From an uncultured Clostridia bacterium (GTDB taxonomy: Bacteria > Bacillota > Clostridia > Christensenellales > Borkfalkiaceae): a stretch of 64,000 nt of DNA. The notes beneath the pieces were generated by a model, which was not told where the DNA came from, searched no databases, and saw only the letters and a program-made list of their open reading frames with translations. Positions 1-64,000 of the stretch are shown here, piece by piece. The stretch's first letter is position 1. Each line of letters starts with the position of its first letter. The stretch covers positions 62,001 to 126,000 of the forward strand of contig CAJFQM010000006.1 in assembly GCA_904419075.1 (NCBI GenBank), in the 5' to 3' direction. The position numbers and the translations under genes were made by a program.

Positions 1-1
1 G

Positions 2-1030
2 AGGCAATCGATATATACGGATTATTTAGTCGTGACTGATAGAGAAGCACCTGCACCCGAATACGCGAAAAACATGTTCTGTCACCAATCTAATTTTTTC
101 AATAACCTTGTTCAGACGTTCCTGCAAAGCTCTGCAAACGCCACGATAAAGATTTCCTCGGCATTGATACAGGGAAAGACAAAGACCGGAAAGGAGACGT
201 TACCGCAAGTGATTTTGCCCGTAATCGCTTCGGCTTTCGGAAACGTCATGGAATTTTCTTGGGAGTTCAAAGATAATTTCTCGGCGGGACAGAGAATAGT
301 CTATCAAAGCAACGACGGCCCCGAAGGATATTTCACTACCGAAGTACAATATTGCGATTATTACGGGCGTATGTACTACGAGGATTTAATTTTGTGCTCA
401 ACGCTTGCGACGGCATGTGACCCTGAATCCTTCCCGTTGTATGAAAAGTACGGAAGCAACAATCCGATTGAGATGATGAAACTTCCGGCAAACTGTACAA
501 TCGTAAAGAGAAAGGACAGCCGGGAAGCGTTGAAAGAGAATTATAGCGTGGAGTTCAACACGGATATTAAGGGCGTGATAATCGGTTCGGCATTGCCTGC
601 AAATAACCCGTTGGTAAGCGGATTAAACCCGAAAGCAAAAGCGAAGCTGGTGATATTGAGAACGCCTGTAAACAAGTTTTCCCGTAAAGTCAATTTAAGT
701 ACGGAGAATATCGCGGCGGAATATGAAGTAACCGATAATATGATATTCAGAAATGCTGTGGACGGTGTTTATTGTGTAGACGCGACGGGAATAACGGCGA
801 CGACAGACGGGAAAACGTGGGCGTACGTAACACCGATATATGAAGGCGACCCGTACACGGTGGAGGACGAGGACGGAAACGTAGAGATGATAACGCCGAG
901 CTACGGCGGGGAGTTACTTATCGGACGGAATATCGAGATAGCCTCGGGAGATACAATCGGGGCGTTCAGGATATTCCCGACGCATGACGTATTCAGTTAT
1001 ATGAAACAAAAAGAAGAACAGGAGGCATAA
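2..1030 (+). CDS. Phage structural (tail/baseplate) protein, 5' end missing
   Basis: The frame is open from the left edge of the window, so the true start lies outside; the GTG at 32 is only the first possible start codon inside the window. I do not recognise a family. The visible 343 residues are a mixed alpha/beta protein without membrane segments or signal peptide. Its place directly upstream of a BppU-type fibre gene, with the next start 2 nt after its stop, suggests a tail or baseplate component, since the gene before such a fibre is often a tail-tip protein. That role is inferred from position alone. It uses TTA, ATA and GTA codons more freely than the host genes further right. Confidence 0.5.
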   Translation, partial: RQSIYTDYLVVTDREAPAPEYAKNMFCHQSNFFNNLVQTFLQSSANATIKISSALIQGKTKTGKETLPQVILPVIASAFGNVMEFSWEFKDNFSAGQRIVYQSNDGPEGYFTTEVQYCDYYGRMYYEDLILCSTLATACDPESFPLYEKYGSNNPIEMMKLPANCTIVKRKDSREALKENYSVEFNTDIKGVIIGSALPANNPLVSGLNPKAKAKLVILRTPVNKFSRKVNLSTENIAAEYEVTDNMIFRNAVDGVYCVDATGITATTDGKTWAYVTPIYEGDPYTVEDEDGNVEMITPSYGGELLIGRNIEIASGDTIGAFRIFPTHDVFSYMKQKEEQEA

Positions 1031-1032
1031 AT

Positions 1033-4000
1033 ATGAATTTCTATGTAGACAGCGGCGGAGCCATACTCGGAGTAGACCCCGAGAAAATCTATCAAGGCTC
1101 AGCCAATGCAAACACAATCCGATTTGTCGGGGCGTTCGCGTCGAACGTGAAAGTGACGGTGGCGTTCAAGCTCCCGACGGGCGTATGGACAACGCCGCAG
1201 TTGATGACGGCTTCGACACAGCTTGCGGGAGTAGTGACGTCAAACGGAGTACAGTTCAATGTTTGGGAGTATTCTATTCCTGCATTGGTGACGGAGACTT
1301 TCGGAACGGTAAACATACAGTTTTACGTATACGGAGACGCGGGAAACGGAAACGGCGGACTTATCGCGACGGCTTCTTCGTCGTTTCAGGTAGAAAGGGG
1401 AGTGCCGATAACACTCCCCGACCCTACGGACGATTACGAAACCTTGTTGACGCAGATACTCTCGGCTCTTTCCCAAATAGAAGGACAAATTCCTGGAATG
1501 GAGGAAGATATAACGGGATTACAAAGCAAGGTTTCGGATTTAAGCGAAAATAAACTTGATAAAGTATCAGGTAATACCACATATAAACAGGCATACGCCA
1601 AGGATACTAACGGCGACCAAATAATGCAAAATTATTCTACCGAAAATGTCACGAACGCTATTGTCCAACGTGACGAAACGGGGAATATAAAAATTACTCC
1701 CGGTAGAAAAGGTTACATGAACGACGGCGCAACAATGCGGAATATCGCCGACGTGGAAAGCGAAGTCGCAAAGAAGTACGACAAAACAGGCGGAACGATA
1801 GATGGAAACGTGCAGATCACAGGGGATTTGAATGTAGACGGGACAACGACGACGAACGACACAGAAACGTTGCAAGTAAAGGATAACTTTATAGTAACGA
1901 ATGCAGACGGAACGCCGTTGAACAGCCTGAGCGGTATCGTGATTCGGACAAATGCAAATACGACTTACGCCATAGTATACGACCCTATATCGGACAGCGT
2001 GAAATTAGGTGAAGGGACGTATACGGACGGGAAATTTACGTTTTTAGAGGGCGAAGGAGAAGCCGTTGCAGTAAGAGACGATTCGACGGCGTTTACAGAC
2101 AAACATGTAATCGTATGGGACGCGGCGGGAGATAAGTTTGTAGACGGTGGAAAAGATGTTTCAGATTTACCGACATTAGCCGGGAACAACGATTTCACGG
2201 GCGAAAATTCTTTTTCCGATATTAACTTTACAGGCACATTAGAGAGCAAAACTGATGACCATCAATTTAGTGTAACTTATCGTGAAAACAACGGTTACAT
2301 GGTCTTAGTCAAATATGGCAATCAGTATGCAACTTACACGCAAGGTCCCGGCACTATCGTAAATGACAATACAAATAAGACACAAGTGTATTACTTTTAC
2401 GACCATGTTCGATTCAATAGAAATGACCAAAGCAGTGTATACAACTTTATTTTTCACGGTCGGACGATTGAAAACGGTATACACAATTTCTATTTGCCTA
2501 ACAAGACAGGCACTTACGACCTTGCAACGACAGACGATATTCCCACGGATTACGCAACCCAAACAGCGCTTGCAAACACACAGAGGCAAGTAGACGGACT
2601 TTATACCCTCTTGGAGCAGAAGAATGAAATCTATGTGCAGACGGCGACGGATACTTATACGACGAGAGAGACAGCGGGCGGGGAGAATATTGCGGACGGA
2701 GTGCAAACGCCTGTAAAGAAGATTACAGGGGCAACGGTAAAGACGACGAATTTATTTAATGCTTCTGCATTGGATGGATATTCTGCTTCCGACCGTACGT
2801 TAACGGTAACTTTCGATTCTTCGGGCAATTCGCATATAGAAGTCAACGGCGGTTTGGCATATAATACAATAAAATTACGTGATGCCTGTCCGGGAATCAC
2901 AGCGGGTACATATACATTTTCCGCGACGTTTGAAGCGAGTTCGCCTTATGAAAATTCTTCGGGAAATATATATCTTATTGAAACCAACAAATTTATTTTG
3001 CGGGGAAGCGGAAGCGCTTCGGGAGAACATGCTCTTTCTACGACCGTCGAGATAACTTCGGAAGATTTGGACGCGCGTGTCGAGTTTTTTGGTTCGGGCC
3101 CTCCGAATGGCCCTGCATGGTGGGATAACCTTACTTGTAGCGCAGGCTCTTCTGCTCTTCCTTACATGCCGTATTTCTCTGGTCTGAAAAACGCATTTTT
3201 CAAGGAGATAGTGAGTACGGGAAGGAATTTGATTCCGTATCCGTATGCAGAAACGACAAAGACGGTAAATGGAGTAACTTTTACTGTAAATACGGACGGT
3301 ACAATAACAGTAAACGGAACGGCAACGGCGTTGACGACATTTTGGTTATTTTCAGAGAGTAAAAATCTTCCTTTGGGTATGTCGGTTGGGGAAATGTATA
3401 CTATATCATTAAAAGGTGGTAGTGATAATTGTTACATATATACTAATTACGTTGATAGTACGGGAGAGGCGCACGGCGCAAATTTGAGCTCTAATACGGG
3501 AAACACTCCAACAAATACGGTTGGTGAAGAATGGAAAGGCTTGCAAATTTATATAGTAGTTACCCAAGATGCTACTTTGAATAACGTTACTGTTTATCCC
3601 ATGCTGAACTACGGTTCTTCCGCGCTTCCGTACGAGCCCTATTCCCAATCAGTGCTTTCCCTTCCCGAAGCGGTGGAAAACGGAGAATGGAATACTATTG
3701 ATATAGAGAACGGGAAGAATATTTCGCAGGGATTTACAAAGACGTTTGACGGAACGGAAAACATACAACGGACTTTTAAGATTTATGATTACGGCAGTTA
3801 TCCGGTGCTCAATTTTAGACCGCAAATAACTGGGCTTGTACCTGAAAGTATTTCTAAAACCAATCTTATATGTAATATTTTTAATGCGATCGGACGTGCG
3901 ACTTTGATAAGCGAAAAAGTTGAGGGGATTTGCGAATATACAGAAGGCTCTTGGAATTATTCGGTATTTCTGTTTCGAATTAATCCAATAATTTACGGTT

Positions 4001-4278
4001 GCACAATGGACAGCACAGACGATGAGCTGATAGCAGGATTCAAAGCGTATCTTGCCGCACAATCGGAAGCGGGAAATCCTCTTGTCGTTCGTTATAAAAC
4101 CGAAGAAATACAATCCACTACGGATATTTCACCCTCCGCCGACTCTTACATAGCATGGAAGAACGGAAGCGAGACGATAGAGCAAGGCGACACGGACAAC
4201 AGCATATACGGGGCGGAAAACACCGTAGAGCAAGACTACTACTTATTGACAGCCCCCGAGGAGGTGACAAAAGAATGA
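1033..4278 (+). CDS. BppU-type baseplate / receptor-binding tail fibre protein
   Basis: A 1081-residue tail fibre. Residues 1-115 form a beta-rich head resembling the N-terminal domain of BppU baseplate upper proteins of siphophages, which anchors fibres to the baseplate. A short coiled coil follows (about 140-180), then a region typical of trimeric fibre shafts (about 185-400). The C-terminal third holds two related beta-sandwich modules, each starting with an NLF/NLI motif and ending in a near-identical SSALPYxPY motif (about residues 716 and 860), as in carbohydrate-binding fibre tips. It probably binds the host surface glycan. The start at 1033 has AGGAGG upstream. The 3' end overlaps the next gene in an ATGA. 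The BppU assignment is by sequence resemblance from memory. Confidence 0.72.
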   Translation: MNFYVDSGGAILGVDPEKIYQGSANANTIRFVGAFASNVKVTVAFKLPTGVWTTPQLMTASTQLAGVVTSNGVQFNVWEYSIPALVTETFGTVNIQFYVYGDAGNGNGGLIATASSSFQVERGVPITLPDPTDDYETLLTQILSALSQIEGQIPGMEEDITGLQSKVSDLSENKLDKVSGNTTYKQAYAKDTNGDQIMQNYSTENVTNAIVQRDETGNIKITPGRKGYMNDGATMRNIADVESEVAKKYDKTGGTIDGNVQITGDLNVDGTTTTNDTETLQVKDNFIVTNADGTPLNSLSGIVIRTNANTTYAIVYDPISDSVKLGEGTYTDGKFTFLEGEGEAVAVRDDSTAFTDKHVIVWDAAGDKFVDGGKDVSDLPTLAGNNDFTGENSFSDINFTGTLESKTDDHQFSVTYRENNGYMVLVKYGNQYATYTQGPGTIVNDNTNKTQVYYFYDHVRFNRNDQSSVYNFIFHGRTIENGIHNFYLPNKTGTYDLATTDDIPTDYATQTALANTQRQVDGLYTLLEQKNEIYVQTATDTYTTRETAGGENIADGVQTPVKKITGATVKTTNLFNASALDGYSASDRTLTVTFDSSGNSHIEVNGGLAYNTIKLRDACPGITAGTYTFSATFEASSPYENSSGNIYLIETNKFILRGSGSASGEHALSTTVEITSEDLDARVEFFGSGPPNGPAWWDNLTCSAGSSALPYMPYFSGLKNAFFKEIVSTGRNLIPYPYAETTKTVNGVTFTVNTDGTITVNGTATALTTFWLFSESKNLPLGMSVGEMYTISLKGGSDNCYIYTNYVDSTGEAHGANLSSNTGNTPTNTVGEEWKGLQIYIVVTQDATLNNVTVYPMLNYGSSALPYEPYSQSVLSLPEAVENGEWNTIDIENGKNISQGFTKTFDGTENIQRTFKIYDYGSYPVLNFRPQITGLVPESISKTNLICNIFNAIGRATLISEKVEGICEYTEGSWNYSVFLFRINPIIYGCTMDSTDDELIAGFKAYLAAQSEAGNPLVVRYKTEEIQSTTDISPSADSYIAWKNGSETIEQGDTDNSIYGAENTVEQDYYLLTAPEEVTKE

Positions 4279-4547
4279 TTTGGAGCAACGCACGGAAAAT
4301 TACATTCAGAGACATAAAGACCCGACTGAAAGAAACGAGGTATGAAAGGGACGCGAAACGGCAGTTGCGAAAACCTTTGCTCGATGCCTATGACATTCAT
4401 AAAGGAAACGTGAATTACGGAACGGTAACGGAAACCGAAGAAGAACACAGCAAAGTCGTAAAATGGTATAAAGATATTCTTGACCTGAAAGACGAAGCGT
4501 TTGAAGCGGTACCCGCTAAGGTTCAAAGACATGCGGAGGTGAAGTAA
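4275..4547 (+). CDS. Small basic phage protein, unknown function
   Basis: A 90-residue, highly charged protein with helical character and no membrane segment. I chose the ATG at 4275, which overlaps the stop of the fibre gene (ATGA) and follows a GAGGTGA ribosome binding site. An open frame continues upstream but lies inside the fibre gene. Small proteins at this point of siphophage clusters are sometimes XkdX-like, but I see no XkdX signature. Its stop overlaps the start of the next gene (TAATG), so the fibre, this gene and the Dps-like gene are translationally coupled. Confidence 0.6.
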   Translation: MIWSNARKITFRDIKTRLKETRYERDAKRQLRKPLLDAYDIHKGNVNYGTVTETEEEHSKVVKWYKDILDLKDEAFEAVPAKVQRHAEVK

Positions 4548-4987
4548 TGGAAAGTTATCGATTGGCAGAAAAAGCCTTAAAGGTCGGAGTGGAAAACATT
4601 ATCGTGCTTCATCACAATATTGTATCGAGCAATTTCCATTCCGACCATGAAAGAATGGAGCAATATTATCGAATGGCCTTGGATTGTGCGGACAGTATCA
4701 TAGAAAACGGTATATCAATCAATATTCCCGAAGTTTCTATCGTGGAAGCATTGGAGGACTTTGAGGCGTTGCCCGTTAGAAACTATCCGAAAGCAGAAGC
4801 CTATGCGATAGTGCAAGCCATGTTTAACGAATTTATCTCTCTTTTGGCGGAAGCGAAGAACGAGGAAAGAGTCCCCGATTATATCCGTAATTTAATCGAG
4901 GAATGGCAACAGCAATTCGACTTGGAAGCGAATTACAAAATCGCTCATCTGTTAGCGGCAGAGAAAAGCACGGAGGAGGAAACGTAA
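4547..4987 (+). CDS. Dps/ferritin-like protein with ferroxidase-type motif (prophage)
   Basis: A 146-residue, all-helical protein. The first helix pair carries H22-H23-N24, F30, H34-E35, E38, D49 and E53. The spacing H-12-H-4-E-11-D-4-E equals that of the Dps ferroxidase centre (Listeria H31, H43, D47, D58, E62), and HHN sits where Dps has HWN. The second half (about 75-140) has two long helices matching Dps helices C and D. Dps proteins form 12-mers that oxidise and store iron and protect DNA. Here the gene lies between tail-fibre genes, overlapping the previous gene by one base. Deviations from the family are Glu for the usual Asp at position 38 and no basic N-terminal tail. It could be a degenerate ferritin-like fold used structurally. 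Confidence 0.6.
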   Translation: MESYRLAEKALKVGVENIIVLHHNIVSSNFHSDHERMEQYYRMALDCADSIIENGISINIPEVSIVEALEDFEALPVRNYPKAEAYAIVQAMFNEFISLLAEAKNEERVPDYIRNLIEEWQQQFDLEANYKIAHLLAAEKSTEEET

Positions 4988-4990
4988 ACA

Positions 4991-5485
4991 ATGACGGTAA
5001 ATCTTAAATATCACGGGATAGGCAGGTTTTCAGAACCTGCCTTTTCCATTGCCGACAAACCCCTTGAACTCGATTTTGAGGGGATAAAAGGGCTTTCGGG
5101 AGAGTTTATTTTCGTCTATCGGATCAATGACCGGCCGCAGAAGAAACTCACTTTGAAAGGCTATAAAACAACAATTCCGTTGACCGAACTGACGGCGGGA
5201 CAGTTGGACGGAAAGATAATCCATTGCGTTCGCGGGGTCAAGGTCTCGGAGTATGATATAGAACCGCTCGTCTTAAAAGACATCGAAGGCAAATTCTACG
5301 CGCACGGAATGTTGTCGGACATGGAAAACACGATAGCGGGCTTGACGGAGACGGCCAGGAAACAGGAGGAGAGAATAACAATACTCGAAAAGGCCCTGAC
5401 CGAAGAGCTTGAAATAAAAAGAAGGCTTTTAGAAAAACTGAACGAATACGTCGATAACGGCGTAAATGTAACATTTGAGGAGTAA
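4991..5485 (+). CDS. Phage protein: beta-rich N-terminus with C-terminal coiled coil
   Basis: A 164-residue protein of unknown function. Residues 1-105 are beta-rich, resembling a small Ig-like or baseplate-type domain. Residues 110-152 form a heptad-like coiled coil rich in Glu, Lys and Leu that could trimerise. It has no membrane segment or signal. It starts 3 nt after the Dps-like gene with GGAGG overlapping that gene's end. Its place among fibre-linked genes suggests a minor tail or fibre-associated protein, but this is an inference from position and shape. Confidence 0.55.
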   Translation: MTVNLKYHGIGRFSEPAFSIADKPLELDFEGIKGLSGEFIFVYRINDRPQKKLTLKGYKTTIPLTELTAGQLDGKIIHCVRGVKVSEYDIEPLVLKDIEGKFYAHGMLSDMENTIAGLTETARKQEERITILEKALTEELEIKRRLLEKLNEYVDNGVNVTFEE

Positions 5486-5491
5486 AAGAAG

Positions 5492-6193
5492 ATGAAAAAG
5501 AAAAAATTGGTAAACGTAATCATAATCGCGGTGCTTGTGGCGTTTTTGGCTGTATGTATAGGATTTATATTCGGCTCGAATACATATTCGGCGAGAGCGG
5601 AGGAAACGACCTCGGAAGCCCCGCAGGACAGTACAGATTCGACTACAAGCGACGAAATGAGCGAGGACGAGGAAACACCCGACGAAGATATAGGCTTTGA
5701 TTTGGACGCGTTTTTGGAATGGGTACAGAAGTACGCGGACGAAGCGGGAATCGGCGACGAATATGCCGCGGCGGTGGAAGCTATCAAGACCGCCGCTTCC
5801 GAAAAACAAGTCACGATAAACACGATTGCTTCCGTCGCTCAGCTTGCCGTCTTTATCGTCTATCTGATTTATACGAACGTCAAAAACGGGAGATTGAAGA
5901 AACAGCTTGCGGAGGTCTCGGAGAAGCTGGATAAACAGATTAAAGGCACAAACGGACTGATAGACGAATCGAACGCGAACGGACAAACGGGACAGTCTAC
6001 CAAAAAGGATGTGGAAGCGATAAAGAAAGCGACGGCTTGTTATACAAAAGCCTTTATGCAGTTCATGGAGAGATTTAATATCGGAGCGGAGAGCAAAGAA
6101 ACGATAAAGCACGAACTCAACAAGGCAATCCAAGAGACAGAGGGCGAACCCGTAAAGGAGAAAGCCGACAATGAAGAAGATAAAGCACAGTAA
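5492..6193 (+). CDS. Membrane-anchored acidic phage protein
   Basis: A 233-residue protein. Residues 5-30 are a hydrophobic segment followed by an Ala-X-Ala-like site near residue 35, so it is a signal peptide or anchor. Residues 36-75 are a Ser/Thr/Asp/Glu-rich spacer. A second hydrophobic helix lies around 110-130, followed by a charged coiled-coil-like tail. The ribosome binding site is GAGGAG. The last 23 nt overlap the next gene. It is the first of three consecutive membrane-protein genes located where siphophages usually carry holin and endolysin, so a role in lysis or membrane modification is possible. No enzymatic motif was seen. Confidence 0.55.
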   Translation: MKKKKLVNVIIIAVLVAFLAVCIGFIFGSNTYSARAEETTSEAPQDSTDSTTSDEMSEDEETPDEDIGFDLDAFLEWVQKYADEAGIGDEYAAAVEAIKTAASEKQVTINTIASVAQLAVFIVYLIYTNVKNGRLKKQLAEVSEKLDKQIKGTNGLIDESNANGQTGQSTKKDVEAIKKATACYTKAFMQFMERFNIGAESKETIKHELNKAIQETEGEPVKEKADNEEDKAQ

Positions 6194-6620
6194 AGAATGG
6201 TACTATAACGCAAGGATAATCGCGTATTGCGTGGGAATGGTCTTTTGTATCGTTCCCACCGTTATTGCGGGAATCGTTAAGCTACCGTTGATAGCTACGC
6301 ACGACGCGGAAAGCACATTGTCGGGAGTATTTATCGCGGTATTGATTTGTGCCGCACTGCCGTTGTATAAAGCGCTCATAAAGGTAATTAAAAGCCCGAA
6401 CGCCGCAGTGATTTGCTGGGTATTGTTCGGGCTTATGGCGCTCGTCAATAGTATGGAGAAATCCACGATAGAAGGCTTGACGTTTGTGTTTGCGTTTGCG
6501 GCGGTGGGGAATACTCTCGGAGCAATAGCGTTTAAGCTGTCGAAAGAGTTTGAGGAGCTTTGGAGATATTGCGGGCAAGTGCAAGTAACGAATCTGAACG
6601 GAGGAAAGGGAAATGGATAA
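6171..6620 (+). CDS. Holin-like four-TM phage membrane protein
   Basis: A 149-residue protein with four predicted membrane helices (about 16-37, 50-70, 78-97 and 101-120) and a short charged C-terminus. Size, hydrophobicity and position after the tail-fibre genes are holin-like, but no named holin family is recognised. It overlaps the previous gene by 23 nt, with AAAGGAG inside that gene, and the next gene by 8 nt. This suggests coupled expression of three membrane proteins. Confidence 0.5.
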   Translation: MKKIKHSKEWYYNARIIAYCVGMVFCIVPTVIAGIVKLPLIATHDAESTLSGVFIAVLICAALPLYKALIKVIKSPNAAVICWVLFGLMALVNSMEKSTIEGLTFVFAFAAVGNTLGAIAFKLSKEFEELWRYCGQVQVTNLNGGKGNG

Positions 6621-7587
6621 GATACCCGAAGAAGATAAAAACGTAATGAACGTTACGGTAATCAATAAACCGAAAAAAGACGGAGCGTTCGTGGATATAT
6701 TCACCATGGCGATAACGATAGTGATTTTTGTGGCGATTATCGCAAGCTATTTCGTGACGGTAGATACCTCTGCGGAATTGAACATACAGGAAATCACGGT
6801 CGAAGTAGTATGGTTAATGGCGGGGACGTTTTCCATAGGTGAGTTAATAAAAAAGTATGCCCGAAGCCGAGGGAGAAATACCGACGTATACAAGAACGCG
6901 GCAGACGAAGCGAATGAGAAGATAAAAACTCTATGCGCTTCTCCGTATCGGTCCCGAGTATCGGAGTATTGCGAGAATTGCACAAAAAGCGCAATAACGG
7001 CTTACCGAAAACATAACCTGAATCTTGTAGGGTTGACGATAGAGGAATATACCGATAAATATCTCGGGCGTGGTGTTACAGAGCTTTTGAAAGAGATGAC
7101 GGGGAAAAAAATCAGTTTCGCGCAATATCGGGCAATACGGCGGTGCAATACAATCAAAATAAAAGCGTATGACCCGAATTTCATAACGTCGTTCAATGCA
7201 ACTTTCACGTCGAATAAAACGCCTTCGGAAATGTTCGACGCGGAACGTGCCGACCGCATAAACACAATAAAATCTTTAATTTTGGCTTTTGTGTCTGCGG
7301 TGTTTATCGGAAGATTGTTTGCGAAAGTAATTTTTAATTTTTCTTCGGCGGTGATATTTGCGGCGATTATAAAGGTCATAATGATATTGATAAACGTATC
7401 GTTTAAGGCTTCTTTCGGTTGGAATCTTTCTCGAATGGAAATACAGCGGAATAAACTCCGAGCCTCCGAAACCGAAGCCTGTATGGAATGGTGTAAACAG
7501 AATCCCGTTCAACTTGTCGGAAAATCCGATAAGTTGGGGCCTGATATTATGTTATTCGAAAAGAAAACAGAAAGCTATAACAAGTAA
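6613..7587 (+). CDS. Four-TM phage membrane protein with central soluble domain
   Basis: A 324-residue protein with two membrane helices near residues 28-50 and 62-85, a basic soluble region of about 130 residues with several Cys and aromatic residues, two more helices around 215-260, and a charged C-terminal tail. I do not recognise the family. It ends about 7 nt before a 14-bp terminator, so it is the last gene of the late phage operon. Its position suggests a lysis-related or superinfection-related role. No peptidoglycan hydrolase motif was found in it or its neighbours. Confidence 0.5.
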   Translation: MDKIPEEDKNVMNVTVINKPKKDGAFVDIFTMAITIVIFVAIIASYFVTVDTSAELNIQEITVEVVWLMAGTFSIGELIKKYARSRGRNTDVYKNAADEANEKIKTLCASPYRSRVSEYCENCTKSAITAYRKHNLNLVGLTIEEYTDKYLGRGVTELLKEMTGKKISFAQYRAIRRCNTIKIKAYDPNFITSFNATFTSNKTPSEMFDAERADRINTIKSLILAFVSAVFIGRLFAKVIFNFSSAVIFAAIIKVIMILINVSFKASFGWNLSRMEIQRNKLRASETEACMEWCKQNPVQLVGKSDKLGPDIMLFEKKTESYNK

Positions 7588-7593
7588 AATAAT

Positions 7594-7632
7594 CCCCGAC
7601 AAGGCAGTTTTAGCTGCCTTGTCGGGGTGATT
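7594..7632 (+). terminator. Rho-independent terminator of the late phage operon
   Basis: A perfect 14-bp stem (7594-7607 with 7614-7627) around a six-base loop, followed by TGATTTT. It separates the phage late genes from the independently promoted ImmA cassette. Confidence 0.88.
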
Positions 7633-7667
7633 TTCGTATTTAATTGTAAAAAAGTGGCAGTGTACTG

Positions 7668-7696
7668 TTGACAGGTGGGAAATTTTGGGTTAAAAT
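7668..7696 (+). promoter_or_regulatory. Sigma-A promoter of the ImmA cassette
   Basis: TTGACA (7668-7673), a 17-nt spacer and TAAAAT (7691-7696), with a GGAGGGG ribosome binding site 20-30 nt downstream. This lets the following two genes be expressed in the lysogen independently of the late phage operon. Confidence 0.85.
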
Positions 7697-7730
7697 ATAA
7701 ATGTATCAATAAGTTAAAGGAGGGGTATAT

Positions 7731-8255
7731 ATGACAAAGATAGAAAAAGCTCTTTCAGATTTGGCGGATAAAACATTGAAAGAATCTGGAATGTCAACTA
7801 TTCCTGTTCCTGTAACTAAAATTGCAGAGTTCTATGGTTTTTCCGTTTTTGAGGGATTACTTAATGAGGGGGAATCTGGTTTAATTTTAGTTTCTGATAC
7901 AAAAATAGAAAAATATAATAGTAATAAAATTATTATGATAAATCACGAGGAGGCAGAAGTCAGAAAGAGATTTACCATAGCTCATGAATTGGGACATTAT
8001 ATATTAAATGATAAACCTACACAGTGTTACGCTCATAGAGAAACGGGAAAAAGTGATTTTGAAGAAATCATGGCAAATAGTTTTGCTTCTTACTTGTTGA
8101 TGCCCGAAAAATATTTGAAAAAATATGTTGTACGTTTAAGAGATGAATGGTTTGATAAAATTCCTGATGACTTTTTAATTTACTCTGTTTCGCGTCAATT
8201 TATGGTTTCGAAAGACGCGGCGCGGGTCAGATTAACAAAGATGGGGGAAATTTAA
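7731..8255 (+). CDS. ImmA/IrrE-family metallopeptidase
   Basis: A 174-residue protein. The zinc-binding HELGH is at residues 85-89 within a hydrophobic helix, followed by the family-typical Glu-Ala-Phe-Ala/LLMP helix around 107-125. ImmA-type proteases cleave phage repressors, while IrrE/PprI types trigger stress responses. No HTH repressor gene accompanies it in the window, so the usual ImmA-ImmR pair is not present here. It has its own strong promoter and a long GGAGGGG site, and ends 2 nt before the start of a two-TM protein, implying a two-gene unit. The gene is AT-rich compared with the host genes. Confidence 0.85.
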   Translation: MTKIEKALSDLADKTLKESGMSTIPVPVTKIAEFYGFSVFEGLLNEGESGLILVSDTKIEKYNSNKIIMINHEEAEVRKRFTIAHELGHYILNDKPTQCYAHRETGKSDFEEIMANSFASYLLMPEKYLKKYVVRLRDEWFDKIPDDFLIYSVSRQFMVSKDAARVRLTKMGEI

Positions 8256-8257
8256 TC

Positions 8258-8932
8258 ATGGAAGAACAAGAGAAAGAGTTTGACCCGTGCCCTGGGGAGA
8301 TGAGCACAGAGGCTTGTCAAATTCATAAAGTCGAAAAAGATAGTAAAAATTCGGATGACGCTTTAAGCAATATTAAAGAAACTATTAAAGAAAATAAGAG
8401 GCAAAATAATGAATTGGCTGTTTTAGACGCAGAGCAATTATTGCGACAGACCACTAAGATCAACAAACGTTCCGAAGATTTGAAGTTTTGGCAAAGTGAT
8501 TTGCATGCAATTTTGAATCGAAATCTAATTTATGGAGTGTATTTAAGTAATTATTGTACAAATTTTAATAAAAAATCTAAATCAAAAAGACGATTGGGAC
8601 GGTGTTTTTTTTGGATAACAATGATTCTGCTTGCTATAATCGTTATAGGCGGAGTTGTCGGAATAGGATTAATTTTTATAAGAGGAGATATCGGCGGAGG
8701 AGAAGTAGCTTCTATAATTAGTGCAATTGTAGGAATGATTACTGCATTTTTGGTATTGCCTAAAATTATTGGAGACAATTTGTTTCCTAAGAACGACGAC
8801 GATAAATCTGCCGATTTGTTTGAATTGGTGATGAATAAGGATTTTGAGTTAAGAAAATTTTATCAACAAGATAAAATTCGGGAAGACGTAGAGAAGATAT
8901 TTGGCGATAATGATCCGCCGTTAGAAGGATAA
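8258..8932 (+). CDS. Two-TM membrane protein paired with ImmA/IrrE protease
   Basis: A 224-residue protein of unknown family. Residues 1-100 are charged and helical, with coiled-coil character at 40-70. Two membrane helices lie around 116-142 and 147-168, joined by a Gly-rich turn. A cytoplasmic C-terminal tail of about 55 charged residues follows. It starts 2 nt after the ImmA gene. A membrane protein coupled to an ImmA-type protease at a prophage end could be a superinfection-exclusion, abortive-infection or toxin-type effector controlled by proteolysis. That is inference from arrangement, not from a recognised domain. Confidence 0.6.
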   Translation: MEEQEKEFDPCPGEMSTEACQIHKVEKDSKNSDDALSNIKETIKENKRQNNELAVLDAEQLLRQTTKINKRSEDLKFWQSDLHAILNRNLIYGVYLSNYCTNFNKKSKSKRRLGRCFFWITMILLAIIVIGGVVGIGLIFIRGDIGGGEVASIISAIVGMITAFLVLPKIIGDNLFPKNDDDKSADLFELVMNKDFELRKFYQQDKIREDVEKIFGDNDPPLEG

Positions 8933-9017
8933 AATAAAAAACAACAGAACCTCGCACGCCTCTTTACAATGCGTACCACGCGAGGTCGTTTAATTTTTAG
9001 GACAAAAAATAAATTTG

Positions 9018-9048
9018 GAGGGTTGGATACGTCCAACTCTCTTTTTTT
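9018..9048 (+). terminator. Rho-independent terminator after the ImmA cassette
   Basis: A 10-bp stem (9018-9027 with 9032-9041, one G-U pair) with a TACG loop, followed by seven T. The preceding stretch 8933-9017 also has a weaker inverted repeat (ACCTCGC near 8948 with GCGAGGT near 8991) but no gene. Confidence 0.85.
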
Positions 9049-9184
9049 CAAAAGAAAAAAGCGACTCTCGCCGCTCGGTAGGAAACATTGTTTAAGTTTT
9101 TCGGTAAAAAAATATTGGGGAAGGATTGGGGAAGAATACCCTCAATCCCTTATGGCAAAAGGCTTTCAGCCATGTTAAAGACAG

Positions 9185-9230
9185 CTTCACATGCATGAGG
9201 TCTTGGGTTCGAGCCCCAACGAGACCACCA
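9185..9230 (+). mobile_element. attR: 3' half of tRNA-Val(CAC), prophage right boundary
   Basis: The fragment has a seven-base anticodon loop with anticodon CAC (9188-9190), the 3' anticodon strand, a complete T arm (stem 9203-9207 with 9215-9219), the 3' acceptor strand and an encoded CCA (9228-9230). Upstream there is no matching 5' acceptor, D arm or 5' anticodon strand. Only the tRNA 3' half is therefore present. Phages that integrate in tRNA genes carry the tRNA 3' end in attP and leave such a fragment at one end and the intact gene at the other. The tRNA-Val identity rests on the CAC anticodon. The intact gene and integrase should lie left of this window. Confidence 0.8.
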
Positions 9231-9236
9231 AAAATT

Positions 9237-9275
9237 ACCGACGGGAATTTTTGAATGATTCTTGTCGGTTTTTAT
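9237..9275 (+). terminator. Native tRNA-Val terminator, now next to attR
   Basis: An 11-bp stem with two G-U pairs (ACCGAC at 9237-9242 with GTCGGT at 9264-9269), followed by a T-rich run. It would be the chromosomal terminator of the tRNA gene, separated from its promoter by the prophage. Confidence 0.6.
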
Positions 9276-9297
9276 TTTATTGTTTTTCATAAATAGA

Positions 9298-9338
9298 ATT
9301 GGAGGACAGAACATAAGCGTTCTGCCCTCCAATTTTTA
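9298..9338 (+). terminator. Strong inverted repeat with T-run, likely terminator
   Basis: Fifteen-base arms (9298-9312 with 9319-9333) with a single mismatch and a six-base loop, followed by TTTTT on the + strand. The rest of 9339-9507 is AT-rich and shows no gene, promoter or RNA that I can recognise. Confidence 0.7.
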
Positions 9339-9507
9339 CTTGGGAGTATAGGCAAAAGAAAAATAATTTTACTGTTTTTTAATTCTGTATTGATTTTAGC
9401 ATTATTTTTCTGTTATGTCAATCGATTTTTATAAAAAAACAAAATTTTTCCCGAAAAAGTCGATAAAAAAGATATAAAAATATTTAATTTGTTAAAGAGC
9501 GAGGAAT

Positions 9508-10677
9508 TCAACGTGCCGAATTGAGAAAAGCAACGTTTGATTTTCCGTGATCGGCCGCAAGGAGCAACATTTCTTCCATTTTTTTCATGCATTCTTCCAA
9601 GGAGAATTTTTGAGAAAAATCGCGGTATTTTTCAAGGCAAACATTTTTTTCTTCCTCATGTTCTAACCAATAATCTATTTTTTCGGCAAGATCTTTCGGA
9701 GAATCATATTGAAACAGATTATTTTGCGTCAACGCAAAATAACGTGTAGCGCTCCGAGGCGAATTTGCGATGACGGGAAGGAGTCCTCCGCAAATCGCTT
9801 CGAGACAGGCGACGGATTCAATTTCTATTTCCGCCGTATGGACATATAAATCGGAATAAGAAATGACGTCGGCCAATTCTTCGCGTCCGAAAAACCGAAA
9901 GAGAGGGGGTACGGGAAGATCCGAAGCCTGTTTTTTCAGTTTTTCCTTATAGGGACCGTCTCCTGCAAAAATCAACTGTAAATTTTCGGCGTATTTTGAA
10001 AGTTTTGCCGCTTCAATTAAAATATGCTGTGCTTTTTCCTGAGAATATCTGCCCGAACAAAGAATGAGCGTTCTGTTTTGATACTCCGCAGGCCTTTCCG
10101 CTCGTCTGTTCCGGGATTGAAAGAGCGGATTGACGCCGTTGGAAATGACAAATCCGTTAGTGGGGGCCGTCGAGTTTTCAAACACGTTCCGAATAAATTG
10201 GGTGGGATAATGCACGCAATCGCAATATCGATAAACGCTTCTGTAAAAATTTTTATATACCTGTTCGTTAAACCACTGATTATTCATCATTTTCAGATGA
10301 TTGGATATATTTTCCGCCTGACAATGAAAACTGGCCGTAACGGGAATTCCGAGGGAATGCGCTATTTTTATTGCTGCTCGGGAAAGAGAAAACGGAACCA
10401 GCAGGTGTACGACGTCGGCGTTTTCAATGACTTTTTTCAAAATCTTTTTTTCGGGTCTTGCCAATGTAACCCCGTTTTTTTCTACATATCCGTTGAGAAA
10501 CAGGAAGTTGATTTTGGGAACACGTATTTCGTCTTCCATTTTAGGAATATCCGATTCGGGACATACAATCGTAAGGGAATGCCCCCGTTTTTTCAAAAAA
10601 CGTATTAAATTTAAAGCTGCGATTGCCGTGCCGTTATTTTCTTTTAAGGGTACGTCACAAATAATTGCTATTTTCAT
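9508..10677 (-). CDS. GT4-family glycosyltransferase
   Basis: A 389-residue GT-B fold enzyme. The N-terminal half begins with a Rossmann strand typical of group 1 transferases acting on membrane acceptors. The C-terminal half holds the sugar-nucleotide binding part with CSGRYSQEKAQ around residues 210-220 and the E-x7-E element (EIESVACLEAICGG) around 290. The size and the NNG near the N-terminus resemble diacylglycerol glucosyltransferases, so a glycolipid or surface-glycan role is plausible. It stands alone on the minus strand beside the prophage end. A consensus promoter lies about 40 nt upstream. Base composition is lower in GC than in most host genes. Confidence 0.8.
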   Translation of the reverse strand: MKIAIICDVPLKENNGTAIAALNLIRFLKKRGHSLTIVCPESDIPKMEDEIRVPKINFLFLNGYVEKNGVTLARPEKKILKKVIENADVVHLLVPFSLSRAAIKIAHSLGIPVTASFHCQAENISNHLKMMNNQWFNEQVYKNFYRSVYRYCDCVHYPTQFIRNVFENSTAPTNGFVISNGVNPLFQSRNRRAERPAEYQNRTLILCSGRYSQEKAQHILIEAAKLSKYAENLQLIFAGDGPYKEKLKKQASDLPVPPLFRFFGREELADVISYSDLYVHTAEIEIESVACLEAICGGLLPVIANSPRSATRYFALTQNNLFQYDSPKDLAEKIDYWLEHEEEKNVCLEKYRDFSQKFSLEECMKKMEEMLLLAADHGKSNVAFLNSAR

Positions 10678-10715
10678 ATTCTTTCCTTATAGAGGGATCT
10701 TAACCGTCGTTTTTT

Positions 10716-10744
10716 ATTATAAGCATTTGCGTCCCGTTTGTCAA
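10716..10744 (-). promoter_or_regulatory. Consensus sigma-A promoter for the GT4 gene
   Basis: On the minus strand: TTGACA (10744-10739), 17-nt spacer, TATAAT (10721-10716). This is a full consensus match, placed about 40 nt before the start codon and back to back with another perfect promoter at 10772. Confidence 0.9.
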
Positions 10745-10771
10745 GAATAAGAGGAAAGTTTGTCTCAATCG

Positions 10772-10800
10772 TTGACAAAAATAATATTTTTTTGTATAAT
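10772..10800 (+). promoter_or_regulatory. Consensus sigma-A promoter for the small lipoprotein gene
   Basis: TTGACA (10772-10777), 17-nt spacer, TATAAT (10795-10800), followed by a 30-nt leader with GAGGGAG. This also matches the full consensus, and its -35 lies 27 bp from the -35 of the divergent promoter. Confidence 0.92.
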
Positions 10801-10830
10801 AAAATTAATCATTCATGAGGGAGAAAACAG

Positions 10831-11043
10831 GTGAAAAAGGTTAAAAAACTCGGTTGGATTATCTTTTTGGCTGTATTGTCGGGGGGAATTTTTGTCGCGT
10901 GTTCGACGCGGGGAAACGCCTCCGGAACCATGTCCTCTTGCAGTTCGGGCTCGCTTTCGTCTGTGTCCTGCGTTTCCTCTGCTTCGGAATCGGATTCTTC
11001 CTCTTCTTCCGAGGAAGAGGATAATTGGACTGATTACTATTGA
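10831..11043 (+). CDS. Small Ser-rich lipoprotein
   Basis: A 70-residue protein starting with GTG after GAGGGAG. It has a basic N-terminus, a hydrophobic stretch (8-20) and a lipobox ending at Cys24 (FVAC). The mature part of about 47 residues is nearly all Ser, Gly, Ala and Cys, followed by an acidic Ser/Glu/Asp tail ending in aromatic residues. No family is recognised. It has its own perfect-consensus promoter and a bidirectional terminator, so it is a monocistronic and probably strongly expressed unit. It could be an envelope spacer, or a low-complexity remnant. Confidence 0.65.
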   Translation: MKKVKKLGWIIFLAVLSGGIFVACSTRGNASGTMSSCSSGSLSSVSCVSSASESDSSSSSEEEDNWTDYY

Positions 11044-11071
11044 TGACGGGCTATTTATAAAGAATAAGGTA

Positions 11072-11105
11072 AAAAAGCCCCTTCGGAAAACCGAAGGGGC
11101 TTTTT
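11072..11105. terminator. Bidirectional terminator between the lipoprotein gene and nifJ
   Basis: A perfect 15-bp stem (11072-11086 with 11091-11105) including A and T tracts on both sides, placed between converging genes, so it can stop transcription from both directions. Confidence 0.92.
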
Positions 11106-11124
11106 GTTGTATTCCGAAAAGATA

Positions 11125-14100
11125 TTACTTTCCGGCCATCTTTTTGTAGTTTGCCAAACGCTCTTTCGAAGCCTCTTCCGTTTCCTTGTAGAGTTCTTCT
11201 GCCAAAGCGGGTTCGGTCTTTTTCAGGGAAGCGTAACGGACTTCGCCCTGTAAGAATGCCTGATAATCTCCCGTGGGATCTTTGGAATCGAGCGTGAAAG
11301 GATTTTCTCCCTTTTCGGCCAACAGAGGATTATATCTGTAAAGCTGCCAGTATCCGCAGTCGACGGCGTTCTTTTCCTCGGTCTGGGATTTCCCCATATT
11401 GATGCCGTGGTTGATGCAGGGGGCGTAGCAGATAATGAGGGAAGGTCCGTGATAAGCCTCCGCCTCTTTGAGCGCCTTCACAAACTGTGCTTTATCGGAG
11501 CCCATGGAGCACTGCGCCACATATACGTAGCCGTAGGTAGTAGCAATCATGCCGAGGTCCTTTTTCTTTACTCTCTTACCGCCCGCCGCGAATTTGGCGA
11601 CTGCCGCGATAGGGGTGGACTTAGACGCCTGTCCGCCCGTGTTGGAGTAAACTTCGGTATCCAAAACAAGGATATTGACGTCCTCTCCGGAAGCGATGAC
11701 GTGATCGAGTCCGCCGTAGCCGATATCGTATGCCCAACCGTCGCCGCCGATAATCCAGAAGGATTTCTTTACGAGGCAATCTTTATCTTTATAGACTTCT
11801 TTGGCGAGCGCGTCTGCTTCACAGCCGCAATTCTTGCAGTCTTCGAGGCACTTGACGAGTTCTGCGGCCGCAGCTTTGCTGCCTTCCGCGTCGTTCATGG
11901 CCGCAATCCAGTTTTCGCAAGCGGCTTTTCCTTCCGCCCAATCCGCCCATTTTTCGGCCAAGGCGGCAACTTTGTCTTTCAGGGCGTTTCTTCTTGCCTT
12001 ATAGGCGAGGCTCATGCCGTATCCGTATTCCGCGTTGTCCTCGAAAAGCGAGTTTGCCCAAGCGGGACCATGGCCTTCTTTGTTCTTGGTGTAAGGACAC
12101 GTAGGGGAAGAACCGCCGTAAATGGAGGAACAACCCGTCGCGTTGGCGATGATCATGCGATCGCCGAACAACTGCGTGAGCACCTTGACGTAAGGCGTTT
12201 CGCCGCAACCCGCACACGCGCCGGAGAACTCAAACAACGGCTGAGAGAACTGAGATTTTTTGACTTCCGCAAATTTTGCCGTAACTTCTTTGGGGGCGTA
12301 AGGAAGCTCCTGCGCAAATTCCCAGTTCGCTTCTTCGCGGGCGGAAATCTTTTCGAGCGGAACCATGTTGAGCGCGCAAGCCGCAGGATCGGCCTTCTTT
12401 GCACCCGCTTTGATGGCATCGTTCGTCGCCTTCTGATTTACGGGGCAGACATCCGCGCAGACGCCGCAGCCCATACAGTCGAGAGGGGAAACCTGAATGC
12501 GGAATCCGTAACCCTTCGCTTGAAGCGCGGGCTTGGTCTTGAAGTCGGCCGGCGTCTGAGTTCCCTCTGCCACAAGATAAGGACGAATGGTCGCGTGAGG
12601 GCAGACGAAAGAGCACTGTGCGCACTGAATACATTTTTCGATGTTCCATTCGGGAACGAGAACCGCGACTCCGCGCTTTTCGAATTTCGTCGTACCGGTG
12701 GGAACGGAACCGTCCGCATTGAATGCGGAGGAAGGAAGTTTATCGCCTTCGAGCGCGAGAATGGGCGCTACGACATTGCGGAAATACTCATCGTTTGCGA
12801 GCTTGACCATTTCCGCTCCTTCGGTCGTGGTGGCCCAGGAAGCGGGAATATCGATTTTCACGAGGTTGGCCTTGGCGGAATCGATGGCGTTATAATTCAT
12901 CTGAACGATCGCGTCGCCCTTTCTGGAGAAGGACTTGTAGGCCATGTATTTCATGAGCGCCACGGCGGTATTCTTGTCGTTGGGATCCGCGCTTTCGTAG
13001 GGCATGATCTGACGGTTGATGCAGAAGAAAGCGGATTGAAGAATCGTGGAGGTCTTGCCGCGCAGTCCGAGTTCGCCCGCGATTTTAATGGCGTCGATGA
13101 CATACAGATTCGCGTGTTTTTTCGCGAGAATGTTCTTCATTTTCGCGGGAAGTTCTTTTTCGAGCGCTTCGAGCGTCGTCCATTCGCTGTTGAGCAGGAA
13201 GGAGCCGCCTTCTTTCAGGTCGCTGACCATGTCATAGCGGGTCACATAGGAAGGATTGTGGCAGGCGATGAAGTCGGCCGCATCGATGAGATATTCCGAC
13301 TGAATGGGTTTGTCGCCGAATCTCAAATGGGAAACGGTGATGCCGCCCGATTTTTTGGAGTCATAGAAGAAATACGCCTGTACGTATTTGTCGGTGTGAT
13401 CGCCGATAATCTTGACGGTATTCTTGTTGGAGCCGACCGTACCGTCGGAACCGAGTCCGTAGAATTTGCAGGAAGTGGAGCCTGCGGGCGCCGCATCGAA
13501 TTTTTCCGAGAAATCGAGGGAAGAGTTGGTGACGTCTTCGTAAATACCGATGGTGAAATGATTTTTCGGCTCTTTTGCTTCGAGGTTTTTATAGACGGAA
13601 CGCACCATGGTAGGGGTGAATTCTTTGGAGCCGAGTCCGTATCTTCCGCCGTACACTTTGATGTTGCTGCGTCCTTTTTCGAGGAGAGCGGCGCATACGT
13701 CGAGATAGAGGGGTTCGCCGAGGGAGCCGGGTTCCTTTGTTCTGTCGAGAACGGCCAGCTTCTTGCAGGATGCGGGAATCGCGTCCACGAAAGCCGAGGC
13801 GTCGAAGGGGCGATACAGACGGACTTTCAAAACGCCGTATTTTTTGCCCTGCGCATTGAGCTTGTTGATGGATTCCTCGATGGTTTCCGCGCCGGAACCC
13901 ATGACGACGATGACTTCTTCGGCGTCGGGAGCGCCCACATAGTCAAACAGATGATAGCTTCTGCCCGTGTAATCGGAAACGACCTTCATCATTTCGGAAA
14001 CGATTCCGGGAACGGCCTGATAGTATGAATTTGCCGTTTCTCTGTTCTGGAAGTAAGTATCGCCGTTCTGTGCGGTGCCCTTTTGGACTGGATGTTCGGG

Positions 14101-14745
14101 GTTGAGCGCGCGGGCCTTGAATGCATCTACATATTTCTGCATGCCGAGCTTGTCGAACAGTGCCTTGATTTCGGCATAGTTGTTCGATTCGTCGAAACCG
14201 TCCACTTTGGAATATTCGTGGGAGGTTCTGAATCCGTCGAAGAAATGAAGGAAGGGAACGCTGGACTTCAAAGTGGCGAGATGCGCGACGAGGGCGAGAT
14301 CCATGACTTCCTGAACGGAAGAGGACGCGAGCATGGCAAATCCGGTCTGACGGCAGGCCATGACGTCGGAATGGTCTCCGAAGATGTTCAGGGAGTGTGC
14401 GGCGAGGGCACGCGCGGAAACGTGCATGACCATGGGCAGCAGTTCGCCGGAAATCTTGTACATGTTGGGGATCATGAGGAGAAGTCCCTGAGACGCCGTA
14501 TAGGTGGTCGTCAAAGCGCCGGCCGAAAGGGAACCGTGTACAGCGCCCGCGGCGCCGCCTTCCGATTGCATTTCGGCGATTTTAAGGGGTTGTCCCCACA
14601 TATTGGTTCTGTTGGCCGTAGCCCACTCGTCGGCGGATTCCGCCATAGGCGAAGAGGGAGTGATAGGGTAGATGGCGGCAACTTCCGAGAATGCGTACGC
14701 TACGTGCGACGCGGCGGTATTGCCGTCGATGGTCATTTTTTTCAT
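11125..14745 (-). CDS. nifJ: Pyruvate:ferredoxin (flavodoxin) oxidoreductase
   Basis: A single-chain enzyme of 1206 residues, the usual size, that converts pyruvate, CoA and oxidised ferredoxin to acetyl-CoA, CO2 and reduced ferredoxin. Domain order from the N-terminus: pyrimidine-binding domain with YPITPSSPMAE, transketolase-type and gamma domains, a ferredoxin domain with two 4Fe-4S motifs (CIQCAQCSFVCP and CMGCGVCADVCP), and a thiamine diphosphate domain with ACAGCGETPY and GDGWAYDIGYGG. I chose the ATG at 14745, preceded by GGAGG; the open frame extends upstream without a ribosome binding site. It is the central fermentation enzyme supplying acetyl-CoA, and is transcribed alone from a promoter at 14857-14885. 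Confidence 0.97.
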   Translation of the reverse strand: MKKMTIDGNTAASHVAYAFSEVAAIYPITPSSPMAESADEWATANRTNMWGQPLKIAEMQSEGGAAGAVHGSLSAGALTTTYTASQGLLLMIPNMYKISGELLPMVMHVSARALAAHSLNIFGDHSDVMACRQTGFAMLASSSVQEVMDLALVAHLATLKSSVPFLHFFDGFRTSHEYSKVDGFDESNNYAEIKALFDKLGMQKYVDAFKARALNPEHPVQKGTAQNGDTYFQNRETANSYYQAVPGIVSEMMKVVSDYTGRSYHLFDYVGAPDAEEVIVVMGSGAETIEESINKLNAQGKKYGVLKVRLYRPFDASAFVDAIPASCKKLAVLDRTKEPGSLGEPLYLDVCAALLEKGRSNIKVYGGRYGLGSKEFTPTMVRSVYKNLEAKEPKNHFTIGIYEDVTNSSLDFSEKFDAAPAGSTSCKFYGLGSDGTVGSNKNTVKIIGDHTDKYVQAYFFYDSKKSGGITVSHLRFGDKPIQSEYLIDAADFIACHNPSYVTRYDMVSDLKEGGSFLLNSEWTTLEALEKELPAKMKNILAKKHANLYVIDAIKIAGELGLRGKTSTILQSAFFCINRQIMPYESADPNDKNTAVALMKYMAYKSFSRKGDAIVQMNYNAIDSAKANLVKIDIPASWATTTEGAEMVKLANDEYFRNVVAPILALEGDKLPSSAFNADGSVPTGTTKFEKRGVAVLVPEWNIEKCIQCAQCSFVCPHATIRPYLVAEGTQTPADFKTKPALQAKGYGFRIQVSPLDCMGCGVCADVCPVNQKATNDAIKAGAKKADPAACALNMVPLEKISAREEANWEFAQELPYAPKEVTAKFAEVKKSQFSQPLFEFSGACAGCGETPYVKVLTQLFGDRMIIANATGCSSIYGGSSPTCPYTKNKEGHGPAWANSLFEDNAEYGYGMSLAYKARRNALKDKVAALAEKWADWAEGKAACENWIAAMNDAEGSKAAAAELVKCLEDCKNCGCEADALAKEVYKDKDCLVKKSFWIIGGDGWAYDIGYGGLDHVIASGEDVNILVLDTEVYSNTGGQASKSTPIAAVAKFAAGGKRVKKKDLGMIATTYGYVYVAQCSMGSDKAQFVKALKEAEAYHGPSLIICYAPCINHGINMGKSQTEEKNAVDCGYWQLYRYNPLLAEKGENPFTLDSKDPTGDYQAFLQGEVRYASLKKTEPALAEELYKETEEASKERLANYKKMAGK

Positions 14746-14856
14746 CCAAAAGCCTCCGTTTATATAATTCGTGTATTTATCGGGCGGGCCGCGGCGCGTC
14801 GTTCCGAAAAAGGAAAAACGGTCCGCCGAAATCCGCTCTGTTTCACATACGATAAT

Positions 14857-14885
14857 ATTATACTTTCTTTTTTCGTTTAAGTCAA
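14857..14885 (-). promoter_or_regulatory. Sigma-A promoter of nifJ
   Basis: On the minus strand: TTGACT (14885-14880), 17-nt spacer, TATAAT (14862-14857). The leader is about 105 nt and holds no further recognised element. Confidence 0.85.
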
Positions 14886-15030
14886 TACCAAAACGCACAA
14901 AAATTAAAAGAAATTGGTGTAAAATACGTGTAAAATTCTTTTGGGAGTGTTTATGCGGGGCAGTTTTCGGGTATAGAGTCAAAGTTCCGAAAAAAAATTG
15001 TCGGAAAAAGAGAATTTCACCTTATTTTCA

Positions 15031-15059
15031 TTGTATTGACGGAAAAAATTTGCTATAAT
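15031..15059 (+). promoter_or_regulatory. Probable promoter of the ECF transporter operon
   Basis: TATAAT at 15054-15059, with a weak TTGTAT -35 at 15031-15036 (17-nt spacer). The nearer TTGACG at 15036 is only 12 nt away and is not a usable -35. Confidence 0.5.
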
Positions 15060-15060
15060 A

Positions 15061-15090
15061 ATAAGGTATATAAACATAAGGTATATAAAC
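15061..15090 (+). repeat. Perfect 15-bp tandem duplication at the ecfA transcription start
   Basis: Two exact copies of a 15-bp AT-rich unit (15061-15075 and 15076-15090) begin directly after the -10 box, so the transcript would start inside the repeat. Further down the leader, 15117-15123 pairs with 15152-15158 around an inner 14-bp palindrome (15128-15141). No known riboswitch is recognised in 15091-15226. Confidence 0.75.
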
Positions 15091-15226
15091 AGGAAGATCC
15101 GCAAGGCGTTTTTTGCGGCGGTCTCCTCCCGAAATTTCGGGAAATCGGGGCGACCGCCTTAAAGGCATGTATGAAATTTTTCGCAAAGAGACGTCGCGGA
15201 TTTTGAAGAGCGGAAAAAACGAGATT

Positions 15227-17149
15227 ATGGAAGCGATCAAATTTGAAAAAGTGAATTTTTCGTACGGCGGAGAGGAAAAGGATTCTTTCGCTTTGCGGGA
15301 CGTAAGTTTCGCGGTGGAAGAAGGGGAATTCGTCGCGGTATTGGGACATAACGGGAGCGGGAAATCCACGCTGGCGCGGCTCGTCGACGGACTTTTATCC
15401 CCTTCCGAGGGGAAAATTTCCGTATTGGGCTTGGATGCCGCCGAGGGAAAAAATACCTTTGAGATACGGAAGAACGTCGGTATCGTGTTTCAGAATCCCG
15501 ACAATCAGACGGTCGCCTCTATCGTCGAGGACGATATCGCGTTCGGTCCCGAGAATATCGGCATACCGCGGGAGGAAATCGGTCGGCGGATTTCGTTCGC
15601 TCTCGACGCGGTGGGGATGTCCGAGTTCAGGCATTCCACGCCTTCCCGCCTTTCCGGCGGACAAAAGCAGAGGATCGCAATCGCCGGCGTTCTGGCGCTC
15701 AAACCGAAAATCATGATTTTGGACGAATCGACGGCCATGCTCGACCCCCGCGGCAGAAAGGAAGTCACAGACGTCGTTTTGAAACTGAATCGGGAAGAAA
15801 AAATCACGGTTCTGCTCATCACGCATTTTCCCGAAGAAGCGATGCTCGCCGACCGTGCCATCGTCATGAACCGCGGCGAAATCGTCATGCAGGGAAAGCC
15901 CGCCGAGATTCTCTGTCGGGAAGACGAATTGGAGACGTTCAATCTCACGCTTCCCCGTCCCGTGCAGATTTGTCGGGATTTGAGAAAACGGGGATTGCCG
16001 ATAGAGGACGTTCTCACGCCCGAGGCTTTGGGCGAAGAGCTCTTTGGCGCACTGGAAGAACGGCGCAAGAGAGTGTCTCCTTCGGAGGTTCCTCTTTCCG
16101 AAAACGAGAAAGCAGGCCTTCCCGCGGAGGACGCGAGCTTTTCAAAAACGGCGGAAACGGCTGCCCTGTCGACAGAGGCAGGAGAACGGGAAGGAAAAAG
16201 TGACGATTCGGTCGGACGGATAGACTGTCGGAATCTGAGCTATATATATAATGCGGGATCTCCGTTTGCCTCGCAGGCATTGAACGGAGTGGACCTCACG
16301 ATCGGATCGGGCGAATTTTTCGGGATTATCGGTCATACGGGGAGCGGAAAATCCACGTTTGTCCAACATCTCAATGCACTGATAAAACTTCCGACGGCGG
16401 AAAAGAAATATAAACCGAAGAAGCTCAAAAAGGGGGAGGTGCCGCCGCCCTTAGTAAAACTGACGGTAGACGGATACGATTTGACGGACAAAAAGACGGA
16501 TTTCAGAGAACTTCGCAGCAAAGTGGGAATGGTTTTCCAATATCCCGAGTATCAGTTGTTTGCGGAGACGGTTTTTGCGGATGTGGCATTCGGGCTGAAA
16601 AATTTTTCCAAGGAGGAGCCGAAGGAAGAGGAGGTCAAACAGGCCGTTCGGGACGCGTTGGAGACGGTGGGACTCGATTACGAGGAAATAAAGAACCGTT
16701 CTCCGTTCGAACTTTCGGGCGGTCAGAAACGCCGCGTCGCGATTGCGGGCGTCATCGTTACGAAACCGGAGATTCTCGTCCTGGACGAGCCGGCCGCGGG
16801 ACTCGATCCCCTCGGAAAGCGAGAAATTATGCAACTTTTACACAAAATTCACAAAGATTGGTGTAAAACCGTCATAATTGTGTCGCATGATATGGATGAG
16901 ATCAGCGAGAATTGTTCGAGGGCGGCGGTATTTTCTGACGGAAAAGTAATTGCTTCCGCGCGGCCGAGCGAGTTGTTCCTTTCTCCCGACCGCCTGACGG
17001 CGCTGGGATTGGACGTTCCGTTTACGGCGAAAGTGACGGAATTTCTCGCGGGGAAGGGAATAAAAATTTCTTCCGATTTCACTTGTCGGGACTTCGTGGA
17101 GAAAGTGTGCGGATACGCGGGAATCGCGGGAGGTGAAGCGCATGCGTGA
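15227..17149 (+). CDS. Fused EcfA1-EcfA2 ATPase of an ECF vitamin transporter
   Basis: A 640-residue protein with two complete ABC ATPase domains; energy-coupling factor ATPases are normally two separate proteins of about 280 residues. Domain 1 (1-265) has Walker A GHNGSGKST at 40-48, the LSGGQ signature near 142 and Walker B ending LDES. Domain 2 (about 330-640) has Walker A GHTGSGKST at 369, LSGGQ and LDEP. The linker (about 265-330) is Glu/Ser/Ala-rich. With EcfT and substrate-specific S components encoded elsewhere, it would power vitamin or metal uptake. ATG 15227 is chosen because homology starts there; ATG 15167 is an alternative. It overlaps ecfT by 8 nt. Confidence 0.88.
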   Translation: MEAIKFEKVNFSYGGEEKDSFALRDVSFAVEEGEFVAVLGHNGSGKSTLARLVDGLLSPSEGKISVLGLDAAEGKNTFEIRKNVGIVFQNPDNQTVASIVEDDIAFGPENIGIPREEIGRRISFALDAVGMSEFRHSTPSRLSGGQKQRIAIAGVLALKPKIMILDESTAMLDPRGRKEVTDVVLKLNREEKITVLLITHFPEEAMLADRAIVMNRGEIVMQGKPAEILCREDELETFNLTLPRPVQICRDLRKRGLPIEDVLTPEALGEELFGALEERRKRVSPSEVPLSENEKAGLPAEDASFSKTAETAALSTEAGEREGKSDDSVGRIDCRNLSYIYNAGSPFASQALNGVDLTIGSGEFFGIIGHTGSGKSTFVQHLNALIKLPTAEKKYKPKKLKKGEVPPPLVKLTVDGYDLTDKKTDFRELRSKVGMVFQYPEYQLFAETVFADVAFGLKNFSKEEPKEEEVKQAVRDALETVGLDYEEIKNRSPFELSGGQKRRVAIAGVIVTKPEILVLDEPAAGLDPLGKREIMQLLHKIHKDWCKTVIIVSHDMDEISENCSRAAVFSDGKVIASARPSELFLSPDRLTALGLDVPFTAKVTEFLAGKGIKISSDFTCRDFVEKVCGYAGIAGGEAHA

Positions 17150-17954
17150 CGTGGCATTCGGACAGTATTATCCCGCGCAGTCCTTCGTGCATAAATGCGA
17201 TCCGCGCACGAAAATTCTCTTTCTCATCGTCTATATTGCGGCGATCTTCACCGCGAAGAATTTTTACGGGCTTGCGGCTTGCGCGGCGGTTTTCGTGCTC
17301 GTCATGGCATTTTCCCGGGTGCCCGTAAGGAGCGTTCTCCGTTCGGTAAAGGCGATTATTTTTCTCCTTGTATTTACCGCCGTGTTGAATTTATTCTTCT
17401 ATTCGGGCGAGACGGTGCTGGTCAAGTGGGGATTCTTGAAGATCACCAAAGAGGGAATATTTTATACGATTTTTCTGGCGGTGAGATTGTTCCTTCTCGT
17501 AATGGGTTCGGCAATTCTGACCCTGACGACGACGCCCGTTTCTCTGACGGACGGCCTCGAAAGTCTCCTTTATCCTTTGAAACTCGTCCGTTTTCCCGTT
17601 CACGAGCTGGCGCTCATCATGTCTATCGCTCTCAGATTCATTCCCATTCTGACGGACGAAACGGGTCGGATCATCAATGCGCAGAAGGCGCGGGGCGCCG
17701 ATTTCGAAACGGGCGGACTCATTCGGCGGATCAAGGCGATCATTCCCGTGCTGATTCCGCTTTTGATCAGTGCCTTCCGCCGAGCGGACGAATTGGGCGA
17801 CGCGATGGATGCAAGGTGCTATTCGGGCAGTAAAGTTCGCACGAAATATAAGAAATTAACTTTTACATGGCGCGATTTCTTGACGTTTTTCATCGGAGCT
17901 GCGCTTTTGGCGGGTGTAATTTTATTGCGCGTTTATCTGCCGCAGATTATTTGA
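17142..17954 (+). CDS. ecfT: ECF transporter transmembrane coupling protein
   Basis: A 270-residue membrane protein with about five to six helices and two coupling motifs in the cytoplasmic region. The first is a canonical Ala-Arg-Gly (QKARGADFE); the second is Ala-Arg-Cys (AMDARCYSG), a known variation. These grip the ATPase domains of the fused EcfA protein encoded immediately upstream. The ATG at 17142 follows GGGAGG by 8 nt and overlaps ecfA by 8 nt. The ecfA-ecfA-ecfT-truA order is common in Bacillota, usually downstream of ribosomal protein genes, which are not present here. Confidence 0.93.
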   Translation: MRDVAFGQYYPAQSFVHKCDPRTKILFLIVYIAAIFTAKNFYGLAACAAVFVLVMAFSRVPVRSVLRSVKAIIFLLVFTAVLNLFFYSGETVLVKWGFLKITKEGIFYTIFLAVRLFLLVMGSAILTLTTTPVSLTDGLESLLYPLKLVRFPVHELALIMSIALRFIPILTDETGRIINAQKARGADFETGGLIRRIKAIIPVLIPLLISAFRRADELGDAMDARCYSGSKVRTKYKKLTFTWRDFLTFFIGAALLAGVILLRVYLPQII

Positions 17955-18009
17955 TTTTCCGAGGAAAAAACGACTTTTCAGAAAACGCGCGGTTGCAGAC
18001 GGAGGAAAA

Positions 18010-18771
18010 ATGCGTTACGTTTTCAAACTTTCCTATGACGGCACGCGCTATGCGGGCTGGCAGAGACAAAAGAATGCGCTGTCTGTCCAGGAAGCGCTGG
18101 AAAACGCAATGGAGACGGCCTTGGGGGGCTCGTATCGGGTAACGGCCAGCGGCCGGACGGACGCAGGGGTACACGCGGCAGGGCAGATGTGTCACTTCGA
18201 TGCGGAGGGACTGACCGTCCCGCCCGAGAAACTTCCCGATTGCGTCAACCGTTTTCTTCCCTCGGATATCCGAATTCTGGAAGGTTGGGGCGCGACAAGG
18301 CCGGATTTCGACTGTAACCGCAGCGCGAAGAAAAAGACCTATCGTTATTCCCTGTATGTATCGAAACGGGAGATGCCTTTGAAAGAGCGCTTTTCGGTGA
18401 GAGTGGAGGACGCGCCGTCTCTGCAAGCGCTCCGTTCGGCGGCGGCGCTGTTTGAAGGGGAACACGATTTCAAGGCGTTTTGCGCGTCGGGTTCTTCCGT
18501 AAAGACGACGGTGCGGACGGTGTATTCCGTTCGGGTAGAAGAAGGTGGAACGTTCGGCGGCAGAGATTTGAAGATATATGTCTGCGGAAACGGATTTTTA
18601 TATAATATGGTACGAACGATGGCTGGAGAGCTTTTGGATATCGCTTCGGGAAGGCGGAGCGGGGAGAGCCTGCGGGAAGCCTTTGTTTCGGGAAGGCGGG
18701 AGCTGCTCGGAAAGACGATGCCCGCCAAGGGACTGACGCTGATGGATGTGGATTACGAGGAGGAATTTTGA
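18010..18771 (+). CDS. truA: tRNA pseudouridine(38-40) synthase TruA
   Basis: A 253-residue enzyme that isomerises uridines 38-40 in the tRNA anticodon stem. The catalytic Asp51 sits in SGRTDAGVHA, and the N-terminal LSYDGTRYAGWQ is typical of the family. Length is normal. It starts with GGAGG 55 nt after ecfT and is probably in the same transcript. Its stop lies 3 nt before the next gene, whose ribosome binding site is within truA. Confidence 0.97.
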   Translation: MRYVFKLSYDGTRYAGWQRQKNALSVQEALENAMETALGGSYRVTASGRTDAGVHAAGQMCHFDAEGLTVPPEKLPDCVNRFLPSDIRILEGWGATRPDFDCNRSAKKKTYRYSLYVSKREMPLKERFSVRVEDAPSLQALRSAAALFEGEHDFKAFCASGSSVKTTVRTVYSVRVEEGGTFGGRDLKIYVCGNGFLYNMVRTMAGELLDIASGRRSGESLREAFVSGRRELLGKTMPAKGLTLMDVDYEEEF

Positions 18772-18774
18772 GAG

Positions 18775-19908
18775 ATGAAAGAAACAAAGCGATATAATCC
18801 GAACTCGTTCAATGCCGTGCACGCGGCCGTTGCATATTTGGCTTTTTGGCTGATGATGTTCGTCACCGCGTTTCTTTTTTCCGCGGTTTTGGATTCGCGA
18901 AGAAATTTTGAAGTTTCCGATTATTCTCCGTATCTCGTGTTGGAATCCGTTCTGATTGCCGCAGGGATGGGTCTTGTTGCGTTGATCATGTGCCTGTCGG
19001 CCAATGTCAGGCCCGTCAACGGCGGCGGATTTCTCGCACGCAAGGGCTGCGGAATGGAAATTTTAATGGCTTTTGTGCTTATCGGCGGACTTTTGGCTGT
19101 TTTTATGCCTTTGTCGAGCAGTTTCGGCACCGAAATCCGAAATATACAATTTTCTCTCGGCTTTCCGTCGGCAAGCGGCGGAGACGTTCCGATTGCCCCT
19201 AGTTTTTGGGCGTATGTCTATATTTTTATCTGTACCCCTTTGCTGCCTGCGATTTTCGAAGAACTCCTGTTCCGCGGCGTCATTTTGCGGGGGCTTCTGC
19301 AATTCGGAAAAGTGCCGGCCGTAATCCTTTCGGGCTTTTTCTTCGCGCTCGCACACGGCAGTTTTGAACAGTTTATTTATCAGTTCCTTACGGGAATGAT
19401 ATTCGGGGTTTTGGTATTGGAGACAAAAAATCTCGTCTTGGGAATGGCGGCGCATTTTGCCAATAATTTCTTTGCGGTCTTATTCAGTCTCGTGCTGAGC
19501 GGGGTCGAAGTTTCGGCGGAAGGCCGTCCGCATGCGGAGGTATATTCGTCGATCGCGATGATCATGATTTATGCGGTCGGAACGGTTTGCCTCATTGCGG
19601 GGATCGTATATTTCGGAAAGAGGATGTTGCATTCTCAAAGAATTCCCGACCATTCCTGCGGAAATGTAAGGGCTTCTTTTGTGGTCAACGATATGGTTTC
19701 GGGAACGCTCGTGGAAGAAAAATCGTGGTATGACTGCGGCGGATTGGAAGAGAGCGACGGGGAACAGAAATGTTTTCTCGTCGGAAAAAAGGGAAGAAGT
19801 AAAATCAACCGCAAAGCGAAAATGGGGCTTTCGATTTTGCTTCTCGCAATCGGTTTTGCAATCGCTTTGGCGATGTCGTTGGTTTCTTTGATAGGATTTG
19901 CGACCTGA
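18775..19908 (+). CDS. CPBP-family intramembrane metalloprotease
   Basis: A 377-residue polytopic membrane protein with the three CPBP (Abi/CAAX protease-like) motifs: EELLFRG at residues 162-168, a Phe-x3-His in FALAHGSFEQ and a His-x3-Asn in AHFANNF. These form the membrane-embedded metal site. Bacterial members act in bacteriocin self-immunity, prenyl-protein processing or unknown proteolysis. After the protease core there are further membrane helices and a hydrophilic stretch (about 290-350) before a final helix. It is likely co-transcribed with truA. Confidence 0.88.
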   Translation: MKETKRYNPNSFNAVHAAVAYLAFWLMMFVTAFLFSAVLDSRRNFEVSDYSPYLVLESVLIAAGMGLVALIMCLSANVRPVNGGGFLARKGCGMEILMAFVLIGGLLAVFMPLSSSFGTEIRNIQFSLGFPSASGGDVPIAPSFWAYVYIFICTPLLPAIFEELLFRGVILRGLLQFGKVPAVILSGFFFALAHGSFEQFIYQFLTGMIFGVLVLETKNLVLGMAAHFANNFFAVLFSLVLSGVEVSAEGRPHAEVYSSIAMIMIYAVGTVCLIAGIVYFGKRMLHSQRIPDHSCGNVRASFVVNDMVSGTLVEEKSWYDCGGLEESDGEQKCFLVGKKGRSKINRKAKMGLSILLLAIGFAIALAMSLVSLIGFAT

Positions 19909-19968
19909 ACGTTTTAAGGGAAGAATAAATAAAGATAATGAATCGGCCGATGATCGGCGGGAGTGTTT

Positions 19969-20940
19969 ATGGAAATATATATAATTTATCGCGCGTTCGT
20001 TTCGATTTTCGCTACGGTGCGCGGACTCGAACAAGTAGACGGAAAAATGCTGTTTACCGCCTTGGGAATAGGGGGCGGCATCTGGTTGGTGCTCTTTGTC
20101 TTGCAGGGGTTCGGACTCTATGCGATGGCAAAAAAACGCGAGATGAAAAACAAATGGCTCGTGTTCGTGCCGTTCGCCTCTGTCTGGTATATGGGAAAGC
20201 TCGCGGGTTCGTGCGATGTTTTCGGCAAAAAGATGAAGCGTCCCGGCCTGTATACGATGATTTCCCAAGTCGTAACCGTCCTTGTATGTTCGGCCGCGAT
20301 AGCGGTGGAAATTCTTCTGTTTACCACATACGGAACGGAAGAATATAAGGTCATCGGGGAATACGGGGTACAATGGAGCAATCTTCCTCCCGCGGGCAGA
20401 TACGCTTTCAATTTTTACGTCATCAGCGACTATATTATTTCGATTGTGGAACTCGTCTATCTGGTTCTTTTGTTTATCCTTTTGATGGGATTGTATAAAA
20501 AGTACTATACGCGCGGATATATGTTGCTTTCCTTCCTGGCACTCTTTATTCCCATGTCGAGATATATTGCAATATTCGTCATTCGCAACAATAAAGCAAT
20601 CGATTACGAAGCGTATATGCGCGCCCGCAGGGAGGAATTTATCCGCCGTCAGCAGCAACAGCAAAATCCTTACGGCCGTCCTCCTTACAATCAGGGGCCT
20701 TATAACCAAGGGCCTTACAATCAGGGCCCTTATAATCAGTCGCCGTACGGACAGAATCCCTATCAGCCGCCTTATGGCGGGCAACAGGGAACGCCGCCTC
20801 CTCAGGAGGATCCTTTCTCGGAATTTTCTTCCAAGGGAAGCGGTACTCCGAAACAAAGCGAAGAGAATCGGGAAAATGCTTCGGGGGAGGATACCAAAAA
20901 ATCGGGCGGAAGTTCGGATTCGGATGATCTGTTCGGTTGA
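19969..20940 (+). CDS. Polytopic membrane protein with Asn/Gln-Pro-Tyr repeat tail
   Basis: A 323-residue protein: about five membrane helices in the first 215 residues, then a long hydrophilic tail. The tail holds an Arg/Gln-rich stretch, four near-exact repeats of a five-residue Asn-Gln-Gly-Pro-Tyr type unit (about 240-262), a Pro-rich part and an acidic Ser/Asp-rich end. The DNA of the repeats is also periodic (about 20683-20745). The ATG at 19969 is preferred over the in-frame GTG at 19963 because of spacing from GGGAG. No catalytic motif is seen. Low-complexity NPY/QPY tails occur on membrane proteins of Clostridia, but the function is unknown. Confidence 0.65.
   Translation: MEIYIIYRAFVSIFATVRGLEQVDGKMLFTALGIGGGIWLVLFVLQGFGLYAMAKKREMKNKWLVFVPFASVWYMGKLAGSCDVFGKKMKRPGLYTMISQVVTVLVCSAAIAVEILLFTTYGTEEYKVIGEYGVQWSNLPPAGRYAFNFYVISDYIISIVELVYLVLLFILLMGLYKKYYTRGYMLLSFLALFIPMSRYIAIFVIRNNKAIDYEAYMRARREEFIRRQQQQQNPYGRPPYNQGPYNQGPYNQGPYNQSPYGQNPYQPPYGGQQGTPPPQEDPFSEFSSKGSGTPKQSEENRENASGEDTKKSGGSSDSDDLFG
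20683..20745 (+). repeat. In-frame 15-bp tandem repeats encoding NQGPY units
   Basis: Four tandem units of about 15 bp that differ mainly at third positions. They are in frame, so copy-number change would lengthen or shorten the tail without frameshift. Confidence 0.75.
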
Positions 20941-20980
20941 TTGAGAAGGCAGAAAACCGTTTCGGGCAGACGAAAAAAAT

Positions 20981-21024
20981 AAAAAGGCGGAAATAAGCGA
21001 AAGTTATAATTCCGCCTTTTTTTT
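20981..21024 (+). terminator. Terminator after the repeat-tailed membrane protein gene
   Basis: A 12-bp stem (20981-20992 with 21010-21021) including A and T tracts, followed by more T. It separates the ecf-truA block from mnmE. Confidence 0.85.
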
Positions 21025-21046
21025 CTGTAAAAATACTTCAAAACGG

Positions 21047-21075
21047 TTTACACGGTGAAAGCTCTGTGATATAAT
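21047..21075 (+). promoter_or_regulatory. Sigma-A promoter of mnmE
   Basis: TTTACA (21047-21052), 17-nt spacer, TATAAT (21070-21075), about 40 nt before the start codon. Confidence 0.85.
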
Positions 21076-21118
21076 AAGAATAATCATAAATTAGAGTTAT
21101 AGCAAGGAGGCGTAAAAA

Positions 21119-22459
21119 ATGAAGGAAAGAAACATAGCGGCAATCGCCACGCCTCCCGGAAAAGGGGGCGTGGCGATCGTGCGGATCAGTGGCGACAGTC
21201 CTCTTTCCATAGCGGAAAAAATGTTCGTTCCGTCGGGAAAGACGGCGGTGAAGGATTTTCAGCCGTATCGTCTGTATCCGGGCGAAATCGACGGCGGAAA
21301 CTTTACCGATTACGGACTTTGCGTATATTTCAAAGCTCCCGCCAGCTATACGGGCGAAGACGTGGTGGAATTTCACTGTCACGGTGGGGAGAATATCGCC
21401 CGCGGGATTTTGAAACGGACTTTCCGGTTCGGCGCGGCGGCTGCCGGGCGCGGGGAATTTACCAAGCGGGCGTTTCTCAACGGAAAACTTTCCCTTGCAT
21501 CCGCCGAAGGAATCGCGGACATGATCAACGGGGAATCGGAAGCGGAAGTCAGGGCGGGGTATCTTCTTTACAGCGAGCGGTTGACGGAAAAAGTTCGGGA
21601 AATTCAAGCTCTTCTCAAAGAAGTACTGGCGGGGATCGACGCGGCGATCGATTATCCCGAAGAGGGAATCGAGGAGGAATCTACGGACGATATACGTTTG
21701 ACTCTGCAACGCGCGAAGGGAGAAGTTTCCGTTCTTCTTTCCGGATATTCTAAGGGCAAAAAAATAAAATCGGGGGTTACGGTCGCCCTCTGCGGCAAGC
21801 CGAATACGGGAAAGAGTTCTCTTTTGAACAGGCTTCTCGGCTATGAAAAAGCGATCGTATCGGATATTGCGGGTACGACGCGGGACGCGGTGGAAGGCGT
21901 GTTGGAAATCGAGGGCGTGCGTTTCAATCTTTACGATACGGCGGGAGTGCGCGAGAGCGGAGACAGGATAGAAAATATCGGTATCGAGCGCGCGGAAAAT
22001 ATCGTCCGTTCCGCGGATCTCGTAGTGTTCGTGGCGGATTCGGCGGCGGGGACGGACGGAGACGATGCGCGCGTTTTGGAGCTCGCGAAGGGCAAACCGC
22101 TCGTGAAGGTTTTCAATAAAATCGACCTGACGAACGACGAAACGGAGACGGACGCCGACGTTCTGACCTCCGCGGTGACAGGCGAGGGAATAGAGAGGCT
22201 GAAAGAGCTCCTTTACGAAAAGAGTTTCGGCGCCCGCGGAGAAGATGCGGCGTTTCTCATAGAGGAAAGACACTATGATGCGTTAAGAAGGGCGGAAACG
22301 GCTCTTAAACGGGCGGTTGCGGCCTGCGGCGAATTATCTCTCGACCTCGTGGGAATCGACGTCGGCGATGCGTGGGAGAGCCTCGGAGAGATTACGGGAG
22401 AGACGGCTTCGGAATCGATTATCGAAGAAATTTTCTCGAAATTTTGCGTAGGGAAATAA
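21119..22459 (+). CDS. mnmE: tRNA-modification GTPase MnmE
   Basis: A 446-residue enzyme which, with MnmG, builds the 5-carboxymethylaminomethyl group on wobble uridines. An N-terminal formyl-THF-binding domain is followed by a helical domain with an inserted G domain: GKPNTGKSS near residue 225, DIAGTTRD, DTAG and NKID. The C-terminus FCVGK carries the conserved Cys-x-Gly-Lys motif needed for modification. It has a strong GGAGG site and its own promoter. MnmG, often adjacent, is not in this window. Confidence 0.97.
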   Translation: MKERNIAAIATPPGKGGVAIVRISGDSPLSIAEKMFVPSGKTAVKDFQPYRLYPGEIDGGNFTDYGLCVYFKAPASYTGEDVVEFHCHGGENIARGILKRTFRFGAAAAGRGEFTKRAFLNGKLSLASAEGIADMINGESEAEVRAGYLLYSERLTEKVREIQALLKEVLAGIDAAIDYPEEGIEEESTDDIRLTLQRAKGEVSVLLSGYSKGKKIKSGVTVALCGKPNTGKSSLLNRLLGYEKAIVSDIAGTTRDAVEGVLEIEGVRFNLYDTAGVRESGDRIENIGIERAENIVRSADLVVFVADSAAGTDGDDARVLELAKGKPLVKVFNKIDLTNDETETDADVLTSAVTGEGIERLKELLYEKSFGARGEDAAFLIEERHYDALRRAETALKRAVAACGELSLDLVGIDVGDAWESLGEITGETASESIIEEIFSKFCVGK

Positions 22460-22484
22460 ACGGCGGGAAGAAAGAGGGAGAATT

Positions 22485-23378
22485 ATGGTCAATCTTGAAT
22501 TATACAGAGTATTTTATACGGTGGCGAAATGCGGCAGCCTGACCAAGGCGGCGGAAGAATTGTATATTTCCCAGCCGGCCGTTTCTCAGTCGATAAAGCA
22601 GCTGGAAAATCAGCTGGGAATATCCCTGTTCAACCGTACGCATCGCGGCATGGAGCTTTCCGCGCAGGGTGGAAAATTGATTTTTTCCAAAATCGAACAG
22701 GCGCTCAATCTCCTCAACGAAGCGGAAGATATGATCGCCCAGCTGAATACGTCCGCTTCGGGGACGATACGGATCGGCGCTTCGGATACGATTTTCGAGT
22801 ATTTCCTCGCGGATAAAATCGTGACGTATCACGAAAAATTCCCCGCGGTGAAGATAGAGCTGGTTTCCGACCTTACGCATAAGACGCTGGAAGCGCTGAA
22901 AACGAATAAATGCGACGTAGGGTTTATCAATCTTCCCATCCCCTCCGATCCCGAGCTTACCGTATACGGCAACTGTATGCGGCTCACGGACGTGTTTGTA
23001 ACGAACGAACAGCATATAGAATTGACGAAGGGAGTTATTCCCTTGTCGAAATTGCAGGAATATCCCCTGATTTTAATGGATCCGAACACGATTGCGCGGA
23101 AATCGATGACGGTCTTTCTGGAAAATAACGGGATCGAATTGAAACCGTCGATTGAAATCAGCAGTTGGGATCTCATGAAACGTCTGGTGATCCGCGGCAT
23201 GGGAGTGGGCTGTATTCCGAGGGAATACGCTCTTCATCGTCTGGCGGATAAATCCATGTACGAAATCAAGACGGATCCCGCGCTTCCCGCGCGGTCTGTC
23301 GGCATGGCGCTGCCCAAAAACGCACAGATTCCCTATGCGCTCCGCGCGTTTATAGATCTTTTCGATTTGGATATATAA
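22485..23378 (+). CDS. LysR-family transcriptional regulator
   Basis: A 297-residue regulator. Residues 1-65 form a winged helix-turn-helix with the family pattern (LTKAAEELYISQPAVSQSIKQLE). Residues 88-297 form a periplasmic-binding-protein-like effector domain. It starts 25 nt after mnmE with GAGGGAG. LysR regulators usually control a divergent operon, but here the gene runs with its neighbours, so no target can be named. Confidence 0.92.
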   Translation: MVNLELYRVFYTVAKCGSLTKAAEELYISQPAVSQSIKQLENQLGISLFNRTHRGMELSAQGGKLIFSKIEQALNLLNEAEDMIAQLNTSASGTIRIGASDTIFEYFLADKIVTYHEKFPAVKIELVSDLTHKTLEALKTNKCDVGFINLPIPSDPELTVYGNCMRLTDVFVTNEQHIELTKGVIPLSKLQEYPLILMDPNTIARKSMTVFLENNGIELKPSIEISSWDLMKRLVIRGMGVGCIPREYALHRLADKSMYEIKTDPALPARSVGMALPKNAQIPYALRAFIDLFDLDI

Positions 23379-23451
23379 GAATTTCGGCAACGGAAATTCT
23401 TGATACAGGCTTTTTATAGGAAAAAAGGCCGTTTTATAGAGGAAAAAGACA

Positions 23452-25260
23452 ATGGCGAAACCCAATCCGCTTCTCAGAAATTTTTGTATTATTGCACATA
23501 TCGACCACGGCAAGAGCACGCTTGCCGACCGCCTCATCGAGCGCACGGGCCAAGTCTCCAAGAGGGACATGGAGGAGCAGCTCCTCGACAGCATGGACAT
23601 CGAGCGGGAGCGCGGCATTACGATCAAACTCACGCCCGTCCGCATGTATTATACGGCGAAGGACGGAAAGGAATACGAATTCAACCTCATCGACACGCCG
23701 GGACATGTGGACTTTACGTACGAAGTCAGCCGTTCTCTGGCTGCCTGCGAGGGCGCGATCCTCGTGGTGGACGCCACGCAGGGAGTGGAGGCGCAGACGC
23801 TTGCGAACGTCTATCTCGCGATAGAGAATAATCTCGAAATTTTGCCCGTCGTCAATAAAATCGACCTTCCCAGCGCGCGCGTGGACGAGGCGAAAAAGGA
23901 AATCGAAGAGGTCATCGGGTTGGATGCGAGCTATGCTCCCTGTGTATCCGCCAAAGAGGGATTGAATATAGACGATCTCCTCGAAGCGATCGTCAAATAT
24001 TTCCCGCCTCCCGACGGGGATACGGACAAGCCGCTGAAAGCGCTCATTTTTGACAGCTACTACGACAATTATAAAGGGGTCATTCTCTTCGTCCGCCTCA
24101 AAGACGGCAGGGTAAAGGTCGGGGATAAAATCAAGACCTTCCTTTCCGATACCGTGTACGACGTCACGGAGGTGGGTGCCTTTGCCCCCAATCTCCTTCC
24201 GAAAGCCGAGCTCGCCGCGGGCGAGGTCGGCTATATCGCGGCTTCCATCAAGTCCATTCAGGACGTGGCGGTAGGCGATACGGTAACTTTTGCGCTCAAT
24301 CCCGCGGCCGAGCCGCTCCCCGGGTATAAAAAAGTACAGCCGGTGGTGTTCTGCGGTATTTATCCTCTGGACGGGAGCCGCTTCAACGACCTGAAAGACG
24401 CGATTATGAAATTACAGCTCAACGATGCGTCCCTGATTTTCGAACCCGATACTTCCGTGGCGCTCGGCTTCGGGTTCCGATGCGGATTTTTGGGGCTCTT
24501 GCACATGGAGATCATTCAGGAGCGGATAGAGCGGGAGTTTAATCTCGAAATCATCACTACGGCGCCCAGCGTCAGCTATCTCGTGCATAAGACGGACGGA
24601 ACGGAATTTTTCGTGGACAATCCTTCCCACCTGCCCGAGCCCTCCGATATCGAGTATATGGAAGAGCCCATCGTCAAGGCGGATATCTATACGCCGCCCG
24701 ACTATATGGGCCCCGTAATGGATCTCTGTAAAGAAAAGCGCGGGGTATTCAAGAATATGACCTATCTCGACGAACGCCGCGTAAAGCTGGAATATACGCT
24801 CCCCCTGAACGAAATCGTCTATGACTTTTTCGACGGACTCAAATCGCGGACGAAGGGATACGCGAGTTTCGATTATGAAATCGCGGGTTACGAGCGTTCC
24901 AAATTGGTCAAATTGGATATCCTTCTGAACGGAGAAGTATGCGACGCGCTTTCGACCATCGTTTTCGAAGACAGAGCCTACGAGCGGGGGCGGACGCTTT
25001 GTGAAAATTTGAAGGAAGCCATTCCTCGTCAACTGTTCGAGGTTCCCGTACAGGCGGCAATCGGCGGGAAAATTATCGCCCGCGAGACGGTCAAGGCGGT
25101 TCGGAAGGACGTCCTTGCCAAGTGTTACGGCGGCGACATCACGAGAAAGCGCAAGCTCCTCGAAAAGCAGAAGGAGGGGAAAAAGCGCATGCGCCAGGTC
25201 GGAAGCGTACAGGTTCCCTCCGAAGTGTTCATGGAAATTCTCAAAACGAATAAAGATTGA
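23452..25260 (+). CDS. lepA: Elongation factor 4 (LepA), back-translocating GTPase
   Basis: A 602-residue translational GTPase of normal length. N-terminal motifs are [24 protein letters not shown] and NKIDLP. The C-terminal LepA-specific domain ends in [18 protein letters not shown]4 acts on stalled ribosomes and in ribosome biogenesis. The gene follows the LysR gene by 73 nt, where a short inverted repeat (23377-23385 with 23393-23401) lacks a T-run. lepA next to hemW is a common Bacillota arrangement; here a small MGMT-like gene is inserted between them. Confidence 0.97.
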
Positions 25261-25324
25261 CAGATCCGGGCCGACTTCAATAAACCGGCAGGAAACGGAA
25301 ATCGTTTCAAGGCGGAGGCGGAAA

Positions 25325-25657
25325 ATGGCAAATTCTTTTTTCGAGCGCGTATATAAATTGCTGAAACAGATCCCGAAAGGGAAAGTAGTGACCTACGGAC
25401 AGATCGCGGTCATGCTGGGATGTCCCCGCATGGCGCGTCAGGTAGGCTATGCGCTGCACGTCAATCCCGAACCGGGCGTTATCCCGTGTCATCGGGTGCT
25501 CAACCGTTTCGGCGCCCTGGCGCCCGCCTTTGCGTTCGGCGGAGCGGAGATACAGGCGGCGCTGCTCGAAGCGGAAGGCATAGAGGTGCGGGAGGACTTT
25601 ACGGTAGATCTCGATAAATACCGTTGGGACGGCAAGGAGGCCGTCGTGGATTTTTAA
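25325..25657 (+). CDS. MGMT-like DNA-binding / alkyltransferase-type small protein
   Basis: A 110-residue protein equal to the C-terminal domain of O6-methylguanine-DNA methyltransferase. It has the YGQIA and HTH region (23-48) and the active-site PCHR with Cys55. It lacks the N-terminal Ogt domain. Alkyltransferase-like (Atl) proteins have this size but carry Trp instead of Cys, whereas here the acceptor Cys is kept, so methyl transfer is possible. ATG 25325 follows GGCGGAGGCGG; the longer upstream frame overlaps lepA. It ends 8 nt before hemW and is likely in the lepA-hemW transcript. Confidence 0.85.
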   Translation: MANSFFERVYKLLKQIPKGKVVTYGQIAVMLGCPRMARQVGYALHVNPEPGVIPCHRVLNRFGALAPAFAFGGAEIQAALLEAEGIEVREDFTVDLDKYRWDGKEAVVDF

Positions 25658-25665
25658 GGAGAATT

Positions 25666-26784
25666 ATGGCAGGTATCTATATTCATATCCCGTTTTGCAG
25701 ACATAAGTGCAGTTATTGCGATTTCGTTTCCTTTCCCGACAAAATCGACTATGCCGAAGCCTATATGGCCTGTCTGTATAAAGAATTGAAAATGCGCGGC
25801 AAAGAACTGCGGGATTATACTTTCGATACGGTGTATTTCGGCGGCGGAACGCCTTCCTATATTCCGCCGAAGCTCATTCTCGGCGCGATGAATCAGATAC
25901 GCAAGTGTTTTACGCTTTCAAAGGACGCGGAAGTGACGCTGGAACTCAATCCGGGTACGATCGGGGAGAGTAAAGTAAAGATTTATAAAGAAGCGGGGAT
26001 CAACCGCTATTCGATAGGACTTCAAACGGCGATAGACGAACAGCTCGCGGATATCGGACGTATCCATAACGTTCGGGATTACGTATACGCGACGAAACTT
26101 CTGAAAGGGGAAAATTTCAGCACCGACGTCATGCTCGGTCTGAAAAATCAGAGCAAAGAAGACATCGGAAAGACGATAGAGCTCGCGGCGGCATGCGGCT
26201 CGAAACACATATCCATGTATGCGTTGACGGTGGAGGACGGCACGCCCATATACACCGATTATCTCAACGGAGAACTGCCCGATTCGGACGAGGTCGCGGA
26301 TATGTACGATTTCGGGAGAAAACTCCTCAAAAAGTTCGGCTTCGAGCGCTACGAGATTTCCAATTTTGCAAAGCCGGGCTTTGAAAGCAGACATAATCTC
26401 AATTATTGGAAGCGGGGCGAATATATCGGTTTCGGCGTGGCTGCAAGCTCCTTTATGAAGGGAAAGAGGTTTACCAATACCTTTAATTTGGACGAATACA
26501 TGAAATGCATAATTTCCGGTTTTTATCCCGCGATAGACTGCGAGGAGGTCTCGGAAACCGATGCAAAATTCGAATTTATCATGCTCGGCCTGCGCACGAA
26601 ATACGGGGTTTCCCTCTCGGAGTATGAAAAGAACTTCGGCAGTTCTCTCGAATCGGATTTCCCCAAAGCATTGGAAAAGAGCGGCCGCTATCTCGAACGG
26701 GAAGGGGATACGCTGAGAATCAAAGACAAGTATTTGTACGTTCAGAACTCCGTGCTCATGCCCTTCATGGAAGAACATGCGTGA
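25666..26784 (+). CDS. hemW: Radical SAM heme chaperone HemW
   Basis: A 372-residue radical SAM protein. The cluster motif CxxxCxxC is at Cys11, Cys15 and Cys18, followed by the GGGTPS motif. HNLNYWKRGEYIGFG marks HemW, as distinct from coproporphyrinogen dehydrogenase HemN. HemW binds heme and delivers it to target proteins. ATG 25666 is chosen for AAGGAG at the right distance and for homology from the first residue. About 260 nt of apparently non-coding DNA follow (26785-27047), with a weak possible promoter (TTGAAC at 26864, 16-nt spacer, GATAAT at 26886). Confidence 0.93.
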   Translation: MAGIYIHIPFCRHKCSYCDFVSFPDKIDYAEAYMACLYKELKMRGKELRDYTFDTVYFGGGTPSYIPPKLILGAMNQIRKCFTLSKDAEVTLELNPGTIGESKVKIYKEAGINRYSIGLQTAIDEQLADIGRIHNVRDYVYATKLLKGENFSTDVMLGLKNQSKEDIGKTIELAAACGSKHISMYALTVEDGTPIYTDYLNGELPDSDEVADMYDFGRKLLKKFGFERYEISNFAKPGFESRHNLNYWKRGEYIGFGVAASSFMKGKRFTNTFNLDEYMKCIISGFYPAIDCEEVSETDAKFEFIMLGLRTKYGVSLSEYEKNFGSSLESDFPKALEKSGRYLEREGDTLRIKDKYLYVQNSVLMPFMEEHA

Positions 26785-27047
26785 CGCGTGCCTGATTTCA
26801 TAAACGGCAAAGTTCTGCGTTTTTGTTCGCTCGCTTACTATCGGTTAGCTTCTTTGCGGCGCCTTGAACTGCGGGCTTCCAAACAGATAATTCTGTTTAC
26901 GGAATGTGAAAAATCGGTAAGAAATAAAAATTTTTTCCGATTGCCGCAACCGAAAGAGAAAAGATTTCTACTCTTATAAAAGAAAAATTTTCAGACCGAG
27001 CGGTCGGACAAGCGAGGCGGAATATAGAAAAAGGCGGTGAATTGGTT

Positions 27048-27992
27048 ATGGAGAAACTGAATATCCGCCGTGCGGTGGTAACGGGCTGTACGGGGGCGGT
27101 GGGAACGGCTCTCGTCAGAGAATTGACAAAGCGCGGCGCGGAAGTTCTTGCATTGTGCCGCAAGAGTTCCGAACGGACGGCCCGTCTTGCGGGGCTCGAA
27201 AACGTAAAAATCGAAGATTGTCCGTTGGAAAGGTTGAAGGAACTGAAAAACGGCAAGGGAGAATCATTCGACGCCTTTTTCCATCTGGCCTGGTCGGGAA
27301 CGACGGGGGAAGCGCGGGACGACGTTCGCCGGCAAAGCGACAATATCCGCTATTCTCTGGACGCCGCGGACGCGGCCGAGCGGTTCGGATGCAAGGTGTT
27401 CGTGGGGGCGGGGTCGCAGGCGGAATACGGTCCGTCGGGCGTTCCTCTCAGGCCCGATACGCCGACTTTTCCGAAAAGCGGTTACGGAACGGCAAAGCTC
27501 TGTGCGGGGCAGCTCACCCGTCTGGCGTGCCGAAAGAGAGGAATCAGGCACATTTGGGCGAGGATTTTGAGTGTCTACGGGCCTTGCGACGGAAAGGGCA
27601 GCATGGTGATGTCGGCGATACAAAAGTTCTTGTCGGGAGAAACTCCGAAGTTTACGGCAGGGGAGCAGATGTGGGATTACCTGTATTCCGAGGACGCGGC
27701 GCGGGCACTGGTTTCTCTCGCCGAATCGGGAAAAGACGGGGGCGTGTATCCGCTCGGAAGCGGAAAATCGAGGCCGCTTAAGGAGTTTATTTTAGCAATC
27801 CGGGACGCGACAGATAAAACCGCAGAGGCGGATTTCGGGGCGTTGCCGTATTCTTCGGAACAGGTGATGTTTCTTTCGGCGGATACCACGTCCCTTGAAG
27901 AGGATATTGGCTGGAAGCCTCAAATTTCTTTTGAAGAAGGGATTCAAAAAACGGTGGAATGGTTCAAAAAGGAAAATTTCTTCTCCGCGTAG
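27048..27992 (+). CDS. Extended SDR reductase/epimerase, possibly for CDP-dideoxyhexose
   Basis: A 314-residue extended short-chain dehydrogenase. It has an NAD(P)-binding GCTGAVG near residue 12 and a catalytic Tyr-x3-Lys in YGTAKLCAG near residue 150. It belongs to the nucleotide-sugar epimerase/dehydratase superfamily. Because rfbFGH lie just downstream, it could be the final C4 reductase that makes a CDP-3,6-dideoxyhexose such as abequose or paratose, but sequence alone does not fix the substrate. ATG 27048 follows AAGGCGG. A promoter between it and the next gene means it may be a separate transcript. Confidence 0.75.
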   Translation: MEKLNIRRAVVTGCTGAVGTALVRELTKRGAEVLALCRKSSERTARLAGLENVKIEDCPLERLKELKNGKGESFDAFFHLAWSGTTGEARDDVRRQSDNIRYSLDAADAAERFGCKVFVGAGSQAEYGPSGVPLRPDTPTFPKSGYGTAKLCAGQLTRLACRKRGIRHIWARILSVYGPCDGKGSMVMSAIQKFLSGETPKFTAGEQMWDYLYSEDAARALVSLAESGKDGGVYPLGSGKSRPLKEFILAIRDATDKTAEADFGALPYSSEQVMFLSADTTSLEEDIGWKPQISFEEGIQKTVEWFKKENFFSA

Positions 27993-28035
27993 AAAATCGA
28001 TAGACGACGAAAATTATCGGGAGAGGGATAAATAG

Positions 28036-28064
28036 TTGCTTTTTGTAAGGAATTGTACTATAAT
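28036..28064 (+). promoter_or_regulatory. Sigma-A promoter of the GT87-rfbFGH operon
   Basis: TTGCTT (28036-28041), 17-nt spacer, TATAAT (28059-28064), about 60 nt before the start at 28127. Confidence 0.75.
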
Positions 28065-28126
28065 AAGAAACGTTGTTACAATTTTATTGCAATCGTAACG
28101 GCGGAGGCGGAGAGAGACGAGTAGGC

Positions 28127-29452
28127 ATGAAAAAATTACCTCTGAATGACGGCAGCGTGTTTGAAGAAAAGGACAAGCTGATTTCCCTCTTAAAAAAGAT
28201 TTTGCTTTTCACGGCTGCAATCGGCGGAATTGTCGCATTGATTTATTTGCTTTATCTTGCGGCGAACGCTTACGCGGGGACGGAAGTTAAATTTTTTTAT
28301 CCCCGTATTTTCTGTGATTTTACACAGGTAGCGTACTGTTCGATTTGTAAAGACGCATATTTGCCGGAAATAGGCTCGTCCTATTCGGCTCTCAGTCTTT
28401 TTATTTTGGCGCCGTTTGCCTTGATATTCAAAAAGGATTTAGACAAAATAGAATATGTCTTCGAATCCGCTGAGTGGGGTGTTCCGAATATGCAGATCAT
28501 GTCCTCTTGGCGGTTTTGGGTGGCATTTCTGCTTTTTTATGCGATTTGTTTTGTGGCTCTTTTTTTTCTGATAAGGCGTTTGGTCGGAAAGAATACCGTC
28601 GAAGGAAGGAATATCTTTTGGATTTTTCTTTTGAGTGCGCCTGCCCTGTATGCGGTGATAAGAGGAAATATGATCTTGACCTCTTTGATTTTCGCATTGA
28701 TTTTTTTGAATTGGTATAGAGATGAAAAGGCTTGGAAAAGAGAATTAGCGATTTTGTCTCTTGCCGTGTCGGGAGTACTGAAATTGTATCCGCTGTTTTT
28801 CTGTGCCTTTTTGCTTCACGATAAAAAATGGTTCAGGACGGCGAGGATGTTTGTGTATTTCATTCTTTTATATCTCTTGCCGAGTTTAGCCTATAACGGA
28901 GGAATTTCGGGATATTTAGAGAATCTTTTTGGTTTTGCTTCGGGGGGAAATCGCTTGAATTATCTCGAAAATATTTCTTTTGCTTCCCTCATCTATAAAG
29001 TTATCTATTATCCGACAAAATGGCTGGGAGTTGCCCTTCCGGAGTGGGTGGGTATATTGTGCATGGCGCTCGGTTTTTTGGTCCTTTTGATATTTGCGGT
29101 CGCCGCGGTAGTGACCGACGATACGTTAAAACGAGCAATTCTTTCGATTTGTGCGATTGCCTTGGTCCCTCCGGTCAGCTATTTTTACGTAATGATTTTT
29201 TCTTTGATTCCTTTCATGGAGTATTTCAGAGAATTCGAACAGCATACCGTGGCTGAAAATAAACAGTGTTTTGCTTTTTGTGTACTGTTGTTTTTCTACC
29301 CGCTGTATATAATTTCCCTGTATCCTCTTTGCGCAATTGCATTGGTTTTTCTCGGTACAGTCACTTGCGTAAAAATATTCAGGCAGGGAGAATTCGGGCG
29401 CTATATGTCCGGCCTTAAAAAACAATTTCGGAAAGAGGAAGAACGCCAATGA
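28127..29452 (+). CDS. GT87-like (DUF2029) polytopic membrane glycosyltransferase
   Basis: A 441-residue protein with about ten membrane helices. Its SGVLKLYPLFFCAFLL segment (about 220) matches the K-x-YP motif of DUF2029/GT87 GT-C mannosyltransferase-like proteins, which use polyprenyl-phosphate sugars outside the membrane. An acidic extracellular loop after the first helix fits a GT-C catalytic loop. ATG 28127 is taken because upstream residues are low-complexity and lack a ribosome binding site. The stop overlaps rfbF (ATGA), so it belongs to the dideoxyhexose operon and may transfer that sugar or extend the glycan. Confidence 0.7.
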   Translation: MKKLPLNDGSVFEEKDKLISLLKKILLFTAAIGGIVALIYLLYLAANAYAGTEVKFFYPRIFCDFTQVAYCSICKDAYLPEIGSSYSALSLFILAPFALIFKKDLDKIEYVFESAEWGVPNMQIMSSWRFWVAFLLFYAICFVALFFLIRRLVGKNTVEGRNIFWIFLLSAPALYAVIRGNMILTSLIFALIFLNWYRDEKAWKRELAILSLAVSGVLKLYPLFFCAFLLHDKKWFRTARMFVYFILLYLLPSLAYNGGISGYLENLFGFASGGNRLNYLENISFASLIYKVIYYPTKWLGVALPEWVGILCMALGFLVLLIFAVAAVVTDDTLKRAILSICAIALVPPVSYFYVMIFSLIPFMEYFREFEQHTVAENKQCFAFCVLLFFYPLYIISLYPLCAIALVFLGTVTCVKIFRQGEFGRYMSGLKKQFRKEEERQ

Positions 29453-30219
29453 AAGTAGTTATTTTAGCGGGCGGTTTCGGTACCCGTATCAGCGAGGAAT
29501 CCTATTTGAAACCTAAACCGATGGTAGAAATCGGGGATAAGCCTATTCTTTGGCATATCATGAAGGAGTATTCTCATTACGGATTCAATGAATTTATCAT
29601 CTGTCTCGGCTATAAGGGAGGAGAGATCAAAAGATTTTTCTCCGACTATTATCTGTATCAGTCGGATGTAACGATAAATCTTCAGACGGACGAATATACA
29701 TACCACCGCAGCACTTCGGAGCCTTGGAAGGTAACTTTGGCGGAGACGGGACTCTATACGATGACGGGCGGCCGCATCAAGCGGGTAAAGGAGTACATCG
29801 GGAACGAGACTTTTCTTCTCACTTACGGGGACGGGGTCAGCGACGTAAATATTGCGGATACCGTGCGTTTTCATAAACAGCATGGGAAATTGCTGACCAT
29901 GACGACGGTCAATGTCGCTTCGAGATTCGGAGTAATAAAGCCCGATAAAAACGGCCTCATTAAAAGTTTCCGCGAAAAAGCGGATCGCGACGGCTCGCTC
30001 ATCAATGCGGGATACATGGTCTGCGAACCGGGCGTACTCGATTATATATCGGGTGACGACACCGTCTTTGAAAGAGAACCTTTGGAAAGGCTCGCAAAGG
30101 AAGGACAGATCATGGCGTATCGGCATGACGGATTTTGGAAATGTATGGATACTCTGCGCGACAAAGAACAATTGGAAGCTCTTTGGAGTACGGGCAGGGC
30201 GGAGTGGAAAACATGGTAA
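29449..30219 (+). CDS. rfbF: Glucose-1-phosphate cytidylyltransferase
   Basis: A 256-residue nucleotidyltransferase that makes CDP-glucose from CTP and glucose-1-phosphate, the first step to CDP-3,6-dideoxyhexoses. LAGGFGTRISEES and KPMVEIGDKPILWHI at the N-terminus, and GDGVSDVNI in the middle, are typical of RfbF. Length is normal. It overlaps the upstream gene by 4 nt and rfbG by 7 nt. Confidence 0.95.
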   Translation: MKVVILAGGFGTRISEESYLKPKPMVEIGDKPILWHIMKEYSHYGFNEFIICLGYKGGEIKRFFSDYYLYQSDVTINLQTDEYTYHRSTSEPWKVTLAETGLYTMTGGRIKRVKEYIGNETFLLTYGDGVSDVNIADTVRFHKQHGKLLTMTTVNVASRFGVIKPDKNGLIKSFREKADRDGSLINAGYMVCEPGVLDYISGDDTVFEREPLERLAKEGQIMAYRHDGFWKCMDTLRDKEQLEALWSTGRAEWKTW

Positions 30220-31265
30220 AACTATCGGAATTTTACAAAAACAAACGAGTTTTGATAACCGGACACACGGGTTTCAAGGGGAGCTGGCTGACCTTTTGGC
30301 TGCATGAAATGGGCGCGGAAATATGCGGATATGCATTGGAAGCGCCGAAAGGTTCCCTCTATGACCTTATCGGCGGAGACGGTTTGTGCGTCTCCCGCGT
30401 CGGAGACATTGCGGATTTCGAGCATTTGAAAGAAGTATTTGACGCTTTTTCTCCCGAAATCGTCTTTCATTTGGCGGCTCAGCCGATCGTGCGGGAAGGC
30501 TATCGCGCTCCGAGGACGACCTATCTCACCAACGTAATGGGGACAGTCAATCTTTTGGAGTGTATCAGATTGAACGGAAAAGTGCGGTCTTTTCTCAATG
30601 TGACGACGGATAAAGTCTATAAGAACGAGGAATGGGAATGGGGGTACCGCGAGAGTGAACCGCTCGACGGATATGATCCCTATTCCAACAGTAAATCCTG
30701 TTCGGAATTGGCGACGCACGCCTATAAGAGTTCTTTTTTGGGCGCAGCAGGGACGGCAGTTTCCACGGCTCGGGCAGGCAACGTAATCGGCGGGGGAGAT
30801 TTTGCGCCCGACAGAATCATTCCCGATTGTGTACGCGCGGCCTCGGCGGGGGAGGACATTATCGTGAGAAATCCGTATTCCGTGCGTCCGTATCAGCACG
30901 TGCTGGAACCGCTGTCGGCGTATTTGACGATTGCGGCGGAACAGTTCGAGGACGGAAAGAAAGCGGGATATTACAATGTGGGGCCGAATGAGGACGATTG
31001 TTGCCGTACGGGCGCTTTGGTGGAAATTTTTATCCGCGCGTGGGGAGACGGAATCGGGTGGATAGACAGGCACGACGGCGGTCCGCACGAAGCGAACTTT
31101 CTCAAACTCGACTGTTCGAAAATAAAAAGGACCTTTGATTGGAAACCGCGCTGGAATATAAAGTCGGCGGTGGAAAAGACCGTGGAATGGGAAAAATGTC
31201 GTCTTTCGGGCGGAGATCTCAGGGCCTGTATGAAAAGACAGATACATGAATTTATAAACGGGTGA
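30213..31265 (+). CDS. rfbG: CDP-glucose 4,6-dehydratase
   Basis: A 350-residue extended SDR enzyme that converts CDP-glucose to CDP-4-keto-6-deoxyglucose. NAD-binding GHTGFKGSW lies near residue 15, and Tyr-x3-Lys in YDPYSNSKSCSEL. HVLEPLSAYL and the C-terminal dehydratase features agree. ATG 30213 overlaps the end of rfbF by 7 nt and has GGAG upstream; the longer frame is inside rfbF. Confidence 0.95.
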   Translation: MVKLSEFYKNKRVLITGHTGFKGSWLTFWLHEMGAEICGYALEAPKGSLYDLIGGDGLCVSRVGDIADFEHLKEVFDAFSPEIVFHLAAQPIVREGYRAPRTTYLTNVMGTVNLLECIRLNGKVRSFLNVTTDKVYKNEEWEWGYRESEPLDGYDPYSNSKSCSELATHAYKSSFLGAAGTAVSTARAGNVIGGGDFAPDRIIPDCVRAASAGEDIIVRNPYSVRPYQHVLEPLSAYLTIAAEQFEDGKKAGYYNVGPNEDDCCRTGALVEIFIRAWGDGIGWIDRHDGGPHEANFLKLDCSKIKRTFDWKPRWNIKSAVEKTVEWEKCRLSGGDLRACMKRQIHEFING

Positions 31266-31277
31266 ATATAGCGAACA

Positions 31278-32606
31278 ATGGACAATAAAGAACGAGATAA
31301 AAAAGAAATTTTGCGCCTTGTGGCGGAATACTGCAATAAATATCATAAACCGAAAGCCTTTTGTGAGGGAGATAAAATTCACTATGCGGCTCGGGTATAC
31401 GGCGAAGAAGAGATGACCAATCTCGTGGACAGCGCCCTCGATTTTTGGCTGACTTCGGGTGAATATACGGAAAAATTTGAAAATGATTTTGCGGCATTTT
31501 TGGGCGTAAAGAAAGCATTTTTGGTCAACAGCGGTTCGTCCGCGAACCTACTCGCATTCATGGCGCTTACCTCTCCTCTTTTGGGCGAACGCAGAATCTG
31601 CCGCGGGGACGAAATCATTACGGTTGCGGCGGGCTTTCCGACCACCGTTACTCCGGCGATTCAGTACGGAGCGGTTCCCGTATTCGTGGATATTACCATT
31701 CCGCAATACAATATCGATGTTTCGATGCTGGACAAAGCCCTGTCTCCCAAGACCAAGGCGGTAATGATAGCGCATACGTTGGGAAACCCGTTCGACCTTT
31801 CCGCCGTAAAAGCCTTCTGCGAAAGAAATCGTCTGTGGCTGGTAGAGGACAACTGCGACGCGCTCGGTTCCAAGTACACGATAGACGGACAGGAGAAATA
31901 TACGGGTACGATCGGCGATATCGGCACGTCGAGCTTTTATCCCCCGCATCATATTACGATGGGGGAAGGCGGAGCGGTCTATACGAGTAATTTGCTCCTT
32001 GCAAAAATCATTCGTTCGTTCCGCGATTGGGGCAGAGACTGCGTTTGTCCCTCCGGTACGGATAACCTGTGCAGTCATCGTTTTGACAGACAATACGGGG
32101 AACTGCCGCTGGGTTACGATCATAAGTATGTTTATTCGCATTTTGGATATAATCTGAAAGCTACGGATATGCAGGCCGCCATCGGCTGTGCTCAGCTCAA
32201 ACGGATAGAGGACTTCGCCACGCGCCGCCGCCATAATTTTTCCCGCTTGAAAGAGGGCTTGAAAGGGTATACGGATAAAATCATACTTCCCGAAGCCTGC
32301 CCTTCCTCCGAGCCGAGCTGGTTCGGTTTTCTCATTACCTGTAAAGAGGGCGTGGACGCGAATAAAATCGTGGAACATATTGAAAAATGCGGCGTGCAGA
32401 CGCGTCGGTTGTTTGCGGGAAACCTGACAAAGCATCCCTGTTTCGACGAAATGCGAAAGACGGGAGAAGGGTACCGCGTTGTCGGAAAGCTCGAAAATAC
32501 GGACAGGATTACTACATCTACGTTTTGGGTCGGTGTCTATCCGGGCATGACGGACGAAATGACAGATTATATGCTGAAAGTAATAAAGGAAGCGCTGTCG
32601 CTGTAA
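31278..32606 (+). CDS. rfbH: CDP-4-keto-6-deoxyglucose 3-dehydratase (E1)
   Basis: A 442-residue PMP/PLP-dependent, 2Fe-2S enzyme that removes the C3 hydroxyl to give 3,6-dideoxy sugars. The usual aminotransferase Lys is replaced by His in PPHHITMGEGG, the hallmark of this deoxygenase. The iron-sulfur Cys pattern C-x-C-x7-C is present in DCVCPSGTDNLC. A partner reductase (E3, RfbI/AscD) is needed to supply electrons and is not encoded in the window. It lies 12 nt after rfbG. Confidence 0.95.
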   Translation: MDNKERDKKEILRLVAEYCNKYHKPKAFCEGDKIHYAARVYGEEEMTNLVDSALDFWLTSGEYTEKFENDFAAFLGVKKAFLVNSGSSANLLAFMALTSPLLGERRICRGDEIITVAAGFPTTVTPAIQYGAVPVFVDITIPQYNIDVSMLDKALSPKTKAVMIAHTLGNPFDLSAVKAFCERNRLWLVEDNCDALGSKYTIDGQEKYTGTIGDIGTSSFYPPHHITMGEGGAVYTSNLLLAKIIRSFRDWGRDCVCPSGTDNLCSHRFDRQYGELPLGYDHKYVYSHFGYNLKATDMQAAIGCAQLKRIEDFATRRRHNFSRLKEGLKGYTDKIILPEACPSSEPSWFGFLITCKEGVDANKIVEHIEKCGVQTRRLFAGNLTKHPCFDEMRKTGEGYRVVGKLENTDRITTSTFWVGVYPGMTDEMTDYMLKVIKEALSL

Positions 32607-32638
32607 AGGGCGGCCGCGGGATTGGTTTTACGGAGATT

Positions 32639-33586
32639 ATGCAAACGGAAATCCAAAGGAAAAAGATAAGTTTTCTCATTCCCTGCTATAACGAGGAGGA
32701 AAACGTAATACCTTTAAGCGAAGCGATCATCGGGCAGACGGAAAAGCTGTCTTGCGGCTACGACTACGAACTGATTTTTATCGATAATTGTTCCACGGAC
32801 GGCACGCGAGCGAAACTGGAACAGCTCTGCGCGGGGAATAAACGGATAAAAGCGATTTTCAACGCACGGAATTTCGGGCAGTTCAATTCTCCCTTTTACG
32901 GAATTTTACAGACTTCGGGGGATTGCGTAATCACCATGTGCGCGGATTTTCAGGACCCGCCCGAAATGATTCCGTCCTTGGTTTCGGAATGGGAAAAGGG
33001 CTATAAAATCGTTTGCGCGGTAAAGACGAAGAGCGAGGAAAAGAAATTCGTGCGTTTTCTTCGTACCGTGTACTATAAACTCGTTCATCGGTTTTCCGAT
33101 GTGGAGCAAATCGAGCACTTTACGGGTTCCGGGCTATACGATAAGAGCTTTGTGGACGTCCTGCGCACTTTGGACGATCCCGCGCCGTTCATGCGCGGCA
33201 TCGTGGCGGAATTGGGGTATAAGAAAATAGAGATTCCCTATACGCAGCAAAAGCGCCGCGCGGGAAAGACGCATAACAATTTTCATACTCTGTATGACGC
33301 GGCGATGCTCAGTTTCACGCAATATACGAAATTTCCGATCCGTTTCATCATGTTTTTCGGGATCATTTTAAACCTGCTGAGCGTGGCGGGAGGAATAGCC
33401 TGCCTTGTATTTCATTGTCTGCATTATAACGTATTGGGTCCCGCGCTCTTTTGCGGTATGGGATTTTTCTCTTCGTTCACCTTTATTTTTATGAGTATTC
33501 TCGGAGAATATCTTCTGAACGTAAAGACGAAGGTCAATCGTCGTCCGCTGGTCATCGAAGAAAAGCGAATCAATTTCGACGAATAG
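32639..33586 (+). CDS. GT2-family polyprenyl-phosphate-type glycosyltransferase
   Basis: A 315-residue protein. The GT-A catalytic domain (1-220) begins SFLIPCYNEEENV and has a DFQDPPE acidic motif. Two C-terminal membrane helices lie around 235-260 and 270-295. This layout matches DPM1/GtrB-like enzymes that load a sugar onto a lipid carrier at the cytoplasmic face. Together with the upstream GT-C protein it could make and use a lipid-linked sugar for surface glycan decoration. ATG 32639 follows GGAG. It is the last gene before a terminator. Confidence 0.88.
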   Translation: MQTEIQRKKISFLIPCYNEEENVIPLSEAIIGQTEKLSCGYDYELIFIDNCSTDGTRAKLEQLCAGNKRIKAIFNARNFGQFNSPFYGILQTSGDCVITMCADFQDPPEMIPSLVSEWEKGYKIVCAVKTKSEEKKFVRFLRTVYYKLVHRFSDVEQIEHFTGSGLYDKSFVDVLRTLDDPAPFMRGIVAELGYKKIEIPYTQQKRRAGKTHNNFHTLYDAAMLSFTQYTKFPIRFIMFFGIILNLLSVAGGIACLVFHCLHYNVLGPALFCGMGFFSSFTFIFMSILGEYLLNVKTKVNRRPLVIEEKRINFDE

Positions 33587-33642
33587 AAGCGGGGCAGAAT
33601 TTTATATTTTATGAAAAAATCCCCTTAAAAGGGTAAGAGGAA

Positions 33643-33675
33643 GGCCGCCCGTACATCGGGCGGCCGTTTATTTTC
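33643..33675. terminator. Terminator between the rfb operon and the AraC gene
   Basis: A perfect 9-bp GC-rich stem (33643-33651 with 33657-33665) followed by GTTTATTTT. It lies between converging genes. The minus-strand gene starts its 3' end at 33668, so it may serve mainly the + operon. Confidence 0.82.
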
Positions 33676-34585
33676 TTTTTTCCGTAAGCGGCGGAAATTT
33701 TTCGATGGATTTCTTTTCGCCGCGATACTGCGACGGCGTCATTTTCATGCGCGCCTTGAAGAGCTTGAAGAAAGCATTGGGCGTCATTCCCACACCTTCC
33801 GCGACGGCCTGGACTGGCATATCCGTCCGTTTGAGAAGCTGACAGGCCTCGTTGAATCTGAGATTCAGAAGGTATTCTCCCGGGGAGACGTCCAGATACT
33901 TTTTGAAGAGTACGGAAAAATAAGCCCGGCTCAGAAACAGTCTTTCCGAGACGTCCGCAACGGAAATCCCGCCCGAATATTCGGTATTCATGATATCGAC
34001 TGCCCGATTGATGATGTCGTTTACGGAAGAGGGGCGTTCCGCGCTTTTGTTTTCCAACAGTACGCTGAAAATATCATAGAAAGCCGCAAGAATTTTCGGC
34101 TGTAAGGAACAGTCTATCACGTTTTCCGTCTGCGACTGTTTCAGACACTCGTAAATTCTCTTAAAGGAACGTTTTACGACGGGAGAAGGCAGGTTCCTGA
34201 CGGGCGACGCGGCGTTCAGTCCGCTCTGGGAAAGGAGCATGTCCGCATAGACCCCGGAAAAAGAGACCCAATAATAGCGATAGGGATTTCCCTTTTTGGC
34301 GTAATATTTCACGGGAATGCCCCGCGGCAGGAGAAAGAGGGAATTTTTGGAGAGGGGATAAGCCTTTCCCCCGCATTCCAGAGTCCCTTCTCCGTCGGTC
34401 ACGTATTGCAGAATATCCCGTTTGTTTCCCGAATTTTCATATAAATGTCTGGTCTTTGCCTGAAGCCCCGCATTGTATATCCAAACGTCGACCGTTTCAA
34501 AGAAGCGGTTGTATACGGTGATATTATTAAAACGGCCGCCCTTTTTAAGGGCGGCCCGAATTTCCTTTTTCGGAACTTTTTCCAT
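33668..34585 (-). CDS. AraC-family transcriptional regulator
   Basis: A 305-residue regulator. Residues 1-150 form a cupin-like ligand domain (YPLSKNSLFLLPRGIP), and residues about 200-295 form two AraC helix-turn-helix motifs ending in FFKLFKARMKMTPSQYR. Such regulators usually sense sugars. It sits next to the GH27 alpha-galactosidase unit on the same strand, so it may control galactoside use. The start at 34585 has GGGGG 8 nt upstream. Its own promoter overlaps the end of the zinc-ribbon gene. Confidence 0.92.
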   Translation of the reverse strand: MEKVPKKEIRAALKKGGRFNNITVYNRFFETVDVWIYNAGLQAKTRHLYENSGNKRDILQYVTDGEGTLECGGKAYPLSKNSLFLLPRGIPVKYYAKKGNPYRYYWVSFSGVYADMLLSQSGLNAASPVRNLPSPVVKRSFKRIYECLKQSQTENVIDCSLQPKILAAFYDIFSVLLENKSAERPSSVNDIINRAVDIMNTEYSGGISVADVSERLFLSRAYFSVLFKKYLDVSPGEYLLNLRFNEACQLLKRTDMPVQAVAEGVGMTPNAFFKLFKARMKMTPSQYRGEKKSIEKFPPLTEKRK

Positions 34586-34605
34586 AGTATTCCCCCTTTT
34601 TGAAA

Positions 34606-34634
34606 AGAATATCACAAAAGGGGACGTTTGTCAA
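34606..34634 (-). promoter_or_regulatory. Sigma-A promoter of the AraC gene
   Basis: On the minus strand: TTGACA (34634-34629), 17-nt spacer, TATTCT (34611-34606). The -35 box lies inside the 3' end of the small zinc-ribbon gene. Confidence 0.75.
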
Positions 34635-34845
34635 GCGACTCGTTCTCCTTTTCCCGCTGTGCGAATAAAAGGCAGCCCGCACGCCTGTATTCTTCCGTTT
34701 TTTCCCGCAGTCGCTCTTCGCTGACGTTTAATTTTTTTGACAGACAGCACAGACAGAAGAACTCTTCCGCGTCGCGGCGGATCAATTTTTTATTCAGACC
34801 CATTTCATCGTAAGAAACGGACCTTTTGCAGTGTTTGCAGAGCAT
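34612..34845 (-). CDS. Small CxxC zinc-ribbon protein
   Basis: A 77-residue protein with two Cys pairs (CKHC at residues 3-6 and CLCC at 31-34) arranged as a zinc ribbon, then charged helices and a further Cys near residue 58. It starts 4 nt after the alpha-galactosidase stop, so the two are probably translated together. Similar short Cys-pair proteins occur as conserved hypotheticals in Clostridia (recalled, not checked). Function unknown; RNA or DNA binding, or metal sensing, are possible. Confidence 0.72.
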   Translation of the reverse strand: MLCKHCKRSVSYDEMGLNKKLIRRDAEEFFCLCCLSKKLNVSEERLREKTEEYRRAGCLLFAQREKENESLDKRPLL

Positions 34846-34849
34846 GGGC

Positions 34850-35980
34850 TCAATCGCTATTCTTTACTGTCATGCGATAAACTTCGCAGGTATGCCCCTC
34901 GATATCGACGGACAGAGTGCCGTTGACGGCACGTTTTTCGGCGCCCGTATAGACTTCCGCCCCGACGAGCGTCCTTCCCTGCAAGAAGGGAATTCCCAAA
35001 TCGTCCGCGACGACCCAGAGATTCGCGGGGGAATCGGAAAGATTGAAGAATCCCACGGCGATGTCTCCGTTTGCGAGAGCGCGCACGATGATCGGGAAAT
35101 CGTCGTTTCCGGCAAATTTGAAGAGATAGGGGCGATTGCAGCGCGGATCCTGCTGAATATCTATCAGAGCGCGGTTTGTGAGTATCGCCTTTGTTTCTTT
35201 CGTCATGCTCCGAATATCGCATCCGATCATGAGCGGGGATTCGAGCAGACACCATGCGGCGAAATGTAACTTATATTCGTTTTCGGAACACCCCGTAAGT
35301 CCCACGTTTCCGCGCCCGTTCATTCCCACGATCAGCATATCCATATCGTTGAAACAGCCTTGACCGCCGAAGGGCAGAATATCGTATTGCTGTTTGATGA
35401 GGCTTTTGACCGATTCCCAGGAATCGAAGATGTCCCCCGTGGAGCGCCACATGTTCGCCCCCGTAGAGCCGATCCATTCATGCGTTTTGTCCGCGCCCCA
35501 GCTACAACCGCTGAACAGAATATCCCGTCCGCAGTTTGCGAGGGCGAGCCCCATGCGGCGGTAGAGCATTTTCCCGTCTGCGAAATTGGGCTTGAAGCAG
35601 TAATCGTATTTGAGAAAATCGACGCCCCATTCCGCGAAGGCCGCCGCGTCCGCGAATTCATGGTTATAGCTTGCGGGGTATCTCGCGCAGGTCATCGTGC
35701 CGCAGCAGGAATACATTCCGAATTTGAGCCCTTTGGAGTGTATGTAGTCGGCGACATATTTCATGCCGTGCGGGAATTTCGCGGGATCGGGAACGAGATT
35801 TCCCGCTTTGTCGCGTTCGCGCAGAGCCCAGCAGTCGTCGATGACGATATATTCATACCCTTCGTCTTTCAGGCCCGTTTCTACCATAGCGTCGGCCGAT
35901 TGCAGAATGAGTTCTTCGCTGATGTTTTGCGCGAAGGTGTTCCAAGTGTTCCAGCCCATGGGCGGCAAATGTTTGATCAT
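34850..35980 (-). CDS. GH27 alpha-galactosidase
   Basis: A 376-residue cytoplasmic enzyme (no signal peptide) that removes terminal alpha-galactose. It starts with the typical PPMGWNTWN, has VIDDCW near residue 50 and the nucleophile Asp in FLKYDYC near residue 125. The C-terminal beta-sandwich ends about residue 375. ATG 35980 follows GGAGAGAGG; the open frame upstream has no ribosome binding site. It is transcribed divergently from the ribokinase gene, followed by the zinc-ribbon gene and then the AraC regulator. Confidence 0.93.
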   Translation of the reverse strand: MIKHLPPMGWNTWNTFAQNISEELILQSADAMVETGLKDEGYEYIVIDDCWALRERDKAGNLVPDPAKFPHGMKYVADYIHSKGLKFGMYSCCGTMTCARYPASYNHEFADAAAFAEWGVDFLKYDYCFKPNFADGKMLYRRMGLALANCGRDILFSGCSWGADKTHEWIGSTGANMWRSTGDIFDSWESVKSLIKQQYDILPFGGQGCFNDMDMLIVGMNGRGNVGLTGCSENEYKLHFAAWCLLESPLMIGCDIRSMTKETKAILTNRALIDIQQDPRCNRPYLFKFAGNDDFPIIVRALANGDIAVGFFNLSDSPANLWVVADDLGIPFLQGRTLVGAEVYTGAEKRAVNGTLSVDIEGHTCEVYRMTVKNSD

Positions 35981-36049
35981 ATTTTTATCCTCTCTCCGAA
36001 AATAAATTCCCCTCGGCAGCCGAGTACGCCCCGAAAGTTTTCTGCTTGC

Positions 36050-36078
36050 AGTATAGCACAACCAAATGGAAAAATCAA
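36050..36078 (-). promoter_or_regulatory. Sigma-A promoter of the GH27 unit
   Basis: On the minus strand: TTGATT (36078-36073), 17-nt spacer, TATACT (36055-36050), about 70 nt before the start codon. Between here and 36165 the sequence is AT-rich with no clear operator. Confidence 0.75.
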
Positions 36079-36165
36079 TTTATTTTTGTTGTATAAAAAT
36101 GTAATTTTGTTTTGCCAAAATGCATGGATTTTTGTCCGAAAGAAAAAATTTTTTCCTTTTGCATA

Positions 36166-36194
36166 TTGACAAATTTGTTTCGATATGTTATACT
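36166..36194 (+). promoter_or_regulatory. Sigma-A promoter of the ribokinase-lacI operon
   Basis: TTGACA (36166-36171), 17-nt spacer, TATACT (36189-36194). A perfect palindrome follows immediately. Confidence 0.88.
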
Positions 36195-36201
36195 TTAATT
36201 A

Positions 36202-36217
36202 AGTAAAACGTTTTACT
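36202..36217 (+). promoter_or_regulatory. Perfect 16-bp palindromic operator, LacI/GalR type
   Basis: AGTAAAACGTTTTACT has a central CG and is fully palindromic, as in LacI/GalR-family operators. It covers the likely transcription start, 8 bp after the -10 box, so a bound repressor would block initiation. The LacI-family gene in the same operon is the natural candidate, giving autoregulation. Confidence 0.85.
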
Positions 36218-36243
36218 AATCATTTATAGTCAGGAGGAGGACA

Positions 36244-37140
36244 ATGAAAATATTCGTGGTGGGGAGCTTGAATATGGATTTGGTCATCAAAGCGCCGTTC
36301 ATGCCCGAAAACGGAATGACGATCGGCGGGGAAGGTTTTATGACGAATCCGGGCGGAAAGGGAGCCAATCAGGCGGCGGCGATCGGGAAGCTGGGCGGCA
36401 ACGTCCGCATGGTGGGATGTGTAGGCGAGGCGTTCGGCGCGGAGTTGAAGGGCGCGCTGGACGGTTACGGAGTAAATACGGAATACGTAAAATCGGTCGG
36501 CGGAGTTTCCAGCGGCATCGCGGTCATCATAGTGGTGGACGGGGATAACCGAATCATTCTCGACGCGGGCGCCAACGCGAAAGTGAGCGAATCACTCGTG
36601 GATGAAGCGTTGAAGGAAGCGGAGGCGGGGGATTATCTTGTTTCCCAGCTGGAAATCGATTTGTCCATCGTGGAATACGCGCTGAAAAAAGCCAAGGAAA
36701 AGGGCATGGTGACGTTGCTCAATCCCGCTCCCGCGGCGAAACTTTCCGAGGGGATTCTCGCAAACAGCGATTATTTTATTCCCAACCAATCGGAGGCTGA
36801 ATTTTATACGGGGATTTATCCCGAAGACGAAACGTCCGCAAAGAAGTGTGCGGAAAAATTGTCCGAACAGGGCGTAAAAAACGTCGTCGTCACGATGGGT
36901 TCCAAAGGTTCCGCCTGCGTCGCGGACGGAAAATATTATAAAGCGGAATGTTTCAAGGCAAAGGCGGTGGATACCACGGCCGCGGGGGATACGTATGTGG
37001 GAGCGCTGGTCACAAAACTTTCCGAAGGAGCGGGAATAGAAGAAGCGATGACGTTTGCGAGTAAGGCTTCCTCCGTTACGGTCACGCGGCGCGGCGCACA
37101 ACAGTCGATTCCTTTCCGCGCGGAAGTGGAGGCTCTGTGA
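36244..37140 (+). CDS. Ribokinase / PfkB-family sugar kinase
   Basis: A 298-residue PfkB kinase. The N-terminal GSLNMDLVIKAP and NPGGKGANQA match ribokinase, and the catalytic Asp lies in DTTAAGDTYVGAL near residue 250. Ribokinase makes ribose-5-phosphate; related family members phosphorylate other sugars or nucleosides, so rbsK is likely but not certain. It has a strong GGAGGAGG site. Its stop overlaps the next start (GTGA). No ribose transporter or D-ribose pyranase is nearby. Confidence 0.88.
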   Translation: MKIFVVGSLNMDLVIKAPFMPENGMTIGGEGFMTNPGGKGANQAAAIGKLGGNVRMVGCVGEAFGAELKGALDGYGVNTEYVKSVGGVSSGIAVIIVVDGDNRIILDAGANAKVSESLVDEALKEAEAGDYLVSQLEIDLSIVEYALKKAKEKGMVTLLNPAPAAKLSEGILANSDYFIPNQSEAEFYTGIYPEDETSAKKCAEKLSEQGVKNVVVTMGSKGSACVADGKYYKAECFKAKAVDTTAAGDTYVGALVTKLSEGAGIEEAMTFASKASSVTVTRRGAQQSIPFRAEVEAL

Positions 37141-38171
37141 TCGCGCGCGGAAAACGCGCTACCATTAAAGACGTGGCGGCTTTCGCGGGCGTCTCCGTCA
37201 CGACCGTGTCTTTCGTTTTGAACGGGCGCGGCGGATCCGTTCCCGAACGCACGGCGGAGCGCGTCCGCACCGCGGCGGAAACGCTGGGCTATCGTCCGGA
37301 TTTTGCCGCGCGGTCCATGGTCATGCGCCGTACGAATTTGGTGGGGGTGCTCGTCCCCGATATTTCCAACGGATTTTTTGCGGAAATGGTGGGACATATT
37401 CAGAGGGCGCTCGCTGCCTGCGGCTACGACGTCATTCTCTGTAACGGCGGGGAGAGCTTTGAAAACGACCTGAAATATCTGAACATTTTTGCGGACAGGA
37501 AAACGGACGGACTGATTTTAACGCCGAGCGAGGCTTCCCTGTCGGACGAACGCCGCGGAGAATTTCTCTCCGCATTGTCCGAGATCGATATTCCGCATAT
37601 CTTTCTCGACCGTTTTCCTTCGGCCGCGAGTTCTCCGTGTTTCGCCGCGGATAACGAGGAGAGCGGTTTTCTAATGACGCGCTATATTTTGGATCTCGGA
37701 CACGAACGGATAGGTTTTCTTACGGGGAGTTTGTCCTCCGAAACGAGCCGTCTCCGTCTGCGTGGCGCGGAGCGGGCCTTTTCGGAACGCGGACTTTCCC
37801 TGCGCCGAGAATGGGTCAAAGCGGGCCGTTACGATTTTCTTTCGGGAAAGAAGGGCGCGGCGGAGCTGTTTGAAACGGACGTGACGGCGATTTTTTGTTT
37901 CAGCGACGTGCAGGCTTACGGAGTTTGTGCCGCGGCAGGCGAGCGAGGTCTGAAAATTCCGTCCGAGCTGTCCGTTGCCGGGTTCGACGACGTTTTCGGT
38001 TCCGCTCTTTTCCGCCCGTCTTTAACGACGCTCCGCCAGCCCGCGGAAAAAATCGCGCGTGCGGCGGCCGGAGCGCTTGTGCGGGCGATGAAGGGAGAAG
38101 ACAAAATCGAAAGCGCGTTTTTTCCCGCGGAATTGATCGCGCGGGAAAGCACCGCGCCTTTGAACGGTTGA
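37137..38171 (+). CDS. LacI/GalR-family transcriptional regulator
   Basis: A 344-residue repressor starting with GTG, overlapping the kinase stop by 4 nt. The N-terminal HTH reads ATIKDVAAFAGVSVTTVSFVLNG, with the hinge helix around 50-60. Residues 65-340 form a periplasmic-binding-like sugar-sensing domain. It probably represses its own operon through the palindrome at 36202-36217, relieved by a sugar related to the kinase substrate. Confidence 0.93.
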   Translation: MIARGKRATIKDVAAFAGVSVTTVSFVLNGRGGSVPERTAERVRTAAETLGYRPDFAARSMVMRRTNLVGVLVPDISNGFFAEMVGHIQRALAACGYDVILCNGGESFENDLKYLNIFADRKTDGLILTPSEASLSDERRGEFLSALSEIDIPHIFLDRFPSAASSPCFAADNEESGFLMTRYILDLGHERIGFLTGSLSSETSRLRLRGAERAFSERGLSLRREWVKAGRYDFLSGKKGAAELFETDVTAIFCFSDVQAYGVCAAAGERGLKIPSELSVAGFDDVFGSALFRPSLTTLRQPAEKIARAAAGALVRAMKGEDKIESAFFPAELIARESTAPLNG

Positions 38172-38197
38172 CAGAGCGGGGAAAAACGTGTTACAAT
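38168..38197 (+). promoter_or_regulatory. Promoter of the SIMPL-domain gene
   Basis: TTGACA (38168-38173), 18-nt spacer, TACAAT (38192-38197). It overlaps the end of the lacI-type gene. Confidence 0.65.
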
Positions 38198-38225
38198 GGA
38201 TTCTGCCGAAAGGAGGTAAAAATTT

Positions 38226-38882
38226 ATGGATAAAATTTTGAAAGTGAGCGGGCGCGGGAAAATTCGTCTGCGTCCCGATACGATCTGCGCGGAAATCACG
38301 TTGCAGGGTACGGACGAGGTGTATTCGGAGGCGCTCAGACGGGCGGAATCGCAGTTGAAGGAAATAAAAACGGCCGTCGCCTCGGCAGGTTTTGCGGAGG
38401 CCGATCTGAAAACCTCTGATTTTCGGGTGGATACGAAATACGAAAACGTCAGGACGGAAAAGGGGGATTGGACGCAAAAATTCGTCGGGTATCAGTATAC
38501 GCATGTATTGAAACTCCGTTTCCCGGCAGATAACGCGCGTCTGGGCGCGTTTGTTGCGGCGCTGGCCGCGTGCTCGTCCGATCCCGTGTTCTCCTTCTCC
38601 TATACCGTGGCGAACGCGGAAGAGGCCAAGGAATGGCTCTTGCGCGAAGCGGTGAAAGATTGCGCGAAAAAAGCGCTCGTTCTCGCGCAGGCCGCCTGCG
38701 TGGAACTTGCGGGAATCCGCGAAATCGACTATTCTTGGGGCGAAAAGGAATTTTCCGTCAGTCCCGTTCGTCCCATGCGCCTGAAAGCGGCCGAAGCCGC
38801 TCCCGCCGCATTTTCTCTCGATGTCACGCCCGACGATATCGAAGTTTCCGATACCGTCACCGTCACTTGGGAAATTTCTTGA
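38226..38882 (+). CDS. SIMPL-domain (DUF541) protein
   Basis: A 218-residue protein with the SIMPL/DUF541 fold. It begins KVSGRGKIRLRPDT and continues with the repeated beta-alpha pattern to the end. Family members (BP26/YggE) are often secreted and linked to oxidative or envelope stress. This one has no signal peptide, so it should be cytoplasmic. It has a strong AAAGGAGG site, its own promoter and its own terminator. Confidence 0.85.
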   Translation: MDKILKVSGRGKIRLRPDTICAEITLQGTDEVYSEALRRAESQLKEIKTAVASAGFAEADLKTSDFRVDTKYENVRTEKGDWTQKFVGYQYTHVLKLRFPADNARLGAFVAALAACSSDPVFSFSYTVANAEEAKEWLLREAVKDCAKKALVLAQAACVELAGIREIDYSWGEKEFSVSPVRPMRLKAAEAAPAAFSLDVTPDDIEVSDTVTVTWEIS

Positions 38883-38899
38883 ATCCGACAAAAATTCAG

Positions 38900-38929
38900 A
38901 GCCTTTCCGTCTTTGCGGAAAGGCTTTTT
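38900..38929 (+). terminator. Terminator of the SIMPL gene
   Basis: A perfect 9-bp stem (38901-38909 with 38916-38924) with a six-base loop and TTTTTA. From 38940 to 39073 the DNA is AT-rich with a short inverted repeat (near 39025-39042) and no gene. Confidence 0.9.
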
Positions 38930-39073
38930 ATAAATTGAAAAAATAAATCGCAGCAATCAAAATAATAAATCGTGCTAATGGTTTTAGAGAAATAACGGGG
39001 ATAATAAAGTAAAAAAGATATTAAGTATAAGTATTTCTTATGGTATCATCAAAAAATCGTTATATTCAAATAC

Positions 39074-39102
39074 TTGTGTTTTAACGTGGCGTATAGTATA
39101 AT
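39074..39102 (+). promoter_or_regulatory. Probable promoter of the liv-citrate-proline operon
   Basis: TTGTGT (39074-39079), 17-nt spacer, TATAAT (39097-39102). The transcript would carry a leader of about 345 nt before livK. Confidence 0.65.
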
Positions 39103-39142
39103 AATAGAAATAAATTCAAAAAACAAACGGACGGAAAAGACG

Positions 39143-39271
39143 ATGAACGTTAATGTAAAGGTACTAATTAGAGTATCGGTTATAACGGTCGGGCTAGTGC
39201 GAATTATTAAAGCGAAGCCGGGCGGACAAGAGAGGGAACTCCGACTAAGGGGAGAAGGAAACGATCTGTGA
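39143..39271 (+). CDS. Branched-chain amino-acid leader peptide (attenuator)
   Basis: A 42-codon frame. Of its first 25 residues 13 are Val, Ile or Leu (seven Val, four Ile, two Leu); the remainder is basic and Gly-rich. Codons include CTA twice and ATA once, which the surrounding host genes avoid. It lies about 35 nt after the probable transcription start and ends inside a stem-loop (39257-39287), upstream of a terminator hairpin and of a branched-chain amino-acid transporter. Leader peptides rich in the regulated amino acid drive ribosome-stalling attenuation, as in ilv operons. The ribosome binding site (GGACGG) is weak. No T-box consensus was seen. Confidence 0.6.
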   Translation: MNVNVKVLIRVSVITVGLVRIIKAKPGGQERELRLRGEGNDL

Positions 39272-39287
39272 AGGGGCGGATCGTTCC
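39257..39287 (+). promoter_or_regulatory. Leader stem-loop overlapping the leader peptide stop
   Basis: AACGATC (39260-39266) pairs with GATCGTT (39279-39285), extended by GG/CC across a one-base bulge. The leader peptide stop codon (39269-39271) is in the loop, so a ribosome finishing or stalling on the peptide would change this fold. Confidence 0.5.
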
Positions 39288-39317
39288 GACTCTTCATACC
39301 GAAGCACTACCTTTTTT

Positions 39318-39366
39318 CGCCGACGGCTTTTAGCGGTATATCCGAGCCGGCGGCGCTTTTTATTTT
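39318..39366 (+). terminator. Attenuator terminator before livK
   Basis: A ten-base arm (39318-39327) pairs with 39346-39355 with a single A-G mismatch in a GC-rich stem, followed by CTTTTTATTTT. It lies in the untranslated leader, about 90 nt before livK, where it can only act as a regulated stop. Its 3' arm can alternatively pair with CCGCCGG at 39376-39382. Confidence 0.72.
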
Positions 39367-39454
39367 GAAATCCCCGCCGGAGACTACTTAAAATGGATCG
39401 CTTTTTGTCGGAGGAGGTTTTTCAAAAATAAAAAAATTTAAGGAGTAGATAGTT

Positions 39455-40645
39455 ATGAAAAAGAAATGGACGATGTTTGCATGTGCGGCAATGGCGGCGG
39501 TGATGGGCAGTGCCCTGTTTGTTTCCTGCGGAGGGAACAGAAATTATGCGGAGAATAACGAAAAATTTTATATCGGTGCTTCGGGGCCTCTGACGGGCGG
39601 AGCGGCGGTTTACGGCAAAGCGGTGCAGAACGGAGCGCAGCTCGCGGTAGAGGAGATCAACGCGGCGGGAGGACTGGACGGGAAGCAGTTTGAATTTGTA
39701 ATGATGGACGACGGCAACGACGATACTCGTGTGAACAGCAATTACGCTTCGCTGTACGAAAAGGGCATGCAGGTGAGTTTGGGCTGTGTGACGACGAAGC
39801 CGTGTTTGGCGTTCAAGCAGCTTGCGGAGGAGGATAATTTGTTCTTTTTGACGCCTTCGGCGACGGGCGACGACGTAGTCGGAGGGGGGAATGCCTATCA
39901 GATGTGTTTCTCCGACTCGGGGCAAGGTACCGCGGCGGCGGAATACGTAAAGGAGAATGTAACGGAAAGCACGATCGGAATTTTTTATAAATCGGACGAT
40001 CCGTATTCCAACGGCATCTATCAGAATTTTATCTCTGCTCTCGGAGAAAATTCGGGATTCACTTTTGTAGAGACGAACTTTACGGATGATACGAATGCGG
40101 ATTTCAGCTCTCAAATCAATCGTCTCAAAGACTGTAAATTTATCTTTATGCCCATCTATACGGAACCTGCGTCTTTGTTCATGATGCAGGCGAACGGAAT
40201 CATTTCCGACGATGCCATCTATTTCGGCTGTGACGGTTTCGATGGAATCGAAAGCGCGTTTACGACTACCCCGATTTCCGAAATTCCGCAGGAAATTTCC
40301 TATCTTTCCCATTTTGACGCCACGGCGGAGAGCGGGGCGGCAAAGGAGTTTATCGACAGCTATACGGAGAAATACGGAAAAGATACGCTCAACCAGTTCG
40401 GAGCGGCCGCTTACGACTGCGTGTACGCGATTTATGAGGCGATGGCGAACGCGGTTTCCGACGAAAAAGAAATTCCCGTAAATATTTCCCCGAGCGACTT
40501 ATGCGACATTCTCAAAGAAACATTCCAAAAGGAGGATTTCACCTTTGACGGAGTGACGGGTACGGGCATTTATTGGAGCGAGGACGGAACGGTAAATAAA
40601 AACCCTGTGAAATATATCGTAAAGGAGAAGAATTCGGCGGCATAA
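39455..40645 (+). CDS. livK: Branched-chain amino-acid ABC transporter binding lipoprotein
   Basis: A 396-residue extracellular receptor of the Leu/Ile/Val-binding family. The signal peptide ends in a lipobox at Cys25 (LFVSC), so the protein is lipid-anchored, as usual in Gram-positives. The mature part is a two-lobed type I periplasmic-binding fold (IGASGPLTGGAAVYGKA at its start). It has AAGGAG before ATG and is the first gene after the attenuator. Family members also bind amides or other amino acids; the Val/Ile/Leu-rich leader supports branched-chain substrates. Confidence 0.92.
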   Translation: MKKKWTMFACAAMAAVMGSALFVSCGGNRNYAENNEKFYIGASGPLTGGAAVYGKAVQNGAQLAVEEINAAGGLDGKQFEFVMMDDGNDDTRVNSNYASLYEKGMQVSLGCVTTKPCLAFKQLAEEDNLFFLTPSATGDDVVGGGNAYQMCFSDSGQGTAAAEYVKENVTESTIGIFYKSDDPYSNGIYQNFISALGENSGFTFVETNFTDDTNADFSSQINRLKDCKFIFMPIYTEPASLFMMQANGIISDDAIYFGCDGFDGIESAFTTTPISEIPQEISYLSHFDATAESGAAKEFIDSYTEKYGKDTLNQFGAAAYDCVYAIYEAMANAVSDEKEIPVNISPSDLCDILKETFQKEDFTFDGVTGTGIYWSEDGTVNKNPVKYIVKEKNSAA

Positions 40646-40684
40646 GGACAGGGGCAGAAAACGGCGAACGCGGAGGAGAAAGGA

Positions 40685-41560
40685 ATGCTGGATTTCATTA
40701 CTACATTTATCAACGGACTCAATCTCGGAGGAATCTACGCACTGATCGCGCTCGGTTATACGATGGTGTACGGGATAGCGAAAATGTTGAACTTTGCGCA
40801 CGGCGACATCATCATGGTGGGCGGGTATACGATCATGGTATTTTTCAGCATGACGGGTCTGCCCGTGGTGGGCGTACTGTGCGCGATTCCCCTCTGCGTA
40901 GTCGTGGGCATCGTCATTGAAAAAGTCGCATATAAACCTTTGAGAGGAGCCTCGCCCCTTGCGGTACTGATCACGGCAATCGGCGTCAGTTATCTGTTGC
41001 AGAGCTTGGCGCAGATGATTTTCGGGCCGGGGCAGCAGATGGTGGAGCTGGGCGATATGGGCACGATTTCTCTCGGCAGTTTGAAAATCAAAGTAGAGAC
41101 GATTGTCACGCTTCTCGCCGCGACTCTGATCATGGTCTGTCTGACATTGTTCGTGCATAAAACGAAGGCAGGTAAGGCCATGCTCGCGGTGGCGGAAGAT
41201 CGGGACGCGGCCCGCCTGATGGGTATCAACGTAAACGCGATTATCACGTTGACTTTTGCCATCGGTTCGGCGCTCGCGGCCGTAGCGGGGGTATTTTATA
41301 TCTTGGGGTCGCCCGCGGTGTATCCGACTTTGGGCGCTCTGCCCGGAATCAGAGCGTTTACGGCGGCGGTTATCGGGGGAATCGGTTCAATTCCGGGGGC
41401 GATGGTCGGCGGACTTCTTCTCGGAATCATCGAATGTATCTGCGGAGCGGTGCCCGCCCTGTCCCAATATACGATTGCCGTGGAGTTTGCTTTGCTCATC
41501 GTCATACTCCTCGTCAAACCGAGCGGTATTCTCGGCAAGAAAAAGCGGGAGAAGGTGTGA
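40685..41560 (+). CDS. livH: Branched-chain amino-acid ABC transporter permease LivH
   Basis: A 291-residue inner-membrane permease with about eight helices. GLNLGGIYALIALGYTMVYG and LNFAHGDIIMVGGY at the N-terminus and the EAA-like loop with DRDAARLMGINVN near residue 185 are typical of LivH. It pairs with the LivM half of the following fusion protein. It is 39 nt after livK and 1 nt before the fusion gene. Confidence 0.95.
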   Translation: MLDFITTFINGLNLGGIYALIALGYTMVYGIAKMLNFAHGDIIMVGGYTIMVFFSMTGLPVVGVLCAIPLCVVVGIVIEKVAYKPLRGASPLAVLITAIGVSYLLQSLAQMIFGPGQQMVELGDMGTISLGSLKIKVETIVTLLAATLIMVCLTLFVHKTKAGKAMLAVAEDRDAARLMGINVNAIITLTFAIGSALAAVAGVFYILGSPAVYPTLGALPGIRAFTAAVIGGIGSIPGAMVGGLLLGIIECICGAVPALSQYTIAVEFALLIVILLVKPSGILGKKKREKV

Positions 41561-41561
41561 T

Positions 41562-43571
41562 ATGGAAAACGCGGCAAAAACTTATTTCAAAAATATAAAA
41601 AAGAACTTTGAATGGAAGGGCTGTATTAATTACGTCGTGGTTGTGGCGTTTGCAATTTTCTTTTCTGTTCTGCATTCGACGGGAAATCTGGAACGTTCCA
41701 CCCGTTTTCTTCTCGAAAAAATCACATATAGCGCGGTGCTTGCCGTTTCCCTTTGTCTCGTCGTCGGTTTTTTGGGCGAGCTTTCCTTGGGGCATGCGGC
41801 GTTCATGTGTTTGGGTGCGTACATCGGCGGCTATATGGAGACGTATGTCTATGCGAGTTTTACGGACGCCGTTCCGCTCGTGTCGATCATCGTCTCGATG
41901 CTCATCGGCGGTTTGGTCGCGGCGTTTTTCGGCTTGATTATCGGCCTTCCCGCGCTGCGGCTGAAAGGAGATTATCTCGCCATCGTCACGCTCGCGTTCG
42001 GGGAAATCGTCCGTACGGTTTTCCAGAACCTGGAAATTTTCGGTGCGGAGCTCGGAATGGATACTTATACCAAGTATAAGGAAACTTTCATTCTCGGGTT
42101 CGTAGTACTTCTTATAACGATGTTTGTCGTACAGAATCTCGTGCGCAGCAAACAGGGCAGGGCGATCATGGCCATCCGCGACAATGAGATCGCCGCGCGT
42201 TCCATGGGCATCAACGTCACTTACTACAAGTTGATGGTGTTCATGCTCTCGGCGTTTTTCGCCGGGATTGCGGGGGTGCTTTTCAGCAACACCACTCGCG
42301 TCTCGTCGGGCACTTTCGGTTATAGTTATTCCATCGATATTCTCGTCATGGTCGTGCTCGGCGGCATGCGCAGCGTGAGCGGCGTAATCATATCCGCGGC
42401 GCTGATCACCTGTATAAATACCGAACTTGCCACCGTTCTTACGGGCAATCTCGCGGCACTCCAAAACGTAATTTACTCTCTCATCCTCGTCGGAATCGTG
42501 ATTTTCAATCACGCTCCCGGACTCAAAGATTTCAGAAAAAAATATAATTTCCGCACGCTTGCGACAAAAATTTTCAAAAAGAAATCTTCTGCCGCGACCG
42601 TTTCCGAACCTGTCTCCGAGACCGTCGGAACTTCTTCGGTTTCCTCCGCGGAAATTTCCGCGGAATCTTCTCTTCCGGCTTCCGCCGATTCCGTGGCAGA
42701 GTCTCCCGCCTCTTCGGTTGTATCCCGAGAATCGGTTGTTTCGGATCCTTCTGTAGCTTCCACCCGACAAGCCGATGCGGTTTCTACCGCGGAAGCAGAG
42801 GAAGAATACGTCCTCAAAACGGAAAATCTGGGCATATCTTTCGGCGGTCTCAGTGCCGTGAAGGGAATAGACCTTCAAATCAAGAAGGGAGAACTTTACG
42901 GATTGATCGGTCCTAACGGAGCGGGCAAGACGACGGTATTCAATCTTCTCACGGGAGTATATAAGCCGACGACGGGAGATTTCTATCTGAACGGAAAGAA
43001 GCTGACGGGAAAGAGTCAGATGATGATCAACCGTGCGGGGATCGCGCGGACGTTCCAAAATATCCGTATTTTCGAGGATATGAGTATTATCCGCAACGTA
43101 ATGGTAGGGCTGGAAAATCGTCCCGAGTATAAATGTTCGTTGGCGAACAGTATTTTCAGAACGCCACGGTACTATAAGACGGTAATGGCGATGCGCGAGA
43201 AAGCGAAGGAACTTCTTCGGGTATTCGGGTTGGAAGAGATCCGGAATCAGCTCGCGGGGAATCTGCCTTACGGGAAGCAGAGAAAGCTGGAAATCGCGCG
43301 AGCGTTGGCGACGTCGCCTTCTTTGCTGTTGCTCGACGAGCCCGCGGCGGGCATGAACCCCAACGAGACGCAGGAGCTCATGGATACCATCAGACTGGTG
43401 CGGGATAAATTCGATGTCACGATCCTGCTCATCGAGCACGACATGCGGCTCGTTTCGGGGATTTGCGACAGACTGACGGTGCTCAATTTCGGTACCGTGC
43501 TCGCCCAAGGAGAAGTGAAGGAAGTCCTGAACGATCCCGAAGTTGTAAGGGCATATTTGGGAGGTGAATGA
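41562..43571 (+). CDS. Fused LivM permease - LivG ATPase
   Basis: A 669-residue fusion. Residues 1-335 are LivM, with about eight membrane helices and the EAA-like DNEIAARSMGINV. Residues about 340-420 are a low-complexity Ser/Ala/Glu/Val linker. Residues 425-669 are LivG, with Walker A GPNGAGKTT at 450, the signature in LPYGKQRKLEIARAL and Walker B LLLLDEP. The two are usually separate genes. The fusion fixes one ATPase on one permease; LivF is separate. ATG 41562 has GGAGAAGG upstream. The stop lies 1 nt before livF. Confidence 0.92.
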   Translation: MENAAKTYFKNIKKNFEWKGCINYVVVVAFAIFFSVLHSTGNLERSTRFLLEKITYSAVLAVSLCLVVGFLGELSLGHAAFMCLGAYIGGYMETYVYASFTDAVPLVSIIVSMLIGGLVAAFFGLIIGLPALRLKGDYLAIVTLAFGEIVRTVFQNLEIFGAELGMDTYTKYKETFILGFVVLLITMFVVQNLVRSKQGRAIMAIRDNEIAARSMGINVTYYKLMVFMLSAFFAGIAGVLFSNTTRVSSGTFGYSYSIDILVMVVLGGMRSVSGVIISAALITCINTELATVLTGNLAALQNVIYSLILVGIVIFNHAPGLKDFRKKYNFRTLATKIFKKKSSAATVSEPVSETVGTSSVSSAEISAESSLPASADSVAESPASSVVSRESVVSDPSVASTRQADAVSTAEAEEEYVLKTENLGISFGGLSAVKGIDLQIKKGELYGLIGPNGAGKTTVFNLLTGVYKPTTGDFYLNGKKLTGKSQMMINRAGIARTFQNIRIFEDMSIIRNVMVGLENRPEYKCSLANSIFRTPRYYKTVMAMREKAKELLRVFGLEEIRNQLAGNLPYGKQRKLEIARALATSPSLLLLDEPAAGMNPNETQELMDTIRLVRDKFDVTILLIEHDMRLVSGICDRLTVLNFGTVLAQGEVKEVLNDPEVVRAYLGGE

Positions 43572-43572
43572 G

Positions 43573-44289
43573 ATGGCTTTGCTGAACGTTGAAAATCTTC
43601 AGGTATCTTACGGCCTCATCAAGGCAATCAAGGGAATTTCCTTTCATGTAGACGAAGGGGAGATCGTGGCGCTCATCGGGACGAACGGAGCGGGAAAAAC
43701 GACGGCCATGCACGCGGTCGCAAAGCTCCTGACTCCCGATAGCGGCAAAATCGAGTTTGCGGGTACGGACGTGACCAAATACCCCGCGCATAAAATCGTG
43801 CGGTTGGGCATGAGTCAAGTTCCCGAGGGACGAAGGATTTTTCAGGAACTCAAAGTCAGGGACAATCTTTTGCTTGGAGCGTTTTCGCGCAAGGATAAAG
43901 CGGAGTTTTTGGGGACTTTGGAGGAGATGTATTCGCTTTTCCCGATATTGAAGGAACGGGAGAACCAGATCGCAGGCACGCTTTCGGGCGGGGAACAGCA
44001 AATGCTGGCGGTCGCGCGGGCGATGATGTCTCATCCGAAACTTTTATTGCTGGACGAACCGAGCATGGGACTTTCGCCGCTGTATGTAGGTCAGATTTTC
44101 GGCATGATAAAGAAAATCAACGAAAGCGGCGTGACCGTCTTTCTCGTCGAGCAGAACGCAAAGCAAGCGCTGTCTTTGGCGGACAGGGCGTACGTTCTGG
44201 AAACGGGCAACGTCATTTTGGAAGGGACGGGCAAAGAATTATTGAACAATGAAAACGTCAGAAAAGCGTACTTGGGGGAGGGCGAATGA
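43573..44289 (+). CDS. livF: Branched-chain amino-acid ABC transporter ATPase LivF
   Basis: A 238-residue ATPase with Walker A GTNGAGKTT near residue 38, signature LSGGEQQMLAVARA and Walker B LLLLDEPSMGLSP, the typical LivF form. ATG 43573 lies 8 nt after GGGAGG; the GTG at 43564 is too close to it. It completes the importer with LivK, LivH and the LivM-LivG fusion. The gene ends in a perfect stem-loop. Confidence 0.93.
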   Translation: MALLNVENLQVSYGLIKAIKGISFHVDEGEIVALIGTNGAGKTTAMHAVAKLLTPDSGKIEFAGTDVTKYPAHKIVRLGMSQVPEGRRIFQELKVRDNLLLGAFSRKDKAEFLGTLEEMYSLFPILKERENQIAGTLSGGEQQMLAVARAMMSHPKLLLLDEPSMGLSPLYVGQIFGMIKKINESGVTVFLVEQNAKQALSLADRAYVLETGNVILEGTGKELLNNENVRKAYLGEGE

Positions 44290-44300
44290 TTTCGCCCTCC
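44277..44300 (+). promoter_or_regulatory. Perfect intercistronic stem-loop at the livF stop
   Basis: A ten-base arm (44277-44286) pairs perfectly with 44291-44300 around a four-base loop, with the livF stop codon (44287-44289) in the loop. No T-run follows, so it is more likely an RNA-processing or stabilising element than a terminator. It separates transporter from enzyme genes. Confidence 0.6.
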
Positions 44301-44328
44301 GAATCGGGTTATAAGGAGAAACGGACTT

Positions 44329-45705
44329 ATGTTAAAAAGGTCGGATAAAACGAATCTTTTGGAGCAGCATTCTTACGTATACGACTTGCAGGACGTAGCC
44401 ACGCCCAATCTGTATACGGAAATTTACGATTACGCGGAGATTCCGAAGGTTCCGTTCAATCACCGTCGGGTGCCGCTCGGCATGGCGGACGAAATTTGGA
44501 TCACGGACACTTCTTTCCGCGACGGCCAGCAGTCCCGCACGCCGTATACGGTTCAGGAAATCGCGGACCTGTTCCGCCTGCTTTCGCGGCTGGGCGGAGA
44601 GAACGGCATCATCCGCCAAACCGAATTTTTCGCGTATAGCAAAAAAGATCGGGAAGCCATAGAAAAATGTCAGTCCATGGACCTGAAATTCCCCGAAATC
44701 ACCACCTGGATCCGCGCGAAGAAGGAAGATTTCGCGCTCGTCAAAAGTCTGGGGATCAAGGAGACGGGAATCCTCGTCAGCGCGTCGGATTATCATATTT
44801 TCAAAAAGCTGGGACTGACCCGCAAGCAGGCTCTCGATAAATACGTCGGCGCCGTCAAGGACTCCTTCGACGCGGGAATCATTCCCCGCTGTCACTTGGA
44901 GGACATCACCCGCGCGGATTTTTACGGCTTCGTGCTCCCGTTTGTCAACGAATTGCAGCGCGTCTCGGACGAGGCGGGAATTCCCGTCAAAATCCGCGCC
45001 TGCGATACGATGGGTTACGGCGTGCCGTTTGCGGAAGTTGCGCTTCCCCGAAGCGTGGCGGGAATTATCTACGGAATCCAGCACTATTCGGGAATTTCCT
45101 CCGACCGTCTGGAATGGCACGGCCATAACGATTTCCATAAAGCGGTAGCGAACGCGACGACCGCATGGCTGTACGGCGCGAGCGGCGTCAACTGTTCCAT
45201 GCTGGGAATCGGCGAGCGCACGGGCAACATTCCCTTGGAAGCCATGGTGCTCGAATATGCTTCTCTGCGCGGTTCTCTGGACGGAATGGATACGACGGTC
45301 ATCACGGAAATCGCGGATTATTATAGAGACGTAATCGGGTTCGATATTCCGCCGATGATGCCGTATGTCGGGAGCAGTTTCAATGTCACGCGCGCGGGCA
45401 TACACGCGGACGGGCTCATGAAGGACGAGCGGATTTATAATATCTTCGATACGAAAAAGATCCTCAATAAGAGCGCGGGCGTCATGCTGGGCCCGAACAG
45501 CGGTCTTGCGGGCGTCGCCTATTGGATAAACGGGCATTACGGCTTTAAGGGGGACGAACTCGTCATGAAAGGCGACGACGCGGTAATCGAATTAAAGAAT
45601 CGGATCGATGCAATTTACGAAGACGGGAGGGTGTCCGTCGTTTCCGAAGAAGAACTCGAAACAATGCTTTCGGAAATCGATCCCGCCCGCTTCGGGAAAA
45701 AATAA
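44329..45705 (+). CDS. Probable Re-citrate synthase (homocitrate/isopropylmalate synthase family)
   Basis: A 458-residue DRE-TIM metallolyase. DTSFRDGQQSRTPYT near residue 65 and WHGHNDFHKAVANA near 265 are the metal-binding motifs of the isopropylmalate/homocitrate synthase family. It lacks the C-terminal LeuA allosteric domain of LeuA. The family includes Re-citrate synthase, known from Clostridium kluyveri, which condenses oxaloacetate and acetyl-CoA. The direct neighbours are aconitase and isocitrate dehydrogenase, and no other citrate synthase is in the window, so citrate formation is the best fit. Homocitrate or citramalate synthase remain possible. Confidence 0.78.
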   Translation: MLKRSDKTNLLEQHSYVYDLQDVATPNLYTEIYDYAEIPKVPFNHRRVPLGMADEIWITDTSFRDGQQSRTPYTVQEIADLFRLLSRLGGENGIIRQTEFFAYSKKDREAIEKCQSMDLKFPEITTWIRAKKEDFALVKSLGIKETGILVSASDYHIFKKLGLTRKQALDKYVGAVKDSFDAGIIPRCHLEDITRADFYGFVLPFVNELQRVSDEAGIPVKIRACDTMGYGVPFAEVALPRSVAGIIYGIQHYSGISSDRLEWHGHNDFHKAVANATTAWLYGASGVNCSMLGIGERTGNIPLEAMVLEYASLRGSLDGMDTTVITEIADYYRDVIGFDIPPMMPYVGSSFNVTRAGIHADGLMKDERIYNIFDTKKILNKSAGVMLGPNSGLAGVAYWINGHYGFKGDELVMKGDDAVIELKNRIDAIYEDGRVSVVSEEELETMLSEIDPARFGKK

Positions 45706-45732
45706 TAAAATTCAGAGGTATAAAGGAAGAAT

Positions 45733-47664
45733 ATGGGACAGACAATCGCACAGAAAATCATCGCAAAACATCTCGTTTCGGGTGAAATGAAGGCGGGAAA
45801 GGAAATCGCCTTGAAAATCGACCAGACGCTCACGCAGGACGCGACGGGCACGATGGCGTATCTCGAATTTGAGAGCATGGGCGTCGAGCGCGTCCGCACG
45901 GAGCGTTCCGTGGCTTATGTAGACCATAATACGCTGCAAACGGGTTTTGAGAATCCCGACGACCACCGTTTTATTCGCACGATCGCGAAAAAACACGGCA
46001 TCTATTTTTCCCGTCCGGGAAACGGAATCTGTCATCAGGTACACCTTGAACGCTTCGGAATTCCGGGCAAGACGCTGATCGGTTCCGACAGCCATACGCC
46101 CACGGGCGGGGGGCTGGGAATGCTCGCGTTCGGTGCGGGCGGAATGGACGTCGCGGTGGCGATGGGCGGCGGAGCCTATTATATCACCATGCCGAAAATG
46201 CTGAAAGTGAATTTAAGGGGGCGCCTTCGTCCGTTTGTCACGGCGAAGGACGTCAGCCTGGAAATTCTCCGTCTGCTCTCGGTAAAGGGCGGAGTGGGCT
46301 ATATCATCGAATGGGGCGGCGAGGGGATCAAGACGCTCTCCGTTCCCGAGCGGGCGACGATTACCAATATGGGGACGGAGCTGGGCGCCACGACTTCGAT
46401 TTTCCCTTCCGATGAAGTGACGCGGGCGTTTTTGAAGGCGCAGGGGCGCGAAGGCGACTTCGTCGCTTTGGAAAGCGATCCCGACGCCGTATACGATAAG
46501 GTTATAGAAATCGACCTCGACACGCTGGAACCCATGATCGCCATGCCGCACAGTCCCGATAACGTGGTGAAGGTGAGCGAAGTGGAAGGAATGAAAGTGG
46601 ATCAGGTGTGTATCGGCTCCTGTACCAATTCTTCTTTGTACGACATGTTGAAGGCGGCGGCGATTTTCCGCGGCAGGACGGTGGCGGACAGCGTGGACGT
46701 CTCTGTTTCCCCGGGTTCGAGACAGGTGCTCGCGGAGCTCATGCGAAGCGGCGCGGCGGAGGATTTCATCTCCGCGGGCGCGCGGCTTTTGGAATGTGCC
46801 TGCGGTCCTTGTATCGGCATGGGCTTTTCTCCCAGTTCGGGCGGCGTATCCCTTCGGACGTTCAACCGTAACTTTGAAGGCAGGAGCGGCACAAAGGACG
46901 CCAAGGTGTGCCTTTGTTCTCCCGAGACGGCGGCGGCTTCGGCGCTGGCGGGGTACATTTTCGATCCTCGGAAATTAGACGTCAGCCTCGCGGTCAAAAT
47001 GCCCGAAACCTTCCATACGGACGACAGCGGAATACTTCCTCCCGCATCGGCGGAAGAGAGCAAGGACGTAGAGATCCTGCGCGGGCCGAACATCAAGCCT
47101 TTCCCCGTGAACACGCCCGTGCCCGATAAAATGACGGTAAAGGTTTCGTTAAAGACGGGCGACAATATCACGACCGACCATATCATGCCCGCGGGCGCGA
47201 AAATTCTTCCCTTCCGTTCCAATATTCCGTATATGTCGCAGTTTTGTTTCTCCGCGGTGGATAAGGAATTTCCCGAACGCGCGAAGGCGTATAAAGCGAG
47301 CGTCATCATCGGCGGCGTAAATTACGGGCAGGGTTCTTCGCGGGAGCATGCGGCGCTCGTCCCGATGTATTTGGGAATCAAAGCGGTTGCGGCGAAAAGT
47401 TTCGCGCGCATTCACGCGGCGAATTTGATCAACGCGGGGATTTTGCCCCTCGAATTTGAGGACGCTTCGGATTACGACGAAATTTCTCTTTCGGACGAAT
47501 TGGAAATGGACGACTTGTACGCCGGCCTGAAAGCGGGGCGCGTAAAAGTATTGAATAAGACGACGGGGAAGACGTTCTGTCTTAAATGTTCCCTGACGGA
47601 ACGGACCTACGGAATTTTGCGCGCGGGCGGACTTTTGAACTATACGAAGGAGGGAAACGCATGA
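45733..47664 (+). CDS. Aconitate hydratase
   Basis: A 643-residue single-chain aconitase that converts citrate to isocitrate through cis-aconitate. The 4Fe-4S ligands are in CIGSCTNSS (near residue 298) and CACGPCIGMG (near 356). The C-terminal swivel domain has GGVNYGQGSSREHAA. The length matches the short aconitase form common in Clostridia. A LeuC/LeuD-type isopropylmalate isomerase would be split in two chains, which argues against leucine synthesis. It starts 27 nt after the citrate synthase gene and overlaps the next gene in ATGA. Confidence 0.92.
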   Translation: MGQTIAQKIIAKHLVSGEMKAGKEIALKIDQTLTQDATGTMAYLEFESMGVERVRTERSVAYVDHNTLQTGFENPDDHRFIRTIAKKHGIYFSRPGNGICHQVHLERFGIPGKTLIGSDSHTPTGGGLGMLAFGAGGMDVAVAMGGGAYYITMPKMLKVNLRGRLRPFVTAKDVSLEILRLLSVKGGVGYIIEWGGEGIKTLSVPERATITNMGTELGATTSIFPSDEVTRAFLKAQGREGDFVALESDPDAVYDKVIEIDLDTLEPMIAMPHSPDNVVKVSEVEGMKVDQVCIGSCTNSSLYDMLKAAAIFRGRTVADSVDVSVSPGSRQVLAELMRSGAAEDFISAGARLLECACGPCIGMGFSPSSGGVSLRTFNRNFEGRSGTKDAKVCLCSPETAAASALAGYIFDPRKLDVSLAVKMPETFHTDDSGILPPASAEESKDVEILRGPNIKPFPVNTPVPDKMTVKVSLKTGDNITTDHIMPAGAKILPFRSNIPYMSQFCFSAVDKEFPERAKAYKASVIIGGVNYGQGSSREHAALVPMYLGIKAVAAKSFARIHAANLINAGILPLEFEDASDYDEISLSDELEMDDLYAGLKAGRVKVLNKTTGKTFCLKCSLTERTYGILRAGGLLNYTKEGNA

Positions 47665-48794
47665 GTATTCATCAATCGGAAATCGACAAGGCAACGGAAA
47701 AATTCAAGGCGCTTTTGACGGCACAGTGCGCGCGGGCGGAGCGGATGAAAAATCCCCCCGAGCGGAAGGACGGAAAGGAAAAAATCAGAATAGGGCTCAT
47801 CGACGGGGACGGAATCGGCCCGATTATCGTCAGACAAGCGAAGAAGGTACTCTCGTCGCTCTTGAAGGAGGAGACGGAATCGGGAAAGGCGGAGCTCGTC
47901 GATATCGACGGGCTGACGCTTGAAAACCGCCTCCGTTCGGGGGCTTCGGTACCCGAAGATATTCTGGAAAAAATAAAGACGTGCGACGTGCTCTTGAAGG
48001 GGCCGACGGAAACCCCCAAGGGCGGAACGATGGAAAGCGCCAATGTGACGTTGCGGCGGGAGCTCGATCTTTTTTCCAATGTCCGTCCCGTGCGGATTAA
48101 GGAAGAGGGAATCGAGTGGACGTTTTTCAGGGAGAACACGGAGGGTGAATACGTGCTCGGCAGTTCGGGGATAGAAATTCCGGGACTTCTGGCGTTCGAT
48201 TTCAAGGTAACGACGGACGAAGGCACGCGGAGAATCGCGCGTGCGGCGTTCGATTTTGCGAAGAAAAACGGCAAAACGCACGTCAGTATCGTGACGAAAG
48301 CGAATATCATGAAAAAGACGGACGGAAAATTTTCGGAGCTTTGCCGCGAAGTGGCGGCGGAATATCCCGATATTACGGTCGAAGATTATTATATCGACAT
48401 CATGTGCGCGAATCTGGTGAATAAAGACATTCGGAGCAAATTTCAGGTATTCGTCCTGCCCAATCTGTACGGCGACATCATCACGGACGAAGCGGCGCAG
48501 CTCCAAGGCGGGGTAGGTACGGCGGGCAGCGCGAATATCGGCTCCGAATACGCCATGTTCGAGGCGGTACACGGCAGCGCGCCCCGCCTGATCGCGGAGG
48601 GGCTGGGGGAATACGCTTCTCCCGAGAGCATTCTCCGCGCGGCGGCGATGCTGCTTTCGCATATCGGGTATGCGGAAAAGAGCGAGCGCCTGAACAGAAC
48701 GCTGGACGAAACTTCCTCCCGTCTCGTGTGTAACGGCACGAAAGAGGGGGTAACGGCGGAGGAATACGGAAACGCGGTTTTAGCGGCGCTTTGA
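47661..48794 (+). CDS. Isocitrate dehydrogenase, NAD(P)-dependent
   Basis: A 377-residue member of the isocitrate/isopropylmalate dehydrogenase family. It oxidatively decarboxylates isocitrate to 2-oxoglutarate. The substrate loop reads ESANVTLRR, the Ser-x-Asn form seen in isocitrate dehydrogenases rather than the hydrophobic isopropylmalate form. Metal-binding Asp residues lie in YGDIITDEAAQ. The coenzyme cannot be settled from the sequence by eye. ATG 47661 overlaps the aconitase stop; the longer open frame is inside the aconitase gene. Confidence 0.88.
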   Translation: MSIHQSEIDKATEKFKALLTAQCARAERMKNPPERKDGKEKIRIGLIDGDGIGPIIVRQAKKVLSSLLKEETESGKAELVDIDGLTLENRLRSGASVPEDILEKIKTCDVLLKGPTETPKGGTMESANVTLRRELDLFSNVRPVRIKEEGIEWTFFRENTEGEYVLGSSGIEIPGLLAFDFKVTTDEGTRRIARAAFDFAKKNGKTHVSIVTKANIMKKTDGKFSELCREVAAEYPDITVEDYYIDIMCANLVNKDIRSKFQVFVLPNLYGDIITDEAAQLQGGVGTAGSANIGSEYAMFEAVHGSAPRLIAEGLGEYASPESILRAAAMLLSHIGYAEKSERLNRTLDETSSRLVCNGTKEGVTAEEYGNAVLAAL

Positions 48795-48804
48795 GGGGGA
48801 AAGC

Positions 48805-49581
48805 ATGAGAATAGTCGTAAAGATAGGGACGTCGACGCTCGCGCACGCGACGGGGAAGATCAATCTCCGCCGCGTGGAGGAGCTCTGCCGCACCATGAGC
48901 GATTTGAAGAATGCGGGTCACGAAATCATCTTGGTTTCGTCGGGCGCCATCGGTATGGGAGCGGGAAAGCTCGGACTCCGCTCCCGTCCTTCGGATATGC
49001 CCTCCAAACAGGCGGCGGCCGCAGTCGGCCAATGCGAATTGATGTATGTTTACGATAAGCTGTTCGGGGAGTACGGCCATACGGTGGCGCAGATTCTTTT
49101 GACGGGGGAGGATATCGAAGACGATACCCGCCGCACGAATTTCCGCAACACGCTCTTTCGGCTTTTGGAATTCGGCGCGCTTCCCGTCGTCAACGAAAAC
49201 GATACGGTGGCGACGAAAGAAATCGTCATCGGGGATAACGATACGTTATCCGCCGTCGTCGCCGTAAACGCGGAGGCCGACTTATTGATTCTGCTGTCGG
49301 ACGTAGACGGACTGTATACGGGCGATCCCCGCACGCACGAAGACGCGGAATTTCTTTCGGAGGTCAAGGCGCTCACTCCCGAAATCTTGTCTCTCGGCGA
49401 AGGGGAAGGCTCGGCGCTCGGCACGGGCGGCATGCGCACCAAACTTCACGCGGCGGAAACAGCGACGTCTGCGGGAATCGATATGGTCATCGCCAACGGT
49501 TCCCGTCCCTCCGTGCTTTACGATATTGTGGAAGGGCGCCCCTGCGGCACAAAATTTTCGGGGAGGCGGAAAGAGATATGA
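48805..49581 (+). CDS. proB: Glutamate 5-kinase
   Basis: A 258-residue amino-acid kinase that phosphorylates glutamate at C5, the first step of proline synthesis. VVKIGTSTLAH at the N-terminus and SSGAIGMGAGKLG are typical. It lacks the C-terminal PUA domain found in longer ProB forms, as in many Bacillota. It starts 10 nt after the dehydrogenase gene and overlaps proA by 4 nt. Glutamate would come from the 2-oxoglutarate made by the preceding genes. Confidence 0.95.
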   Translation: MRIVVKIGTSTLAHATGKINLRRVEELCRTMSDLKNAGHEIILVSSGAIGMGAGKLGLRSRPSDMPSKQAAAAVGQCELMYVYDKLFGEYGHTVAQILLTGEDIEDDTRRTNFRNTLFRLLEFGALPVVNENDTVATKEIVIGDNDTLSAVVAVNAEADLLILLSDVDGLYTGDPRTHEDAEFLSEVKALTPEILSLGEGEGSALGTGGMRTKLHAAETATSAGIDMVIANGSRPSVLYDIVEGRPCGTKFSGRRKEI

Positions 49582-50831
49582 AAACGATGGAAGAGATCTT
49601 GCGGGAAGCGAAATCTGCAAAAGCGGTTGCGGCGACGCTCTCCTCCGAGCGAAAGAACCAAGCATTGTCCGCCATGGCGGATGCGCTGATTTCCGATACC
49701 CCCCGCATACTTGCGGCAAATCAAGCGGACGTTTCCGCTTCCCGCCTTTCGCCGTCCATGACCGACCGATTGACGCTGACGGAGAAAAGGATAGCCGAGA
49801 TGTCGGAGGGAATCCGAGCGGTAGCAAAACTCCCCGACCCCGTGGGGAGAGTGCTGGAAAAAATCCTTTGCCCGAACGGTCTGAAAATCGAAAAGGTCTC
49901 CGTCCCCATGGGAGTGGTAGCCGTTATCTATGAAAGCCGTCCGAACGTCACTTCGGACGCGGCGGCGCTCTGTCTGAAAAGCGGCAACGCCTGCGTGCTG
50001 CGCGGGGGAAAGGAAGCCTTTTCCACGTCCTTTGAAATCGTAAAATCTCTCCGCCGCGCCCTGTCGTCGGCGGGGCTTCCCGCAGCGCTCGTCTCCATGT
50101 CGGAGGATACGAGTCGGGAAGGGGCAGGCGCGCTCATGCGAGCGCGCGGTTTTGTAGATCTTCTCATTCCCCGCGGCGGAGCGGGGCTGATTCGCTCCTG
50201 CGTGGAAAATGCCACGGTACCCTGTATTCAGACGGGGACGGGCATCTGTCATATTTACGTCGATAAGAGTGCGGATTTTCAGATGGCGCTCGATATTATA
50301 GACAATGCCAAAACTTCCCGTCCCTCCGTCTGTAACGCGGCAGAAGTCTGCCTCGTTCATAAAAATATCGCCCCGACCTTTTTGCCGCTCTTAAAGGAAC
50401 GCCTGACGGACGAACGCGGGAAAAGAGGTCAGACGCCCGTCGAACTTCGCCTGGACGAACGGGCGGCGAAATATATTTCGGGAACGCGGGCGGGAGCGGA
50501 GGATTTCGATACGGAATTTCTCGACTACATTCTCGCGGTGGGGGTGACGGACGACGTTTATTCGGCGGCGGAACATATTTCGGCGCACTCCACGGGGCAC
50601 AGCGAAGCGATCGTCGCTTCTGACGAAGAAGCGCAAAGCGCCTTTTTGTCTCTCGTAGACAGCGCGGCGGTCTATGTGAACGCTTCCACGAGATTTACGG
50701 ACGGCGGAGAATTCGGATTGGGCTGCGAAATGGGCATTTCCACGCAAAAGCTCCACGCCCGCGGTCCGATGGGCTTAAACGAGCTCACTTCCTGGAAATA
50801 TGAAATCAGAGGAAACGGCCAGATCAGATAA
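49578..50831 (+). CDS. proA: Gamma-glutamyl phosphate reductase
   Basis: A 417-residue aldehyde-dehydrogenase-fold enzyme that reduces glutamyl-5-phosphate to glutamate semialdehyde. VIYESRPNVTSDAAALC near residue 115 and the catalytic Cys in SVCNAAEVCLVH near 255 are typical. Length is normal. It overlaps proB in ATGA. The following 135 nt (50832-50966) hold a short GC-rich palindrome near 50915-50930 but no T-run, so read-through into proC is likely. Confidence 0.96.
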   Translation: MKTMEEILREAKSAKAVAATLSSERKNQALSAMADALISDTPRILAANQADVSASRLSPSMTDRLTLTEKRIAEMSEGIRAVAKLPDPVGRVLEKILCPNGLKIEKVSVPMGVVAVIYESRPNVTSDAAALCLKSGNACVLRGGKEAFSTSFEIVKSLRRALSSAGLPAALVSMSEDTSREGAGALMRARGFVDLLIPRGGAGLIRSCVENATVPCIQTGTGICHIYVDKSADFQMALDIIDNAKTSRPSVCNAAEVCLVHKNIAPTFLPLLKERLTDERGKRGQTPVELRLDERAAKYISGTRAGAEDFDTEFLDYILAVGVTDDVYSAAEHISAHSTGHSEAIVASDEEAQSAFLSLVDSAAVYVNASTRFTDGGEFGLGCEMGISTQKLHARGPMGLNELTSWKYEIRGNGQIR

Positions 50832-50966
50832 AGACGGCGTCGAGTAAAAATCGGTCGGCAATATGCGGACAATGCGTCCCTGTATTTTTGAAAAAGGGCA
50901 TAAACGATTCTTGCGGTACGGCGGTGCCGCCGCTTTCGATAGAATTTTATGGAGGAACTTATCGCA

Positions 50967-51776
50967 ATGAACACTTACGGTTTTATAGGCGTGGGCAATA
51001 TGGGCGGAGCACTGGCTCGGGCGGTCTGTCGGAAATTTCCGCGGGAAACGCTCCTTTCGGGGCGTACTTCCGCCCGCGCGGAAAGCCTCGCGAAAGAGCT
51101 CGGCTGCCGCGCGTCGGACGCTCATACGGTCGCGGAGAGCTGCCGCTATATTTTTCTCGGCGTAAAGCCCCAGACCATGCCCGAACTTCTTTCCGACCTC
51201 TCCCCCGTCTTTGCGGCGCGCATAAAACGGGGAGAACGCTTTGTTCTCGTTTCCATGGCGGCGGGATTGACAATGAATACGATTTCCGCGCTTTCGGGCG
51301 GAGTCCCCGTAATCCGGATCATGCCCAACACTCCCGTGGCGGTAGGGGCGGGAATGACGCTCGCGTGCGCCGATCCCTCGGTGACGGAAGAAGAATTTTC
51401 GGAGCTCCTTTCAGCGCTGGAATATGCGGGCCGTACGGACAGAATCGACGAAAGGGACATGGACGCGGCGAGCGTCGTCGCCGGATGTTCTCCCGCCTAT
51501 ATGTTCCGGTTTGTCAAGGCGCTCGCGGACGCGGGCACGGCGCTCGGTCTGAGCGCGGAAAAGGCTTTGACATACGCCGAGCAATCGATGTTCGGCTCGG
51601 CGAAATTGGCGCTGGAAACGGGAACGCCGCCCGACGAGCTCGAAACCGCGGTATGCAGTCCGGGCGGCTCGACGATAGAGGGCATAAAGAGCTTTGAACG
51701 GGCGGAGCTGGACAGAATCGTAAAGGAGGCGGCGTCCGCCTCGTATAAGCGGACGAAGGAGCTGGCGGGAAAATAA
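50967..51776 (+). CDS. proC: Pyrroline-5-carboxylate reductase
   Basis: A 269-residue enzyme for the last step of proline synthesis. NAD(P)-binding GFIGVGNMGGALA is at residues 5-17, and the dimerisation domain carries a typical SPGGSTIEGI near residue 232. ATG 50967 lies 8 nt after GGAGGAAC; the ATG at 50949 overlaps that ribosome binding site and is not used. Confidence 0.95.
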   Translation: MNTYGFIGVGNMGGALARAVCRKFPRETLLSGRTSARAESLAKELGCRASDAHTVAESCRYIFLGVKPQTMPELLSDLSPVFAARIKRGERFVLVSMAAGLTMNTISALSGGVPVIRIMPNTPVAVGAGMTLACADPSVTEEEFSELLSALEYAGRTDRIDERDMDAASVVAGCSPAYMFRFVKALADAGTALGLSAEKALTYAEQSMFGSAKLALETGTPPDELETAVCSPGGSTIEGIKSFERAELDRIVKEAASASYKRTKELAGK

Positions 51777-51792
51777 AAATCGGGAGGCGGAT

Positions 51793-52803
51793 ATGGCGAA
51801 AGGGCTGACGGTCGTAAAAAATTATGTTTCGGTTTTGGGCTTGCGCGAAACGGAGCGCGCCATCAAGGACGTAAAGGACATTTTCGAGCGCACGCTGTCG
51901 GAAAAGCTCAATCTGGAAAGGATAACGGCGCCGCTGTTCGTGGAGAAATCGAGCGGCATCAACGACGATCTGAACGGTACGGAACGCAAGGTGGAATTTT
52001 CTCTGAAAGCGAGCGGAACGGACTGTGAAATCGTGCAATCGTTGGCGAAATGGAAGCGTCTGGCGCTGTATCGGTACGGTTTTTCCGCGGGCGAGGGATT
52101 GTATACGGACATGAACGCCATTCGCCGCGACGACGAAATGGACAATATCCATTCGGTATTCGTGGACCAGTGGGATTGGGAGCGGGTAATTACGGAAGGG
52201 GAAAGGAACGTCGAGTTTCTCAAAGAGACGGCGAAAAAGGTAGCCGAAGCGGTCTTTGAGACGCACCGCCGAATTAAGCGGCTCTATCCCGTCCTTACGC
52301 GGCGGCTGGACGAGGAAGTGTACTTTATCACTTCGGGGGAATTGGAGGAAAGGTATCCCGATTTAACCCCGAAGGAAAGGGAAAGGGCGATTTTGCGGGA
52401 ACATCATACGACGTTCCTGATGCAAATCGGGGAGAAGCTGAAAAACGGACTTCCTCACGACGGACGATCTCCCGATTATGACGATTGGACGCTGAACGGG
52501 GATCTTCTCTTTTGGAACGAGCTTTTGGAATCGCCCTTGGAGCTTTCCTCCATGGGAATCCGCGTCGACGCGGCGGCGCTCAAACGCCAGTTGCGGCTTT
52601 CGGGTACGGAAGAAAGAATGAAATATCCCTATCACCAAATGGTTTCAAAAGGACAATTGCCTTTGACGATAGGCGGAGGAATAGGGCAGTCGAGGATGTG
52701 CCTTCTCCTGCTGGAAAAATTGCATATCGGAGAGGTGCAGGCATCCGTATGGGGCGAGGACGTGACGGAAGAATGTGAAAAATTCGGTATCGGAATTTTG
52801 TAA
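51793..52803 (+). CDS. asnA: Aspartate-ammonia ligase (asparagine synthetase A)
   Basis: A 336-residue class II aminoacyl-tRNA-synthetase-like enzyme that makes asparagine from aspartate, ammonia and ATP. KSSGINDDLNGTERKVEF near residue 55, YTDMNAIRRDD near 102 and the final GGGIGQSRMCLLLL match AsnA. It is 16 nt after proC and is the last gene before a terminator, closing the amino-acid operon. Confidence 0.96.
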   Translation: MAKGLTVVKNYVSVLGLRETERAIKDVKDIFERTLSEKLNLERITAPLFVEKSSGINDDLNGTERKVEFSLKASGTDCEIVQSLAKWKRLALYRYGFSAGEGLYTDMNAIRRDDEMDNIHSVFVDQWDWERVITEGERNVEFLKETAKKVAEAVFETHRRIKRLYPVLTRRLDEEVYFITSGELEERYPDLTPKERERAILREHHTTFLMQIGEKLKNGLPHDGRSPDYDDWTLNGDLLFWNELLESPLELSSMGIRVDAAALKRQLRLSGTEERMKYPYHQMVSKGQLPLTIGGGIGQSRMCLLLLEKLHIGEVQASVWGEDVTEECEKFGIGIL

Positions 52804-52811
52804 AAAGAAGA

Positions 52812-52845
52812 AAAAGAGACGGAAAAAAATCCGTCTCTTTTTTTG
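52812..52845 (+). terminator. Terminator of the liv-citrate-proline-asnA operon
   Basis: An 11-bp stem (52812-52822 with 52831-52841) including A and T tracts, followed by more T. Confidence 0.88.
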
Positions 52846-52854
52846 AAAAAGGGG

Positions 52855-52883
52855 TTTACAAAAGCCATCGGGTATGTTATAAT
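52855..52883 (+). promoter_or_regulatory. Sigma-A promoter of the LytTR/AgrC-like operon
   Basis: TTTACA (52855-52860), 17-nt spacer, TATAAT (52878-52883), about 35 nt before the start codon. Confidence 0.85.
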
Positions 52884-52918
52884 GAAACGAAGTCATACGT
52901 CTAAATAAAGAGGTGCCT

Positions 52919-53629
52919 ATGATAAAGATTGCCATTGTGGAAGATAATAAGGCTGCTTCCGATACGCTTTTAGAGTATTTGAACATCTATTCGGAAAAGA
53001 GCGGAGAAACTTTTGAAAGTATAGTATTCAGGGACGCCATATCCTTTTTGACGGGCTATAAATCGGTTTACGACATTGTGTTTATGGATATCGAACTCCC
53101 GCATTTGGACGGAATGGCGGCCGCGGCGAAACTTCGCCAAGTGGATAAAAAAATTCTTCTCATTTTCGTGACGAATATGGCGCAGTTTGCCGTAAAGGGT
53201 TATGAAGTGGACGCGCTCGATTACATAGTCAAGCCCGTGGGATACAGCAATTTTGAATTAAAGCTGAAAAAAGCGGTGGCACTTGTCAAGTCGAATACGG
53301 ACGTGATTACGATCAATAAAGCCGGGGGACTCATACGCCTTCCCGCCCGCGAAGTGAAATTTATCGAGGCGAGCGGCCATAAAATTGTCTATCATACCGA
53401 CGCGGACGAAGTGCAGGGCGGCGGAGAATCCCTTTCCGAATTGGAGGTCAAACTTCGTCCGTACGGCTTTTTGCGCTGTAATAACTGTTATTTGGTCAAT
53501 GTGCGACATATTGAATCCGTGCAGGGGTACGTCATTACCATGTACGGCGGCGAGGAAGTGCAAATCAGCCGCCCGCGCAAAAAGAATTTCATGACCGAAC
53601 TCGCGGATTGGCTGGGAAAGGGCAACTGA
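52919..53629 (+). CDS. LytTR-family response regulator
   Basis: A 236-residue AgrA-type regulator. The receiver domain (1-120) has the phosphoacceptor Asp57 in VFMDIELPH, and Lys in KPVGY. The LytTR DNA-binding domain (about 135-235) ends in QISRPRKKNF. LytTR regulators bind paired repeats and control toxins, bacteriocins, competence or sugar use. ATG 52919 is favoured over GTG 52913 by spacing from AAAGAGG. Its stop is 1 nt before the kinase gene. Confidence 0.92.
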   Translation: MIKIAIVEDNKAASDTLLEYLNIYSEKSGETFESIVFRDAISFLTGYKSVYDIVFMDIELPHLDGMAAAAKLRQVDKKILLIFVTNMAQFAVKGYEVDALDYIVKPVGYSNFELKLKKAVALVKSNTDVITINKAGGLIRLPAREVKFIEASGHKIVYHTDADEVQGGGESLSELEVKLRPYGFLRCNNCYLVNVRHIESVQGYVITMYGGEEVQISRPRKKNFMTELADWLGKGN

Positions 53630-53630
53630 C

Positions 53631-54935
53631 ATGTACGAATTTTTCGTCGACCACGGTTTTATTCTCGAATTGTTTCTCTCCTTTGGACTGTTTACCTTTC
53701 CCCTCAAAAAGCGCCGCCTTTACGTACTGAGGATTTTGGCTTCTTTGGGCGTTTTGTTCGTTTATTCCCTCGTCAGAAACGCGATTCCCAATCTGAACGC
53801 ATGGACGGAGAGTTTGAAATATGTAGCCTTGTATCTCATCTGTATCGGCTCCGTAATGTTTATTTTCGACGTATCTTTCCGCGGGGGTGTCTTTTGCACG
53901 ATCGGCGCCAGTCTTACCCAGCATTGTGCCTTTCGCGCGGGCGAGCTTACGCGCTATATTTTTGACGGCGACCTCTCGCTTGCCGCGCAGTCCGTACTCT
54001 ATATCGCGGCGGTGCTGATCATCAACGCGCTGTCTTACTTTCTCTTTGCCCGCAGGTTCGGAAAAGAGGAGGATACGGAATATCTCCAAAGTATGCCCAT
54101 TCTTCTTCTGAGCGGAGCCATGCTGTTGGTCTGTGTGCTTTTTCAGCAGCTTTTCGAGCAGTACGCCGGAGGAATCGGACGTCCGCTGTACGTGATTTTC
54201 GGCTGTTTCGACATGACCTCTTGCGCGTTTGCGCTGTGTATCCAGTATGCGGTTTACCGAAGCGGGCTTTTGCACCGCGATTACAGCCTTTTGGAACATA
54301 TTTTGCATCTTCAAAAGGAACAGATGAAGGTTTCCAAGGAAACCATCGATCTGATCAATATCAAGTGCCATGACTTGAAAAAACAGATAGCGCTGTTGGG
54401 GGACAGGAACCATATCACGAAAGAAGAAATAGGGGAACTCAACCGCGCCATATCGATATACGACGCGGCGGTCAAGACGGGCAATGAAGCGCTGGACGTT
54501 CTTCTCGCGGAAAAGACGCTGCTTTGCGAGAATAAGAATATTCAGTTCAACTGTATTGCGGACGGATATAGTTTGGGATTCATGCGCCCGTCGGATATTT
54601 ATTCTCTGTTCGGGAATGCGATAGATAACGCGATAGAGGCAGTGGAGAAAAACGCGGACGAGAGCCGCCGCTGCATCGGCATGAGCGTCAAGGAAGTCAA
54701 AGGAATGGTATCCGCGCATTTTGAAAATTACTATGCGGGCGATCTGGATTTCGACGGCGGCTTGCCGCTGACGACGAAATCGGATAAGAGGTATCACGGC
54801 TTCGGAATGAAGAGCATCAAGATGATTGCGGAGAAATACGGCGGATACGTTTCGGTGACGGCGGAGGACGGAGTGTTCAATCTCAACATTTTGCTGCCGA
54901 TATCCTCAAAAAAGGGAGTGAAAAACGAGATTTGA
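53631..54935 (+). CDS. AgrC-like sensor histidine kinase (GHKL)
   Basis: A 434-residue membrane kinase with six to seven predicted helices in the first 220 residues, a coiled linker and a phosphoacceptor His in CHDLKKQI near residue 246. The GHKL ATPase domain has the N-box FGNAIDNAIEAVE near 326 and the G-box GFGMKSIKMIAEKYGG near 388. This is the AgrC/ComD type that senses peptides in quorum sensing. No AgrB protease or AgrD precursor gene is in the window, so the signal is unknown. It is translationally coupled to the regulator. Confidence 0.9.
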   Translation: MYEFFVDHGFILELFLSFGLFTFPLKKRRLYVLRILASLGVLFVYSLVRNAIPNLNAWTESLKYVALYLICIGSVMFIFDVSFRGGVFCTIGASLTQHCAFRAGELTRYIFDGDLSLAAQSVLYIAAVLIINALSYFLFARRFGKEEDTEYLQSMPILLLSGAMLLVCVLFQQLFEQYAGGIGRPLYVIFGCFDMTSCAFALCIQYAVYRSGLLHRDYSLLEHILHLQKEQMKVSKETIDLINIKCHDLKKQIALLGDRNHITKEEIGELNRAISIYDAAVKTGNEALDVLLAEKTLLCENKNIQFNCIADGYSLGFMRPSDIYSLFGNAIDNAIEAVEKNADESRRCIGMSVKEVKGMVSAHFENYYAGDLDFDGGLPLTTKSDKRYHGFGMKSIKMIAEKYGGYVSVTAEDGVFNLNILLPISSKKGVKNEI

Positions 54936-55002
54936 AATCAATTTAGGAAAAATTTTTGACAGTCTGGGAAATAGTGCTTGAAAAAGAGTATGAAAAGGAC
55001 TA

Positions 55003-55043
55003 AGATATTCTCACGATAAGGCGAGCGGGAGAATATCTTTTTT
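55003..55043 (+). terminator. Terminator-like hairpin upstream of the permuted GH3 gene
   Basis: A perfect 10-bp stem (55003-55012 with 55029-55038) followed by five T. It probably ends the two-component operon. A promoter-like pair (TTGAAA 54978-54983, 17-nt spacer, TAAGAT 55001-55006) overlaps it, so the hairpin may instead sit at the 5' end of the GH3 transcript. Confidence 0.65.
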
Positions 55044-55097
55044 CGTTCGCAGAAATCCGATACGCAATTTCAAATTAATTTTCAAGGAGGAAGATTA

Positions 55098-58000
55098 ATG
55101 AAAAAGGGTAACAAACTCACATCGGTGTGGCGCGGTCTGACCGCGGTGTCGGCGTCGCTGTTGGCGCTGTCCACGCTCGGCTACGGAATCGCGGACACAT
55201 GGAGGAGCAATGTCGACGCCGCGTTCGGGACGCAAAGTTTCATCACCAATACGGACGACGTAAAATATACGTCCACGTATAAGACGGGAGACGAGATGAT
55301 GAATGCGGCAAAGGCGTTTGCGGTGCGCGAAGGCGCGGAAGGCACGGTCATCATGAAGAATGAAAACGGCGTGCTTCCCTTGAAAAAGGGCACGGTGGCG
55401 CTGTTCGGCGGCGCGGCGTATAGGCCGTATATGACCGCGGCGGGAAATACCGACCAGGTCAAGCTGGAAAAGGCGTTGACGGACGCGGGCTTTACGATTG
55501 ATCCGACGATGAAGTCGATTTACGAAAAATTGTTGACGCATGAGGAATATGTTCCGAACACCAAGGCGGGCGATTATACGGATTTCCCTATTCGTGAAGC
55601 GAATGCGGATAAATTCACGACGGACGGCGGAGCGGCGACGACTTGGCGGGAACAGGTTCAGGCGGATACGGCGATCGTGGTGTTCTCCCGTCCGGGCGGA
55701 GAAGGGACGACGTATAAGCCGGGCAGCGCGCAGGACGCTTTCGGAAAACCGACGGGCAAGAACCCGCTCGCGCTTTCGGACGACGAACTTTCCGTCGTGA
55801 AGGCGGCCAAGGAAGCGTGCGATAAGGTAGTCGTGCTTCTCAATACTTCCTGTACGATCGAAATCGGGGCTTTGAAGAACGGCGAATACGCGGTGGACGG
55901 AATTGCGTATATCGGCATTCCCAACGATTATCAGTTCACGGGAATCGTGCAGGCGCTTTCGGGCGAAGTCAATCCGACGGGCGCGCTCGCAGATACCTAT
56001 GCGACGGATTCGACGTCCTCTCCCGCGATGATGAACTTCGGGGGGGGGTACTATTCCGACTTTGAAACGGTCAGCGACTTTGACGATACGAGATGGCCGG
56101 GCGTTGAAATCAGCAACGAGGTAACGGGTTCCTTCGGCGGCAAGGCCAGTTATTCGGGCGGCTTTTATATCGTCGAGGCGGAAGGAATTTATACGGGCTA
56201 TAACTATTACGAATCCCGTTATTACGATTCCATCGTCAATCCTTCGAGCAACGCCTCCTCGGCGAAGGGCTCGACGCAGGACGACTCCGTTTGGAGCTAT
56301 GATAAAGAGGTTTCGTATACTTTCGGTTACGGACTCTCCTATCTCCCGTATGAGCAGAAGCTGACGGGGGTGACGGTAGAGGACCGCGTCGGCGGCAACG
56401 TGACGGCGACGATCGAAATCACGAACAACGGAGACAAGAGCGGCCTGTTCCTCGCGCAGCTTTACGTACAGACGCCCTATACGGCGTACGATAAAGCGAA
56501 TAAGGTAGAAAAGAGCGCGATTCAGTTCCTGAATTCGGGAAAGGTGGAGGTCGGAGCGCACGAAACGGAGACGGTCACCGTCACCATTCCCACGAAGTAT
56601 CTCGCGAGCTATGACTATACGGCGGCAAAGACGTACATACTCGACGGCGGTACGTATTATTTTGCGACGGGCAACGGCGCGCACGACGCTCTGAATAACA
56701 TTCTTGCGGCGCAGAATCATACGGAAGGCCTGACGGACGTCAACGGCGAAGCGACGACGGGCAATAAGGAATGCGTTGCGACGTGGAAGAACGGGGACGA
56801 GAGCGAGACGGATACCTCGACGTTTGCGGTCTCCGATTCGGGCGGAAAGATCACGAATGTGGCGGATAACGCGGACCTCAATTACTATCTGCCGGGCACG
56901 GTGACGTATCTTTCGCGGACGGATTGGGACGCCACCTATCCCGTCAATTATAATACGTTCAGAAACGGCGGCGGTGTAACGCTTGCGGACAGCCCGAAGA
57001 AAGACGAGTGGCTGAAAGAGCTCCGCAATCAGCAGCATGTTTTGGCGACGGATAACCCCGTAGAGAACGTGGACGGCATTCCGGGCGTTACCTTCCAGGA
57101 TATCGGTTACGAACAGCAAATCAATATCGAAGACGAATTCTGGGATAAGCTCGTCAACGCGATTTCTCTCGATCAGGCGGTCGGGGCGGTAGCGCACGGC
57201 GGTTCCCAGTCGGATACTTTGGATAATATCGAGAATCCGGTCGTAAAACAGAATGACGGTCCTACGGGCTTTAACGGAAAAGCTCTTTCGACGAATAACG
57301 GCGAGCCGGGTTCCGATCCTTACTATGTAGATCCTGAATCGGAAGCGGGAAAATTCAAGGCGAACGTAAATTCTCAGACGTTGCTCGGCTCGTCCTTCAA
57401 TCCCGAGCTGGCTCTCGAATGGGGCAGAATTTTGGGAAATACGGGACTTTGGATCAAGAATTATCAGATTTGGGGCGGCGGACTCAATTATCATCGTTCC
57501 CCGTATAACGGAAGAAATACCGAATACCTTTCGGAAGACCCGATGCTGACCAACGTGCTCGGCGCGGAGCTCATCAAGGGGACAAACGAATTCGGTATCA
57601 TCAACGGCCCGAAGCACATCGGCTTCAACGACCAGGAATATGACCGTTCGGGTATCTGCGTATACATGAACGAGCAGAAATTCCGTGAAACGGACCTCCG
57701 CGGTTTCCAAGGGGCGGTAGAGGAAGGAAACGCGCTGGGACTCATGGTAGCGTTTAACCGAATCGGCGCCATCAACGCTTCCCATCACGTGGGAATGTTG
57801 AAGAATCTCGTCCGCGGCGAATGGGGCTTCAAGGGGCTGATTTCGACGGACATGATGAACAATAAATATTATTTCAATCCCGAAGGTTGTATCATGGCGA
57901 CGGTGACGCAGATGGCGGACTTTGCCGGAGATAACAGTACCTTGGGCGGCGCCGGAGGAACGGACGCGACCTGGACTTATCTTTCGGTAGATAATGTAAA

Positions 58001-58220
58001 AAACGACGCCGAGCTCGTAGATGCGGCGAGAGAGTGCATGAAGTATCAGCTCTATGCCTTTGCGAACAGCGCGGTGTTGAACATTACGACGACGCCCGTA
58101 GTTCCCGGCTGGGAGAAGGCGCTTCGCGGCGTAATCGGAACGACGATAGTGCTTTCTGCAGGATTTGCGACGCTTTGGGCAGTGAGCGTTGTGCTCGGTA
58201 AAAAGAAGGAGGAAGAATAA
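55098..58220 (+). CDS. Membrane-anchored, domain-swapped GH3 glycoside hydrolase
   Basis: A 1040-residue GH3 enzyme with reversed domain order. After a membrane helix at about 9-32 comes the GH3 alpha/beta-sandwich domain that is normally C-terminal (starting EGTVIMKNENGVLPL, 76-300), then an interruption with GYGLSYLPYE and an FnIII-like domain (about 420-520). The TIM-barrel domain, normally N-terminal, follows (about 675-990), with KHIGFNDQEYDR near 839 and the nucleophile as Asp918 in GLISTDMMN. A second membrane helix (about 1010-1032) ends in KKKEEE. Both termini are then cytoplasmic and the enzyme faces outwards. Beta-glucosidase or beta-xylosidase activity is likely. A nine-G tract lies at 56040-56048. 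Confidence 0.88.
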   Translation: MKKGNKLTSVWRGLTAVSASLLALSTLGYGIADTWRSNVDAAFGTQSFITNTDDVKYTSTYKTGDEMMNAAKAFAVREGAEGTVIMKNENGVLPLKKGTVALFGGAAYRPYMTAAGNTDQVKLEKALTDAGFTIDPTMKSIYEKLLTHEEYVPNTKAGDYTDFPIREANADKFTTDGGAATTWREQVQADTAIVVFSRPGGEGTTYKPGSAQDAFGKPTGKNPLALSDDELSVVKAAKEACDKVVVLLNTSCTIEIGALKNGEYAVDGIAYIGIPNDYQFTGIVQALSGEVNPTGALADTYATDSTSSPAMMNFGGGYYSDFETVSDFDDTRWPGVEISNEVTGSFGGKASYSGGFYIVEAEGIYTGYNYYESRYYDSIVNPSSNASSAKGSTQDDSVWSYDKEVSYTFGYGLSYLPYEQKLTGVTVEDRVGGNVTATIEITNNGDKSGLFLAQLYVQTPYTAYDKANKVEKSAIQFLNSGKVEVGAHETETVTVTIPTKYLASYDYTAAKTYILDGGTYYFATGNGAHDALNNILAAQNHTEGLTDVNGEATTGNKECVATWKNGDESETDTSTFAVSDSGGKITNVADNADLNYYLPGTVTYLSRTDWDATYPVNYNTFRNGGGVTLADSPKKDEWLKELRNQQHVLATDNPVENVDGIPGVTFQDIGYEQQINIEDEFWDKLVNAISLDQAVGAVAHGGSQSDTLDNIENPVVKQNDGPTGFNGKALSTNNGEPGSDPYYVDPESEAGKFKANVNSQTLLGSSFNPELALEWGRILGNTGLWIKNYQIWGGGLNYHRSPYNGRNTEYLSEDPMLTNVLGAELIKGTNEFGIINGPKHIGFNDQEYDRSGICVYMNEQKFRETDLRGFQGAVEEGNALGLMVAFNRIGAINASHHVGMLKNLVRGEWGFKGLISTDMMNNKYYFNPEGCIMATVTQMADFAGDNSTLGGAGGTDATWTYLSVDNVKNDAELVDAARECMKYQLYAFANSAVLNITTTPVVPGWEKALRGVIGTTIVLSAGFATLWAVSVVLGKKKEEE
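56040..56048 (+). repeat. Nine-G homopolymer tract inside the GH3 coding region
   Basis: Nine consecutive G encode three Gly residues in frame. It is the longest G run I noticed in the window. Slippage by one base would frameshift the enzyme after about residue 315. Confidence 0.85.
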
Positions 58221-58222
58221 TC

Positions 58223-58714
58223 ATGAACGCGATTAAAAAACAAAAACTCGGAACGTGGCTGACGCTCGTCGTCATAATCCTCGGTATCGTAAGCGTAATT
58301 ATCTACTCCGTAAACGGCAGCGTAGAGGGCTACTTCAAAGGAACGAATCAATCCTCGGTAGTAATCATGTCGGTTTTAGCGATTGTTTTCGCCGTAGTAT
58401 CCATTATTCTCGCGCAGTTTTCGGCAAACGGCGCGGCGGGGAAAATCCTTTCCGCGATTACCGATATCCTGCGCATAGCGGCGGCAGTGCTTCTCATCGC
58501 TTCGCTCATGGGCTTTGTTTCCACGAGAGTAGAGGGGCTCGGTTATATTTTCGGCTCCGATGAAAACGTGCTCGACGAAATCCAGACGGAGGAAAATATG
58601 CGTTCCGCCTATACGGCAATCGCGGGCTTCGCATTCTATGCGGTAACTTGGCTGGTCGCGCTCGTCGCGAGCTTTTGCGGAATGACCAAATCGACAAAAA
58701 AGGCGAACGCGTGA
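58223..58714 (+). CDS. Four-TM membrane protein coupled to the permuted GH3 gene
   Basis: A 163-residue protein with four membrane helices (about 12-30, 45-66, 74-94 and 128-150) and an extracellular loop around 98-122 with acidic residues. It starts 2 nt after the GH3 stop, with AAGGAGGAAGAA as ribosome binding site, so it is translated together with the enzyme. No family is recognised. It could be a partner that holds or positions the doubly anchored GH3, or a separate transporter-like protein. Confidence 0.65.
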   Translation: MNAIKKQKLGTWLTLVVIILGIVSVIIYSVNGSVEGYFKGTNQSSVVIMSVLAIVFAVVSIILAQFSANGAAGKILSAITDILRIAAAVLLIASLMGFVSTRVEGLGYIFGSDENVLDEIQTEENMRSAYTAIAGFAFYAVTWLVALVASFCGMTKSTKKANA

Positions 58715-58795
58715 CGAAGTAAAAACTTTTCTGCGGACTTTCCCGTCGAAGTCAACTGTTCGGCGGGAAAGGAGCAAAACGTTCCGCAATCTGAG

Positions 58796-58838
58796 AAAAG
58801 GAGAGGCGGCAGAGTATACGGCGACCTCTCCTTTTCAT
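58796..58838 (+). terminator. Terminator after the GH3/four-TM pair
   Basis: A perfect 11-bp stem (58796-58806 with 58825-58835) with A and T tracts. The rhamnosidase gene starts 28 nt later, so its promoter must overlap this hairpin, or read-through occurs. Confidence 0.75.
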
Positions 58839-58862
58839 AAGAGCGGGCGAGGAGGACGAGAG

Positions 58863-61430
58863 ATGTTGAAAATAGTGAAATTCACCTGTGAAAATCTTTC
58901 CGAGGGGTGTGTGACGGACGAATCGAATCCCCGTTTTTCCTTTTCGCTTTCAAGCGACGGGCAAGGGGGGCGCTTAAAGCGCGCGACTTTGAAAATCAAC
59001 GGCGAAACGATAGACGCGACGGAGCAAATCGGCGTCCGCTATAAAGGCGCGCCGCTGAAAGCGTTCACGAAATACACGGCGACGCTGGAAGCAGAGGCGG
59101 AAAACGGAGACCGCGCAGACGCCTCGCTCGAATTTGAAACGGGCCGCATGGGTAATCCTTGGAAAGCGGAATGGATTACGGACGGCGGCTATCGCTTTAC
59201 GGAGAAAAAGACGTCTCCCGTCCCGATGATTTTCCGCAAGACGTTCTCTTTTGAAAAAGAGATTCGTTCCGCGAAAATTTACGCCACGGCAATCGGGATT
59301 TACGAGCTGGAATTAAACGGAAAAAAGGTCGGCAAGGACTATTTTTCTCCCGGGTTTACCTCCTATAAATCCCGTTTGCAGTATCAGACGTACGACGTAA
59401 CGGAGCAGATAAAAAAGGATAACACGCTGACGGCGACGGTCGCGGGCGGCTGGGCGGTAGGCGCGTTCGTAATGACCCGCAAAAACCGAATCACGGCGCC
59501 CCGACAGGCATTTTTGGCGGAGCTTCGCGTCGTCTGTGCGGACGGAACGGAAGCGGTACTCGGAACGGACGAAACGTGGCAGGTGACAAGGGAAGGCCCT
59601 TTGCGCTTCGCGGAATTTTACGACGGTGAAATTTTCGACGCGACGGTTTCCCCCGAAAAAATCTCTTGGACGAACGCCTCCGCCGAGCGCCTGAAAATCC
59701 GTCCTGAGTTGGAAGCCTCTTATGGGGCTCCCGTCCGCGCCCACGAAACATTCCGCCCCGTATCCGTCACCCGCGCCAAGAGCGGCGAACTCATCTACGA
59801 TTTCGGACAGAACTTTGCGGGCGTGATAAAAATCAGGGTAAAGGGAAAGAAGGGACAGAAAATTACGGTTCGCCACGCGGAAATTCTGACCTCGGAAGGA
59901 GAGCTGCATACGGCGTTTCTGCGTTCTGCGAAATGCAGGCTCGTCTATATCTGCCGCGACGGCGAGCAGGAATATTCTCCCCGCATGACCTATATGGGTT
60001 TCCGCTACGCGGGCGTGACGGGCGTTTCGGAGGAGAATATCGAGCTGAGCGCGACCGCGCTGTATTCGGAAATTCCCGAAACGGGTGCGTTTGAATGTTC
60101 GGACGAACGAATCAACCGCCTGCAAAAAAATATCGTATGGAGCGGGAAATCCAATTTCGTGGATATTCCCACGGACTGTCCCCAGCGCGACGAGCGCATG
60201 GGCTGGACGGGCGACATCGCGGTATTTGCGCCGACGGCGTGCTATAATTTCGGCATGGAAAGATTCTTGAACAAATGGTTGAAAGACGTGAAGTCGGAGC
60301 AGACGAAGGGCGGAGGAATTCCCAATACCGTCCCGTCGCAGGGTTACGGCTTTCCCGAGACCATGCCGAAAAAAGCGGTGGCATTCTGGGGCGACGCGTG
60401 CGTGTTCGTGCCGTGGGCGGAGTACATGGCTTACGGGGATAAAGACATTCTCAAAGAAATGTATCCCGTCATGAAAAAATACGTCAAGGCGTGCCTGTTT
60501 TGGGCGGGACTCTTTTCTTTCGGAAAAAACAAATATATTTGGAACGATATCCCCGCGATGCAGTTCGGGGATTGGGTAGCGCCCGACGTCCCGAAGATGT
60601 CGGAATGGCAGGCGCGCTGTAAATGGACGGGAACGGCGGCGTTGGCGCGTTCGACGCGGCTGCTTTCCGAAATCGCGTCGATTTTGGGCAACGGGACGGA
60701 CGCGGCGAAGTATCGGAAAATCAGCGAAAAGGTTTCCGACGCCTATTGCAGTATTTTGACGGACGGCGACGGAAAATTGAAAGAGGAATTTCAGACGGCT
60801 TACGTCCTGCCCCTGTACTTTAAAATGTTTCCCGAGTCCGTGCGCCCCAAAGCGGCGAAAAATCTCGTCTCGCTGATAGAAAAGAACGATTATCGGATCG
60901 GAACGGGATTTCCGGGTACTCCCTATATCCTGTTCGCGCTGAGCGATAACGGCTATGCCGACGTCGCGTATAAAATGCTGGAAAACACGGAATGTCCCTC
61001 GTGGCTGTACGAGGTGGAAGCGGGCGCAACGACGGTATGGGAGCGCTGGGACGGACTCGATAAAGACGGGACGTGTCCGATCGGCGACGACGGCACGGGC
61101 GGAATGATTTCTTATAATCATTATGCGTTCGGCGCAGTAGGCGATTTCCTGTACCGCCGCGTGGCAGGCATCGAAGCGACGGAGGGCGGCTATAAAAAAT
61201 TTCGAATAGCTCCGCTCGCGGGCGGCGGACTGACGTTTGCATCGGGCAGCGTGGAAACGCCTTACGGAAAGATAACTTCCGCGTGGAGGCTCGCGGACGG
61301 AGAATTTCATATCGAAGCGGAGATCCCTTTCGGAACGGAGTGTACCTTGAAAATGCCTTCGGGCGCGGAACGAGTGCTGGAAAGCGGCCGCTATGCGTTT
61401 TCGGAAAGCTATGACGGCGGAGCGAAATGA
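58863..61430 (+). CDS. GH78 alpha-L-rhamnosidase
   Basis: An 855-residue enzyme without signal peptide, so it is intracellular. N-terminal beta-sandwich domains occupy about 1-380. The (alpha/alpha)6 catalytic barrel (about 390-770) has the diagnostic DCPQRDERMGWTGD from residue 438, with the general-acid Glu, and VEAGATTVWERW near 719. A C-terminal beta domain follows. It releases terminal alpha-L-rhamnose from oligosaccharides or plant glycosides imported by the symporter downstream. The ribosome binding site is GAGGAGGACGAG. It is 9 nt from the symporter gene. Confidence 0.95.
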   Translation: MLKIVKFTCENLSEGCVTDESNPRFSFSLSSDGQGGRLKRATLKINGETIDATEQIGVRYKGAPLKAFTKYTATLEAEAENGDRADASLEFETGRMGNPWKAEWITDGGYRFTEKKTSPVPMIFRKTFSFEKEIRSAKIYATAIGIYELELNGKKVGKDYFSPGFTSYKSRLQYQTYDVTEQIKKDNTLTATVAGGWAVGAFVMTRKNRITAPRQAFLAELRVVCADGTEAVLGTDETWQVTREGPLRFAEFYDGEIFDATVSPEKISWTNASAERLKIRPELEASYGAPVRAHETFRPVSVTRAKSGELIYDFGQNFAGVIKIRVKGKKGQKITVRHAEILTSEGELHTAFLRSAKCRLVYICRDGEQEYSPRMTYMGFRYAGVTGVSEENIELSATALYSEIPETGAFECSDERINRLQKNIVWSGKSNFVDIPTDCPQRDERMGWTGDIAVFAPTACYNFGMERFLNKWLKDVKSEQTKGGGIPNTVPSQGYGFPETMPKKAVAFWGDACVFVPWAEYMAYGDKDILKEMYPVMKKYVKACLFWAGLFSFGKNKYIWNDIPAMQFGDWVAPDVPKMSEWQARCKWTGTAALARSTRLLSEIASILGNGTDAAKYRKISEKVSDAYCSILTDGDGKLKEEFQTAYVLPLYFKMFPESVRPKAAKNLVSLIEKNDYRIGTGFPGTPYILFALSDNGYADVAYKMLENTECPSWLYEVEAGATTVWERWDGLDKDGTCPIGDDGTGGMISYNHYAFGAVGDFLYRRVAGIEATEGGYKKFRIAPLAGGGLTFASGSVETPYGKITSAWRLADGEFHIEAEIPFGTECTLKMPSGAERVLESGRYAFSESYDGGAK

Positions 61431-61439
61431 GGTAAGTAA

Positions 61440-63158
61440 ATGAATCATCAAACGACAAAAAAGAGCTTTTTCTCCAATCCCGTGCTCCGCACGCGGATTA
61501 CATCGGCGAACGTAAAGCCGAAGGAGATGTTTCTCGGATACTTTGTGGGGCCGTTCTGCGCGTTGATATCCAATGCGATTTTCGGCTCCTTCCTGAACCG
61601 TTATTATACGGACGTCATCGGTATCACCCGTCCCGAATACGGCGCATTTTCGGCGCTGTATCCGATGATTTCGGTCATCTTCGTCGTCCTCGGCAATCTT
61701 TTGGTGGGCCAGCTCATCGAGCGGACGAGAACGAGTCAGGGCAAAGCGCGGCCGTGGCTCCTGCTTTCGGCTCTGCTCGTGCCCGCCGCCATCTGCCTTT
61801 TGTTTCTGGTGCCCGTGGGCTCGTCCCCGACGGCGCAGATGGCTTGGATAGCCGTTTCGTATAATCTCTATTATGCGGTCGCGTATCCCTTCTTTTATAC
61901 GGCGCACAGCTCCCTTGTAGGGCTGTCCACGCGCAATTCCAAGCATAGGGGGTTGCTTGCCACCTTCTCCAACGCTTCCGGCGTGGCGGCGGTCGGTATC
62001 GGCGCGAGTATTCTCGTCCCGCTCCTGTTGCAGTCCCTGCTGTTCGTGGAGGGCGCGGGCGGCGGAATCGATACGGCGGCGAGCTATAATAATTGGCGCA
62101 TCGTGATGATCGTGCTCGTCGTTCTCACGTTTTTCGCCATTCTCATCGAATATTTCTTTACGAGAGAACGCATCACCGAAGAGAACATGAAGCTGAATAT
62201 CAAGGAAGAAAAGATTCCCATGTTGAAACAGCTCAAAGCGGTGGTCAACGAGAAATATTGGTGGTTTATCATTCTGTATTTTCTTTTGTTCCAGTTCAGC
62301 GGCCTTTTGAAGAACAGCTCCATGACCTTTTATTGCAAGTGGATGCTGCAACCCGTCAGTTTGGGCGGAATGCAGCTCGACCCCATGTTTCTCCTGGGGC
62401 TGGTAGGCGGAATCCCCACGGCAATCGGAATGGTGGTGGCATGGCCGATTGCGGCAAAGCTGGGTAAAAAGAACGCGGTCGTCGGCGGGCTCGTCATTTC
62501 CGTTTTGGGCGGTCTCGTCAGCTTTATCGACGTACATAATCTGTATATCGTCTGCGCGGGGGTGGTTCTGAAAGGTATCGGCTCCATACCCGCCATGTAC
62601 GTCACGCTCGCTCTCCTGTCCGACGTCCTCGACCATTTGGAGGCGAAAAACGGTTTCAGGAGCGACGGTTTTACCATGTCGGTATACGGCGCCATCATGG
62701 TCGGCCTTTCGGGGCTCGGGAACGGAATTCTGAACGCGCTTCTCTCCGCAAACGGGTATAATGCGGAGCTCGCCTCCCAACCCAAAGGAGTGGAAACGGC
62801 GCTCGTCGTTTGCTACTTGGCCATGGAGCTCATCTGCTATGCCGTCATCGCGGTGTTGCTCTGTTTCCTGACGGTAGAAAAGCACATTGACGAGGACCAT
62901 AAAATTATCCTCGAACATCAGCGGCAGGCGGTGCTTGCCGCGGGCGGGGAATGGATAGAGCCCGCCGAGCGTTTGAGAATGGAACAGGAAGAGGCAGATC
63001 GTTTGGCCGACGAAGCGCGCCGCGCGGAACTCAAAGCGTGGTGCGAAAAGAAAGGGAAATCCTTTGAAGAGGAAGAAGGCAAATACGAAGCCGCACAGGA
63101 AGCGAAGCGCCGCCGAGCGGAGGAACGCGCCGCGGCGAAGGCGGCGAAGAAAAAGTAA
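61440..63158 (+). CDS. GPH-family sugar:cation symporter with charged C-terminal extension
   Basis: A 572-residue protein with about twelve membrane helices in the first 475 residues. GSFLNRYYTDVIGI near the N-terminus and the overall pattern match the glycoside-pentoside-hexuronide:cation symporters (MelB-like). About 100 residues follow as a Glu/Lys/Arg/Ala-rich helix, longer than the usual 450-470-residue protein. Some family members have a C-terminal IIA-like regulatory domain, but this tail is low-complexity and not IIA-like. It probably imports rhamnosides or beta-glycosides for the flanking GH78 and GH3 enzymes. Confidence 0.88.
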   Translation: MNHQTTKKSFFSNPVLRTRITSANVKPKEMFLGYFVGPFCALISNAIFGSFLNRYYTDVIGITRPEYGAFSALYPMISVIFVVLGNLLVGQLIERTRTSQGKARPWLLLSALLVPAAICLLFLVPVGSSPTAQMAWIAVSYNLYYAVAYPFFYTAHSSLVGLSTRNSKHRGLLATFSNASGVAAVGIGASILVPLLLQSLLFVEGAGGGIDTAASYNNWRIVMIVLVVLTFFAILIEYFFTRERITEENMKLNIKEEKIPMLKQLKAVVNEKYWWFIILYFLLFQFSGLLKNSSMTFYCKWMLQPVSLGGMQLDPMFLLGLVGGIPTAIGMVVAWPIAAKLGKKNAVVGGLVISVLGGLVSFIDVHNLYIVCAGVVLKGIGSIPAMYVTLALLSDVLDHLEAKNGFRSDGFTMSVYGAIMVGLSGLGNGILNALLSANGYNAELASQPKGVETALVVCYLAMELICYAVIAVLLCFLTVEKHIDEDHKIILEHQRQAVLAAGGEWIEPAERLRMEQEEADRLADEARRAELKAWCEKKGKSFEEEEGKYEAAQEAKRRRAEERAAAKAAKKK

Positions 63159-63362
63159 GGCAGCCATAAGGTTGTCGGTTCGCCGCAGCGGCGAAGGCGG
63201 TCGGGGACGAATAAGGCTTTCGAGTTTCCGTACCGGCAAAACAATCAAAAAAATAATTGCGTTCGGGTTCCCGCGGTAAAATCCCGATACCGAGCGCAAG
63301 ACGTTCAGGCGGCGCCGCGCAAAACAGCGGCGTCGCCCGAATGTGCAAAGAGGGGCGGCAAT

Positions 63363-64000
63363 ATGGACAAAGAAAAAATTATCTCGCAGATGACGCTTGA
63401 AGAAAAAGCGGAAATGCTTACGGGCAAAGATTTTTGGTCGACGAAGGATTTCCCGAATCTCGGAATCAGGAGCCTGTTTCTTTCCGACGGCCCGCACGGG
63501 CTGAGAAAGCAGGCTGCCGCAAGCGACCATTTAGGACTGAATGCGTCCATTCCTGCGACGTGTTTTCCCACGGCTTCGGTCATGGCATGTTCTTGGGACG
63601 AGGAGTTGGGCGAACGAATCGGCGAAGCGCTGGGCGAGGAAGCAGCTACGCTGAACGTAGACGTGTTGTTGGGGCCGGGGCTGAATATCAAGAGAAATCC
63701 TCTCTGCGGAAGGAATTTCGAGTATTTTTCGGAAGATCCGTACTTGTCGGGGAAGATGGCGGCGGCTTACGTGCGCGGAATCCAGAGTAAAGGGGTTGCG
63801 GCGTGCGTGAAGCATTTTGCGGCGAATAACCGCGAGTATCGCCGCATGACGAGCGATTCGGTCATAGACGAACGCACGCTTCGGGAAATTTATCTCCGCG
63901 GCTTTGAAATCGCCGTGAAGGAGGGCGGAGCGAAATGCGTAATGTCGGCTTATAATAAGGTGAACGGCGAATTTTCGAATGAGAACCCGCATCTTTTGAA
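63363..64000 (+). CDS. GH3 beta-glucosidase, conventional domain order, 3' end missing
   Basis: The first 212 residues of a GH3 hydrolase; it runs off the window end. It begins with the N-terminal TIM barrel ([14 protein letters not shown]), then [11 protein letters not shown] near residue 39, [11 protein letters not shown] near 118 and [14 protein letters not shown] near 148, which are substrate-binding motifs of cytoplasmic beta-glucosidases. No signal peptide. Unlike the membrane GH3 upstream, its order is normal. ATG 63363 follows AGGGGCGG. The 204-nt gap before it (63159-63362) holds a short inverted repeat near 63180-63197 and no clear promoter. Confidence 0.92.

Follow-up and report, generated by a model that had tools for sequence, protein, structure and literature searches.

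A candidate leader-peptide attenuator upstream of a branched-chain amino acid uptake operon in an uncultured Clostridia bacterium

The window analyzed here, a stretch of 64,000 nt, carries on its forward strand a group of genes resembling those of a branched-chain amino acid ABC transporter. The first, at 39455 to 40645, encodes a livK-like substrate-binding protein (NF011933; E value, 8e−25, below the curated cut-off), and it is followed by livH-like (40685 to 41560), fused livM-livG-like (41556 to 43571), and livF-like (43564 to 44289) genes, each named after its best NCBIfam match, below the curated cut-off. In the fused gene, a LivM-like permease and a LivG-like ATPase share one 671-amino-acid frame with a Ser/Ala-rich linker; in the genus relative G001 these are two frames, all the liv genes there being separate, and an opposite-strand frame follows them. 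Co-directional genes lie behind livF in the window, with positions 44329 to 50831 (+) encoding a LeuA/homocitrate-family synthase (presumably a Re-citrate synthase), aconitase, an isocitrate dehydrogenase-like protein, ProB, and ProA, of which the aconitase, proB, and proA matches scored above curated cut-offs. With proC and asnA after proA, the block extends over 44329 to 52803 and places glutamate and proline supply behind the uptake operon. From their direction and close spacing, these carbon genes could share the control described below; given the opposite-strand frame after the liv genes of G001, such joint control would be particular to the window genome.

The genome that contains the window (G000) is a 2.33-Mb draft of 38 contigs, estimated to be 94% complete. 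No ilvD gene was found in this draft, and ilvD was found in all 14 control genomes, which suggests auxotrophy for valine and isoleucine. Dependence on Val and Ile uptake is therefore likely, and control of that uptake would be sensible.

Upstream of livK, a 42-codon open reading frame was identified at 39143 to 39271 (+), with the translation MNVNVKVLIRVSVITVGLVRIIKAKPGGQERELRLRGEGNDL. A preliminary description, made from the sequence alone, had proposed this frame as a leader peptide with 13 branched-chain residues in its first 25 codons, and both its extent and the count (seven Val, four Ile, and two Leu) were confirmed. When the 420 nt before livK were shuffled with dinucleotide composition preserved, an equally rich ATG frame (at least 10 V/I/L in 15 codons) arose in 2 of 2,000 shuffles. 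The Shine-Dalgarno sequence is weak, consisting of GGA about 9 nt before the ATG. CTA and ATA codons had been described as avoided by the neighboring genes; this holds for CTA, used for three of the five leader Leu codons against 1 of 447 Leu codons in 13 neighboring genes, but ATA accounts for 33 of the 319 Ile codons in those genes and is only mildly uncommon rather than really avoided. The choice of CTA and ATA is suggestive only, because untranslated DNA read in frame also shows rare codons. The promoter that had been claimed is represented by a promoter-like pair at 39074 to 39102 (+), in which TTGTGT (39074 to 39079) and TATAAT (39097 to 39102) are separated by a 17-nt spacer. The −10 hexamer agrees with the consensus at six of six positions and the −35 hexamer at three of six, for which reason the promoter scan did not list the pair.

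Folding predicted a 1:2 hairpin over leader codons 15 to 28 (39186 to 39225, +), with about 8.6 expected pairs at transcript ends from 39230 to 39317, which would hold the antiterminator segment when no ribosome is present. This antiterminator strand, segment 2, was placed by the pairing model at 39210 to 39226 (+). Its core, AAGCCGGGCG, at 39215 to 39224 in leader codons 25 to 28, can pair with the terminator 5′ arm through 10 bp with a 2-nt bulge (computed duplex energy including flanking bases, −15.7 kcal/mol), and the longer stretch of 39210 to 39226 can pair with the terminator 3′ arm instead. In the minimum-energy fold, a long stem-loop follows at 39228 to 39317 (+), which abuts the terminator and carries the leader stop codon (39269 to 39271) at its apex, in agreement with the earlier observation of a stop codon inside a stem-loop; the inner hairpin of this structure recurs in a separate fold of 39100 to 39300. 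The last element is a GC-rich intrinsic terminator at 39318 to 39366 (+), with arms at 39318 to 39328 and 39345 to 39355 that form an 11-bp stem with one mismatch, followed by the U-tract CTTTTTATTTT at 39356 to 39366 (−19.3 kcal/mol). Its T-run ends 88 nt before livK, where about 90 nt had been estimated. The terminator scan, with a loop limit of 8, did not list it for that reason. The fold of 39100 to 39300 was more stable than all 200 of its shuffles (z, −3.8), and that of the longer region from 39100 to 39366 more stable than 198 of 200 (z, −2.5; 2 of 200 were as stable). At the level of sequence and predicted pairing, the parts of an attenuator, their order, and their alternative pairings are all present.

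The effect of ribosome position was computed by masking 30 nt around each ribosomal A site and then taking the terminator probability from equilibrium folding. In this mask model, the terminator probability was 0.86 for the free RNA and 0.85 when the ribosome occupied the stop codon. It fell to between 0.04 and 0.13 for A sites at codons 14 to 19, where the antiterminator reached 0.71 to 0.80; values were intermediate at codons 13 and 20, and the terminator was restored from codon 21 (0.87) onward. The dip coincides with I14, V16, L18, and V19, and V13 lies at its edge. Ribosomes at codons 3 to 11 left the terminator intact (0.83 to 0.88), so that, in the model, a ribosome arrested on the earliest Val codons would fail to antiterminate, and the device would answer slowed rather than fully arrested translation. 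The dip recurred with five footprint sizes, its edges shifting by a codon or two, as well as at two temperatures and for five transcript-end pairs (0.05 to 0.13 at codons 14, 16, and 18). Once bases beyond 39355, the U-tract, were included, segment 2 preferred the terminator 3′ arm over the 5′ arm and a partial dip also appeared at codons 7 and 8; a transcript end at 39360 gave a free terminator probability of only 0.53.

As a control, leaders were shuffled and the same behavior scored (free probability of at least 0.7, with three or more of the sampled stall sites falling below 0.3), and it was found in 5 of the 200 leaders shuffled by dinucleotide and 6 of the 200 shuffled by codon order; a laxer rule, one site below 0.15, was satisfied by 13 of 200 and 11 of 200, respectively. 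The predicted switch alone is moderate evidence, to which the position of the dip on V/I/L codons adds. With respect to membership among attenuators, the locus has a short V/I/L-rich frame (13 of 25 codons, 2 of 2,000 shuffles), a terminator, seen in sequence and fold, between the leader and livK as the first gene after it, and an in silico prediction of an exclusive antiterminator set by ribosome position.

Within the genus, a livK match with an E value of 1e−60 or better was found in 4 of 57 genomes (own genome included). A leader with a terminator is present at three of these four loci, namely, the window, L033 in G001, and L034 in G002, whose livK shares 56% and 49% identity, respectively, with that of the window. 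The leaders of L033 (MKNYAGKNVILMLVEVVIIRGVPRFCRT) and L034 (MHNFAGKNVIITRVEVVIIQGVPRFCRT) are alike at 22 of 28 residues, and the distance from the stop codon to the terminator arm is 46, 47, and 42 nt in the window, L033, and L034. No leader was found upstream of livK at L127 (G818, a genome 65% complete). A search with the leader DNA across 61 genomes (own genome included) gave matches only in the own genome, the second of which, 29 nt on contig C1, was judged by eye.

The wiring predicted for L033 and L034 is unlike that of the window, in that a leader segment over codons 14 to 17 duplicates the terminator 5′ arm and can base-pair with the 3′ arm. In the mask model, the free RNA antiterminates (terminator probability of 0.00 in L033 and 0.18 in L034), and a ribosome at codons 2 to 10, or none, results in antitermination, one at about codons 11 to 22 results in termination, and later positions are mixed; at the stop codon, the terminator stands at about 0.8 in L033 and 0.4 in L034. 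A ribosome stopped on V9 or I10, where the branched-chain codons begin, would antiterminate, as would an untranslated leader, and the regulatory sign at these two loci could be either. A stem common to both at the branched-chain codons was considered and set aside, with no model built, its probability being 0.96 in the L034 model and at most 0.07 in that of L033.

T-box riboswitches sense tRNA charging before amino acid genes, mostly in Bacillota. Unlike these, the window leader has no T-box match: RF00230 was not detected in the window at gathering score, nor at E values up to 10 across 38890 to 39460, and a T-box reading of the leader was rejected. Three sub-cut-off T-box matches were present in the own genome, before thrS, before pheS-pheT, and before a gene pair that we take to be cysE/cysS-like, with alaS two genes beyond this pair; none was before branched-chain genes. 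No other Rfam family reached gathering score at the leader, and none did so at 20 relative livK loci scanned; the four matches at E values up to 10 within 38890 to 39460 were weak and implausible. Elsewhere in the window, an abiF RNA (RF03085) match lies at 8950 to 8986, above gathering score. Elsewhere in the genome, upstream of a leuA-like gene on the reverse strand of contig C7 (7062 to 8729; L091), a second, putative branched-chain-rich leader frame was noted, encoding a hydrophobic peptide of 28 amino acids, MKRGAAIVLTLAGCLLVIALGVMAFLYS, with a good Shine-Dalgarno sequence, a TTGACA/TACAAT pair, and a hairpin of 19 bp followed by a poor U-tract.

These searches bear on whether the leader could instead be an attenuator that senses a small molecule or a protein through its structure, the frame being incidental. 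The strong structure (z, −3.8), the weak Shine-Dalgarno sequence, and the lack of leader sequence conservation would all be compatible with such a sensor. We nevertheless consider it unlikely, as no Rfam family was recognized at gathering score, the weak matches were implausible, a Val/Ile/Leu-rich frame recurs in some relatives, and the predicted switch sits on V/I/L codons.

Upstream regions of livK homologues were surveyed at 29 loci from a contig set, 48 loci drawn from genus- and order-level whole genomes, and 32 class-level loci. An automatic test called for an ATG frame of 10 to 100 codons with at least a weak Shine-Dalgarno sequence and at least 7 V/I/L in 15 codons, together with a terminator-like hairpin −15 to +100 nt from the stop codon. 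Starts of livK were assigned by a heuristic, and some (e.g., L055, L060, L075, and L076) are intragenic, which shifts the region examined. Loci with less than 250 nt upstream were left out (L014 from the frame and automatic tests, L110 and L115 from the automatic test), as was L124, which has no upstream sequence, and L127 was read apart from the survey counts. The automatic test was passed by 13 of 107 regions, most regions failing, in counts that are partly non-independent (L005 and L006 have their upstream DNA in common, and L072, L074, L075, and L076 belong to one genus). By set, the passes were 3 of 28 for the contig set, 9 of 49 for the order (window included), and 1 of 30 for the class, against 0.00, 0.20, and 0.07 expected from 30 shuffles each (0.27 in total), and no reverse strand passed. 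With only 1 of 30 class regions passing, the device is not a general feature across the class. One of the 13 passes, L042, is probably false and probably represents the end of the upstream gene; L037, L047, L060, L061, L063, L072, and L074 are leaders by eye yet fail the automatic test. The frame test alone, at least 10 V/I/L in 15 codons with a good Shine-Dalgarno sequence, was passed by 10 of 77 regions against a mean of 0.04 over 50 shuffles; the window leader frame itself fails when a good Shine-Dalgarno sequence is required. In the contig set, a rich frame (at least 8 of 15) with a good Shine-Dalgarno sequence occurred in 2 of 15 livK upstream regions and in 0 of 29 upstream of other genes. 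L037 was rejected as an independent case of the switch, its dip at codons 12 to 15 (all Ile/Leu) being equaled by 53 of 200 shuffles in each mode.

The survey also speaks to another arrangement, in which a fixed terminator does no more than reduce transcription of livK and the rich frame arose by chance. That most livK regions, including one of the four in the genus, fail the test or have no leader would suit this arrangement, as would the rate of about 3% at which the switch appeared in the shuffled control. It appears improbable in view of the 2 of 2,000 shuffles with an equally rich frame, the 13 of 107 regions where 0.27 would be expected, and the matching spacing at the three genus loci.

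Longer frames were found upstream of livK at 15 hand-picked loci, here called class B (L003, L015, L025, L035, L044, L047, L055, L060, L061, L063, L072, L074 to L076, and L105). These frames have 52 to 93 codons, with an Ala-rich start and then a branched-chain-rich or hydrophobic part. Over the first 28 codons, the fractions of Ala (0.198 versus 0.106), Ser (0.138 versus 0.099), and Asn (0.067 versus 0.042) exceeded those in shuffles; Cys, striking by eye, showed no excess (0.072 versus 0.070). A terminator-like hairpin lies inside the frame in 11 of the 15 leaders (10 of 14 without L061, which was chosen for its hairpin), at codons 26 to 46 in 10 of these, against shuffle means of 0.6 (dinucleotide) and 0.5 (codon) and a maximum of 2 per set of 40. 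In L047, the best-scored hairpin is at codons 13 to 21, and a second one starts near codon 33. According to the automatic scorer, a second terminator follows the stop codon in 9 of the 15, at a distance of 8 to 21 nt in eight and 39 nt in L105, in most cases so close that a ribosome terminating translation could extend to the 5′ arm. In the mask model, this second terminator stayed at 0.8 or above wherever the ribosome was placed on the frame in 7 of the 11 class B leaders run, and a dip was seen in L015, L025, L063, and L075. The geometry of class B recalls that of E. coli pyrBI. Upstream of livK at L095, a strong terminator is immediately preceded by the end of a short frame, MFYKKCSSSYCCMNHHSQSASFGECEKIK, that is rich in Cys and Ser and lacks a branched-chain run; by eye, this frame resembles the first part of class B leaders.

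We tentatively suggest, at somewhat short of even confidence, that leader control of branched-chain uptake is found repeatedly in Clostridia and takes two forms: the short classical form of the window and its two genus relatives, and a long form with two gates (class B). In this equally tentative reading, class B would represent a previously undescribed attenuator in which transcription gets past both terminators only when a ribosome follows RNA polymerase closely. Its sign may be either way, with expression turned on by scarcity of branched-chain amino acids or by their presence. Some class B relatives have longer frames with membrane-helix-like runs, as judged by eye, and these could be taken as a sign that the window frame, too, encodes a functional small hydrophobic protein and not a leader peptide. 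For the window this is very improbable: charged residues at leader positions 6, 10, 20, and 23 interrupt the hydrophobic run, no conservation of the DNA was found, and the terminator arm starts 46 nt after the stop codon.

The window locus is best read as a ribosome-mediated transcription attenuator of branched-chain amino acid uptake, and we regard this as probable. An attenuator of the ilv type had already been put forward in the preliminary description, and it is supported by the enrichment over shuffles, the location of the computed switch on V/I/L codons, recurrence in some relatives, and the absence of a T-box. The signal would be a low level of branched-chain aminoacyl-tRNA. RNA polymerase would start near 39109, and a ribosome would then initiate on the leader frame with its many Val, Ile, and Leu codons. 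If charged tRNA is plentiful, translation would proceed to the stop codon at 39269, the 1:2 hairpin (39186 to 39225) would form in the wake of the ribosome and sequester segment 2, and the terminator at 39318 to 39366 would end the transcript upstream of livK. A shortage of charged tRNA for Val, Ile, or Leu would instead slow the ribosome on the codon run; as long as its A site stays at about codons 13 to 19, it would cover segment 1, leaving segment 2 free to capture one arm of the terminator. Transcription would then continue through livKHMGF and perhaps into the glutamate and proline genes downstream.

Attenuators of this kind are already known from ilv and leu operons, those of enterobacteria among them; what sets the present case apart is its transport target and its lineage. 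The E. coli ilvGMEDA leader is described as having 32 amino acids, 15 of them branched-chain residues (PMC6123439). The window leader resembles E. coli ilvGMEDA, ilvBN, and leuABCD in its short branched-chain-rich frame, its terminator before the first gene, and its alternative hairpins, and unlike them it would control uptake and not synthesis and has a long stem-loop between segments 2 and 3. CUA codons are shared with the Salmonella leu leader, in which a change from CUA to CUG made the response less sensitive (Carter et al., as cited in PMC1183508). The preliminary description had stated that control of this kind in Bacillota is usually by T-box; the absence of one at the leader stands, and the general remark needs qualifying, since leader-peptide attenuation has experimental support for ilv genes in Listeria monocytogenes (Rli60; leader of 13 amino acids; PMC5864092) and Staphylococcus aureus (ilvD attenuator; leader of 26 amino acids; PMC5794164). 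Both resemble the window leader in combining a branched-chain-rich leader peptide with a terminator and an antiterminator in Bacillota, theirs standing before the ilv operon; unlike the window, they serve biosynthetic operons of Bacilli, on which CodY acts as well. In a full-text literature search, evaluated at title and abstract level and with subscription journals mostly outside its scope, none of the papers among the matches listed described a branched-chain leader upstream of liv transport genes in Clostridia. Unlabelled cases of such leaders may be contained in a published survey of premature terminators (PMC2965389).

The two-terminator leaders, which had no Rfam match among the 20 loci scanned, suggest a broader, overlooked group. 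If the reading of the window locus is true, attenuation through ribosome-based sensing of branched-chain amino acids would act not only on biosynthetic operons but also, in a clostridial lineage, on an operon for ABC-type uptake, and the way in which a likely auxotroph for valine and isoleucine adjusts its import would have an explanation that can be tested.
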